In this document: positions 1 through 45,011 of the stretch, one piece after another
How the letters are laid out: each line of letters begins with the position of its first letter
Numbering within the stretch: position 1 is the stretch's first letter
From: Candidatus Aegiribacteria sp.
GTDB lineage: Bacteria; Fermentibacterota; Fermentibacteria; Fermentibacterales; JCC-6
Assembly (NCBI GenBank): GCA_013138965.1
Contig: WTBT01000044.1
Coordinates: 1 to 45,011, forward strand
DNA length: 45,011 nucleotides
Direction: 5' to 3'
Program-made: the position numbers and the translations under genes
The notes under the pieces: generated by a model
Seen by the model: the letters and a program-made list of their open reading frames with translations, nothing else
What the model was told of the DNA's origin: nothing
Databases searched by the model: none

Positions 1-45
1 GAGCAGAAGATTCTCACAGCTGAGATAGAATGCTCGGAGATTTGA
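1..45 (+). CDS. C-terminal end of an upstream gene (partial)
   Basis: Frame 1 is open from the left edge and stops at TGA 43-45, leaving only 14 codons (ending ECSEI). It lies immediately before the mvhD/hdrA operon and in the same direction, so it may be the tail of another operon member. There is too little sequence to identify it. Confidence 0.3.
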   Translation, partial: EQKILTAEIECSEI

Positions 46-57
46 GGAGAATACTGG

Positions 58-159
58 ATGTATTTAACGATAATATGCGGGCATTATAGCCAGCTGTGTG
101 GGTTTTATGCCAATGTTTCATTGTCGGACAGCCTCCTAGCAGCCTGGCAGTTACGATAA
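58..159 (+). CDS. Possible 33-aa leader ORF coupled to mvhD
   Basis: An ATG at 58 sits 8 nt after a GGAG ribosome-binding site (46-49). The ORF ends with TAA at 157-159, whose last base is the A of the mvhD ATG (TAATG overlap). mvhD has no convincing Shine-Dalgarno of its own at that start, so translation coupled from this ORF would explain the arrangement. The peptide has two Cys and no family I recognise. It could instead be a chance ORF. Confidence 0.3.
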   Translation: MYLTIICGHYSQLCGFYANVSLSDSLLAAWQLR

Positions 160-581
160 TGGAAGATTTCGAGCCACGTATCATAGGGTTTCTCTGTAAC
201 TGGTGTTCCTATGCGGGAGCAGACCTTGCCGGTACAAGCAGGCTGAAAATGCCCCCGAACCTGGTTCCAATAAAGGTCATGTGTTCAAGCAGGGTTGACC
301 CTGAAATGGTGACGGATGCCTTCCTCCGCGGTGCGGACGGCGTGCTTATCGCCGGATGTCACCCGGGCGACTGCCATTACGACAAGGGAAATTATTATGC
401 AAGACGGAGATTCGCGGTACTGAAGAAGGTAGTCGAAAGCCTGGGTCTTGAAGCGGACAGGCTCCGTCTCTCCTGGATTTCCGCCTCCGAGGGAGCCCGG
501 TTTCAGGAGGTCGTGGAGGAGTTCACCGAAAAGATAAGGAAGATGGGCCCGAATCCTACAGGGAAGGAAACACTTCTATAG
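159..581 (+). CDS. mvhD: MvhD-type hydrogenase/heterodisulfide reductase iron-sulfur subunit
   Basis: Reads as a 140-aa protein of the MvhD/FrhD family, the small [2Fe-2S] subunit that passes electrons between an electron-donating enzyme and HdrA in flavin-based bifurcating complexes. The expected cysteines are visible: C13 and C16 (FLCNWC), C42 (VMCSSR), and C67/C72 (GCHPGDC). An in-frame ATG at 96 would add 21 residues, but the ATG at 159 starts right at the conserved region and overlaps the stop of a preceding small ORF, so it is preferred. The stop TAG (579-581) overlaps the GTG of the next gene by one base. The next gene is HdrA-like, which supports the assignment. Family is clear; the electron donor is not shown. 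Confidence 0.88.
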   Translation: MEDFEPRIIGFLCNWCSYAGADLAGTSRLKMPPNLVPIKVMCSSRVDPEMVTDAFLRGADGVLIAGCHPGDCHYDKGNYYARRRFAVLKKVVESLGLEADRLRLSWISASEGARFQEVVEEFTEKIRKMGPNPTGKETLL

Positions 582-1861
582 TGGCTGCCGACGTCCTCGT
601 TATAGGGGCCGGCGTCGCTGGGATGAAGGCATCTCTCCTTCTCGCCTCGGCCGGAAGGCGAGTTCATCTGATCGAGAACTCTTCCATAATCGGCGGCAGG
701 CTCATCCGCTGTGAGGACATATTCCCCGCGATGGAATGTGCCACCTGCATGGTATCACCCATGCAACAAGACGTTCTCCGAAACGATCTCATCAATGTAG
801 TTACACTGGGGGATATACTCTCCATTGAGGGTTCAATCGGAAACTTCCGTGTAAAGATACGCAAGAGGGCTTCATGCGTAGACCCCGTGGCATGCATCGG
901 TTGCGCTGAATGCTGGAATGCCTGCCCGGTCGAGATCAACAATGAATTCGAAGAGAACCTGTCGAAAAGAAAAGCCATCTCCATTCCCTGCGCCGGAGCC
1001 CTTCCCAATGTTCCCTGGATAGACAGGGAAAACTGTCTCAGGTGGAACGGCGATGAAAACTGCAGCCTGTGCGCTGAAGCGTGCGTTTTCGCTGCGGTAG
1101 ATTATTCGGAGGTGGATTCGGAGTTTGAAATAACCGTATCCAACATAATACTGTCGACAGGTTATCAGCCTACTCACGGAGAAGTCTTCGAGAAATATCA
1201 GTGGGGGATCTGCCCGGGGGTTTTCACCGCGTCGGAATTCGAGCGGTACTACTCCTCAAACGGACCCACATCCGGGGAACTGGTAACAAAGGATGGGCTG
1301 AAACCTGAGTCAGCGGCGATAATTGTTCACGCATGCGGAACAGGCAGTCACTCAAATATCAATACAATGTATTCTCTAAAATTCCTTCATTACCTGATGG
1401 AAAAGCTCCCGGATATTCGACCTGTGGTGTTTCTTGATGCTTCATACTCACCCGATGCCCTTGAGGACAGGCACCATCTGAAATGGCGGAATGTTGAAGC
1501 TGATGTAATTCTTTACACTCAGATTCCTGAGGTGAATAAGGTCGGTGACGGTAAGAGCCTGAGTATTACCTGCAGCACGGCTGAAGGCAGCTTCCAGGCG
1601 GAAACTGACCTGCTCGTGCTTGGCACATCAATGCTGCCTTCAACCGGAACTTCGAAATTCATCAAGCTGCTTGGCATTGAGTGCAGCGATGAAGGATACG
1701 TCACAAAACCTGAACCCGGGCTTTCATCAGTAATGACCACTGTCCCGGGTATATTCGCCGCGGGATGCACCGGTGGTCCACTGGACATAGCCTCTTCTGT
1801 CACTGAAGCCGCTGCCGCGGTCGGCAGAGTGCTGGCGGATGCAAACAGGGGAGAAAAATGA
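581..1861 (+). CDS. hdrA: HdrA-like FAD/iron-sulfur oxidoreductase subunit (first copy)
   Basis: 426 aa, GTG start overlapping the mvhD stop. An FAD-binding Rossmann motif (GAGVAG, residues 9-14) is followed by the HdrA-type MECATCM cysteine pair (C53, C56), then a ferredoxin-like cluster motif CIGCAECWNACP near residue 103 and a second Cys group (CSLCAEACV). The C-terminal half carries the conserved pyridine-nucleotide-oxidoreductase signature ending in GIFAAGC. It lacks the N-terminal Cys domain of canonical HdrA, which is instead present on the next gene. Its stop overlaps that gene's ATG (ATGA), implying stoichiometric synthesis. In HdrA families this subunit carries the bifurcating FAD; whether this copy bifurcates is inference. 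Confidence 0.85.
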   Translation: MAADVLVIGAGVAGMKASLLLASAGRRVHLIENSSIIGGRLIRCEDIFPAMECATCMVSPMQQDVLRNDLINVVTLGDILSIEGSIGNFRVKIRKRASCVDPVACIGCAECWNACPVEINNEFEENLSKRKAISIPCAGALPNVPWIDRENCLRWNGDENCSLCAEACVFAAVDYSEVDSEFEITVSNIILSTGYQPTHGEVFEKYQWGICPGVFTASEFERYYSSNGPTSGELVTKDGLKPESAAIIVHACGTGSHSNINTMYSLKFLHYLMEKLPDIRPVVFLDASYSPDALEDRHHLKWRNVEADVILYTQIPEVNKVGDGKSLSITCSTAEGSFQAETDLLVLGTSMLPSTGTSKFIKLLGIECSDEGYVTKPEPGLSSVMTTVPGIFAAGCTGGPLDIASSVTEAAAAVGRVLADANRGEK

Positions 1862-3060
1862 GAACCGGCGTTTTTGTCTGCAGCTGCGGGCCTAATATCG
1901 GTGACAGGATCGATATCGAGAAGATCGCTGAAGAGGTTTCAAAGATCGAGGGTGTAGTGCTGGCGGAAACCCACGGTTTGCTATGCTCCCCTGACGGGAA
2001 AAAGTACCTGGCATCTAAAATAGAGGGAAACAAACTGGAAAGAGTGGTCATAGCAGCATGTTCTCCACGGGAGCACGAGGAAACCTTCATGAAAGTCTGC
2101 GAGACGGCCGAACTCAACCCTTTCATGATGCAGATGGCGAACATTCGTGAGCAGGTGGCATGGGTAACGCCCGACAGAAATTCCGCGACACAAAAGGCTC
2201 TCAGACTTGTACGGGGTGCCATAAACAGGATCATCCGCCATAAACCCCTGGAGAAGACAAGCATTGTCTGTAATCCCGAAGTTGTAATAATAGGAGGCGG
2301 AGTCGCGGGTATGTCTGTTGCTCTTGTCCTTGCGAATGCGGATAGAAAGATAACGATAATTGAAAGAAGCGCTTCTCTCGGCGGCTATCCGGCGAATGAA
2401 AAACTTGTGGAACATCTTGCGGAAAAAGTGGCAGAGCGTAGCGAGATCACGGTCATAACCGGACGTGAACCGGTGGAGATCGTTGGTTTCTTCGGAAACT
2501 TCATTATTAACCTCGACGAAGATGCTGATGAGATAAAGGCTGGATCAATAGTTCTCGCCACCGGGCGCTCAGTGGATGAAAGCGGCAGAGCCGTCTCTCC
2601 TGAAGGATTCAGGGAAATCACGGAAATGCTTGGAATCTCGGCTGATGAGAATGCTTTCCCGAACCGTGAACATGTTTCCCTCGCGCCGGTATCGACTTTG
2701 ATTGACGGTGTATACGTAACCGGATGTGCCGGAGGGCTCTGCAGCCTGACAGAGGCTGTATCCCGCTCGGAGGCGGTGGCGGGTACTATCCTCTCCTCCC
2801 TCATACCCGGCAGGGAAGTCGAAACCGAACCGAAAACGTCCGTTATTTCAGAAACACTCTGCCGCGGATGTAAGACCTGTCTGGAAGTCTGCGGTTACGG
2901 AGCGATTTCCTTCGATGAGGAAAGGCTGGTCTGTACTGTAAACAGCGTCCTGTGCAAAGGATGCGGCAACTGCGCAGGAGCGTGCCCCTCCGGAGCTGTC
3001 AAGGCGCAGCATTTCACACCGGATCAGATCCGCTACCAGATGGCGGGGCTTCTGAGATGA
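1858..3060 (+). CDS. hdrA: HdrA-like FAD/iron-sulfur oxidoreductase subunit (second copy)
   Basis: 400 aa. The N-terminal HdrA domain is present: FVCSCG (C8, C10) and CSPREHEETF near residue 69. A second FAD motif, GGGVAG, follows at about 146-151. The Cys-containing segment that normally follows the first FAD loop (as ECATC in the preceding gene) is missing, so the FAD domain is shortened. The C-terminus has two ferredoxin motifs, CRGCKTCLEVC and CKGCGNCAGAC. The two HdrA-like proteins therefore appear to share out the features of one canonical HdrA. ATG overlaps the preceding stop, and the stop overlaps the next ATG. Confidence 0.85.
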   Translation: MRTGVFVCSCGPNIGDRIDIEKIAEEVSKIEGVVLAETHGLLCSPDGKKYLASKIEGNKLERVVIAACSPREHEETFMKVCETAELNPFMMQMANIREQVAWVTPDRNSATQKALRLVRGAINRIIRHKPLEKTSIVCNPEVVIIGGGVAGMSVALVLANADRKITIIERSASLGGYPANEKLVEHLAEKVAERSEITVITGREPVEIVGFFGNFIINLDEDADEIKAGSIVLATGRSVDESGRAVSPEGFREITEMLGISADENAFPNREHVSLAPVSTLIDGVYVTGCAGGLCSLTEAVSRSEAVAGTILSSLIPGREVETEPKTSVISETLCRGCKTCLEVCGYGAISFDEERLVCTVNSVLCKGCGNCAGACPSGAVKAQHFTPDQIRYQMAGLLR

Positions 3061-4088
3061 ACTCCATATTGATGGATTTGCTCGAAAAAGCACTGGTCAG
3101 TGGTATTGTCAGTTCAGTGATGGTTCCATCCCGAGGACCTGATAATTCTTTTCCATGGACTCTGGTAACTGATGTATCCGCCCTGAACCGTGTTGAACCT
3201 GTTCCTCCTGTCATGTCCGTTCATGGAGCAAAAGCGCTGGCTTCCTTCACCCAGTCCATGCCGGAGGGAAAGCTGCTGGCTGTTATGCGTCCATGTGAGG
3301 CCAGGGCTGCAATAGAGCTTTCAAAACTTGAACAGATCGATCTCGGCAACATCATCCTTCTCACTATGGACTGCCCGGGTGCCGTACCCCTTAAGGAGTA
3401 CGGTGAGGATGGTACTATGGAACCGGACATTAACCGCCCGGAAACCCTTCGCCCCCTCTGCAGGCAATGCACTGAATTCACCTCAGCGGGGGATCTGTGC
3501 CTGGCCATGCATGGAGGACTCCGTACGGTAATTCCCCTGACGTCCGGGGGGCAGGAACTCCTGGATTCTCTTGGAATGAAGGCGGAATCGGACACATCGC
3601 AATGGAAGGAATGGGCGAACGCCCTCAGAGGCGAACGGGAAAAAGTCAGGGCCGAAAGTACAGAGAAGTTGAAGGAGACGTACAGTGGCCTTCAGGGTCT
3701 GGTCGAGGTTTTCAGCGGATGCATCTCCTGCCGCAGCTGCAGAACAGTATGCCCGATCTGTTACTGCAGACTCTGCTTCATCGATATGAAAGACAGGCGT
3801 TCTCCGGCTTCCGCGCACCTTGAACGTTCCCGTAACAGTGGAGCGGCAAGGCTTATGTCCAATACACTTCTCTTTCATATCGGCAGAATGGCACACATGA
3901 GCCTTTCATGCGTATCGTGCGGAATGTGCGAGGATGCCTGCCCTTCCGACATTCCAACAGGCAGGCTCGTCAGTATGGTTTCCGGTAACACCACGGAGCT
4001 TTTCAGCTACAGCGCCGGAAGGAATCCAGAGGACCCTCTTCCCCTGAATACTTACCAACTGGAAGAACTTCATGAATACGAAGATTAG
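3057..4088 (+). CDS. FrhB/FdhB-like iron-sulfur flavoprotein (first copy)
   Basis: 343 aa, starting at the ATG that overlaps the preceding TGA (3057-3060). It resembles the beta subunit of F420-reducing hydrogenase / formate dehydrogenase: the MRPCEARAAIE and MDCPGAVP segments and CRQCTEF belong to the FrhB/FdhB flavin domain. The C-terminal third has a dense cysteine block (CISCRSCRTVCPICYCRLC) and a ferredoxin motif CVSCGMCEDACP. In HdrA-containing systems such subunits often bring in electrons from formate, NAD(P)H or F420. Substrate cannot be read from sequence. The next gene is a paralogue of the same layout. Confidence 0.8.
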   Translation: MNSILMDLLEKALVSGIVSSVMVPSRGPDNSFPWTLVTDVSALNRVEPVPPVMSVHGAKALASFTQSMPEGKLLAVMRPCEARAAIELSKLEQIDLGNIILLTMDCPGAVPLKEYGEDGTMEPDINRPETLRPLCRQCTEFTSAGDLCLAMHGGLRTVIPLTSGGQELLDSLGMKAESDTSQWKEWANALRGEREKVRAESTEKLKETYSGLQGLVEVFSGCISCRSCRTVCPICYCRLCFIDMKDRRSPASAHLERSRNSGAARLMSNTLLFHIGRMAHMSLSCVSCGMCEDACPSDIPTGRLVSMVSGNTTELFSYSAGRNPEDPLPLNTYQLEELHEYED

Positions 4089-4108
4089 CAATTCCCAGGA
4101 GGTGGATT

Positions 4109-5200
4109 TTGGTTGAGAACAGCGTACTGATATCCGAATCATCAACCCGGGATACTCTGATACATTTACTTGCCAGACTTCTTCAAAACGGGGAGGTTGA
4201 TTCAGTTTTCGCCCTCCGCGGAACCAGCCAGGAGGGTAGATACTGCTATTCCCTGATAACCGACCCTTCCCTGCTAAACGAAATTCTTCCCTTCCATCCT
4301 GTTATGCCGGTACAGGGGGCTCGAGCTCTTTCGGAACTTACCATTACCGAACCATTCGACAGGCCGGTTGCCGCACTTCTTAGGCCCTGCGAGATAAGGG
4401 CTTTCGTAGAGAACGTGAAGCAGTCTCAGGGAAGCCTTGAGAATATCTTCATAATCAGCTGCACATGCCCCGGCGTGATACCGGCATCGAGATTGCTCAG
4501 GGAAGACCGGGAAGAGGTTCAAAGGAACCTTCCTGCCAATATCAGAAACGCATGCAGGACATGTACCGAATTCATTCCCGGCACACAGGCCGATATGACT
4601 GTTCTTATTGCTTCGGATGAACCCCAGAACAGTACTGTCATTTATCTGCATACGGAAAAGGCTGTCGAAATTGCTGAGATACTCGATTCATGCACGCTCG
4701 AAACAGGCAAACCTCCCGCTGAACTCACATCCGGAATTCTTGAAACAAGGAAAAAAGCTCTGAAGGATCTGATGAGAGAGATGAAAGCACCCGGGGATGG
4801 ACTGCAATCACTGGTATCGCTTTTCTCAGCCTGCATAGGATGCCGCGGATGCAGGGAAGCCTGTCCTTTATGCGGCTGCGTTCTCTGCGATTATGAAACC
4901 GCACGTACCCTGCATTCACCTGAACTGGTCCGGGCCGAAGCGAAGCGGAAAGGATCACTCAGGGTACCGGCGGGAACCCTCCAGTTCCAGCTTGGCAGGC
5001 TTATGCATATCGCGCCTTTATGTACAGCGTGCGGCCAGTGCAGCGATGTATGCCCTGTGGATATTCCCGTATCTGATGTTTTTATCAGAGCGGCTAACCT
5101 GGTTCAGGAATCACTTAACTACTCCCCCGGCAGAGATACCGATGATACCCCCCCGATGGCAACCTTCGCGGAGAAGGAACTACTGGACATAACCGACTGA
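4109..5200 (+). CDS. FrhB/FdhB-like iron-sulfur flavoprotein (second copy)
   Basis: 363 aa, paralogous to the preceding gene over its whole length: LLRPCEIRAFVE, SCTCPGVIP, CRTCTEF, then CIGCRGCREACPLCGC and CTACGQCSDVCP. The start is TTG at 4109 behind a strong AGGAGG (4097-4102). Both paralogues end in a similar YS.GR..D....T segment, so this one is complete even though the stop (5198-5200) is one base from a convergent transposase ORF. Two FrhB-like subunits in one operon suggest a heterodimer or two electron entry points (inference). Confidence 0.8.
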   Translation: MVENSVLISESSTRDTLIHLLARLLQNGEVDSVFALRGTSQEGRYCYSLITDPSLLNEILPFHPVMPVQGARALSELTITEPFDRPVAALLRPCEIRAFVENVKQSQGSLENIFIISCTCPGVIPASRLLREDREEVQRNLPANIRNACRTCTEFIPGTQADMTVLIASDEPQNSTVIYLHTEKAVEIAEILDSCTLETGKPPAELTSGILETRKKALKDLMREMKAPGDGLQSLVSLFSACIGCRGCREACPLCGCVLCDYETARTLHSPELVRAEAKRKGSLRVPAGTLQFQLGRLMHIAPLCTACGQCSDVCPVDIPVSDVFIRAANLVQESLNYSPGRDTDDTPPMATFAEKELLDITD

Positions 5201-5201
5201 T

Positions 5202-5486
5202 CTATTCCCTGTCGGTTTGCTCCGATTTTTTGAGCCACTCGTTCTCAACCTTGAGACGACCGATTTCCTCGTAAAGACGAGTCTTATCGTCTTCATCAGC
5301 CCGTTTCTCTCGCTTCCGCTTGTCGGAGAATATCCCTGACATTTCCTCAAGAAGCTGTTTCTTCCAGGCTCTGATTTGGTTAGGGTGAACCTCATAATTG
5401 GAAGCAAGCTCTGATAATGTTTTCTCGCCTTTGAGCGCCTCAAGGGCAACTCTGACCTTGAAGTCCGCACTGTAACTCTTTCGCAT
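5202..5486 (-). CDS. Orphan IS3-family OrfA transposase subunit
   Basis: 94 aa, close to full length for IS3 OrfA. The N-terminal helix-turn-helix ([20 protein letters not shown], then [15 protein letters not shown]) and the leucine-zipper-like tail ([13 protein letters not shown]) are typical. The catalytic OrfB that should follow on the same strand is absent: OrfA's stop lies one base from the stop of the convergent FrhB-like gene. The element is therefore a non-autonomous remnant. I could not identify terminal inverted repeats with confidence. Confidence 0.85.
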
Positions 5487-5848
5487 GGATCTACTTTCTG
5501 CGCTGTTTCCATAACACAGGCAAATCCACCTTATTCACCTCTCCAGATTTTCCAGACCATTATAGATACGCATGAATCCCCAGATCCAAAGCAATATCTG
5601 ATTCAAACGAATCTCGGTCTCCGCTACATTAACAGAGTAAGTCAAGTCGCTAAAAGGCAAGTTTCCAATGAAAAGGCGGGGCACATACCCCGTCTTTTCA
5701 TCCAGTGCAACTGATTAAATATGCCGGGAACAAATCCATACTTAAATGGTATATTTTTAGGTTTCATCTCTCTATCGATAATTTGTATTAAAAATCAAAG
5801 GATAAAGCTTTTCAAAAGAGAAATACCAAAAACGGAGGAAAGAGCCAA
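5487..5848. other. Intergenic region before the metal-efflux operon
   Basis: 362 bases with no recognised gene. It holds upstream sequence of the IS3 remnant and a strong hairpin at 5671-5698. An open minus-strand frame without ATG (5535-5714) encodes a hydrophobic peptide I cannot assign. The efflux-operon promoter must lie in the AT-rich 5740-5830 part, but no clear -35/-10 pair stands out. AGGA (5837-5840) serves as ribosome-binding site for the next gene. Confidence 0.4.
5671..5698. terminator. Terminator-like hairpin
   Basis: An 11-bp stem: AAAAGGCGGGG (5671-5681) pairs with CCCCGTCTTTT (5688-5698) with one G-T wobble, across a 6-nt loop. The A-run/T-run flanks make it look like a Rho-independent terminator that could work in either direction. 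It lies between the IS3 remnant and the efflux operon, insulating the latter from upstream reading. Confidence 0.5.
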
Positions 5849-7216
5849 ATGAAAAGAGTCATTTCTTACTGGGTTCCCGTCACTTCGATATTCGCATTGA
5901 TTTTGCTGGTCTCATTCACAATTGCAGGTTGTCATGATTCGGCGGCAGAGTATCTTCACGTGGAGGAATCCACCGGGTGTAGTACAGATGACGGTCATGA
6001 CCATGGAACAGTAGAAGCTCATGTTGAACTTGAAGAAGATCATGTATGCCATGATCACGAAGCTGATGGGGTTCATTCCGACATTGAAGACGATCACGAT
6101 GGGCATGACCATGAAGCCGAGTCATGCAATGAAAATCATGACCAGGAAGAAGCGGTCAAGCTTGTTTTGTCCCGGCGCAACCTTGATGCGGCAGGTATCG
6201 AACTGGCTGTAGCCGGCCCTGGAAGTGTTGATCAGCACACTCAGCTTTTTGGTGAGATTTCTTTGAACAATGACCGGATGTCTCATATTGTTCCGCCGGT
6301 TGCAGGTATTGTTGAAGAGATCAGAGTTCAGATCGGGGATCAGGTGCGGGCAGGAGATGTGCTGGCTGTTCTTTCCAGCAGGGATCTTGCCGAGGCACGA
6401 ACCGAGTACCTCCGTGCCCGGGAGAAACGTACCTTGGCTTCCACCATATACAGTAATCAGCAGGAACTCTATGATAATGCTTTTCTTTCAGAGCAGGATT
6501 ATCTGATTTCCAGACAGGAGTATACAGACGCAAATATTGGGTTTCAAGCTGCAAGACATACACTGAACAATCTTGGTCTCAGTGATTCCGAAATAAATTC
6601 ACTAAGCAGCGGTGGTTTACTTACTCGTCAGGAACTCAGAGCCCCGATCAGTGGCACAGTGGTCCACCTTGATTTCGACCCGGGAGAAATTGTTGGAAAC
6701 GATGTTACTGTATTAACAGTAGCAGATCTCAGTTCAGTCTGGGTTGATCTTGATGTTTTGCAGACAGATCTGGGCTCAGTCCGGGCAGGGCAGAGTCTTA
6801 CTGTTTCAGCGTCGGAAATTGATATTCCTGAAGCGACAACCTCTCTTGATTTTGTTTCCCCGGTTATTGACAGATCCACCCGCACAGCCAGAGCCCGGGC
6901 AGAATTGCCCAACCCTCACGGACACTGGATGCCGGGACTTTTTGTAACAGCCCATGTGGCTTCCACACAATCAGAAGCTCCTGTCGTTGTTCACAAGGAA
7001 TCAGTGCAGTCACTTGATGGTGAAACCGTTGTATTTGTTCCTCTGGGAGATGCATTTGAAACGCTGCCAGTTGTGCTGGGTCGTTCCAACAGAACCCATG
7101 TTGAGATAGAGGCGGGTCTCAGGCAGGGTGATCGGTACGTATCAAAGGGTGCTTTCGCACTGAAGGCAGAAATGGTTACAAGCGGCCTCGACAGTCATGC
7201 AGGGCATGGTCACTGA
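5849..7216 (+). CDS. CzcB/CusB-type RND efflux periplasmic adaptor, His-rich lipoprotein
   Basis: 455 aa membrane-fusion protein linking an inner-membrane RND pump to an outer-membrane channel for heavy-metal export. A lipoprotein signal ends in TIAGC (C28). Residues about 48-110 form a His/Asp/Glu/Cys-rich stretch with repeated DHDH- and GHDHE-like units, probably metal binding, and the C-terminus is again His-rich (HAGHGH). The barrel-sandwich half-motifs are visible (VPPVAGIVEEIRVQIGDQV and LRAPISGTVVHLDFDPGEIV), with a coiled-coil hairpin between. Start has AGGA 8 nt upstream. The stop TGA overlaps the ATG of the RND pump gene. No outer-membrane factor gene is present nearby. Confidence 0.9.
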   Translation: MKRVISYWVPVTSIFALILLVSFTIAGCHDSAAEYLHVEESTGCSTDDGHDHGTVEAHVELEEDHVCHDHEADGVHSDIEDDHDGHDHEAESCNENHDQEEAVKLVLSRRNLDAAGIELAVAGPGSVDQHTQLFGEISLNNDRMSHIVPPVAGIVEEIRVQIGDQVRAGDVLAVLSSRDLAEARTEYLRAREKRTLASTIYSNQQELYDNAFLSEQDYLISRQEYTDANIGFQAARHTLNNLGLSDSEINSLSSGGLLTRQELRAPISGTVVHLDFDPGEIVGNDVTVLTVADLSSVWVDLDVLQTDLGSVRAGQSLTVSASEIDIPEATTSLDFVSPVIDRSTRTARARAELPNPHGHWMPGLFVTAHVASTQSEAPVVVHKESVQSLDGETVVFVPLGDAFETLPVVLGRSNRTHVEIEAGLRQGDRYVSKGAFALKAEMVTSGLDSHAGHGH

Positions 7217-10200
7217 TGATTGGTAAAATTATAGAGGCATCACTCCGAAACAGAACCCTTGTGGTTCTTGGGATGTTCGCTGTAATTATTATGGGAATTT
7301 TTGTTTACAGATCAATTCCGGTGGATGCATTCCCTGACATTTCTCCTGTAATGGTACCTGTTTACGCTGAAGCTCACGGCATATCTCCCGAGGAGGTGGA
7401 GCGGCTCATTTCATACCCTATTGAGTCCTCCATGAATGGGCTACCCGGTGTTACAAGGATAAAATCTACATCAGCTTTCGGTCTTGCCGTGGTTTATGTT
7501 TATTTTGAAGATAACATTAACATATACTTTGCAAGACAACTGGTATCAGAACGGCTGGTTGCTGCAATAGTTGATCTACCGGAGATGGATGAACCCCCGG
7601 GTCTTGGCCCTATTTCAACAGGTCTCGGGCAGATATTCATTTATTACCTTACAGCGGACCAGAATATTGATACCGGCGGAATGCCTCTGGATATGTACCT
7701 CCGGGACTTGAACGACAGGGTTGTGAAATACCAGCTTCAGACCGTTCCAGGCGTAACAGAAGTGCTTTCCATGGGTGGAAATGTGCTTCAGTATCAGATC
7801 AAACCCGATCCCCGGGCTTTACTTGAATACGATGTATCCATGGAGGATATCATCGAAGCAGTTAACAGCAACAACAGAAATGCCGGCGGGCAGTTCCTTG
7901 TTATCGGTTCCGAAGAACACCTGGTTCGCGGTATCGGGCTGCTCACCAGTCTTGATGACATCCGCGGGTTGCCTCTTAAAACAATTGATGGAATCCCTGT
8001 GAGAATTTCCGACATAGCTCTGGTTGAACTGGGCAGCGAGATCAGACGCGGTGTAGTCACCAATAACGGAGAGCGTGAAGTTGTTTCCGGTATAGTTCTA
8101 AAGCTTTACGGTGAAAATACTTCAGAGGTTATCGAGCGGCTTTATAACAAGGTGGATGAAGTCAGAGCCAATCTTCCTGAGGGTGTTCAGCTTATTCCTT
8201 ACTACGAGCAGTCGGAACTTGTTAGTAACGCCACGGGAACTGTTAACAATGCACTTCTTCTTGGGGGGTTGCTGGTGCTTGTTACTCTTGCGTTCTTCCT
8301 GGGCAATCTCCGCACCTCTCTGATTGTTGCTCTGGCATTGCCTTTCTCTGCTTTAACTGCATTCATTCTCATGAAGGTGTTCGGCATATCTGCCAATCTG
8401 ATGTCACTTGGTGGGATAGCCGTGGCAATCGGCATGCTTTGTGATGGTGCGATTATCATGGTCGAAAATATCTACCGACACTTAAATATTCCCGCAAACA
8501 GCGGACAAAACAAGAACAGGGTCATACTGGATTCAGCAAAAGAGGTCGGTAATCCAATCGCCTTCTCAACTTTTATCATCATTCTGGTATTCCTGCCAAT
8601 CATGACCCTTCAGGGTGTTGAAGGAAAGATGTTTACGCCTATGGCACTGACCATCTCCTTCGCGCTTCTGGGTTCCATTATCATGGCTCTGATGATAACA
8701 CCGGTGCTTTCATCTTTTCTGCTTAAAAAGGGGAAGCACACAGAGTTTTTGGTCCTTACAAAGTTGAAGAACCTCTACCGACCGGCGATCAGTTGGGCAG
8801 TTAAACACAAGAAGAAAGTTGTGTTGATCGCCCTGGCAATCTTCACTGCAAGCATGGCGGCCCTGCCGTTTATAGGTACTGAGTTTGTGCCCACCCTTGA
8901 GGAGGGATCCATCTTCATAGGTGTTGCCATGGCTCCATCCATCTCGCTTGAAGAGGCTACTTCCACAATCATGACTCTTGAGCGCCGGATCCTGGAGTAC
9001 GACGCAATTGAAGAAACAGTTTCAAGGATCGGAAGACCGGAGGTCGGGAGCCACCCGCACCCGGTAAACTACGGTGAGATCCAGATTGAGCTGAAACCGC
9101 AGAGCCAGTGGAGTGATTTCAATTCCAAGGAAGAGATAGTGGAAGCTCTGAGAGAGGATCTTTCAGGATATCCCGGAGTTCAACTGAACTTCACACAGCC
9201 AATACAGAATGCATTTGATGAACTGCTGTCGGGAACTCGCGCAGAACTGGCCATAAAGCTCTACGGGGAAGATCTGGAAGTGCTTAGATCAAAATCGGCA
9301 GAGATAGCCGCTGCCATAGAGAATGTGCCGGGGTTGGTGGACATGGCTGCAGAGCAGGGATTCGGACAGCCTCAAATTCAAATAATTCCCGACAGAGCCG
9401 CATGCGCCCGGTATGGTGTATCCGTGGCGGAGATACTTGAACTGGTTGAGCTATCCATCGGTGGTGAAGTTATTGACGACATGTACCTGAATGTTCGCAG
9501 GTACGGAATACACCTCCGTCTGCAAGAACAGTACAGAGATGACCCCGATGTGATTCATTCGCTCCTTGTTCACACAGAAGACAGTACTCTGATTCCGTTA
9601 TCAATGGTGGCTGATATTCATGAGGTAATCGGCCCGATACAGATAAACCGGGAAAAGAACCAGCGCTACTGGACTGTTCAGGGCAATATTGATGGCCGTG
9701 ATCTTGGCAGTGTTGTTGCAGATGTGCAGCAGCGTATACAAGACAATGTGGAACTGCCACCTGGATATTTTGTGGAATATGGTGGGCAGTTTGCCAATCA
9801 GCAGCGTGCAATGAAGCGGTTATCGATAATTATACCTATAGTGATAGCAGGAATTCTCATCCTCCTCAGGATGTCTTTCGGCGTAATGAGACACGCTCTT
9901 ATCATCATTCTGAACATCCCTCTGGCCCTTATTGGTGGCATCATGGGGCTTCTGCTTACAGGTGAATACCTGTCCGTCCCTGCAGCGGTGGGATTCATTG
10001 CCCTGTTCGGCGTTGCACTCCTGGACGGTGTAGTGCTGGTGAGGTACTTCAACCATCACCGCAGCAAGGGTATAGACCTTGATGCTGCTCTGGTGGAGGG
10101 CTCACTGTTAAGGCTGCAACCGGTCCTGATCACCAGCGTAACTACGGTACTGGGTCTGCTTCCCCTCCTTCTCTCCACAGGCATGGGATCAGAAGTACAG

Positions 10201-10320
10201 CGACCGCTGGCAACGGTGGTTGTGTTCGGCCTGACAACTTCAACCCTGCTTACCCTGTTTGTAATACCGGCAGTGTACGGTTGGATTGAAGAAAAATTGG
10301 ACCCTTCATTAAGACGGTAA
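7216..10320 (+). CDS. CzcA/CusA-type heavy-metal RND efflux pump
   Basis: 1034 aa, the usual size for heavy-metal (HME) RND transporters, which export metal ions by proton antiport. The N-terminal membrane segment and PVDAFPDISPVMV motif are typical of the family. The TM4 proton-relay motif CDGAIIMVENIYRHL matches the HME consensus D-G-x-x-x-x-V-E-N. Two hydrophobic repeats flank large periplasmic loops (second half begins VVLIALAIFTASMAALPFIG). Translationally coupled to the adaptor gene (TGATG). Metal specificity (Cu/Ag versus Zn/Co/Cd) cannot be decided by eye; the relay motif looks nearer to CzcA than CusA. Confidence 0.92.
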   Translation: MIGKIIEASLRNRTLVVLGMFAVIIMGIFVYRSIPVDAFPDISPVMVPVYAEAHGISPEEVERLISYPIESSMNGLPGVTRIKSTSAFGLAVVYVYFEDNINIYFARQLVSERLVAAIVDLPEMDEPPGLGPISTGLGQIFIYYLTADQNIDTGGMPLDMYLRDLNDRVVKYQLQTVPGVTEVLSMGGNVLQYQIKPDPRALLEYDVSMEDIIEAVNSNNRNAGGQFLVIGSEEHLVRGIGLLTSLDDIRGLPLKTIDGIPVRISDIALVELGSEIRRGVVTNNGEREVVSGIVLKLYGENTSEVIERLYNKVDEVRANLPEGVQLIPYYEQSELVSNATGTVNNALLLGGLLVLVTLAFFLGNLRTSLIVALALPFSALTAFILMKVFGISANLMSLGGIAVAIGMLCDGAIIMVENIYRHLNIPANSGQNKNRVILDSAKEVGNPIAFSTFIIILVFLPIMTLQGVEGKMFTPMALTISFALLGSIIMALMITPVLSSFLLKKGKHTEFLVLTKLKNLYRPAISWAVKHKKKVVLIALAIFTASMAALPFIGTEFVPTLEEGSIFIGVAMAPSISLEEATSTIMTLERRILEYDAIEETVSRIGRPEVGSHPHPVNYGEIQIELKPQSQWSDFNSKEEIVEALREDLSGYPGVQLNFTQPIQNAFDELLSGTRAELAIKLYGEDLEVLRSKSAEIAAAIENVPGLVDMAAEQGFGQPQIQIIPDRAACARYGVSVAEILELVELSIGGEVIDDMYLNVRRYGIHLRLQEQYRDDPDVIHSLLVHTEDSTLIPLSMVADIHEVIGPIQINREKNQRYWTVQGNIDGRDLGSVVADVQQRIQDNVELPPGYFVEYGGQFANQQRAMKRLSIIIPIVIAGILILLRMSFGVMRHALIIILNIPLALIGGIMGLLLTGEYLSVPAAVGFIALFGVALLDGVVLVRYFNHHRSKGIDLDAALVEGSLLRLQPVLITSVTTVLGLLPLLLSTGMGSEVQRPLATVVVFGLTTSTLLTLFVIPAVYGWIEEKLDPSLRR

Positions 10321-10550
10321 GAAGAGAAACAGGATAAATAGTAACCAGGGAAGTAAACCTGTCCACATCAACACTGCAACAACTTGAATCTTGTGTATGA
10401 AATTGACTCAGCAGACCACGAAGCAGGTAGGGCTAAACCTTGTGCTCATGCTGATCTCCGGATGATCACGGTCAATTGCAGCACGCTTTTCATTGACGCT
10501 TAAGTCCAGATGACGCGGAAGATACGCATCATGCCTGCGATTAACCTTGA

Positions 10551-10625
10551 AGCGGTAAACCTTATCCTGACATCTTCCTTGGCGTGGCTGACAAACTTGG
10601 AGTTTCACCGGGGGAAAGTGGTATC
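10551..10625 (+). pseudogene. Remnant of a HAD-family hydrolase
   Basis: A short plus-strand frame reads GKPYPDIFLGVADKLGVSPGES, the conserved third-motif region of beta-phosphoglucomutase-like HAD phosphatases (normally followed by an EDS acidic motif). It is preceded by TGA (10548-10550) and runs straight into the antisense of the 3' end of the prolyl oligopeptidase gene. The rest of the gene is absent or unrecognisable. The remainder of 10321-10631 shows nothing else I can support. Confidence 0.6.
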
Positions 10626-10631
10626 CGTGGA

Positions 10632-12701
10632 TCACATCAGATGCTTTACCATGAACAAAAATATCTCTGTCTGCTCGTCAACATTCATCTGCGTGGTCCG
10701 ACCGGCTCCATGACCCACATTGGTCACTGTTCTCAGGAGAATCGGGTTATCGGAAGCACTGGCAGCCTGAAGTTTTGCTGCCATCTTGAATGCATGCAGT
10801 GAGTCAGTTCCCCGGTCATCATGCAGTGATGTTTTGAGAAGTGTCGGCGGGAAATTCGAGCCATCCTTCACATTGTGATAGGGTGAATATGAGAGGAGCC
10901 ATTCAAAGTCTTCAGGATTATCCGGATTACCGTATTCGGACATCCAGAATTTACCGCCCTGGGTGAGATGGAAACGCAGCATATCAAGCAGTGGAACATC
11001 AGAGATAACCGCAGCCCAGAGATCGGGACGCTGAACCAGTGCAGCCCCTGTTAGAAGACCTCCATTACTGCCGCCTGATATGCCAAGATGTTCGCGACTG
11101 GAATACCTGCGAACAGAGAAACCATCCTCGCCTGCAAGTCTTACCGGTCTTTCTCCGATCAATGCTTCTCCTGCTGCTATGAAATCATTAAACACATTCT
11201 GCTTCTTTTCCAGCATGCCACCCTGATGCCAGTTCTCGCCATACTCACCACCACCGCGAATATTTGCAATGGCATATATCCCTCCCTGTTCCAGCCAGAA
11301 GACAACCGGTGATGAAAAGTACGGCAGCCTGGAATAACTGAAACCTCCGTATCCTGTAAGAATCACAGGGTTTGAACCATCCAGTTTAGTGTCACGACGC
11401 CGGATGACAAACATTGGTACTGCAGTGCCGTCAAAGCTTCGAAAGAACACCTGTTCAGTGATATAGTCATCGTTATTAATCTTAAGACAGCTCTCGGTGA
11501 ATCTGCTTAATTCATTTCGCTTGATGTCATACTGATATGTTTCATCCGGTTGAAAAGAAGAGCAGTAGGAGACGAAAACAGCATCTACCTCTTCTTCTCC
11601 GTAGGGCAGAGAGCCATCACCAACTCCGGGATACTGAAGTTCACCAATCTCCGTGCCATCCAGAGAATGGATGAAGGTATGTGTTACCACATCGACAGAC
11701 CGCCTGATAAAAATCCTGTCTCCAATCACATTCATTTCAAGCAGCGCATCATCACCCTCAGGCACAATTGTCTCCCACTTGTCTAAAAGAGGTACTGCCC
11801 CGTCCAGGTCGACTCTGCATACCCGGTAATTCGGTGCCTCATTACTGGTTCTTACATAAAGCACACCCTTGTAAATGTTTGCGTAGTACAGACCAAGATG
11901 ATCCCCGGTGATGGATTCTGCAGTAAGCTCATCAGCGGAAAGGTCTGTATAGTAAAGTTCATTCAGAGTGAGCCCGTGCTCCACTTCGATTATCAGATGA
12001 TGACCATCACGAGAAATCGCCATCGCATTGGGAATATCTGTTTCCGAAAGGTCTCCGAGAATCATTTTGTCGTTGCGCCAGTCATCCCCCAGTTTGTGAA
12101 AGAAAACTCTCATATTGTTTTTTGAAAGATTTTCGGGATCGGTTGAACGGGAGTAGATGAACCCGCTGTTGTCAGGCAGCCAGGATGTCCAGGTATAAAC
12201 AAGATTTGGAATCTCATCAATAATGTTACCATTTTCAATATCCATTATGTACCAGTGCTGCCAGTCACTGCCATTTTTTGCCAGACCGTATGCGAGCAGA
12301 CTTCCATCTCGAGTGGAACTGTATCCTCCTAAACTGACATTGCCCTGTTCACTGAATTTATCGATATCAATAAGAAGCTGTTCTTCACCACCGGGCCATG
12401 AACGCATGTAGAGAGACGCATGTTTTTCACCACATTTTATCTTTGAGTAAAAGATTCGTGAAAGGGTTGCCACTGGAAAACCAGTTCTGTCATAGTTGAA
12501 CAATTCATCAAATCGTTTTGTAAAATCTGTGCGCTTTGGGTCATCAAGAACAAGACTGTCAAAAAGTTCGTTCTGCTGTTCTATCCAGGCAGTGCGTTCT
12601 TCACCGGCAGTTTCCAGCCACCTGTAGTTATCAACCATCTTCCGGTCGTGCAGTGTTTCCTCGAAAGGTCTGATTTCCGTTTTAGGGTGTTCCGGTTTCA
12701 T
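10632..12701 (-). CDS. Prolyl oligopeptidase (family S9A)
   Basis: 689 aa serine peptidase that cleaves after proline in oligopeptides; no signal peptide, so probably cytosolic. The N-terminus (RPFEETLHDRKMVDNYRWLE) is characteristic, followed by a seven-bladed propeller region and the alpha/beta-hydrolase catalytic domain: nucleophile Ser in GISGGSNGGL, Asp region LHDDRGTDSLHAFK, and His in NVGHGAGR. The upstream in-frame ATG at 12776 would add a non-homologous hydrophobic stretch; the ATG at 12701 has an AGGAG 5 nt upstream and is chosen. It stands alone. Confidence 0.92.
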   Translation of the reverse strand: MKPEHPKTEIRPFEETLHDRKMVDNYRWLETAGEERTAWIEQQNELFDSLVLDDPKRTDFTKRFDELFNYDRTGFPVATLSRIFYSKIKCGEKHASLYMRSWPGGEEQLLIDIDKFSEQGNVSLGGYSSTRDGSLLAYGLAKNGSDWQHWYIMDIENGNIIDEIPNLVYTWTSWLPDNSGFIYSRSTDPENLSKNNMRVFFHKLGDDWRNDKMILGDLSETDIPNAMAISRDGHHLIIEVEHGLTLNELYYTDLSADELTAESITGDHLGLYYANIYKGVLYVRTSNEAPNYRVCRVDLDGAVPLLDKWETIVPEGDDALLEMNVIGDRIFIRRSVDVVTHTFIHSLDGTEIGELQYPGVGDGSLPYGEEEVDAVFVSYCSSFQPDETYQYDIKRNELSRFTESCLKINNDDYITEQVFFRSFDGTAVPMFVIRRRDTKLDGSNPVILTGYGGFSYSRLPYFSSPVVFWLEQGGIYAIANIRGGGEYGENWHQGGMLEKKQNVFNDFIAAGEALIGERPVRLAGEDGFSVRRYSSREHLGISGGSNGGLLTGAALVQRPDLWAAVISDVPLLDMLRFHLTQGGKFWMSEYGNPDNPEDFEWLLSYSPYHNVKDGSNFPPTLLKTSLHDDRGTDSLHAFKMAAKLQAASASDNPILLRTVTNVGHGAGRTTQMNVDEQTEIFLFMVKHLM

Positions 12702-12858
12702 GGTACTCCTGACACGGTTAAAGAAAAAAACCAGGTGATTCAGGGGAGACAGCAATGGAAAAAACATAATCAACAAAACGCCCGGCGGACATGGATCCGG
12801 CAGGGCGTTCTGCAGGTTTTGGTTATCCTGTCAAATTCTTCTGATACAGGAAAGTCAG

Positions 12859-13212
12859 TTACTTCTCTCTGAGAATCAGATGATAACCGAACCGGTTCTT
12901 GTCTGTTGGTTTTGCAGCTTTCTTTGTTGTTGCTGCTTTTTGTGTTCGTCTGTATTTGGCGTATTCAATTTCAAGGCTGATCAATTTGTCTGAAAGCTCT
13001 CTGTACAGTTGGTAATTTGCCATTTCCTGTTTTACTTCTGCTACATCCCTGTTTCTGATGTAGAGGGTGTGGCCCCTGCGCATGTGGCTGAAGCTGAGGT
13101 GGTGGTACTCTCCTCTGTGGGATCTCTTCTGGATTGTCAGAGAGCCGGGGTGGAGGTTACCGATGCTGGTGATTGCCCTCGTATTCTTATCACAGATAAT
13201 GAAATCCCTTTG
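12859..13212 (-). pseudogene. DUF6788-like protein, 5'-degraded
   Basis: The minus frame is open from 13212 (after TGA 13213-13215) to the stop at 12859. It reads HPGSLTIQKRSHRGEYHHLS, then RRGHTLYIRNRDVAEVKQE and NYQLYRELSDKLISLEIEYA. This layout (GSL...G.YHHL...R.HT.YI...V..V....NY..Y.EL) resembles small DUF6788 proteins often found beside transposases. No ATG lies upstream of the family-like segment; the only one (13083) would remove half of it. The start therefore seems lost, or a rare start codon is used. Confidence 0.5.
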
Positions 13213-13260
13213 TCAGTAATCTTCGTCAGGCAATACAGGTGCAGGAATTGACAGGGTTAA

Positions 13261-13332
13261 CACATAAGTCGTACGAGATATGTGAGAATATACACAAAAG
13301 ACGTTTGACTTATGTGATGATTGTGCTATGTT
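13261..13332 (+). promoter_or_regulatory. Promoter with inverted-repeat operator for the AAA/DUF4143 gene
   Basis: -35 TTGACT (13305-13310), 16-bp spacer, extended -10 TGC-TATGTT (13327-13332), about 20 bp upstream of the GTG start. A perfect 10-bp inverted repeat, CACATAAGTC (13261-13270) and GACTTATGTG (13307-13316), has its right arm overlapping the -35. This is a plausible repressor site or looped operator; the binding protein is unknown. Confidence 0.6.
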
Positions 13333-13352
13333 TTCTATTACAGGAGGTTGTT

Positions 13353-14672
13353 GTGTATAGAAAAGCCATTGAAGAATTAAAGTATTGGAAAGAAAAAGCT
13401 GACAGAAAACCCATTATTATTAAGGGAGCCAGACAGACAGGTAAAACATGGCTGATGAAAGAGTTCGGGCACACTTGCTATGAACAGTATGCTTACATCA
13501 ATTTCGATAATAATCCTAGAATGAAAACTCTATTTCATAGTGACTTTGATACAGATAGAATAATACTCGGTCTTCAGGTGGAGGCCGGATGCACAATTAT
13601 TCCAGGTGAAACCCTCATTCTTTTAGATGAGGTTCAGGAAGTGCCATACGCACTGGCATCACTGAAGTATTTTTATGAGAATGCTCCTGAACATCATATT
13701 GTAGCAGCAGGTTCTATGCTGGGAGTATCCATACATCCAGGCGTTTCCTTTCCTGTAGGTAAGGTAGAGTTTCTGAATCTGTTTCCACTTTCCTTTCCTG
13801 AATATTTACTGGCTACTGGAAATAAATCATTGCATGATATCATAGAGGCGCTGGACTTTAAAATGCTCAGTGTTTTCTCCACAAAGTTAACCGAACTTCT
13901 CAAGCAGTACTATGTTGTAGGAGGTATGCCTGAGGTAGTGAAGAATTTTATTCAGAACAGTGATTTTGCGGAAGTACAACACATTCAAAAGCAACTTCTT
14001 GCAGCATACGAAAAGGATTTTTCAAAACATGCACCTGGTAGAATTGTACATAGAATCCGAGCTGTATGGAATAGTCTGCCAGCACAACTTGCCAGAGAAA
14101 ACAGAAAATTTGTTTTCGGCCTTTTAAAAAAGGGAGCTCGAGCCAGGGAGTATGAGCTGGCAATTCAATGGCTTTTTGATTGTGGTCTAATTAACAAGGT
14201 AGATAGAATTACTAAACCCGGCATTCCTATTTCTGCTTACCGTGACAATGCTGCATTCAAACTTTATGTGCTTGATGTAGGACTCCTTTGTGCTATGAGC
14301 CACCTTGATCCAAAGTCTATCTTGCAAGGCAACATTCTCTTTGAAGAATTTAAAGGTGCTTTAACTGAGCAGTTTGTTCTGCAGCAGCTCATTTCCAGCG
14401 CAGGTATTAACCCCTTTTACTGGAGTGCAAGCCGTTCTAGCGGTGAAGTTGATTTTGTTGTTCAGACGAATGGAATGGCACTGCCACTTGAGGTAAAGGC
14501 TGCAGAAAATCTGCAAGCGAAAAGTTTGAAAAGTTACTATTTGCGATATTCACCGAGCAAAGCCTTTCGAACATCTCTTTCCGGATATAGGGAAGAGGAG
14601 TGGTTGATAAATATTCCACTTTACGCTATTCACTCATTTACAAAAATAGTATGTGCCATAAGCGAATCGTAG
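13353..14672 (+). CDS. AAA ATPase with DUF4143 domain
   Basis: 439 aa. The AAA_14 ATPase domain has a Walker A motif GARQTGKTWL and a Walker B TLILLDEVQEVP, with sensor-like AAGSMLG. The C-terminal half is DUF4143, including the conserved ending ASRSSGEVDFVVQ...LPLEVKA, which resembles a restriction-endonuclease-like fold. These proteins are common orphans in accessory regions; their cellular role is unsettled. The GTG at 13353 is chosen because a perfect AGGAGG (13342-13347) sits 5 nt upstream and the promoter lies just before it. An ATG-free extension to 13239 would run through that promoter. Confidence 0.88.
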   Translation: MYRKAIEELKYWKEKADRKPIIIKGARQTGKTWLMKEFGHTCYEQYAYINFDNNPRMKTLFHSDFDTDRIILGLQVEAGCTIIPGETLILLDEVQEVPYALASLKYFYENAPEHHIVAAGSMLGVSIHPGVSFPVGKVEFLNLFPLSFPEYLLATGNKSLHDIIEALDFKMLSVFSTKLTELLKQYYVVGGMPEVVKNFIQNSDFAEVQHIQKQLLAAYEKDFSKHAPGRIVHRIRAVWNSLPAQLARENRKFVFGLLKKGARAREYELAIQWLFDCGLINKVDRITKPGIPISAYRDNAAFKLYVLDVGLLCAMSHLDPKSILQGNILFEEFKGALTEQFVLQQLISSAGINPFYWSASRSSGEVDFVVQTNGMALPLEVKAAENLQAKSLKSYYLRYSPSKAFRTSLSGYREEEWLINIPLYAIHSFTKIVCAISES

Positions 14673-14814
14673 GTGCAACCACCTGAGACTCTTATTTCAC
14701 TTCTTCAATCAGCAGCACTTTTTTTATCGAGCATATAATAACAAGCTGAATCAACAACAGAGTTTGATAATGCTTGAACTCCTTGAAGAGCCCAAAACGG
14801 GAAGGTGATATCAA

Positions 14815-15330
14815 ATGATCCAAAAAGCAGTTATTGCTGTTACAGTACTGATCACCGCCGGAACTGCGGCAGGTTCACTACAAGAGGATATAAACGTTAT
14901 CCCTCTGCCGCTGATCATCGGCGACAGCCTGGCCTTCTCACTCGATGAAAGCGCCCCCATCAGCGATGAACTTTTTGATAGATTGTATCTTAGCGAGTTT
15001 CCGAATACCGGCAGCCCTTACGCGCAACACTTATGCGGTAAGGTTGGAATTGAAGGAACACCGATCCTGCTTCTGTTCTTCCAGAATTATACTGAAGAGA
15101 TCTACGGCTGGCTGATCAGCTATTCCAAGGATGATCAAGTTATTGACTGGCTCTCTGTTTACTACTGGAACTCAGAGGGTTTCGTGTCACGAAACGGTTA
15201 TGTTGACACCGATGGAACAGTCATCGTGAACGAGTGGCTTATCGATGCGTCGGGAGAAACTACTTCGATTGACACCATCTCCCTTATGGAGAATGGCTTC
15301 TTCGGGGTAACCGGCAGCACCAAAGATTAA
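14815..15330 (+). CDS. Secreted protein of unknown function
   Basis: 171 aa with a clear signal peptide (KAVIAVTVLITAGTAAGS) and AAGGTG upstream of the ATG. The mature part is acidic, with one Cys and aromatic-rich strands (YGWLISYSKDDQVIDWLSVY), suggesting a small beta-rich extracytoplasmic domain. I recognise no family. It stands alone between the ATPase gene and gene debris. Confidence 0.65.
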   Translation: MIQKAVIAVTVLITAGTAAGSLQEDINVIPLPLIIGDSLAFSLDESAPISDELFDRLYLSEFPNTGSPYAQHLCGKVGIEGTPILLLFFQNYTEEIYGWLISYSKDDQVIDWLSVYYWNSEGFVSRNGYVDTDGTVIVNEWLIDASGETTSIDTISLMENGFFGVTGSTKD

Positions 15331-15364
15331 GCAACAGCGCATTCCAATCATGCATGACTTCTGG

Positions 15365-15654
15365 TTACATGTATACCGCGGCCGGATCGATGTAGTCTTC
15401 GTAATGGATGAAAATACCGATCTCGGGGTGGTAGACTATGATCTCACTCCCTCTGTAGACACGGAAACTCCATCTTATCGGCTCGTTATTCTCGGTAGTG
15501 ATTGATTCTGCATTGTGCAGTTCACTGACGGTGTCAGAAAAAGTGTATCCAGACGCGTGTCGTCAAATCCCTCTCTGATATATCTGCCTGTGGCGATGAC
15601 AAGCCTGCTTTCTCCTGAAGGTACTGATTTGATCATTGATTGAAGATTCGTCAT
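15365..15654 (-). pseudogene. DEAD/DEAH-type helicase remnant with a frame change
   Basis: From the ATG at 15654 the minus strand reads SGESRLVIATGRYIREGFDD followed by TRLDTLFL, matching the motif V/VI region of superfamily II helicases (VATGKYIGEGFDDPRLDTLFL-like). The frame ends at 15475. A second open frame then continues to TAA at 15365 (PIRWSFRVYRG, EIIVYHPEIGIFIHYEDYID), which I cannot assign to a helicase. The rest of the helicase is missing. The remainder of 15331-15792 holds no other recognisable gene. Confidence 0.65.
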
Positions 15655-15792
15655 GATTATCAGCGCTATTGTCTGATTTGCCTCTAGCCGCTCTCCTGAA
15701 ACTCATATGCATTACATAATGAAACCTGATTGAACATTTATATCAGTAATGATGTCGCAAGACAATACTGCTAATGTACGTCAAGAAGGTTG

Positions 15793-16767
15793 CTATCTGA
15801 AGTGTTCTTTTGCGTTCTGCACCTTCCAGAGGAGTGGTGGATGAGTTCTTATCAATTCCTGCATATTTTTACTATACGGGAAAAGAAGCTCAGGTAGCAA
15901 TTCTCCCTTCTGGAGCCTGTTGACAAATTCCTGTTCATCATCATTGAGGATTGTAAATACCTCCAGGATTTCCCATGCTTCTGATTTCAATGAGTCAAAT
16001 TCAGGATGATCATTCACTAGAAGCATTGGAATGAGTGTTTTTAGGAAATGTTCCCTGGTTATCCTTCTCATGACAGTATCTATTGAATAATCCGAAACAG
16101 GTTTTGGAAGAAGTCCGGTGTAAGCGAGGATAATGTTCCTCATTTCGGGAGAGTTCCACTTTTCCCCGGCGATTAGTGGGAGTCTGACTACATCGTAAAT
16201 ATCTCTTGGAGATGTTCTGTCAAAACAGGCACATATCTTGCCTGCACATAGTTCTTCAATTGATACCAGTTTTCCACTGCAGTTCTGTGAATTATCCGCA
16301 GTCCAGGCGGATCGTGTGCAGTATGGAAGTAGCAATTGTCTGTGAAGGTAATTGATATCTACTTCAATTCTGTCACGGGTACCGTCAATATTTTCATATC
16401 CCAGATAGAACTTACGGCCTGCGTGTGCGTATGCCGAATTTTGAACGAGATACCCCGATGCTTTGCAGATACTGACAACAGTATTCTCAACTCTGTTTCG
16501 ATTATTCAGCATTTCTTTTCTATCGGTTGCCCCAATGTAGTTGAAATCAAGATCTACCGACAATCTGGATGGAGGTCCGAAAAATAGATTAAGCGCAGTT
16601 CCGCCTTTCAGGACGAACACATCTGACAGGAAAGGGTGTTTGAATATGTCATTCAGTATATCTGTAAGACGTATGACTTTCTCCAGGGCATTAACCCTGA
16701 AGCCGGTTTCTACTGAGAGATATTCGATTCGTTTTCTGTCAGGTTGCATAACCTTCAAACTTTCCAA
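15793..16767 (-). CDS. abiEii: AbiEii-type nucleotidyltransferase toxin
   Basis: 324 aa member of the nucleotidyltransferase AbiEii/AbiGii family, the toxin half of type IV toxin-antitoxin / phage abortive-infection systems. The nucleotidyltransferase signature LKGGTALNL is followed by the metal-binding RLSVDLDFNY, and a second conserved block (SIEELCAGKICACFDRTSPRDIYDV) resembles the family's lysine/aspartate motif. It overlaps the 3' end of the antitoxin gene by 29 nt; a second ATG at 16749 would shorten the overlap to 11 nt. Co-transcribed with the antitoxin from the promoter at 17556-17584. Confidence 0.88.
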   Translation of the reverse strand: MESLKVMQPDRKRIEYLSVETGFRVNALEKVIRLTDILNDIFKHPFLSDVFVLKGGTALNLFFGPPSRLSVDLDFNYIGATDRKEMLNNRNRVENTVVSICKASGYLVQNSAYAHAGRKFYLGYENIDGTRDRIEVDINYLHRQLLLPYCTRSAWTADNSQNCSGKLVSIEELCAGKICACFDRTSPRDIYDVVRLPLIAGEKWNSPEMRNIILAYTGLLPKPVSDYSIDTVMRRITREHFLKTLIPMLLVNDHPEFDSLKSEAWEILEVFTILNDDEQEFVNRLQKGELLPELLFPYSKNMQELIRTHPPLLWKVQNAKEHFR

Positions 16768-17545
16768 GCAGGTTGTCAGGAAGGATTATGTTCCATCTCT
16801 TAACAAGTGAACCGTTACCGTATGTTCCTGGAAGGTATTGAGGGCTGATCGGTTTCCTCTGCTCTAATTTTCTTAGATAGCTGCTTGTGACTCCGAATTG
16901 TTCCATATTCTGGTTAAGAAACCAACCAACAGCTGCCCAGAGGTTTTTCTGATTGTACACCTCGAGTATTCGCATGAGAAGATCGAGATCCAGTACCCCA
17001 AAACCTGAAGCTGATACTACAAGCTCTTCCAGACCACCTGAATGATATGGCTTACGGAATCCCTCAATCAGTGTTCTCTCACGTCCAGTAACCTGCAAGT
17101 TGACATTCTTCCTTATGATTGTGTTTGTTCCGATGTCAGGGCAGGCTTTCAGAGGTGCTGGTGTACCCAGGAACCTGATAGTCGCATTCCTCATGTTGAT
17201 TGTTGTATGTCTTAATGAACAGAAGACAGTGCAGTCTTTCCAGATGGAATGGCTGAATCCCAGTAACTCAAGAGCAGCATGGTAGCAGAATATCCCATTA
17301 TCCCTAGTTGCTGCTGCAACCAGGTATCTGTCTGGTTCATATATCTCAGCGTCAGCCCCATAAGGAACTACTGCATATATTGTCCTGGAAATGCTAACTA
17401 TACGGCCTTTTCTACGATGATATTTCAATATATTGGAAGCGTCTGAAAGCTTGTTCTTACCGTAATAATCGGCAAAGGACTGAAGAGTAAAAACCGGTGT
17501 GGTGCTGAAGAATTCTTCGGGATTTGGTTTGTGTTTCGTTTTCAT
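16739..17545 (-). CDS. abiEi: AbiEi-type antitoxin / transcriptional regulator
   Basis: 268 aa from the ATG at 17545. An N-terminal winged-helix-like segment (FTLQSFADYYGKNKLSDASN, then LKYHRRKGRIVSISRTIYAV) is followed by the AbiEi-type domain (YHAALELLGFSH, RTLIEGFRKPYHSGGLEELV). AbiEi proteins neutralise AbiEii and repress their own promoter. An in-frame ATG at 17608 would put the strong promoter inside the coding region, so 17545 is preferred; it lies only a few bases after the predicted transcription start and has no Shine-Dalgarno. Confidence 0.83.
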   Translation of the reverse strand: MKTKHKPNPEEFFSTTPVFTLQSFADYYGKNKLSDASNILKYHRRKGRIVSISRTIYAVVPYGADAEIYEPDRYLVAAATRDNGIFCYHAALELLGFSHSIWKDCTVFCSLRHTTINMRNATIRFLGTPAPLKACPDIGTNTIIRKNVNLQVTGRERTLIEGFRKPYHSGGLEELVVSASGFGVLDLDLLMRILEVYNQKNLWAAVGWFLNQNMEQFGVTSSYLRKLEQRKPISPQYLPGTYGNGSLVKRWNIILPDNLLGKFEGYAT

Positions 17546-17555
17546 AACGGTAAAA

Positions 17556-17584
17556 ATATTACCTATAACGCTACAGAATGTCAA
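17556..17584 (-). promoter_or_regulatory. Strong sigma70-type promoter of abiEi-abiEii
   Basis: On the minus strand, consensus -35 TTGACA (17584-17579), a 17-bp spacer, and -10 TAATAT (17561-17556). The expected start point is about 17549, leaving roughly 4-5 nt before the ATG at 17545, so the mRNA should be nearly leaderless. Confidence 0.75.
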
Positions 17585-18000
17585 GTAGTGGACAATTCTC
17601 ACCAACACAATTGAATTTACTTGAGACTATTCTCTCGCTCCAGTTAATAGTACCTAAACTGAGATCAGCAACAATGGTATTGGTAGCGGTATCAATAACC
17701 TTCACCTTATCATCAAAGGATGCAGCCACAAGGCAGTACGCACCGTCAGTGCTTACCCGAACATCACTTGTAACACCGCATGCAGTCCAGAGTACACCTA
17801 TGACGCCACAGGGGATTTCAGCTATCTCAGTGCTGGAAGCACCATCCAGCTGAACAACTGAAACGGTATTGTCAGCAACATTCCCGACGTACGCGTAACC
17901 ATCATCGGGAGTAATTGAAACAACCGAAGACCTCGATCCGGTTAATACATCTGCTACAATAGCGTTGGTATCAAGATCGATGATCTTAACTGAATTTGAG
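17570..18000 (-). pseudogene. Fragment of a secreted YVTN-type beta-propeller protein
   Basis: A continuous minus frame encodes propeller-repeat sequence: VKIIDLDTNAIVADVLTG, YAYVGNVADNTVSVV, DDKVKVIDTATNTIVADL. This is the repeat style of YncE/YVTN secreted propellers. It has no start codon or signal peptide, and ends at TAG about 17570 just past the abiE promoter -35. The frame stays open to the right into a region that on the plus strand encodes a sorting-type C-terminal domain. Probably part of a larger gene broken by rearrangement. Confidence 0.65.
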
Positions 18001-18371
18001 TTGAAACCGCAGGCAGCAGCCTTCAGAATATCGATGACATAGAGATATATGCGATCCCGCAGACAGGGATCGAGGGGGGGCAGGCCCCTGTGCTGCCTCT
18101 GTCCGTTGATCCTGTTTATCCCAATCCATTCTCATCACAGGTTACGGTTCCCTTTACTCTCGCGGAAGCGGGAGAGGTGAGGATTTCCGTTTACGACCTT
18201 TCCGGAAGGCAGATACAGACGATCACATCCGAGGAATTCGCCGCAGGGGCTCATACCGTTTCCTGGGAGGGAATGGACGGCAGCGGTAACAGAGTAACTT
18301 CAGGGATATACTTCGTAAGGGTATGGACTGATAATTCAACGGTAACCAGAAAAGTGGTTCTTACAAGGTAA
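18000..18371 (+). pseudogene. Isolated FlgD/T9SS-like C-terminal domain of a secreted protein
   Basis: The plus frame is open from 18000 (after TGA 17997-17999) to TAA 18371. After a linker (IYAIPQTGIEGGQ) it encodes the typical FCB-group C-terminal domain: VYPNPFSSQVTVPFTL, EVRISVYDLSGRQI, ASGIYFVRV-like ending. Such domains sit at the end of large extracellular proteins. Only a GTG at 18090 could start it, without a signal peptide, so it is a decapitated gene. Its stop overlaps the convergent bioA 3' end by 11 bp. Confidence 0.7.
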
Positions 18372-19719
18372 CTCTCTTGAGGCGGGGGGTTGTTAACAGA
18401 TTCTCTATGAGGGAGTCTTCGAATATCTGAAGCATTATCTCCATTTCCTTCTTCGTTGTAACCAGGGGAGGCCATAGATAAAGCACCGAACCCAGTGGGC
18501 GGATGAAAAGCCCTTTTCCATGGGCAGTGTCGGCAATCTCAAAAGCCTTTCCTGCGCCACCGCTCTCTTCGCTTATCTCCAGTGCGCTCATGCAGCCAAG
18601 AGCTGTTGATCCATAAACCCCCGGTATACCCCTGTACTTGCCGAACGCCTCCGAGAGCATTTCCGAAAGCATCTCGACATTTCCAAGAACGTTATCCCTC
18701 TCATATACGTCTATGGCAGCGTATGCGGCGGCTGCCGCAATGGGATTACCGCAGAATGTGTGTCCGTGGTAAAATGTCCTATCTGTGCGGGAATCACTTC
18801 TGAACGCATCGTAAACCGCTTCCGATGCAACAACGGCGCTCATTGGAAGCGATCCTCCGGTAAGCCCCTTTCCGATGCACATCATGTCCGGCACTATTCC
18901 TGCAAGTTCCGACGCGAACATTTTCCCTGTTCGGCCGAACCCTACCGCGATCTCATCCAGGATAAGCAGCACATCGTTCTCATCACAGAGTTTTCTCAAC
19001 CGCGCTGTATACTCGGGTGGATAGATCCTCATACCACCCGCGCCCTGACAGACAGGTTCCGCTATCACCGCAGCGGTGGAACCGCTATTTTCCGTAATAG
19101 CCTTCTCCATCGAGGCGAAACACTCCAACCCGCAATTCTCTGGCTTCCTATGATATCTGCAGTGAAAACAATGTGGCGATTCAGCTGTTATTGATCTTTT
19201 TACAGCATGCTCCACCGATTTATGAAACCTGCTTATGTATCCCAGTCCGACACAGCCGAGCGTATCACCGTGGTATCCGCCGGACAGAGATATCATCTTC
19301 CTTTTTTCCGGCTTTCCCAGGTTCCACCAGTACTGCAATGATATCCTCATTGCCGCTTCCACCGAACAGGCCCCGTCCGATGCATAGTAGACTCTTGTGA
19401 GCCCCTCGGGCGATATGGTGGCTATCCTTTCCGAAAGTCGAATGACCTCCGTATGTGACATGCCGCCGGTGATCGAGTTCTGAAGCCTGCCTGACTGCTT
19501 CCTGATTGCATCGATAATATCAGGGTGGCTGTGTCCCAGATTCACACACCACCAGGAACTGATTCCGTCAAGCAGCCTGTGTCCCTCGGTATCCACCAGG
19601 TATACACCTTCAGCCTTCTCAATGACAGGGAACTCTCTCCGTTCAAGAGAATTGATATCGGTATAGGGATGCCAGAAATGGCTGATATCCTTTCTTCGAA
19701 GAATCTCCGTTCTGTTCAT
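18361..19719 (-). CDS. bioA: Adenosylmethionine-8-amino-7-oxononanoate aminotransferase
   Basis: 452 aa, class III PLP aminotransferase converting KAPA to DAPA in biotin synthesis with S-adenosylmethionine as amino donor. Family features: FWHPYTDINSLERREFPVIE near the N-terminus, ISSWWCVNLGHSHP, EPVCQGAGGMRIYPPEY, the cofactor Asp in LILDEIAVGFGRTG, and the PLP Lys in CIGKGLTGGSLPM. Last gene of the biotin operon; its ATG overlaps the bioD stop by 4 nt. Confidence 0.95.
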   Translation of the reverse strand: MNRTEILRRKDISHFWHPYTDINSLERREFPVIEKAEGVYLVDTEGHRLLDGISSWWCVNLGHSHPDIIDAIRKQSGRLQNSITGGMSHTEVIRLSERIATISPEGLTRVYYASDGACSVEAAMRISLQYWWNLGKPEKRKMISLSGGYHGDTLGCVGLGYISRFHKSVEHAVKRSITAESPHCFHCRYHRKPENCGLECFASMEKAITENSGSTAAVIAEPVCQGAGGMRIYPPEYTARLRKLCDENDVLLILDEIAVGFGRTGKMFASELAGIVPDMMCIGKGLTGGSLPMSAVVASEAVYDAFRSDSRTDRTFYHGHTFCGNPIAAAAAYAAIDVYERDNVLGNVEMLSEMLSEAFGKYRGIPGVYGSTALGCMSALEISEESGGAGKAFEIADTAHGKGLFIRPLGSVLYLWPPLVTTKKEMEIMLQIFEDSLIENLLTTPRLKRVTL

Positions 19720-20429
19720 GACTGCTCCATGATGTTCCGGCTCAACCCTGACATGCTTTCCATGAAAGAAGGATTGCCGACTGATTCTTGAGGGTTCCGC
19801 ATATGCGGGATCTCCACGATCTGAGCTAACTCAGCGTATTGAGCTATAGCCCGGGGATTATCAATCGTAACTATTGAAGTTTCTTCTATAAGATGGTTTA
19901 CAACTACTGCCGCAATCCGCAATCCGGCATTCTTCAGAACCGCAAGCGAAAGTAGTGAGTGATTTATCGTACCCAGATCTCCCCTGGCCACAAGGACTAC
20001 AGGCCAGCCCAGTTCAATCATGAGATCCAGCATTTTCTCGCTGTCATTAAGTGGCACCAGAACGCCTCCGGCACCCTCGGCAACCAGGAAATCGCATTTC
20101 TCAAATAACTGATCCATCTTTCCAATGACAGTTCCCACATCAGGATAAATACCGGTTATCCTTCCAGCGAGATGAGGTGAACATGCAGGGCTGTATCGGA
20201 ATGGACACATCAGATCCTTCAGAGACTCGTCGGGCGCAAGACCCGCCGCGTTCAGGCTGAATTCAAGATCAGGCGCCGAGAGCCTGCCGGCTATCGAAGG
20301 GCATCCTGTCTGAACAGGTTTGACCGGAAGAGCGGACACTCCTCCATCTCTGAAGGCTTTCAGAAGCCCGGCGGCAACCAGTGTCTTGCCTACGCCGGTG
20401 CCTGTACCGGTTACGAACACGCCGCGCAC
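19716..20429 (-). CDS. bioD: Dethiobiotin synthetase
   Basis: 237 aa ATP-dependent carboxylase closing the ureido ring of dethiobiotin. The P-loop GTGTGVGKTLVAAGLL lies at residues about 7-22; KPVQTGC and EGAGGVLVPL motifs match the DAPA- and nucleotide-binding parts of the family. Two bases separate it from bioC upstream, and it overlaps bioA downstream (ATGA). Confidence 0.95.
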   Translation of the reverse strand: MRGVFVTGTGTGVGKTLVAAGLLKAFRDGGVSALPVKPVQTGCPSIAGRLSAPDLEFSLNAAGLAPDESLKDLMCPFRYSPACSPHLAGRITGIYPDVGTVIGKMDQLFEKCDFLVAEGAGGVLVPLNDSEKMLDLMIELGWPVVLVARGDLGTINHSLLSLAVLKNAGLRIAAVVVNHLIEETSIVTIDNPRAIAQYAELAQIVEIPHMRNPQESVGNPSFMESMSGLSRNIMEQS

Positions 20430-20431
20430 GC

Positions 20432-21238
20432 TTACACCTTCCTTCCGAGAATGTACAGAATTCTATACGTCGAGGAGACTTTTCCGAAACTGTCCACCTC
20501 GAAATGCCTGCGGTAGTAGTCCGTCATCTTCTTCATGTCTGCGGGTTTCAGGAATGCCGGGCTCTGATCGATACCGGCTCCGATTCCTCTTATCGCCTTG
20601 AGTACTTCAAGCGGATGATCGTATAAGCATGAAACACTTTCAGTTGAACTTGACAGGATATCCATTTCGCTGTTCTCAAAGCGGGTTTCCCATTCCTCTC
20701 CGGTATCAAGATCCAGCTGGCGCATCACTTTCCGGGCTCCGCAGATACAGCTTTCCACAAGCTCATGTAACATTCCCCGCAGGGGAATAGCCATAAGACA
20801 CTTTCCACCGACCGGAAGCAAAGCACATATGCTCTCAACGAAACGTTCTCTGTCATGGATCCACTGAAGCGAGCAGCTTGACGCCACAAGATCGTACCTG
20901 TTCCTCCTTCGGCAGTATTCTTCGGCATCGGTTACCAGGAAGGATAAGCGCTTTGAAAGGTTCAGTTTCGATCTGCAGCGGTCTATCATATCAGGGGAAA
21001 TATCCAGCGCTGTTACATCGGAAGCAGGAAAGCGGTCAAGCAGCTTTTCCGTGAGAATTCCCGTACCGCAACCGACTTCAAGGATCGATCCACCGGCAGC
21101 GTCCGGGCGAATAAAATCCATGAGTCTTTCCGCGATTATTCTGTGATGATCCGCATACCTGTCGTACAGAATGGCTGCTTTCGAGAAACTGTATTCAACG
21201 GCTGCCTTATCGGGCAATGCAGTATTCACTGAATTCAT
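20432..21238 (-). CDS. bioC: Malonyl-ACP O-methyltransferase
   Basis: 268 aa SAM-dependent methyltransferase that masks the malonyl carboxyl group so pimelate can be built by fatty-acid synthesis. Starts with the BioC-like FSKAAILYDRYADHHRIIAE, then motif I LEVGCGTGILTEKLL, and motif IV region SSCSLQWIHDRE (the LQW is typical of BioC). Overlaps the end of the bioH-like gene by 32 nt. Confidence 0.93.
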   Translation of the reverse strand: MNSVNTALPDKAAVEYSFSKAAILYDRYADHHRIIAERLMDFIRPDAAGGSILEVGCGTGILTEKLLDRFPASDVTALDISPDMIDRCRSKLNLSKRLSFLVTDAEEYCRRRNRYDLVASSCSLQWIHDRERFVESICALLPVGGKCLMAIPLRGMLHELVESCICGARKVMRQLDLDTGEEWETRFENSEMDILSSSTESVSCLYDHPLEVLKAIRGIGAGIDQSPAFLKPADMKKMTDYYRRHFEVDSFGKVSSTYRILYILGRKV

Positions 21239-21896
21239 TCAGTAGATTCCCCACTGTTTCGGGTTTTACAACAGGCAGGAGATGCCCCGCCTTTTCAATA
21301 TATGTAGCGCTGGAATGAGCGGTGTGCCTGCTGATGTATTCACTGCACTTCCAGGGGATTACATTATCATCCCTGCCATGAACCACCATCAACGGAGCTT
21401 CAAAGGTAAGCCCGGCCTCTGTGTCAGACATATATGCCAGCCCTGACAAAAGAGTATCCATGGTAATGGAATCAGACTCTTCCATCAGGCTCCCGATGAT
21501 CCGAGGATCTGCGATGGGGTACAGACACTGCGTGAAAAAGGCTCTCAGATACACTTTTCTGTTCCGCTCAAGCATAACTTTTATCTTTTGCGGCGTTTCC
21601 CTGGAAACCCCCGGTCTCTTCCCTCGCTCAACAAGACAGGTCATAGATGACACAAGGAATAGACCGGCAACATTATCGGGATTACAAGCCGCTGCGCGGA
21701 GGGCAATCTGTCCTCCCATTGACCAGCCGGCCACAATGCACCTTTCAGGATTTTCCGCTATTCTCCTGTCCAGATCACCATCAATCGCTTTCCACCAGTC
21801 AACTAATTCAATATCAAGTTTATCCGTAAGAATTTCCATAACAGTTTTCCAGACAGTGCTTCTCGTTGCCCAGCCTGACACAAGATAGAGCTTCAC
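21207..21896 (-). CDS. bioH: BioH-like pimeloyl-ACP methyl ester esterase
   Basis: 229 aa alpha/beta hydrolase. Nucleophile elbow AGWSMGGQIALRAA (BioH has GWSLGG), acid region VVHGRDDNVIP, catalytic His in EKAGHLLPV. Its place between bioF and bioC makes demethylation of pimeloyl-ACP methyl ester the likely role. BioG- or BioV-type esterases serve the same step, so the exact subfamily is less certain than the function. ATG overlaps the bioF stop by one base. Confidence 0.82.
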   Translation of the reverse strand: MKLYLVSGWATRSTVWKTVMEILTDKLDIELVDWWKAIDGDLDRRIAENPERCIVAGWSMGGQIALRAAACNPDNVAGLFLVSSMTCLVERGKRPGVSRETPQKIKVMLERNRKVYLRAFFTQCLYPIADPRIIGSLMEESDSITMDTLLSGLAYMSDTEAGLTFEAPLMVVHGRDDNVIPWKCSEYISRHTAHSSATYIEKAGHLLPVVKPETVGNLLNEFSEYCIAR

Positions 21897-23011
21897 TACC
21901 TGCCGCCATTGATGGAATTCAGGATAAGCGCAGCGCTACTGAGATCCTTCCGGGAATGCCTGAGCGTAACTGAAAATCTTATCCTTGCCGTTCCGGCAGG
22001 CACGGTTGGCGGCCTTATGGCTACAGCCGAAATACCGTTCCTCTCAAAGTATTCAGAGAAAGCGACGGCCTTGCGGTTCTCTCCCACCCGAACAGGCACT
22101 ATCTGTGATTCAGACGGCGCTGTAGAAAAACCGGAGGATTCGATCATGCCTCTGAAATCGGCAGCCATATCGAGCAGTTTCCTCCCGCAGCAAGGCTTGG
22201 ATTCAATAATATCGAGAGCTTTCAGGGCAGCTGCGGGAGCTGCCGGAGGCAATCCTGTAGAATAAATGAATGTCCTTGCATTGTTGATCAGATACTTAAT
22301 AAGATCCGCATTACCTGCGACAAACCCGCCATAGCTGCCAAGAGCTTTGCTCAGTGTACCGATTACAGTGTGAGGTCTTATCCCAAGCTCCCTGCATATC
22401 CCTCCCCCGTTCCCAAAAACCCCTATTGCATGGGCTTCATCTACTATGAGATTGCAGTCGTAACACATGGACAGCTGATGCAGCTTTCGCAGCGGAGCAA
22501 TATCTCCGTCCATGCTGAAGAGGGAATCGGTTACAATGAAACGGTTTCCCCTGCAGGTTCTGTTTGCGAGGAAATACTCCAGATGGTCTGTATCGCAATG
22601 TCGATACCTGAATACCCCGGCTCTGCTCAGAAGTGCTCCATCCACAAGGCTGGCATGATTCAGTCTGTCCGCAAACACAAGATCATCCCTGGAGGTAATC
22701 GAGCTGAGAAGCCCTGTATTCGCCATAAACCCGCAGCCGAAAAGCAAAGCTGCTTCCATACCGGTTAACCTGGCAAGACGATTTTCCAGCTCTTCATGAA
22801 GGCTGATATTACCCGACATCAGCCTGGATGCCGCGACGCCCGAACCGTACATCTCTATCGCCCTTATCGATGCTTCTTTCAGCAGGGGATGGTCCGCCAG
22901 GCCCAGATAGTCGTTGGAAGAGAATTCCAACACATCCGGCTTTCTTACAGGAAGCCTCCTTGTAAGGCCATCCTTTTCGATCCTGGCCAGGTCCCGTCCG
23001 TAGGTTCTCAT
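21896..23011 (-). CDS. bioF: 8-amino-7-oxononanoate synthase
   Basis: 371 aa PLP enzyme condensing pimeloyl-ACP with alanine. Family landmarks: EFSSNDYLGLADHPLL near the N-terminus, YGSGVAASRLMSGN, the cofactor motif VDEAHAIGVFGNGG, and the PLP Lys in GTLSKALGSYGGF. Overlaps bioB by 4 nt upstream and the bioH-like gene by one base downstream. Confidence 0.95.
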   Translation of the reverse strand: MRTYGRDLARIEKDGLTRRLPVRKPDVLEFSSNDYLGLADHPLLKEASIRAIEMYGSGVAASRLMSGNISLHEELENRLARLTGMEAALLFGCGFMANTGLLSSITSRDDLVFADRLNHASLVDGALLSRAGVFRYRHCDTDHLEYFLANRTCRGNRFIVTDSLFSMDGDIAPLRKLHQLSMCYDCNLIVDEAHAIGVFGNGGGICRELGIRPHTVIGTLSKALGSYGGFVAGNADLIKYLINNARTFIYSTGLPPAAPAAALKALDIIESKPCCGRKLLDMAADFRGMIESSGFSTAPSESQIVPVRVGENRKAVAFSEYFERNGISAVAIRPPTVPAGTARIRFSVTLRHSRKDLSSAALILNSINGGR

Positions 23012-23982
23012 AATGCCGGACCTCTTCCCGCAGCTTCCAGCAGTTCAAGATCATCCTGAAAACGTGAACCGGACGTTGTGAGAAGATCGCCGCTCATTAT
23101 CCCCGTAATCCCGGCTCTGAACATCTCCTTTTCATATTCGCCCAGCATTCCCCTGCCTGCACAGAGGCGCAGCTCGGAATCCGGGCAGACCATTCCGAAC
23201 ATGATAACTGTTTTCAGCATATCGACCGGTGAAATGTGTTCCTTCCGGGGGCTGATTTCTGTGCCATCCAGCGGAATGAGGAAATTCAGTGCAATCGAAT
23301 CAACCTCCAGATCCCTGAGCTGGAAAGCCATGCTCACCCTCTGATGGAGGCTCTCACCAAGACCGATGATCCCCCCGGAACAGATTTCCAGCCCGGCAAC
23401 TTTAGCCATGCGGACAGTATTGGCCCTGTCCTGCCAGGTATGGGTTGTACAGATCTCGGAAAAGTATGTTCTTTCAGTCTCCAGATTATGGTGATACCTG
23501 CGAAGGCCGGCATCCTTCAGAAGCCTCAGCTGCCGCAGGGAAAGAATCCCCAGGGAAGCACACCAGAACGGTTTTTCATCTTCCCCTCTCGATATTATTT
23601 CACAGATATAAGCCAGTTCCTTTTCAGCGGGAGAACCGCCGCTGGTCACAATTGAAAAATGTCCTGCGCAATGTTCGCCGGCTTTCTTCCGTGCAGACAG
23701 TATGATGTGGGCATCCATCATCAGGTAAGACTTGTGAGGGGCTGAACTGACGGATGACTGAGCGCAGAAGGAGCAGTTTTCAGTACAGTCTCCCGATTTT
23801 GCATTGATTATGCAGCAGAATGAAATTTCGTCGGATAATCCCCTGGCTGCTCTCATGCCATAGCTGAGTGAAAGTAATGATTGAATCCGGCTTTCAGGGG
23901 TCAGAAGGATCTCCAGGGCTCTTGATGGGGTGACAGCCTGCATATTATGGTTATCCGGTTCAGCTGCCTGAAGAAGGTCCAT
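23008..23982 (-). CDS. bioB: Biotin synthase (radical SAM)
   Basis: 324 aa from the ATG at 23982. Inserts sulfur into dethiobiotin. The radical SAM cluster motif is CTENCSFCAQSS; YHHNLETERTYF and ICSGGIIGLGES are BioB hallmarks, and the Arg/Cys residues of the [2Fe-2S] site lie downstream. The frame extends to an ATG at 24036, deep inside birA; 23982 gives the family-typical distance (about 60 residues) to the CxxxCxxC motif and overlaps birA by 23 nt. ATG 23943 is a further option. Confidence 0.93.
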   Translation of the reverse strand: MDLLQAAEPDNHNMQAVTPSRALEILLTPESRIQSLLSLSYGMRAARGLSDEISFCCIINAKSGDCTENCSFCAQSSVSSAPHKSYLMMDAHIILSARKKAGEHCAGHFSIVTSGGSPAEKELAYICEIISRGEDEKPFWCASLGILSLRQLRLLKDAGLRRYHHNLETERTYFSEICTTHTWQDRANTVRMAKVAGLEICSGGIIGLGESLHQRVSMAFQLRDLEVDSIALNFLIPLDGTEISPRKEHISPVDMLKTVIMFGMVCPDSELRLCAGRGMLGEYEKEMFRAGITGIMSGDLLTTSGSRFQDDLELLEAAGRGPAL

Positions 23983-24952
23983 GCAGAGTGGCATCCCCCG
24001 CATACACGAAACGTACTGTTCCATCGGGAAGCTCAAGCTTCAAAGCTCCGTTACGAGCAATCCCCGTAACTTTTCCGCTGACAATTCTGGTTGCGGTCCT
24101 TACGTCAACCTGCTTGCCCTTCAGCAGCGAATACCCGTCCCACTCATCAATAATGAATTCCAGGTTTCCCTCGATCAACCACCTGTTGTATACTCTTTCG
24201 AACTCTTCAAGTAGAAATGAAGCAAGCCTTACCCTTGAGTATTCAATACCAGTCTCCATAAACAGTGAAGTGGCGATATCCCGGATAGAATCATCGGAGG
24301 GCTTCATATTAACGTTGATTCCCGTACCCACAACAACGTGATTCACCCTGTCTGTCTCAGCCTTCATTTCGCACAGAGTACCGCTGATCTTTCTGTCGCG
24401 GCAATAGATATCGTTGGGCCACTTTATCCCGAAGGACATATCTGATACCGTACGCTTAAGAGCTCTGATAGATGCTACAACCGACAGAATGGGGATCTGG
24501 GATGCTTCAGTCGGAGAAACCTCGGGCCTGAGAATAATGGAGAGATAGAGATTGCTGCAGGGGGGCGAAATCCATTTTCTCCCCATTCTGCCCCTGCCAT
24601 CTGTCTGCTGATCTGCGGTGACAACTGTACCGTGGGCAGCTCCCCGGGCAGCAAGTGTCATGGCAAGGCTGTTGGTTGAATCCACAGAGTCCATGTAGAC
24701 TATTTCACTACCGAAGCATTCAGTATCAAGATAACGGTGGATTTCGTCACTTATTGGCAGGTCAATACCTTCCGACAGATGATAACCGCGGTTCGAGACG
24801 GCATCTACGATATAGCCCTTTTTCCGCAGTTTCCCGATGCTTTTCCATACAGCTGAACGGGATACACCAAGTTCCACAGATATATCCTCACCTGATATAT
24901 AATCCCTGCTGTTCCTTAGAATTTTCAAAATTCTGAGACTGTTGTCGCTCAC
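23960..24952 (-). CDS. birA: Biotin-protein ligase / biotin operon repressor
   Basis: 330 aa bifunctional BirA. N-terminal winged helix (RILKILRNSRDYISGEDISV, then GVSRSAVWKSIGKLRKKGY) binds the operator; the central ligase domain has the biotinyl-AMP motif DGRGRMGRKWISP and GIKWPNDIY; the SH3-like C-terminal domain follows. GTG start with GGAG 8 nt upstream. As first gene of the operon it is autoregulated through the operator at 25043-25074. Confidence 0.95.
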   Translation of the reverse strand: MSDNSLRILKILRNSRDYISGEDISVELGVSRSAVWKSIGKLRKKGYIVDAVSNRGYHLSEGIDLPISDEIHRYLDTECFGSEIVYMDSVDSTNSLAMTLAARGAAHGTVVTADQQTDGRGRMGRKWISPPCSNLYLSIILRPEVSPTEASQIPILSVVASIRALKRTVSDMSFGIKWPNDIYCRDRKISGTLCEMKAETDRVNHVVVGTGINVNMKPSDDSIRDIATSLFMETGIEYSRVRLASFLLEEFERVYNRWLIEGNLEFIIDEWDGYSLLKGKQVDVRTATRIVSGKVTGIARNGALKLELPDGTVRFVYAGDATLHGPSSGS

Positions 24953-25042
24953 AGCATACTCTCCATATATGAGTATTATTTAACCATTTAGCTCTACAAT
25001 AATCAATCAGCTAAGATTCGAGTATGTACGATAAGACAATTA

Positions 25043-25074
25043 TTGTCAACCATATTTATCATACAGGTTGACGA
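25043..25074. promoter_or_regulatory. BirA operator upstream of the biotin operon
   Basis: TTGTCAACC (25043-25051), 14-bp spacer, GGTTGACGA (25066-25074): an inverted repeat with one mismatch, matching the known bacterial BirA box (TTGTxAACC, 14-16 bp, GGTTxACAA). It lies about 90 bp upstream of birA. On the minus strand, TTGACA inside one half-site could be a -35 with CATACT as -10 (17-bp spacer); the promoter is less sure than the operator. Confidence 0.85.
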
Positions 25075-25155
25075 TTTGCAGAGAAGATGTCACGTGGTGT
25101 TTTCAGTATTGGCAGTAATCCCGCCAGGCGTTTGCCTGAAGACTATCAAGGTATT

Positions 25156-25614
25156 TCAGGGTAATGGAACCATATCCTGATCGATATTGAACATATTGCT
25201 TTCGATATTCACATTTCCAACTTCCTGCCCAAGTTCTACTTCAACAAATATGGGTTCTATACTGCCCTTATCATTGTAACAGCTGTAGAATCCACCTATC
25301 CAAACACCGCTGAATTTCCTGTCTGTCCATGCAAACACTGTGTAGGTTCCTGGTTCACAGACGGTTATCGTGTAGGGGATAGCGGTGGCGCAATCAAAGG
25401 AACCACAAGTATAGATCGCAAATGTACTCTTTGTATCCACATTTCTGGCATAGACATACATAGGAGGGAACCAGTCTGACGGATAACCGGTGATGTGTCC
25501 TGAGATAGTTGCGGTTGAAGCGGAAGCCTGATCTTCCGATGCTTCAGCAGCACCACTCATGACTGCAAACAGACATATCAGAACCAAGATAAGCACTCTA
25601 TTCCCTAAGAACAT
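25156..25614 (-). CDS. Small secreted Ig-like protein
   Basis: 152 aa with signal peptide (VLILVLICLFAVMSGAAEAS) and GGAG before the ATG. The mature part (TATISGHITGYPSDW, MYVYARNVDT, PGTYTVFAWTD) resembles carboxypeptidase-regulatory-like/Ig-type domains, with four Cys that could form disulfides. Probably extracytoplasmic; function unknown. Faces the biotin operon in the same direction but is separated from it by the BirA operator. Confidence 0.65.
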   Translation of the reverse strand: MFLGNRVLILVLICLFAVMSGAAEASEDQASASTATISGHITGYPSDWFPPMYVYARNVDTKSTFAIYTCGSFDCATAIPYTITVCEPGTYTVFAWTDRKFSGVWIGGFYSCYNDKGSIEPIFVEVELGQEVGNVNIESNMFNIDQDMVPLP

Positions 25615-25735
25615 ATTCCGCTCCCTTCGAAAATGTTTCTATCAGATAGCATACAGAAGACTGATTCCCCATGTTGGTGTCAATCCCGAATAGCCAAAGC
25701 CTCCTTCCCTGAAGCAGGAATTGTAATAATCAGAA

Positions 25736-26191
25736 TTATCGAGATTGACATATCTGCGTATTCCATCCTTCCCCCGGATCAGGCTTTGAATCCCTTTTTG
25801 TATACGGTTTTACGTCTATCAGGGGTGTCCCGTCAAGGGCGCTCAATCCGGACGTATAAATTTTTCTTCCTTCTATTCTGAACAGTCTCGCGACATCAAG
25901 CCCGATCGGATTGGGGCGGTTGGGAGACCTGCTGGCAAACAGCCCGACGCTTCCGCCTTTCAGCGAAGGAGGGTGAGCGATATTTGAACCGTTGTATCCC
26001 CTCACCCTGTCCATGTGAAAAAGAACAATAACATACCTGAAATACTCAAGATCTTGAAGTGCTGTTTCAAATTCCGGCAGGAGTTCCAGAACGAAGGTAC
26101 CATCCGTATCGTCCTCTCCTGCCTGAAAAGGAGCTGTATCAGAATAAGGTGTATGTATTGTTCCTATAGGCCTGTATACTATTTTATTCAT
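25736..26191 (-). CDS. trmO: tRNA (t6A37) N6-methyltransferase TrmO-like
   Basis: About 151 aa from the ATG at 26191. TrmO (YaeB/TsaA family) methylates threonylcarbamoyl-A37 of certain tRNAs. The family motifs are plain: YRPIGTIHTPYSD, then FASRSPNRPNPIGLDVARL and DGTPLIDVKPY. Upstream in-frame ATGs at 26203 and 26242 would add residues outside the conserved domain; none has a strong ribosome-binding site, so the start is uncertain. Confidence 0.9.
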   Translation of the reverse strand: MNKIVYRPIGTIHTPYSDTAPFQAGEDDTDGTFVLELLPEFETALQDLEYFRYVIVLFHMDRVRGYNGSNIAHPPSLKGGSVGLFASRSPNRPNPIGLDVARLFRIEGRKIYTSGLSALDGTPLIDVKPYTKRDSKPDPGEGWNTQICQSR

Positions 26192-26381
26192 AGATAAGTC
26201 CATCCTGCTCTGTTGCTGTTTCGTGCCTTCCACTCTGTACATCCGGATGATAAAATACGATACATACAGTATTCATGCTATGCTCTCGGGATCTATACTG
26301 AAAATCGGGGCTTGCCTTTATATATAAGTAGATAGTATATGATACTCGCATTAAAATTATCATTAACAGGAGTATTCTAGT

Positions 26382-28820
26382 ATGGAGAATTCTGAGAAAA
26401 CAAAGGATGAGCTTCTCAGGGAAGTGTCAGATCTCAGAGAACAGGTGACAAGTGGCGGTGACAAGACCTGTCCCGCTCCTCTTGATGTTTTGAGTATCGA
26501 AGAGTCTATCAACTTTTTCGATAGCATTATTGCGGCCATCACAGAACCGATTCTCATACTTAACTCCGATCTGAAGTGCGTATTCGCAAATAGAAGCTTC
26601 TCCGAAATGTTCGACATCGAATCCTCAAGCATTAAGGATGTTTCCGTTTACGATATCGGCAAAGGTCTTCTGGACCTGAAAGGGCTCAGAGACCTTCTGG
26701 AAGAGCTGCTTTCAATTCACAGGGATTTCGACGGGTACGAGGTCAATTTCGAACTGATCAACATAGGTGAACGCACGATGTCGCTGAACGCAACCGATGT
26801 TCATCAGAAAAGTAATGCTGAAAGGCTCCTGCTCCTGAGCTTTTTTGATATTACGGAACAGAAGAAGGCTGAAAAGAAGCAGAGAGAGGATGAGAAAAAA
26901 TACAGGACCTTATTTGAGGCATCACGTGATGCCATAATGACTCTTGAACCTCCCGACTGGTCCTTCACTGCGGGAAACCCCGCGACCATAAAAATGTTCA
27001 GATGTGAAAGCGAAGCCGATTTCACCTCAAAACAACCATGGCTGCTTTCACCTCAGTATCAACCCGATGGCCAGGTATCGGTTCTGAAAGCCAAGGAAAT
27101 GATCGACAGAGCAATTGAGAACGGATCCAACTACTTTGAATGGATTCATAAACGACTCGATGGTGAAGAGTTTCCCGCAACCGTTCTTCTAAGCAGGATA
27201 GAACTCAAGGGGAAAACTCTTCTTCAAGGTACGGTCCGGGATATCACCGGACGTAAACAGGTTGAAGACGAACTCAGAACACATCGATTCCGCCTTGAGG
27301 AGATAGTCAGGGAACGGACAATCGAGTTGGAGGAAAGCGAAAGGAAGTACCGCACTCTTGTGGAGCAGAGTCATGATGGGATTTACATCTACGGAGGCAA
27401 CCGTTTTCTCTTTGTCAATGACCGATTATGTGACCTCATGCTGTACAGCAGAGATGAACTGCTGAACATGGAATTCTCAGAACTTATCCATCCCGATGAC
27501 AGGGAAATGATCAACGATAACGGGATCATCAAAGAAAGTTTCTCTGAAGTTCCCAACGTATTCACCGTAAGAATGATAAGGGGAGATGGTGAATCCCGGC
27601 ATATCGAGTTATCCGTTCGTAGTCTTACCTACAGCGGTGAAGACGCAATTCTTGGAGTTGCACGGGATATCACAATCCTGAAGAAACTGGAAGAAGAACA
27701 TAGGAGAATCGAGAAGCTTGAATCCCTGGGACTTCTTGCCGGAGGTATCGCCCACGATTTTAACAATTTCCTGACAGTCATCATGGGAAATATCTCGCTC
27801 GCAAGAGCAATGGTTGAACCGGGCAGCGATCTGTACGAAATTCTGACAAGCTCCGAACACGCTGCCAGCAAGGCGTCCAATCTCCCCAGACAGCTTCTCA
27901 CATTTTCCAGGGGAGGATATCCGGTCAAGTCAAGTGTGTCGATTGCCAGAATTCTCAGAGACTCAGCCGATTTCGCACTGAGCGGCTCCATGGTAACGGC
28001 AGAGTATTCCATTGCGGATGACCTTAAACAGGTTATCGTTGACGAAGAACAGATCGGGCAGGTCATCAGCAGTATTGTTATTAACGCACAACAGGCTATG
28101 CCGGATGGAGGCCGTGTTTGCATCAGTGCGGAAAATATCCTGATACTCGAGAACAATTCTGTGGCAATTCCCGAAGGCCAGTACGTTATGGTCAGAATAA
28201 AGGATGAAGGATACGGCATCGAAAAAGATCATCTCAGCAGAGTATTCGATCCGTTTTTCACGACAAAGCAGAACGGAACTGGGCTTGGTCTTGCAACCTC
28301 ATATTCGATTATCAGGAAACACAGGGGGCACATAAAGGTTGAAACTGAAGCGGGTAAAGGCAGCACATTTATAATCTACATTCCGGCTGACATTCCTTCT
28401 GTGATCAGTGAAACTCATGAACCTGGACCGGAGAAGCTCTCAGGAGGAAAGATACTTGTGATGGATGATCACGAACTGGTGAGAGAAACAGTCATGACCA
28501 TGCTTAAAAGACTTGGTTACAAAGTTGACAGCGCGACGGACGGAAACGAAGCCATTGAAAAGTACAGAACAGGCATAAATGCTTCAGAACCTTATAACGC
28601 GGTAATTCTGGATCTTACAGTTCCCAACGGCATGGGCGGATTAGAAACCATGAAAGAACTGCGAAAGATTGATCCGGATGTAACAGCGATCGTATCCAGC
28701 GGATATTCCAACGCACCGGTTATAGCTGATTACTCCACGTACGGATTCGCAGGAGTCATGATGAAACCATATTCAATCAGTCAGCTTTCTGACCTGCTGC
28801 GAGATATCTTTGGTGAATGA
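26382..28820 (+). CDS. Hybrid sensor histidine kinase (PAS-PAS-PAS-HisKA-HATPase-REC)
   Basis: 812 aa, no obvious transmembrane segment, so probably cytosolic. Short coiled-coil start, then three PAS-like domains (about 37-160, 175-300, 335-440), a HisKA dimerisation helix with phospho-acceptor H458 in GGIAHDFNN, an ATPase domain (FDPFFTTKQNGTGLGLATSY) and a C-terminal receiver with phosphorylatable D744 (AVILDLTVPN) and Lys in MMKPYS. AGGAG lies about 10 nt before the ATG. Its output partner is not in the window. Followed by transporter debris and another hybrid kinase. Confidence 0.93.
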   Translation: MENSEKTKDELLREVSDLREQVTSGGDKTCPAPLDVLSIEESINFFDSIIAAITEPILILNSDLKCVFANRSFSEMFDIESSSIKDVSVYDIGKGLLDLKGLRDLLEELLSIHRDFDGYEVNFELINIGERTMSLNATDVHQKSNAERLLLLSFFDITEQKKAEKKQREDEKKYRTLFEASRDAIMTLEPPDWSFTAGNPATIKMFRCESEADFTSKQPWLLSPQYQPDGQVSVLKAKEMIDRAIENGSNYFEWIHKRLDGEEFPATVLLSRIELKGKTLLQGTVRDITGRKQVEDELRTHRFRLEEIVRERTIELEESERKYRTLVEQSHDGIYIYGGNRFLFVNDRLCDLMLYSRDELLNMEFSELIHPDDREMINDNGIIKESFSEVPNVFTVRMIRGDGESRHIELSVRSLTYSGEDAILGVARDITILKKLEEEHRRIEKLESLGLLAGGIAHDFNNFLTVIMGNISLARAMVEPGSDLYEILTSSEHAASKASNLPRQLLTFSRGGYPVKSSVSIARILRDSADFALSGSMVTAEYSIADDLKQVIVDEEQIGQVISSIVINAQQAMPDGGRVCISAENILILENNSVAIPEGQYVMVRIKDEGYGIEKDHLSRVFDPFFTTKQNGTGLGLATSYSIIRKHRGHIKVETEAGKGSTFIIYIPADIPSVISETHEPGPEKLSGGKILVMDDHELVRETVMTMLKRLGYKVDSATDGNEAIEKYRTGINASEPYNAVILDLTVPNGMGGLETMKELRKIDPDVTAIVSSGYSNAPVIADYSTYGFAGVMMKPYSISQLSDLLRDIFGE

Positions 28821-28934
28821 ACTCAAACTATGAACATGTACCTGGGGAGATGATATGAAACTCGGAATTTCTCACTGCAGTACCGGCAATACTCATAATT
28901 CCTTTCAGCATACTCCCTGATTGCATAAGGATAA

Positions 28935-29156
28935 ATCCTCCATACAGACGCGGGTGGTTTCGAATGGCTTTGGCTCGGCCTTTCATGTATAGTGGGTTTC
29001 GTCATTGCAGATCTGTATCTTTTCAGGGCGTTCATCCTTATCGAAAGCAGGATCTCAATGGTTATCTTCTCACTTGTTCCACCCATTACCGCTGTAACAG
29101 GCTGGATTCTGTTTAGCGAAACTCTCTCTCTGAAACAGGGAAGGCAGGCAGCCTGA
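28935..29156 (+). pseudogene. Remnant of an EamA/DMT-family transporter
   Basis: A plus frame open from 28935 to TGA 29156 reads WLWLGLSCIVGFVIADLYLF then ISMVIFSLVPPITAVTGWIL and SETLSLKQG, the C-terminal half of the second EamA repeat. It stops short of the last helix and has no start. An ATG with a GGGGAGATGAT leader at 28855 may be the old start, but its frame stops after 21 codons. The rest of 28823-29244 shows nothing else. Confidence 0.65.
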
Positions 29157-29265
29157 AATAGTGAATACCCGCGAAATGATAATGTAATAGCATGTATTGC
29201 GATTAACGGCCGAATGTGAGATAGTAGCGTAAATTGAGATTTCTTTGTCTAATGGAATATTATTT

Positions 29266-31182
29266 ATGAACAATTCTGTGTCTGTCCTCTCGTACATGTC
29301 TATTGATGGCGTTCTGCGGGATTCAGATGAACTCGTTCTGTTCATCAGTCGTACCGGAACAATTATCCTTATAAACAACCGAGGCAGCAAGATTCTGGGC
29401 AGTCCCACTGATGAAATAATCGGGAAAAACTGGTTTGAGGATTTCATTTCCGATTCGTGCCGTGAACATGTTTTTGACGAATTCCGATCCAATCTGAACG
29501 ACTCCGAAACACTCGTTTTCAACCAGGATTACATGGTACTCTGCAGCGGTGAAACCGAGAAACAGGTTTCCTTGAACAACAGGATTGTTAAGGATGAAGA
29601 TGACATTGTTATGTGTATTCTGGTTTCAGGTCATGTGATTGATGAGTCTGGAGAAACCCCGAATGGATTAATAAAGAACAATGAAATATACAGATCCGTC
29701 GTTGAAGACAGCAATGATGCTATAATAGTACACAAAGATGGAATAATCGTCTTTGTCAACGATACGGGCAAGAGGATAACCGGCTACCTGGAAGATGAGT
29801 TCTATGGATCGAACGTTCTGGATTTCATATCAACTGATTATAAACCAATTGTGCTGAAAAATATGACTGACAGAATGGCCGGGAAGGATTCTCCCTCATT
29901 GTATGATATCGAGATTCTGAGGAAGGATGGCGCTATCATTCCCGTTGAGATCAGTGTTTCGACAATTCACTACGAAGGCGAACAAGCTCAAATGGCTGTG
30001 CTGAGGGATCTATCCAACAGACATTCTCTTGAAGAACAATTGCGCCAGGTTCAGAAGATGGATGCGATAGGACAGCTTGCCGGAGGTGTCGCACACGATT
30101 TCAACAACATTCTACAGGTAATTAACGGCTACACGGAATTAGCTCAGGGATCACTTGAAAAAGACAATCCGGTTCAGGAAATGCTGCGGCAGGTTTCACA
30201 GGCGGGAGAGAGAGCAAACTCTCTTGTCAGACAACTTCTTACGTTCAGTCGCAATCAGCAGATCGTAACCAGGATACTGGATCTGAACGAAGTCATAACT
30301 GAACATATAACTATGCTGCAAAGGGTTATAGGAGAGGATATCGTGCTTGAATTCCTGCCTTCCAGCGAAGCCATCTACATCAACGGTGACCAGGACATGA
30401 TAGGGCAGTTGCTCCTGAACATCTTTCTGAATGCCAGGGATGCGATGCCTGAGGGCGGTAGGATCCTGCTAAAGACTAAGCGGGTTTTTCTTGACCGCGA
30501 ATTCTGCAAAACCAACTCTACTGAGCAGGGCTATTACGCGATGTTGTCCATATCCGATACCGGGTGTGGCATGGATAAAGGAACCCTCAGCAGAATATTC
30601 GAGCCTTTCTTCAGCACAAAGGGAATCGCGGCTGGTACAGGACTTGGGCTGTCAACTGTTTATGGAATAGTAACACAGCATGACGGGATGATCATCGCAA
30701 AAAGCAAGCCAGATAATGGCTCGATATTCCGGATTTACCTCCCTGTAGTCAAAAAGGATGCTATAATCGAAGAATTACTTCCTGAACACGAAATCATTGT
30801 TGAGACATCCAAAACCATAGTTATCACGGAGGACGACGAGAATGTAAGAAACCTGGTCAGTGACATTCTCTCAGAGGCGGGTCACGAAGTAATCACTGCA
30901 ACCAACGGGGAAGAAGCTGTTATACTGGTCAGCGATTCTCCCGACAGTGTTGACCTTGTCGTACTTGATGTGATAATGCCGGTCCTTGGCGGTTACGAAG
31001 CAGCCGACAGGATTCGCGAGATACGACCTGATATACCACTCATATTCTGTAGCGGATACAAAAAGGGGCAGAACCAAAAAGACATAGACAGACACCTGGA
31101 AGGATCCAGGTTCCTATCAAAACCGTATTCAATGGCACAGCTTCTGAACGCCATAAACGAGCTTTTTGCCGAAAGAAAATAA
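29266..31182 (+). CDS. Hybrid sensor histidine kinase (PAS-PAS-HisKA-HATPase-REC)
   Basis: 638 aa from the ATG at 29266 (a TTG at 29245 is also possible; neither has a good Shine-Dalgarno). Two PAS domains (second: YRSVVEDSNDAIIVHKDG), H277 in GGVAHDFNNILQ, an ATPase domain (EPFFSTKGIAAGTGLGLSTV) and a receiver with D568 (LVVLDVIMPVLGG) and LSKPYS. No membrane segment. Same architecture family as the kinase upstream, but the two are not close copies. Confidence 0.92.
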   Translation: MNNSVSVLSYMSIDGVLRDSDELVLFISRTGTIILINNRGSKILGSPTDEIIGKNWFEDFISDSCREHVFDEFRSNLNDSETLVFNQDYMVLCSGETEKQVSLNNRIVKDEDDIVMCILVSGHVIDESGETPNGLIKNNEIYRSVVEDSNDAIIVHKDGIIVFVNDTGKRITGYLEDEFYGSNVLDFISTDYKPIVLKNMTDRMAGKDSPSLYDIEILRKDGAIIPVEISVSTIHYEGEQAQMAVLRDLSNRHSLEEQLRQVQKMDAIGQLAGGVAHDFNNILQVINGYTELAQGSLEKDNPVQEMLRQVSQAGERANSLVRQLLTFSRNQQIVTRILDLNEVITEHITMLQRVIGEDIVLEFLPSSEAIYINGDQDMIGQLLLNIFLNARDAMPEGGRILLKTKRVFLDREFCKTNSTEQGYYAMLSISDTGCGMDKGTLSRIFEPFFSTKGIAAGTGLGLSTVYGIVTQHDGMIIAKSKPDNGSIFRIYLPVVKKDAIIEELLPEHEIIVETSKTIVITEDDENVRNLVSDILSEAGHEVITATNGEEAVILVSDSPDSVDLVVLDVIMPVLGGYEAADRIREIRPDIPLIFCSGYKKGQNQKDIDRHLEGSRFLSKPYSMAQLLNAINELFAERK

Positions 31183-31371
31183 CTGTCCGCGAGACCCTTC
31201 AAGGATGAATCATTAAGCTGAGAATCACAATTGAGGTTTCAGGCTCAGCCAGACTGAATCTCTGAACTATTCTCCTGAAGAATTCGCTTGCATTTCGGAG
31301 CAGGCTGGAACATAATGCGTGTATATATTCAGGGAATTACCGGAATCCGGTTTTTATCACAGGGAGATACT

Positions 31372-32553
31372 ATGCATAGGATATACTTTGATCACAACGC
31401 TACAACACCTCTGCACCCGGAGGTTAAGTCTGCGATAATAGAATCAATTGAAGTGTTCGGAAACCCTTCCAGTCTTCATGAAGATGGAAGAAGGGCTCGA
31501 ATTCTTATCGAGACGGCCAGAGAAAAGGTTGCAGCCCTGATTAACGCCGATCCGGAAGAGATCATGTTCGTGGGAAGCGGTTCGGAAGCGAATAACACCG
31601 TACTTTCACTGGTAAGCTGCAGCGGAGCCCGGTGCAGCCTGCATTCCCCTGCCGACAGTGACCTTGTAACATCGACCATCGAGCACCCATGCATCCTTGA
31701 GACATCGAAGTGTCTTGAAAACAGGGGAACAAATGTCTGGCGCGTAGGTGTGGACAGCAGGGGTCTTATAAAAATGGACGATCTTGAACAGGCAGTATCT
31801 GAGAATACATCGCTCGTGTCCATTATGATGGTGAATAACGAAACAGGCGCGATTCAGGATGTTGAAAGAGCCCTGGAAATAGCTCATGCCTCGGGAGCCT
31901 TCTTCCATACAGACGCCGTACAGGCGGTGGGCAAGCTGCCCCTGGATGTCAGGAAGCTGAATGTTGACTTTCTGACCATCTCAGCCCACAAGATCTATGG
32001 CCCGAAGGGGGTCGGAGCTCTGTACGTAAGGAAGGGCACCCCCTTCTGCCCACTGATCAGGGGTGGCCATCAAGAGATGGGGCGGCGGGCAGGTACGGAA
32101 AACACACTCGGCATTGTTGGTCTTGGAAGGGCGGTTGAACTCCGTGCTGAAGAGATGGATGCCGAGGCTGAACGCCTTGCTGAACTCAATAGAGTGCTGC
32201 GGGAGGGAATAGAAAGCCGGATCGAGAACATCCATTTCAACGGTGATCCGGAACACTGCCTTCACTCCACACTCAACGTTTCCTTTGAAGGGGTTGAAGG
32301 GGAGTCGCTTCTCCTTTACCTTGATTATGAAGGGGTGGAAGTTTCAACAGGTTCGGCATGTGCATCAGGATCCCTTGATCCATCCCATGTCCTGCTGGAG
32401 ATGAATCTTCCTGTTGAATTCACTCACGGCTCTCTCCGGATGAGTATGGGAAGGTCAACAACCCGCGAAGAGGTTGATTATGTGCTGGAAGTTCTTCCCG
32501 GCATCGTTAAGAAACTGCGCAGAATGTCCACTGTCTACGGAGGTGAACGATGA
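31372..32553 (+). CDS. nifS: NifS-type cysteine desulfurase
   Basis: 393 aa PLP enzyme releasing sulfur from cysteine for Fe-S assembly. Starts YFDHNATTPLHPEV at the ATG 31372 with AGGGAGA just upstream; an in-frame ATG at 31288 is discounted. PLP Lys in TISAHKIYGPKG, active-site Cys in STGSACASGSLDPSHVL, as in the NifS/IscS group. The stop overlaps the ATG of the NifU-like gene by 4 nt, so the pair forms a desulfurase-scaffold operon, useful to the cluster-rich enzymes in this window. NifS-type enzymes can also act on selenocysteine. Confidence 0.94.
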   Translation: MHRIYFDHNATTPLHPEVKSAIIESIEVFGNPSSLHEDGRRARILIETAREKVAALINADPEEIMFVGSGSEANNTVLSLVSCSGARCSLHSPADSDLVTSTIEHPCILETSKCLENRGTNVWRVGVDSRGLIKMDDLEQAVSENTSLVSIMMVNNETGAIQDVERALEIAHASGAFFHTDAVQAVGKLPLDVRKLNVDFLTISAHKIYGPKGVGALYVRKGTPFCPLIRGGHQEMGRRAGTENTLGIVGLGRAVELRAEEMDAEAERLAELNRVLREGIESRIENIHFNGDPEHCLHSTLNVSFEGVEGESLLLYLDYEGVEVSTGSACASGSLDPSHVLLEMNLPVEFTHGSLRMSMGRSTTREEVDYVLEVLPGIVKKLRRMSTVYGGER

Positions 32554-33164
32554 GCTCCTGGCTTTACTCGGAGAAAGTCAAAGATCACTTCATGAATCCC
32601 AGAAACATCATGTTCGACGATGAGGATTTCGAATACGATGCCAAGGGTAAGGTCGGCAATATAAAGTGCGGTGATGAGATGGTCTTCTATTTGAAGATAG
32701 ACCCGGATACACTTACGATCACCGACTGCAGATGGAAAACCTTCGGATGCGCAAGCGCCATAGCCAGTACATCTGTTCTATCGGAAATGATAAAGGGCAT
32801 GACCCTCGAGGATATTTACAATATTTCAAACGTTGATATCATGAACGAGCTCGGCGGGCTTCCGGATAACAAGGTTCACTGCTCCGTACTGGGCGACAAG
32901 GCTCTGCAGGAAGCCGTCAACAACTACTACCGCGGACATGGTATGGAAGATAAGGTCCACGATACCGAGTCAAGGATCGTATGCGAATGTCTCAATGTTT
33001 CGGAGGAAGAAATCGAATTTGCCGTACTTGAGGGAGCACGCAATTACTATCAGCTTCAGGAGATGACAAAGATCGGCACCTCCTGCGGCAAGTGTGAAGA
33101 AGATGCAAGGGAACGGCTTGCATTTTACCTGGATAAGCATTTTGGGGTGAAGGAGATCGATTAA
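32550..33164 (+). CDS. nifU: NifU-like Fe-S scaffold protein
   Basis: 204 aa. N-terminal IscU-like scaffold with the three ligand cysteines (KCGDEM, TFGCASAIAS, VHCSVLG), followed by a BFD-type [2Fe-2S] domain (CECLNVSEEEIE ... GTSCGKCEEDARE) as in the centre of NifU. The C-terminal Nfu domain of full NifU is absent. Translationally coupled to nifS. Confidence 0.93.
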   Translation: MSSWLYSEKVKDHFMNPRNIMFDDEDFEYDAKGKVGNIKCGDEMVFYLKIDPDTLTITDCRWKTFGCASAIASTSVLSEMIKGMTLEDIYNISNVDIMNELGGLPDNKVHCSVLGDKALQEAVNNYYRGHGMEDKVHDTESRIVCECLNVSEEEIEFAVLEGARNYYQLQEMTKIGTSCGKCEEDARERLAFYLDKHFGVKEID

Positions 33165-33265
33165 CCTCATACCAGAAGGTGTGCCGCATGTTTATCTGTG
33201 AGTCATATCAAGACCTGCATTTTATTCACATAATTGCAATAAACTCCCTCCGTCCCTATTAAAAT

Positions 33266-33287
33266 GGGGCGGCCCTGTGGCCGCCCC
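33266..33287 (-). terminator. Rho-independent terminator
   Basis: A perfect 9-bp GC stem, GGGGCGGCC (33266-33274) and GGCCGCCCC (33279-33287), with a 4-nt loop. On the minus strand it is followed by ATTTTAAT, so it should end transcription of the selenoprotein gene stopping at 33306. It may also separate it from the convergent nifU transcript. Confidence 0.75.
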
Positions 33288-33305
33288 CGAAATGATACTG
33301 GAGTA

Positions 33306-34298
33306 TCAGCGAATTATTGCCAGCTGGCGTTTTATTATCTCGCCGCTGCCGGTGGTAAGTTGCACGAAGTATACTCCGCTTTCCTCAATGAAAGTACTTA
33401 TAGCTCCATCAACGGGAAAACTCTCAACAACTCTTCCTGCGATGTCAAACACCTGGACTGTTCCCGTTTCCTCTGCGGGAAGCAGGCAGCTTATTGAAAG
33501 ATTTCCATTGCTCGGGTTCGGAGCGACAGTCAGTACCGCTGATGGTAAAGCAGGCTCTTCGCCGGATACACCAGTGGCAGGATCGGGAAGATCCATAAAA
33601 TTCGAATTGAGAACTTCTTTTGTTCCCGAAGCGTACTGTACGAAAGTGGCTACATTCAGGTTATCGATTGGGTGTATAGTTGGATTCAGTGTATAGGAAC
33701 CGGCCACACTGATGGTTTGCGGATATGGCCCTGTGAAGTTAAGAATCTTTCCCTGCGAACCCAGAGGATACGCAACCGGTATCCACATCATTTCCTTCCC
33801 GTTGTAACCGCCCCATGCGGATGTTGCTATCTCGTGATCCTCAAGTATCACGGACCAGACTTTGATGGGGTAGGACAGAGCGGGTTCCTGTTCTGCAGTG
33901 ATACTGATGTATGCCATTCCTCCTGTGGAATCACCGACGAAGTTGATATCGAAATCAATATGCGATGGCACAGCAAGCCTGGTGTTGATGGCATTAGCAT
34001 ATGTTGGCGGATTGGTGTTTGCGTTAATGCCGTCTATCTTCACTGTGGCGGTGCCAGTTACTCCATAGAAACCGAATCTTCCGGAGTTGAATGAATTTGC
34101 CGCGGGGCCATTGTAGAACAGGTAAAGGGGCGCAAGATCTCCCGAGGCTACGAAGGGGTTAAGAGCATTTTTAACAGCTGTCCAGCTGTTGTAACAACCG
34201 GGTCAACCAATCTGGGTGAAGTACTCGAAAAGGACAACTCTTTCAGCGGAGAAGGATACCGCTGCAAAAACCATAAGAACGAATAACAAGATTTTCAT
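33306..34298 (-). CDS. Predicted secreted thioredoxin-fold selenoprotein (Sec32, UPGC motif)
   Basis: 330 aa if TGA at 34205-34203 (codon 32) is read as selenocysteine. Start ATG 34298 with GGAG 5 nt upstream; signal peptide LLFVLMVFAAVSFSA; then VVLFEYFTQIG-U-PGC-YNSW, a Sec-x-x-Cys in the place of the CxxC of thioredoxin-fold/Omp28-like secreted proteins, followed by GVTGTATVKIDG, which resembles the cis-Pro-like strand of that family (usually GTPT). The C-terminus is a T9SS-type sorting domain (APNPSNGNLSISCLLPA, VFDIAGRVVESFP, SGVYFVQL). The frame has no other break. A conventional caller would start it at GTG 34043 and lose the signal and active site. A SECIS-like hairpin follows at 34173-34190. 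Alternative: nonsense mutation or sequencing error. Confidence 0.8.
34173..34190 (-). promoter_or_regulatory. SECIS-like hairpin for Sec32
   Basis: In the mRNA, 12 nt after UGA, the stem AACAGCT / AGCTGTT (7 bp) closes a GGAC loop; the loop begins 19 nt after the UGA. A short stem whose apical loop starts with G, placed 16-37 nt after UGA, is the accepted form of a bacterial SECIS bound by SelB. Confidence 0.7.
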
Positions 34299-34437
34299 AT
34301 TATCTCCTTTCAATATATACATAGTAAATACATATGCAATTGCATAGAGTATCGTGAATCCGTACTGAATTCATTTGAACTGCAGATGAAGAAAACGGAT
34401 ACTTCATGCGCCATCTAAAATCAGGTAGAGCAAGAGA

Positions 34438-34464
34438 GCCCCGGACTGCTGGGCAATCCGGGGC
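34438..34464 (-). terminator. Terminator-like hairpin after the second selenoprotein gene
   Basis: GCCCCGGA (34438-34445) pairs perfectly with TCCGGGGC (34457-34464) over an 11-nt loop, 26 bp past the stop of the minus-strand gene ending at 34490. The following minus-strand sequence (TCTCTTGCTC) is only a weak U-tract. Confidence 0.5.
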
Positions 34465-34489
34465 GAAGCTCCAAGCAAAAGGGTTGATC

Positions 34490-35524
34490 TCAGAGTTTAA
34501 CAATGCTCAGCGTAGCTGTACATCCGTCGGTGTCCAGAACTCTGATACAGTAATATCCACTGGGAACACTTGTTCCATCTGAGCCGTGTCCATCCCAATG
34601 TAATGCTCCATTGAAGGAACTTCTCAGTACGGACCTTCCGGTAATATCGAATATCTCAATAGTCGCGTTTTCTGAAACACCGGTTGCGGATATTGTTACC
34701 GATTCATAGAAGGGATTCATGCCGGATGAAAGTACAATCTCCGCAGGCTCAGGATGTGGTCCACCTTCAATTCCTACGGGATTGACACATACAAGGTAAA
34801 TCTTATTGTCATCGGGATTGCTCACCCAGACGTAGTTTAAACTGCCTACATTGTAGAAAGCGATACCTCTGGCGGCTGATATAAGGCTGCTCGGAAACTC
34901 GACACCGGGATTCCCGTTGGAAGCGTAGCATTTCACCGGTGAAGAGGTATCGTTTGTTGCCGCCCATATTTCATTAGCACTCGTGTATGCAATATCGTAA
35001 ATATTCACACTGTTGATCTGGCTGATGTGAGTAGCAAAGGATACTGAAGCGCCAAGAGGCAACGGAGAGCACCTTGCAATCATTTCCGGCCCCGTTGTGC
35101 TGGTTTTGTTGCCTGCCAGATAAACGTTCGAACTGTTTCCGCCTACTCCGGTCACCGACCAGAGAGGGCTGCTTCAACAAAGAACATCCGCGTTGCCCTG
35201 ATAGCTCCCGGATGTTGTGTACTTGTAAACATGGCCGCTGTACCCGGTACCATTATCTGCGGCTACGTACAGCAGACTTCCGGCATAGCCGATTCCCGTT
35301 ACCGTTTCAGAACCTGTTGTGGAGACCGTCCAGGAGTTGTTGACCGAACCTGACATTTCATTAAGCGCATAGACAGTATTTGATGTCGACCTTGCAGCGT
35401 ATAACGTATTGTTATGGTATGCAAGTCCGGATATATTGGTGCCAGGCGCATCGAACGAACGAATGATCTGCTGTGCCGGCAGTACTGCCACGAAAGATAA
35501 CAGCAGTATGAACATTAGTTTCAT
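34490..35524 (-). CDS. Predicted secreted propeller-like selenoprotein (Cys116-Sec117)
   Basis: 344 aa if TGA at 35176-35174 (codon 117) is selenocysteine. Start ATG 35524 behind AGGAGG; signal peptide LMFILLLSFVAVLPAQQ. The body has propeller-like repeats (GLAYHNNTLYAARSTSNTVY, GIGYAGSLLYVAADNGTG) and continues across the TGA in the same frame: NADVLC-U-SSPLWSVTGVGG, then NVYLAGNKTSTT and IYDIAYTSANEIWAAT. The C-terminus is a FlgD/T9SS-like domain (GIEGGPHPEPAEIVLS, IEIFDITGRSVL, SGYYCIRV). Split by a naive caller into 35174-35698 and 34490-35155. A very good SECIS-like hairpin follows the UGA. The function of a vicinal Cys-Sec pair here is unknown; it could bind metal or be redox active (inference). 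Confidence 0.8.
35146..35164 (-). promoter_or_regulatory. SECIS-like hairpin for Sec117
   Basis: In the mRNA the stem CUCUGGUC / GACCGGAG (8 bp, one U-G pair) closes a 3-nt GGU loop; the loop begins 17 nt after the end of the UGA codon. Stem strength, distance and a GGU loop all match bacterial SECIS elements, such as that of E. coli fdhF with GGU in its loop. Confidence 0.75.
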
Positions 35525-35731
35525 GAGTCCTCCTTTTCCTGAATTGAATAGAAAGCTAAACAAGATTAAACAGTAAATTCGTACCGACTTCATATTGAAT
35601 AGAAATATTTCATGTTTCCGGAAACGTGTCAAGAACTCTTTTTGATGTAATATCCGGAAACATCTTCCGACCTTGATAATGTTTCTGATAATGAACATAC
35701 TTCATGCAGTGCCTGATGGAGGGGATTGATA

Positions 35732-36970
35732 ATGGAAAATAATGACAACTCCTGTTTCGGCGAGGATATCAAGCCTGTAATAACCCTCATGAAAAGCGCG
35801 CTTGGCGATATACTGTATTCGCTGGATGTATCACTTGATAACCCCAAAGATGTCTACAAAAAGCTGAAGATAGATAAAAAACTGGGTTGGAAGATTTACA
35901 ACGTCGCGTGCGAAGCAGACCCTTTCATTGCGGCCCAGTTCATACCTGGAAAAGCTGCATGCAGGAATCTCTTCAAAAGCTTCAGAAAACTTGGCGCGCC
36001 CAAAAAGCTTCTTAAAAGAGCAAAGGAAGCCTGCCGGAAATTCGATCTGCTGGTTGAAAAGCACGCTGACAGCAGGAAGGAATTCGACCTGATGCTGCTG
36101 TCCTGTTCTGAAAAGGGCCGGCACAAAGCCTACCTGTCTCAGCAGAAGGCGGCCTTCACAGCTTACAGTCACCTTCTCGGGGTGCAGGCCAGCACACATC
36201 TGTGTACATGGATTTTCGCTCCATCAGCCGACGGTGACTATCATGATATAGCAAGCATCAGAGGCTTTATCGATTTTAAAAGGAACAGACCGAATGTCCC
36301 CTGGCTGCTTGAATGGGCTTACTTCACAGATGACGATAATGTTCCGAAAAGCTTGATAAAGGTCGAGCCACTTGAAAAGAGGGAGCCTGATCAGGACGAT
36401 CCCACAGGTGTACCATTTTACTACAGCTTCTGTTCGGAACCGTTGCCGAATGTCATCTGTTCCCGCAAACGGGATGGACGGACTGTGCATGAACTTGAGG
36501 AAGCTCCTATCGGTAATACAGAGGCGATTACATGCGTTACAGCCCAGATATCCAGGGATGTCTTCAAAAGATACAGAACCAGGGAAGACAGGTACCGGGA
36601 GGTTGTAGTCAGAGCCAGAACGCCAGTGGAAAGGCTTGTCTTCGATCAGATAGTTCACCTGGATCTGATTGGCCCCCTTGAACCTGAATTGTTCATATTC
36701 GGCGAGTTTACCGGATACGACTGGGCAATGCCGGCAGAATTCCGAAATCCGCACAGCTGCCTTCCTATGAATGCTTCTATTCAGAAACTGGAAATGGGGT
36801 TAAAGGCTACATATACACCATACATACAATGGTACACCGACATGATAGAGGATGTATTCAGCAAACTTCAGTGGGATCCTGCAAAGTTCAGGACATACAG
36901 GATTGTAATTGACTACCCTGTTATCCCTTCAACAGTCAGCATGAGATCACTGCTCCCGAAAAGTGAGTAA
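35732..36970 (+). CDS. Conserved-looking cytosolic protein of unknown function
   Basis: 412 aa from the ATG at 35732, 7 nt after GGAGGGG. No signal peptide or membrane helix. The first 170 residues are Lys/Arg- and Cys-rich and probably helical (KSFRKLGAPKKLLKRAKEAC). The rest is mixed alpha/beta with several Cys and acidic patches (EKREPDQDDPTG) and ends in VIDYPVIPSTVSMRSLLPKS. I recognise no motif or family. It is a lone gene divergent from the selenoprotein gene. Codon use looks native. Confidence 0.7.
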   Translation: MENNDNSCFGEDIKPVITLMKSALGDILYSLDVSLDNPKDVYKKLKIDKKLGWKIYNVACEADPFIAAQFIPGKAACRNLFKSFRKLGAPKKLLKRAKEACRKFDLLVEKHADSRKEFDLMLLSCSEKGRHKAYLSQQKAAFTAYSHLLGVQASTHLCTWIFAPSADGDYHDIASIRGFIDFKRNRPNVPWLLEWAYFTDDDNVPKSLIKVEPLEKREPDQDDPTGVPFYYSFCSEPLPNVICSRKRDGRTVHELEEAPIGNTEAITCVTAQISRDVFKRYRTREDRYREVVVRARTPVERLVFDQIVHLDLIGPLEPELFIFGEFTGYDWAMPAEFRNPHSCLPMNASIQKLEMGLKATYTPYIQWYTDMIEDVFSKLQWDPAKFRTYRIVIDYPVIPSTVSMRSLLPKSE

Positions 36971-36999
36971 CTCGTAAATTATTCAGCGGACCGGGTTTC

Positions 37000-39081
37000 T
37001 CAGTCGCTTACAATATTCAGCATGCACTCGCTCAGTTCACGGATGTTGAACGGCTTTTTGATAATACCCCTGAATCCGTAATCCTGGAAGTTAGCCATGA
37101 CAGGGTTGTTGGAGTATCCGCTTGAAACTATAGCCTTTATGTCCGGGTCTATTTCAAGCAGCCTGCTTATAGTTTCCTCTCCGCCCATGCCTCCCCGTAT
37201 TGTCAGATCAATAATGACACCGTCAAAGGGTTCTCCCGATTCTATCGCAGCCTTGAAAAGCTCTATGGTTTCGTTCCCGTCATTGGCAGTGACGGTACTG
37301 AATCCCAATTTAGCCAGCATCTGGAAGGTAACCATCCTCACAGACTCATCATCATCCATCACCAGGATTTTTCCCTGGCCTGTTTCAGGATCTTCCTCCT
37401 TTTTCTTTACCTCGGAAGGTTCTTTCTTAGAAACGGGAATATGGATGATGAACATCGTGCCTGTGCCGATTTCTGACTCCACGGTAATCAAACCGTTATG
37501 CTTCTTGATTATTGAATATGTTGTTGCGAGACCAAGACCGCTTCCTCCGTCTTTTGTTGTGAAATATGGGTCGAATATGTTCAGGAGGTCTTTTTCGGAT
37601 ATTCCGACTCCATGGTCTTTTATGGTAAGCTTCACATACCTCTTCACACTGAGGGGAAGTGACTTAATTGTCTCTTCGTCAATGTTTTCCGCTTCTATTG
37701 AGAAGACACCTCCATTCGGCATTGCCTGGTTCGCGTTGATGGTCAGATTCTCGATCACCTGTCTGAACTGCACCACATCAATATCGACAGGCCACAGATC
37801 AGCAGGCAGCGAATAATCACACGTGATGCTTGAACCACTAAGAACGAAATTCACGGAATCGGTAATAATATCTGACAGCTTTGTAGACTCCGTCAGCGGA
37901 ACTCCGCCCTTGGAAAAAGTCAGCAGCTTATATGTCAGTTCCTTCGCCCTGTTTGATGCGCTATGGGCGTTTTCAAGGAATTTGTACTCTTCTCTTTCGG
38001 GGCTGGAATATGCGATGGCCAGTTCAATATTCCCCAGAATGCCGGTAAGAATGTTATTGAAATCATGAGCGATTCCACCGGCAAGGATACCAAGGGATTC
38101 AATTTTCTCAACCTTAACAAGCTCTCTCTCCATCTTCTTACGTTCGGAAACATCAATGGCAACTATCTGAACTGCAGATCTGTCCTGAAAAATGAAGGGG
38201 ATTGCAACAACCTCCGTATCAATGGTGGAACCATCGATCCTCCTGAACCTTGCTTCCGTGAGGGGAGTTTCGTAATGTTTCTGCCGGGTTTCCCTGATCA
38301 TTGTCCCGATTCTTTCCCGGTCTTCCGGATGAATAAACTCCATCGACGGACGACCGATTACTTCTTCCTGGTTTTCAACACCAAGTAATTTAAGCCCGGC
38401 ATTATTCGCAAATTCAACTTTACCGTTGCAGTAAATGAAAATGGACTCCGGCGAAGATTGAACAAGATTACGATACCTTCTCTCAGACTTCAACAACGCC
38501 TTTTCAGCTTCTTTTCGCTTGAGAATATCAATGAAAACGCTAAGGGAGCTTTCAACGATATCCCTGTCTTTCTCCTCAAATGGAAGACGGAATTTTCTAT
38601 CCTCCATGTCATTGCCTATTAGTAGAGCAATCCCATCGAACCGGTTGAAAACCCATATGAAATATTGTGATTCAATTGCTTTACAGAAAGAAACTGTCAC
38701 AGAAGTTGATTCTGTATTTGAGTTTACGAACAGGAATTCAGGTACAGTATCATCGATTTTGAGTAACGGTGGGGAATTTCGCTCCAGGCCAAGAGAGTAT
38801 TGTGGAGTGAAAGTACCAGTTTCCTCATCGTATAAAAGAACCAGGGCTCGATCAACCCACATTGTGCTTAGAATCACCTGGAGAAAACGTTTCCCGATTT
38901 CTTCAACAGCGACATTATGATTAATCAAGTCGTATGTCTTCAATATAAGGGATGTAGTGGTGTGGGAACGCCTTGCGTCAGTATATACTTGATTCAATTC
39001 CTTCTGCAGTTGCAGAATTCGTCCTCCGAGTTTGTCACACTGTTGGTAATAGAAATCTCTTTCAGTTTGAATATCATCCAT
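37000..39081 (-). CDS. Hybrid sensor histidine kinase (GAF-like-PAS-HisKA-HATPase-REC)
   Basis: 693 aa. An N-terminal coiled coil (QLQKELNQVYTDARRSH), a GAF-like domain (about 50-190), a PAS domain (YRNLVQSSPESIFIYCNGKV), H339 in GGIAHDFNNIL, an ATPase domain (FDPYFTTKDGGSGLGLATTY) and a receiver with D625 (GVIIDLTIRGGMGG) and IIKKPF. The ATG is 4 bp after the stop of the FIST gene, so the two are co-transcribed and FIST probably feeds this kinase. Confidence 0.92.
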   Translation of the reverse strand: MDDIQTERDFYYQQCDKLGGRILQLQKELNQVYTDARRSHTTTSLILKTYDLINHNVAVEEIGKRFLQVILSTMWVDRALVLLYDEETGTFTPQYSLGLERNSPPLLKIDDTVPEFLFVNSNTESTSVTVSFCKAIESQYFIWVFNRFDGIALLIGNDMEDRKFRLPFEEKDRDIVESSLSVFIDILKRKEAEKALLKSERRYRNLVQSSPESIFIYCNGKVEFANNAGLKLLGVENQEEVIGRPSMEFIHPEDRERIGTMIRETRQKHYETPLTEARFRRIDGSTIDTEVVAIPFIFQDRSAVQIVAIDVSERKKMERELVKVEKIESLGILAGGIAHDFNNILTGILGNIELAIAYSSPEREEYKFLENAHSASNRAKELTYKLLTFSKGGVPLTESTKLSDIITDSVNFVLSGSSITCDYSLPADLWPVDIDVVQFRQVIENLTINANQAMPNGGVFSIEAENIDEETIKSLPLSVKRYVKLTIKDHGVGISEKDLLNIFDPYFTTKDGGSGLGLATTYSIIKKHNGLITVESEIGTGTMFIIHIPVSKKEPSEVKKKEEDPETGQGKILVMDDDESVRMVTFQMLAKLGFSTVTANDGNETIELFKAAIESGEPFDGVIIDLTIRGGMGGEETISRLLEIDPDIKAIVSSGYSNNPVMANFQDYGFRGIIKKPFNIRELSECMLNIVSD

Positions 39082-39085
39082 AATT

Positions 39086-40297
39086 CTATCTATTTGTGAA
39101 TAGCGTCAGCACACCCGTCCAGTCCAGCGGACGGCTTCGACCCAGTAGCGGGGCGATCTCCACACCCGAATAGAAGCCCAGTAGCGGTATGCTGTCTCCG
39201 ATTTTCTTCCTGACAACGCCGGCCTCCTCAACTTCAGAACCGCTGAAGCTGGAAGCTCTTCCGGCACAGTCGATATACATGGCAAATACCGATTTTTCCC
39301 TGTCAATGGTTTCGAGCAGTTCAGAAGCTTCTTTCCGCACTGATTCTATCATCATCCGATTATCCCGTGACATGATCTGAACCTTCGTTCCCTGCTGGAA
39401 ATCCGCTTCGAAGAGTCTTACGGAACCATCTTCCGGGTTTGAGTTAATAATGAGCCGGTTTACATACATGTTTTCATCAAAAGGCGCATAAATATCGCCA
39501 TGCTTTTTCCCTATGGTCAACATCAGTGATTGGATGATCTCAGGTATGGTTTCCTGTTCAATAGCAAGTTTCTCACATATGACTTCTATTGCGGGGCGGC
39601 CATCAAGTTCGTAGAGGACAGGACCGTCTATTCTGGTGATTTCCAAAAACGAGCTAACAGGAGAACACCCATGAATAAGTGTCGTATGAGGCTGCAGTCT
39701 TTCTCCTGAAAGGACAATGGCAATGGCTGAACGCTTAATCTTCTTATAACCATCAAAAAGGAAACTTGGCGCGAACGAAAAATCGCCAATCATACCGGCG
39801 CCGATAATATGCAGGTTTTTCCCGCCAAGCCCGGAATAAAGGCCATCTAATAGCTGGCTCCCGGTGTAGAGCACAGGCGGCGGCGCTGAGCGTGTGTTAT
39901 CGTAAAATATGAGTACGGTGTCACCTTCTGCAGCTACTTCATCGAGTTCAAGGCCAAGATTCCTGCCGGCCTCATACTCGCCTGCCTCCATACTGTCGAT
40001 CATTGCCACTTCCGGTACAGGAAATGGAGCGGTAAATACTGCCAGACCACATTCATAACCGGTGTATCCAAGTGAGCTGTTCGTGATTATTCCAACCGCT
40101 GACCCGCCATAGATACTAATATCACCCAGCTCGGATCTTATTCCATTCAAGATTGAGTCCGGTTCATGCCGGCCGCCACAGAAAGCCAGTGCCCAGGAAA
40201 TTGAATCCTTGCCGATGATCCGGTTCTTTGCCTCACCGGCAGCTTCCCGACCGGCCTTTTCCGATTCAGTATTCTGACTTTCGCCGATGTAGACCAT
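39086..40297 (-). CDS. FIST-domain sensory protein
   Basis: 403 aa with FIST N- and C-terminal domains, a small-ligand-sensing pair usually found on or beside signalling proteins. Visible: SWALAFCGGRHEPDSILNGI, IYGGSAVGIITNSSLGYTG, GAGMIGDFSFAPSFLFDG, and the C-terminal SGSEVEEAGVVRKKIGDSIP and LLGFYSGVEIAPL. No membrane segment. Directly upstream of a hybrid kinase gene, which is the usual FIST context. A TAGGGG lies just before the ATG. Confidence 0.88.
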   Translation of the reverse strand: MVYIGESQNTESEKAGREAAGEAKNRIIGKDSISWALAFCGGRHEPDSILNGIRSELGDISIYGGSAVGIITNSSLGYTGYECGLAVFTAPFPVPEVAMIDSMEAGEYEAGRNLGLELDEVAAEGDTVLIFYDNTRSAPPPVLYTGSQLLDGLYSGLGGKNLHIIGAGMIGDFSFAPSFLFDGYKKIKRSAIAIVLSGERLQPHTTLIHGCSPVSSFLEITRIDGPVLYELDGRPAIEVICEKLAIEQETIPEIIQSLMLTIGKKHGDIYAPFDENMYVNRLIINSNPEDGSVRLFEADFQQGTKVQIMSRDNRMMIESVRKEASELLETIDREKSVFAMYIDCAGRASSFSGSEVEEAGVVRKKIGDSIPLLGFYSGVEIAPLLGRSRPLDWTGVLTLFTNR

Positions 40298-40367
40298 TTT
40301 AACCCCTACGATAGATATTCTCTATATTCTTTTTCCAGTTTCCGCAACCTGTACCTGTTATAATCCG

Positions 40368-40882
40368 TCAACCTATAAATAACATCTCTTCGTATAACAG
40401 TCCCAGAAATGAATATACCCTTTTAAGAGTCAATGCCAATACGGATTCATCCGTATTGTCCTGAAGGTTAATATAGTTGCCATGCGATATGACTTCCCTG
40501 TTGATCATGTATAACATAGTTTCCTTGTTGATCCCTTCCGGCTGGAACCAGAAAGGTTTCAGTATATCCGTTCCATCGGGAAGCTGGCCAATGTTCCGAG
40601 CATAGACGTGAAGTGGTGAGCCCGGAAGTATTCTTATACCGCTTGTTATGAAGACTAGATCTCGTTTTGGGATATTCTCTTCGATAAAACTGAAGGTTTC
40701 TCTGACAGTAGTCTCATTCTCTCCAGGTCCTCCAAAAAGGAAATACCAGATAACGGGTATACCGGCTTTGCAGAGGAGCCGGGCGGCACGTTCAACATGC
40801 TTTAATGTGAAATTCTTTCCCAGAGCCTTAAGCATCCTCTCAGAGCCGGATTCGGGTGTACAGGGCTCTTCAGAGATGGGGC
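40368..40882 (-). pseudogene. C-terminal fragment of a B12-binding-type radical SAM protein
   Basis: Frame open from 40882 to the stop at 40368; an ATG exists at 40835. It encodes only the C-terminal part of a radical SAM core: CTPESGSERMLKALGKNFT, then IPVIWYFLFGGPGENETTV and RILPGSPLHVYARN, a pattern of cobalamin-binding radical SAM enzymes. The cluster-binding CxxxCxxC and the B12 domain are missing. The frame starts at the 3' end of the preceding radical SAM gene, in a different frame, suggesting a deletion or gene-junction event. Confidence 0.7.
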
Positions 40883-40893
40883 CACGTTCCAGT

Positions 40894-42861
40894 CTATCTC
40901 AATTCAGGATAATAGCTATTGAGAATTTCTCTCTCTTCTTCTGTCAGGTTTGTTAGAAGATCTTTTTTGTTTTTAATAAGACTGTCAATATACTTTATGT
41001 TAAATAAATTCCTTTGATTATGCAGTTCATGCAAAAGTCGCTCTACAGTTTTACGGCGATCTCTTACAGCAAAATATAGCTGCGGATTACTTTTTCGAAA
41101 CAATTCAGCGCCATTTACAAGGTTAAGTCTCAGCGGGACAGCAGGCGCGCCGTTCACTTTATCGTAACTCTTTGTCTGTCCGATCTTTTCAAATTTGAAT
41201 TCCTTCTGGTAATAGTCAGTATGGCGCGGATTGATCGTCATACAGAAATCGGTGCAGCCCAGAAGATCATAACCCAGGATAAAAGCTTTTCTGAAGAGGG
41301 AAAGTAGGACTACTCTGCTCTCACGATTCGTCAGTGAAGTATCCACCGCCAGACCGCCTAATTCGCATATGAGAGAATCCTTCCTCCGGATTTTACCGAT
41401 TTCATTACTGAAAAGCTCGTTAATCGGGAGTCTATCATCGAACTCTCGGATTACGGTAAGTGTACCACAGACTTTCCCGTTTTTTTTGACAGTTATCAGA
41501 AAACTTGTTGGCAGGAGGTTGTGGAAGCTTATTCTCATCGAAGAAGGATCCGGTTTCTGAAAACCGGACAAGAGATATGTATCATACAGTAATCTGAACG
41601 CTTCTTTTATCTCATCTATGCTCTCCGGGAGCGTGGAATCTGAAATTACATCAATTGTATCTTCACCGGCTTGTTTAACTTCTTCAGACAGGCTATCAGT
41701 TCGTGTGACAATGTCTTTTCCTGAAAGAAGAGATTCTTTTCTTACGCTGTCACTTGTTGCCGAATATCGATTCAGGACTGCAGCTGACAACATGCGAAAT
41801 CTCGCGATTAAGGAAAAAAGAACTGCTTCAGGGGATCCTTTGAGGCGCTCCGGCGACTGATTGCAGCCGGCACATATCTGACCGGGCATATACTGTTCTT
41901 TATACTGCATTAAGGTATCGATTGAATTAAAAAGAATATTGCCGAGAGGGTTCCGCGCGGACTGGTCATTGCAGCAGATTGAACTTCCATCAGCGGCAAT
42001 AAAGAAATTCGCGTTCCAGAGACAGGGAAATCTGAAGCTCCTCACAAGGTCTGCTATCTCGCCTGTGTTTGAAAAGAAACGCTTCAGGACAAGTTTCATC
42101 CGGATGTTCACGCCATTAACAGCATGTCCGTTGTACCGCCTGAACAAATCCTTGTACATATCGACTGTAACAACGGTGTTCCTGATCAGGCCCGACCGGT
42201 TACTGGTCGCGGGGAACAGTATCAGTTCTATCTCTCCAAGTCCGTTCCCGCGGGCAAGCCTCGTCAGGAAGTCAATTGTCTTCGGGAAATCATGTCTTAT
42301 GATCTCGGTCGCCGGTGGAGAGATATGAAAATAGAGTTTTGACAACTGTTTCGCTGCTCTGTACTCCATCGCCTTTTCAACACCCGGCAATACCCTGGAC
42401 AGCAATGCTTCTCCCCGGTTGCTGTCACCCGTCATGATCAATCCGTAGGATTCAGGTTTCACTGTGGGCAAGGAGATAATCAGTGAGATACTGTTCTCAA
42501 GAAACGTATCCATTATTCCGGGTATGTTCAGTCTTGAGCCATTTGTCACAACGGAGACTTCCGGCGGTGGAACAGCGGATACACTCCATTCACTTAGCAT
42601 TTCACCGAACATCCTTATTCTGTCATTGAACTCAGGGTGAAGTGTTGGCTCACCATCGCCTGAGTTGGCTATATAGCGCACATGAGTTCCGGATTCTGCT
42701 GATTCCAATACTCGTTGAATAAGAGTTTTCGTAACAATATATGATTGAAACTCTCTAGGGCCGTCATAGCTGGCTGTATTTATACCGCACAACCTGCAGG
42801 AATAATTGCATATACCATGCGCCAGGCTATTATTTATGGATATAGCTCGTTGTGTTTTCAT
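40894..42861 (-). CDS. Radical SAM protein fused to a FeeM-like N-acyltransferase domain
   Basis: 655 aa. Radical SAM cluster motif C18-x3-C22-x2-C25 (CNYSCRLCG), then NSGDGEPTLHPEF as the GGE-like SAM motif, and a SPASM-like cysteine region (CLWNANFFIAADGSSICC ... CAGCNQ) near residues 285-345. After a linker, about residues 410-580 resemble FeeM/autoinducer-synthase-type GNAT N-acyltransferases (LYDTYLLSGFQ, TVIREFDDRLPINELF, CELGGLAVDTSL, GCTDFCMTINPRHTDYY). The C-terminal 60 residues are basic. A peptide- or amino-acid-modifying enzyme that also acylates is a reasonable guess; the product is unknown. Start ATG 42861; the stop is TAG, so no readthrough into the fragment downstream. Confidence 0.75.
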   Translation of the reverse strand: MKTQRAISINNSLAHGICNYSCRLCGINTASYDGPREFQSYIVTKTLIQRVLESAESGTHVRYIANSGDGEPTLHPEFNDRIRMFGEMLSEWSVSAVPPPEVSVVTNGSRLNIPGIMDTFLENSISLIISLPTVKPESYGLIMTGDSNRGEALLSRVLPGVEKAMEYRAAKQLSKLYFHISPPATEIIRHDFPKTIDFLTRLARGNGLGEIELILFPATSNRSGLIRNTVVTVDMYKDLFRRYNGHAVNGVNIRMKLVLKRFFSNTGEIADLVRSFRFPCLWNANFFIAADGSSICCNDQSARNPLGNILFNSIDTLMQYKEQYMPGQICAGCNQSPERLKGSPEAVLFSLIARFRMLSAAVLNRYSATSDSVRKESLLSGKDIVTRTDSLSEEVKQAGEDTIDVISDSTLPESIDEIKEAFRLLYDTYLLSGFQKPDPSSMRISFHNLLPTSFLITVKKNGKVCGTLTVIREFDDRLPINELFSNEIGKIRRKDSLICELGGLAVDTSLTNRESRVVLLSLFRKAFILGYDLLGCTDFCMTINPRHTDYYQKEFKFEKIGQTKSYDKVNGAPAVPLRLNLVNGAELFRKSNPQLYFAVRDRRKTVERLLHELHNQRNLFNIKYIDSLIKNKKDLLTNLTEEEREILNSYYPELR

Positions 42862-43116
42862 GATTCCTGCCTAATAATGTAGAGTAACAGTTTTGATTGA
42901 ATCGTATAATACTACTTAGCTATATCTCATCAAGATTCATTCCCGATTACTTGAAAGAATATGTAATTGTCAGCCCAGGCAGGCGCTATGCTGCAATTCA
43001 ATTATCCGGACTTAAAAAATAGAAGTAATGGTCTCCCGGCTGGAACGCTCGCTTGCATTTCAGATTGGAAATGAATTCAGAATCCGGTACTCCACTCAGT
43101 AATAGCTGGCTTCCAT

Positions 43117-43144
43117 GACCAGGGGCTGCTGACAGCCCCTGGTC
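43117..43144. terminator. Strong palindromic hairpin after the PPC-repeat lipoprotein
   Basis: A perfect 12-bp stem, GACCAGGGGCTG (43117-43128) with CAGCCCCTGGTC (43133-43144), over a 4-nt loop, 8 bp beyond the minus-strand stop at 43153. There is no good U-tract, so it may be an mRNA 3'-end stabiliser or a weak terminator. The rest of 42862-43152 holds nothing else I can support. Confidence 0.55.
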
Positions 43145-43152
43145 AACTTATC

Positions 43153-44721
43153 CTATCTTGATGTTTCTTCAAGCAGAATGGTAAAGGTGCCTTCTCCCGA
43201 GGAGTACTTGCCGACGATAAGGAAGCTATCTCCCGCCTGGTTTTCATTGACTGTAAAGTATAGAAGGGAGTTGGTTCCATCCCCGCCGTCATCGTCGTAA
43301 AGATTCTCTCCGTCAGACATAATCAGTGTTATGACTGTATCCAGTTCGTCACTTTCAGCGGATACCGAGTAGCTTCTGCCAGCCTGCAAATTGAGCTTGT
43401 AAATAAGGCTTTCGGTTTCATAAGATACGTATACTTCCGTTGACCTGCCGACTCTTAGGGCGCTTATGCTCTCATCATCTTCGGACCATGAGAATATCAC
43501 CTCATCTTCACTCGAACCGCTGTAGGGTGATACAAGGGCAATGTAATCACCGGGAAGGAGGGGTCTAACAATCCTTGAGTCAGAGCCGGGATCAGCGTAA
43601 TCATCGTTTGAGGCGATGCATTGTATGTTGCCTTCGGCATCCCTCTGGAGGAGGGTAAGGCATACATCGGTGTAACCGGAAGCGTTCAATTCGTAAAGCG
43701 AAGTACTTTCAACAGTGAATGTAAAACTAGCCACCGGAGTGAAGGGAGTGAGAAACTCGGGCGCTTCCCAGTTCTCTACCATTCCAGGCCACCAGGCGAT
43801 TGCGAGATTTCTGTCAGGAATTATTTCAGTAACGTAGTCCACATCCATCAGGTGAGCGGGGATTTCAACTGTTTCCAGCGCTTCCTCATTGATGGATTCC
43901 ATCGCAAGAGTAAACCTTCCGTGACTTCCGGCGGAGTAGGGCATAACAAGGGCGATGTAATCTCCAGCATCCAGTTCTCTTACAATTCTGGAGTCAGAGC
44001 CGCTGTAATCGTCGTTGTATTCCACGAATGTGTAAGTTCCATCTTCAACGGCTAATAAAACCAGATAGGGGTCAAAATCATCGGATTCCAGTGATATTGA
44101 AACCAGTTCTTCGCTCTCTATCATGAAAGGAAACAGCTCTGCCTGTGAATAGTTATATACGAAGACATCGTTTTCAAGCGCTTCTCTCAGGATGCTGTTA
44201 AGGTAGTCATTGTAGCTGTCCTCTTCGATCCAGCCTGTTATCGTTCCACCTGAAAAATCGGTGGCATCGATGAAAGTCGCAAGATCATCAGGAGTGCCTT
44301 CCTCAACAACAACATCGTAAAGGCCTCTGGTATCATCAGATGAAAAGATCAGGAGTTTCCCCCCTGACGGGGTGCCATCAAGTACGATCCTTGCGCCGTC
44401 AGTCCCTTTCCAGCTGCTGCTGAAGGCAACAGGGTTTCCATCTCCGTCGATTACCACGGCCATGGGGTCGAAATCGTGGCTTCTTACATAAATAACGATT
44501 ATGCCGCTTCCTGATATATCATGTGCAGCGGTATAGGTATCCGGCTGAACAGGGCATCCCCGGGCGAAAAGAGCGCTGGCAGCCAGGGGCCAGGCATCGG
44601 TAAGTGTATGTGTTTTCTCCGGCAGGGCGCTTCTTATCAGGTTGCCGCGGGTCACGACTCCGCTTCCGCAGGCAACTGTCAGCATTGACAGCACTGTTAC
44701 AAAGGTCAGCAGTGTTTTCAT
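43153..44721 (-). CDS. Secreted lipoprotein with pre-peptidase C-terminal (PPC)-like repeats
   Basis: 522 aa from the ATG at 44721 (AGAGGA 5 nt upstream); the frame's earlier ATG at 44754 is before the signal. Signal peptide with lipobox TVAC (SMLTVACGSG). About four PPC-like beta units follow, most clearly SDDFDPYLVLLAVEDGTYTF ... DSRIVRELDAGDYIALVMPYS and a second copy DSRIVRPLLPGDYIALVSPYS; flanking units read DFDPMAVVIDGDGNPVAFSS and ELDTVITLIMSDGENLYDDD. Acidic loops (NDDYSGSDSR) may bind calcium. Such repeats usually accompany secreted peptidases, but no catalytic domain is present. Confidence 0.8.
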   Translation of the reverse strand: MKTLLTFVTVLSMLTVACGSGVVTRGNLIRSALPEKTHTLTDAWPLAASALFARGCPVQPDTYTAAHDISGSGIIVIYVRSHDFDPMAVVIDGDGNPVAFSSSWKGTDGARIVLDGTPSGGKLLIFSSDDTRGLYDVVVEEGTPDDLATFIDATDFSGGTITGWIEEDSYNDYLNSILREALENDVFVYNYSQAELFPFMIESEELVSISLESDDFDPYLVLLAVEDGTYTFVEYNDDYSGSDSRIVRELDAGDYIALVMPYSAGSHGRFTLAMESINEEALETVEIPAHLMDVDYVTEIIPDRNLAIAWWPGMVENWEAPEFLTPFTPVASFTFTVESTSLYELNASGYTDVCLTLLQRDAEGNIQCIASNDDYADPGSDSRIVRPLLPGDYIALVSPYSGSSEDEVIFSWSEDDESISALRVGRSTEVYVSYETESLIYKLNLQAGRSYSVSAESDELDTVITLIMSDGENLYDDDGGDGTNSLLYFTVNENQAGDSFLIVGKYSSGEGTFTILLEETSR

Positions 44722-44849
44722 ATCATCCTCTCCAATTCTGTAAAATTCATCCATATGTTAAGATAATACGTAACCATTCAGCCACAATAATCAAATATTG
44801 CCATTGATCCAGATAGTCGCAACACAGCATTAAAATTGAATGGAATTGA

Positions 44850-45011
44850 TTCGGTATAGATTTCTTCTACTTTGGCGGGATCGGAGATGAAGCAGGTTCC
44901 ATCGGGGAGCAATCATACCTATCTATCGAATCAAATCCTGCATATGGATGTGCAATTTTCAGTATTCATCTTCCCGTACTTGATACAGTATCCCTGACGA
45001 TTTACGAAATC
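44850..45011 (+). pseudogene. Start-less fragment of a sorting-domain protein at the window edge
   Basis: The plus frame is open from 44850 (after TGA 44847-44849) to the edge. It reads YFGGIGDEAGSIGEQSYLS then ESNPAYGCAIFSIHLP and VSLTIYEI, the layout of the FCB C-terminal sorting domain (NPA...f.i.lP....v.l.IYD). No start codon or signal lies upstream: TAG occurs 11 codons before the TGA. Probably a remnant, continuing past 45011. Confidence 0.5.

What the first reader, a model, noticed from the sequence alone, without database searches (positions are those of the whole stretch)
34490..35524. Second selenoprotein next door, with a Cys-Sec pair in a propeller-like domain
Two minus-strand ORFs reported separately are in the same frame and separated by a single TGA (codon 117). 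Joined, they form one signal peptide + propeller-like + sorting-domain protein. The TGA follows a Cys (VLC-U-SSP) and is followed by an 8-bp stem with a GGU loop starting 17 nt after the UGA, an almost ideal bacterial SECIS. I know of no described selenoprotein of this architecture.
Basis: partly seen in the sequence, partly recalled or inferred. Interest (0 to 1): 0.92.

Follow-up and report, generated by a model that had tools for sequence, protein, structure and literature searches.

The report
Secreted propeller selenoproteins of Fermentibacterota
A gene that looks cut in two by a stop codon appears to be one gene of a large family of secreted, selenium-containing (selenocysteine) proteins in a little-known phylum of anaerobic bacteria, with the selenium placed next to a cysteine on a wheel-shaped protein.

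Summary
Window 35524-34490 (-) is one 344-codon frame with TGA at codon 117 (35176-35174) and a GGU-loop hairpin at 35164-35146. The genome has selA, selB, tRNA-Sec and two selD genes. The decisive evidence is comparative. I inspected 123 TGA-bearing homologous genes from Fermentibacterota (101 in a first set, 22 in a second): all have the TGA at this place, with Cys at -1 (71, CU) or -3 (52, CxxU). No inspected homologue has Cys for Sec; 11 more distant ones lack both residues. The hairpins vary with compensatory changes, are more stable than synonymous-codon shuffles on average, and a model of them finds in this genome the four family genes and nothing else below E=1. By AlphaFold2 the protein is a five-bladed beta-propeller, usually followed by a type IX sorting-like domain. 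I found no such family in the 2026 catalogue of 119 prokaryotic selenoprotein families or in my paper searches. It lies beside a second selenoprotein gene (UPGC), whose fetched relatives without TGA have CxxC. Most likely mechanism: a cell-surface thiol/selenol redox site (Cys-Sec) on a propeller loop; metal(loid) capture is the main rival. UGA read as Sec is strongly supported; the chemistry is inferred.

The parts
34490..35524 (-). selenoprotein gene, 344 codons incl. Sec117, then a TGA stop
35471..35524 (-). signal peptide (residues about 1-18, hydrophobic; helix 3-11 in the model)
   Evidence: sequence reading; no signal-peptide program was available
34787..35470 (-). five-bladed beta-propeller (residues 19-246)
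   Evidence: AlphaFold2 strands; PDB profile hits to Pizza6/NHL-type propellers; Foldseek glutaminyl cyclases
35177..35179 (-). Cys116, partner of Sec; Cys at -1 or -3 in all 123 TGA-bearing genes inspected
35174..35176 (-). UGA read as selenocysteine 117, in the loop between blades 2 and 3
35146..35164 (-). bacterial SECIS: 8-bp stem, GGU triloop, loop 17 nt after UGA
34493..34735 (-). C-terminal Ig-like domain (residues 264-344), probably a type IX sorting domain
   Evidence: (just below cut-offs); SprA present in genome
33306..34298 (-). adjacent second selenoprotein gene, secreted UxxC protein with type IX tail over cut-off
34203..34205 (-). UGA of the neighbour (motif UPGC; CxxC in 14 of 14 fetched homologues without TGA)
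34173..34190 (-). SECIS-like hairpin of the neighbour (AACAGCT GGAC AGCTGTT)

Best explanation
This is a member of an apparently undescribed family of secreted selenoproteins of the phylum Fermentibacterota. The UGA at codon 117 is decoded as selenocysteine by SelB and tRNA-Sec at the GGU-loop hairpin just downstream (shown indirectly, by conservation and compensatory change). The chain is exported, folds into a five-bladed beta-propeller and, in members with a tail, is anchored at the cell surface by the type IX system (inferred from a model and weak profile hits). The Cys-Sec pair in the loop between blades 2 and 3 cycles between selenolate/thiol and selenenylsulfide and acts as an extracellular thiol/disulfide-type oxidoreductase site, reducing S-S or similar bonds outside the cell (inferred). 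In this window it probably works with the neighbouring secreted UxxC protein (inferred; neither activity nor partnership is shown).
For: All 123 TGA-bearing genes inspected have the TGA at the same place with Cys at -1 (71) or -3 (52): 101 distinct genes. Over 42 Fermentibacterota genomes, 131 matches at E<=1e-30: 123 contain TGA, five are homologues without the pair, three begin after the site. SECIS: six inner pairs of 31 distinct hairpins 100% paired against 79.9% in shuffles, 27 double changes against 4.5; synonymous-shuffle mean z -1.80 at 102 sites against -0.23 in 408 control windows and -0.19 at the same place in the 11 homologues without Sec. selA, selB, tRNA-Sec, two selD. For redox: Cys and Sec are the only conserved chalcogen residues; both are missing together in the 11 others; CxxU appears twice within CU on the tree; 4 of 5 close copies lie beside a UxxC gene, whose fetched homologues without TGA have CxxC in 14 of 14 cases.
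Against: No selenium, protein or activity has been measured. No conserved catalytic residue beyond the pair was recognised; the rest looks structural. CU pairs in the catalogue are common in metal-linked families. One of five close copies (G011:C168) lacks the UxxC neighbour; the other branches were not tested for it. Sorting-domain hits of this protein are just below curated cut-offs, and 19 of 101 members have no tail. Hairpins were picked for stems of 6 bp or more (80 of 102) before the pair count, which favours pairing; the number of pairs with any double change (4 vs 2.2) was reached by 29 of 500 shuffles. Only 50 of 102 sites beat 95% of their synonymous shuffles, and 34 of 408 control windows have z below -2. 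The window's hairpin with flanks has z -1.43.
Confidence: 0.6

Rival explanations
1. Same selenoprotein, but the Cys-Sec pair captures soft metal(loid)s such as Hg, As or Cu outside the cell instead of doing thiol redox chemistry.
For: The 2026 catalogue lists CU motifs in MerB-like SaoL, SaoC, SaoB, HgcA, a CopZ-like protein and MbdU, a 'metal-binding double selenoprotein'. No conserved catalytic residues other than the pair were recognised.
Against: No further conserved Cys: other Cys columns reach at most 33 of 102 rows. The neighbour is UxxC/CxxC-type. Sao or Hgc genes were not looked for in the genome.
Confidence: 0.22
2. Same selenoprotein, but the pair is structural: a selenenylsulfide that stiffens the loop or links propellers to each other or to surface partners.
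For: Conserved pair without other recognised catalytic residues; beta-propellers are often binding scaffolds (general knowledge).
Against: Sec is costly, and Cys would do for a static bond, yet no inspected homologue has Cys there.
Confidence: 0.13
3. UGA is a true stop or a decayed/misassembled codon; two proteins or a pseudogene result.
For: The gene itself ends in TGA, so UGA is a normal stop here.
Against: 123 inspected genes keep the TGA, the Cys and (in the 102 sites folded) a hairpin, with compensatory changes; homology runs through both halves over 344 residues.
Confidence: 0.02
4. UGA is read through by another amino acid (suppressor tRNA or code change).
For: None found.
Against: TGA terminates this gene; the genome has a full Sec system and both its selD genes carry an in-frame TGA. 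A genome-wide tRNA scan was not possible.
Confidence: 0.01

Closest known systems
NHL-type and five-bladed beta-propellers (Pizza6, PknD sensor domain, plant-type glutaminyl cyclase)
   Same: Fold: profile hits to a Pizza6 variant 3.4e-22 and PknD 8.4e-6; Foldseek to glutaminyl cyclases, TM by target 0.69-0.72.
   Different: None is known to me as a selenoprotein; 13-15% identity to the cyclases; five blades by model while Pizza6 and PknD have six (recalled).
CU-motif selenoproteins (SaoL, SaoC, SaoB, HgcA, MbdU, KCU-star; table in PMC13188914)
   Same: Adjacent Cys-Sec pair.
   Different: Listed under other domain families; here the pair also takes the CxxU form and sits in a propeller.
UxxC/CxxU thiol-redox selenoproteins (thioredoxin, AhpD-like, GrdA; same table)
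   Same: Redox-type Cys/Sec spacing; neighbour gene is UxxC.
   Different: Other domain families; here a propeller, with no Cys homologue found.
Selenium-binding protein SELENBP1/SBP
   Same: Beta-propeller text and a copper-dependent thiol oxidase activity (titles, counts and abstract openings in the listing only).
   Different: No Pfam hit to that family; not a Sec-encoding family as far as I recall.

Membership tests
bacterial selenoprotein gene | in-frame UGA conserved in homologues | tested here: met
   101 of 113 distinct frames in the first set; 22 of 22 further TGA genes; 123 of 131 matches
bacterial selenoprotein gene | bSECIS: 3-9 nt loop with G in first two places, 4-16 bp stem, 16-37 nt from UGA, MFE <= -7.5 (criteria read in PMC13188914) | tested here: met
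   window: 8 bp, GGU, 17 nt, -14.8 kcal/mol
bacterial selenoprotein gene | Sec machinery in the genome | tested here: met
   selA, selB, tRNA-Sec, 2 selD over cut-offs
bacterial selenoprotein gene | selenium in the protein | not testable with these tools
   needs 75Se label or mass spectrometry
any catalogued selenoprotein family (119 in PMC13188914; NCBIfam) | matches a named family | tested here: not met
   no propeller or type IX cargo family seen in the table; NCBIfam hits are sorting tails, FlgD or tail parts of larger proteins
beta-propeller | circular four-stranded blades | tested here: met
   five blades, pLDDT 87.1, and 84.4 for a CGGU member; models only
type IX secretion cargo | signal peptide and C-terminal sorting domain; T9SS core in genome | tested here: inconclusive
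   tail 22.6 bits vs cut-off 23 and 23.3 vs 27; SprA over cut-off; 19 of 101 members have no tail
glutaminyl cyclase (plant type) | catalytic residues of the cyclase | not tested
   only overall fold compared
Sao/Hg systems | Sao or Hgc gene neighbours, metal binding | not tested
   only the CU motif is shared

The most novel reading that the evidence does not exclude
Fermentibacterota display a phylum-wide set of selenoenzymes on the cell surface on unusual scaffolds: an obligate-Sec propeller family (CU/CxxU, up to seven matches per genome), a secreted UxxC family and a right-handed beta-helix family with UxxC, in places encoded side by side and exported by the type IX system, which together form an extracellular selenol/thiol redox relay.
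Probability: 0.35. Interest if true: 0.88.

Novelty: new variant of a known kind. Interest (0 to 1): 0.76.

Why it matters
The 2026 review states that the majority of characterised selenoproteins have a thioredoxin-like fold (PMC13188914). Here Sec sits in a beta-propeller, a scaffold I found in no catalogued family, in a family with no Cys version found, kept and multiplied across a phylum described as strict anaerobes. The standard ORF listing splits the gene in two, so such proteins are easily misread as two hypothetical proteins. It also raises a testable question: why would a cell pay for selenium outside the cell?

Tried and rejected
Considered and rejected: stop or pseudogene (same TGA in 123 inspected genes), code change (gene ends in TGA), protein-driven hairpin (synonymous-shuffle control), a Cys version among relatives (none among the frames inspected; the one unstopped row that seemed to cover the site, G039:C4, matches the family only in the tail).

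Led nowhere: the Rfam gathering scan of the window gave no hit. Pfam and NCBIfam give only tails or weak propeller hits. PDB profile search of the UxxC neighbour gave three weak hits, best E 0.019, in the tail. Papers: none holding Fermentibacter+selenocysteine or Hyd24-12+selenium; selenoprotein+type IX secretion gave one paper on rabbit feeding; 12 papers with selenoprotein+beta-propeller+selenocysteine+bacteria, none on such a family by title or abstract opening; searches gave no paper on it either by their listings. The first alignment A1 had one row in a wrong frame (L029) and was replaced by A2. One search did not turn minus-strand loci; repeated correctly. UxxC homologues in the L127-L188 flanks: none found, so the neighbour was not folded. 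One gene (G024:C71 second copy) was in the first set twice (L042 and L065); include it twice, hence 114 and 102 there against 113 and 101 distinct.

Full report
What is there. On the minus strand, 35524-34490 is a single frame of 344 codons broken only by TGA at 35176-35174 and ended by another TGA. The product has a hydrophobic start (by eye), a repeat domain with a Cys-Sec pair (VLC-U-SSP) and a C-terminal domain like type IX sorting tails, just under the curated cut-offs. Just after the UGA lies an 8-bp hairpin with a GGU loop (35164-35146), which meets the four published bSECIS criteria I read (fold). The hairpin alone is only moderately unusual (z -2.38; -1.43 with flanks).

The genome. 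The window is the whole of contig C48 of a 2.92-Mb, 110-contig assembly. It has selA and selB side by side on C88, a tRNA-Sec (75 bits, cut-off 47; ARAGORN agrees) and two selD genes, each with its own in-frame TGA. selA matches at E<=0.001 in 38 of the 42 genomes G000-G041, the set that one search returned as the phylum (35 of them over the cut-off); the four misses are 61-77% complete. A scan of named GTDB contigs with the family alignment returned 62 loci, all titled Fermentibacteria, Fermentibacteraceae, Fermentibacterales, Fermentibacter, Aegiribacteria, Sabulitectum or Hyd24-12 (one peptide pattern only, so reach outside the phylum is limited). In 18 genomes of other groups (G042-G059) four had matches, the best E 5.8e-10.

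The family. A search of 60 relatives (capped list) showed many homologues with one TGA. I fetched 110 loci (30, 80). They gave 114 homologous frames, one of them twice, so 113 distinct. In 101 the TGA lies at the same aligned place; the residue before is Cys in 64 (CU), and Cys is three before in 37 (CGGU, and five CSGU/CPGU/CDGU). Eleven homologues have no TGA and neither Cys nor Sec, with a shorter loop; one row (L082) is a fragment that starts after the site. On checking I fetched 22 further TGA-bearing homologues that I had left out at first: all 22 have the TGA at the site (7 CU, 15 CxxU). Together 123 of 123 inspected TGA genes, 71 CU and 52 CxxU. No inspected homologue has Cys in place of Sec. 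A profile search over 42 phylum genomes gave 131 matches at E<=1e-30 in 40 genomes: 123 contain TGA (the same number as inspected; not matched row by row), five are known homologues without the pair, three begin after the site. The two genomes without a match, G008 and G012, are 79% and 73% complete. Two members, L038 and L287, have a second TGA in the matched frame.

Tree. With the motif columns removed and L082 left out, the Sec members and the 11 others fall apart (support printed as 1.0 before and 0.895 after re-rooting; the root on the 11 is my choice). CxxU appears twice within CU by parsimony (three changes in all); the larger CxxU group has support 0.42 as a whole and 0.94 for 32 of its 33 rows. 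The pair therefore seems to tolerate a change of spacing but not the loss of one member.

SECIS evidence. Of 102 sites (one gene twice), 80 have a triloop (71 GGU, 9 GGC) with at least 6 pairs at 17 (58) or 20 nt (22) after the UGA; the other 22 mostly have a longer, G-containing loop on a matching stem. The 31 distinct triloop hairpins have 100% pairing in the six inner pairs (79.9% in shuffles) and 27 double changes (4.5 in shuffles; 0 of 500 as high); sliding the partner strand destroys this, while the number of pairs with any double change, 4 against 2.2, was reached by 29 of 500 shuffles. These 31 were picked for stems of 6 bp or more, so the pairing percentage is biased upward. Against codon shuffles that keep the protein, the 102 sites are more stable (mean -13.6 vs -8.8 kcal/mol, mean z -1.80; 89 below -1, 40 below -2, 50 with p<=0.05); 408 windows elsewhere in the same genes average -0.23, with 102 below -1 and 34 below -2, and the 11 homologues without Sec average -0.19, one at -2.57. 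A covariance model of the element finds in this genome the four family genes at E<1e-6 and nothing else below E=1 (next 1.17; 150 of 764 first-look candidates were scored). The stem-loops of all four are among those the model was trained on, so this shows specificity, not independent sensitivity.

Structure. AlphaFold2 with an alignment of 44 sequences gives pLDDT 87.1, pTM 0.72: five four-stranded blades (31-66, 74-116, 123-170, 175-210, 220-246 closed by 19-25) and an Ig-like tail. Sec117 lies right after the last strand of blade 2, in the loop to blade 3. A CGGU member gives the same five blades with its motif in the same, longer and less certain loop (pLDDT 66 in one block). Sequence profiles match designed and natural NHL-type propellers; Foldseek finds PorZ first (overall TM poor) and then five-bladed glutaminyl cyclases. 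I could not open coordinates, so nothing is claimed about neighbours of the pair in space. Of the 101 first-set members 19 end before the tail (not counted in the 22 later ones).

Neighbourhood. 191 bases downstream is a second selenoprotein gene (34298-33306, motif UPGC, own hairpin) with a type IX tail over the cut-off. In relatives that family also has TGA at that place, while 14 of 14 fetched homologues without TGA have CxxC there (further such rows were not fetched), the usual sign of a thiol oxidoreductase; its fold was not established. The two genes lie together in 4 of 5 close copies (this window, G000:C3, G016:C138, G011:C137; not G011:C168). On G000:C3 they are joined by two related proteins that also carry TGA with UxxC and a GGU hairpin; one has a Pfam right-handed beta-helix. 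A SprA gene is present.

How it probably works. Shown by sequence: UGA is kept, marked and paired with Cys. Follows from known pathways: SelB and tRNA-Sec decoding, export by signal peptide, type IX display. Inferred: the pair is a redox site. For it speak the Cys/Sec spacing typical of redox motifs, joint presence and absence of the pair, and the UxxC neighbour; metal capture is the strongest rival because several catalogued CU proteins are linked to metals. Fermentibacteria are described as probable strict anaerobes that ferment sugars and amino acids, from anoxic and partly sulfidic settings (PMC5763382, section 10 read); extracellular disulfides or polysulfides are plausible targets, which is a guess.

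Novelty. The 2026 catalogue of 119 prokaryotic families (PMC13188914; abstract, sections 5 and 10 and parts 1-2 of 3 of section 7 read, which hold the table) has no such entry that I could see; deep-Sep (PMC12013277) was only searched for six terms, none present. Of PMC10116835 I saw passages. Searches found no paper on it. Preprints and most subscription papers are not in the library, so absence from print is not proven.

Noticed in passing
window 33306-34298 (-): Second selenoprotein gene, secreted UPGC protein with type IX tail and own hairpin; 14 of 14 fetched relatives without TGA have CxxC.
   Followed up: partly
L209 (G000:C3) 1899-3389 and 3406-4980 (-): Two related type IX proteins (one with a Pfam beta-helix) with in-frame TGA (UxxC motif, GGU hairpin) beside the propeller paralogue; nine rows with TGA in four genomes, one with three TGA; the site was inspected in these two only.
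   Followed up: partly
G000:C74:6999-7931 and G000:C49:35877-36803: Two selD genes in one genome, each with an in-frame TGA.
   Followed up: no
window 31363-33161 (+): Class-V aminotransferase (cysteine-desulfurase-like) gene and NifU_N + BFD gene next to the selenoprotein pair; could feed selenium to SelD, but that is a guess.
   Followed up: no
window 35726-36970 (+): Gene without Pfam match upstream; a similar-looking protein lies upstream of the propeller gene in L213 (5026-6267), in another orientation (by eye).
   Followed up: no
L213 14998 (+): Another TGA (SYGUCTG) with a 9-bp hairpin in a long open frame of G011.
   Followed up: no
19 of 101 first-set members, e.g. L100, L105, L124: Propeller-only versions (mostly DCUGSD type) that stop before the sorting domain.
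   Followed up: no
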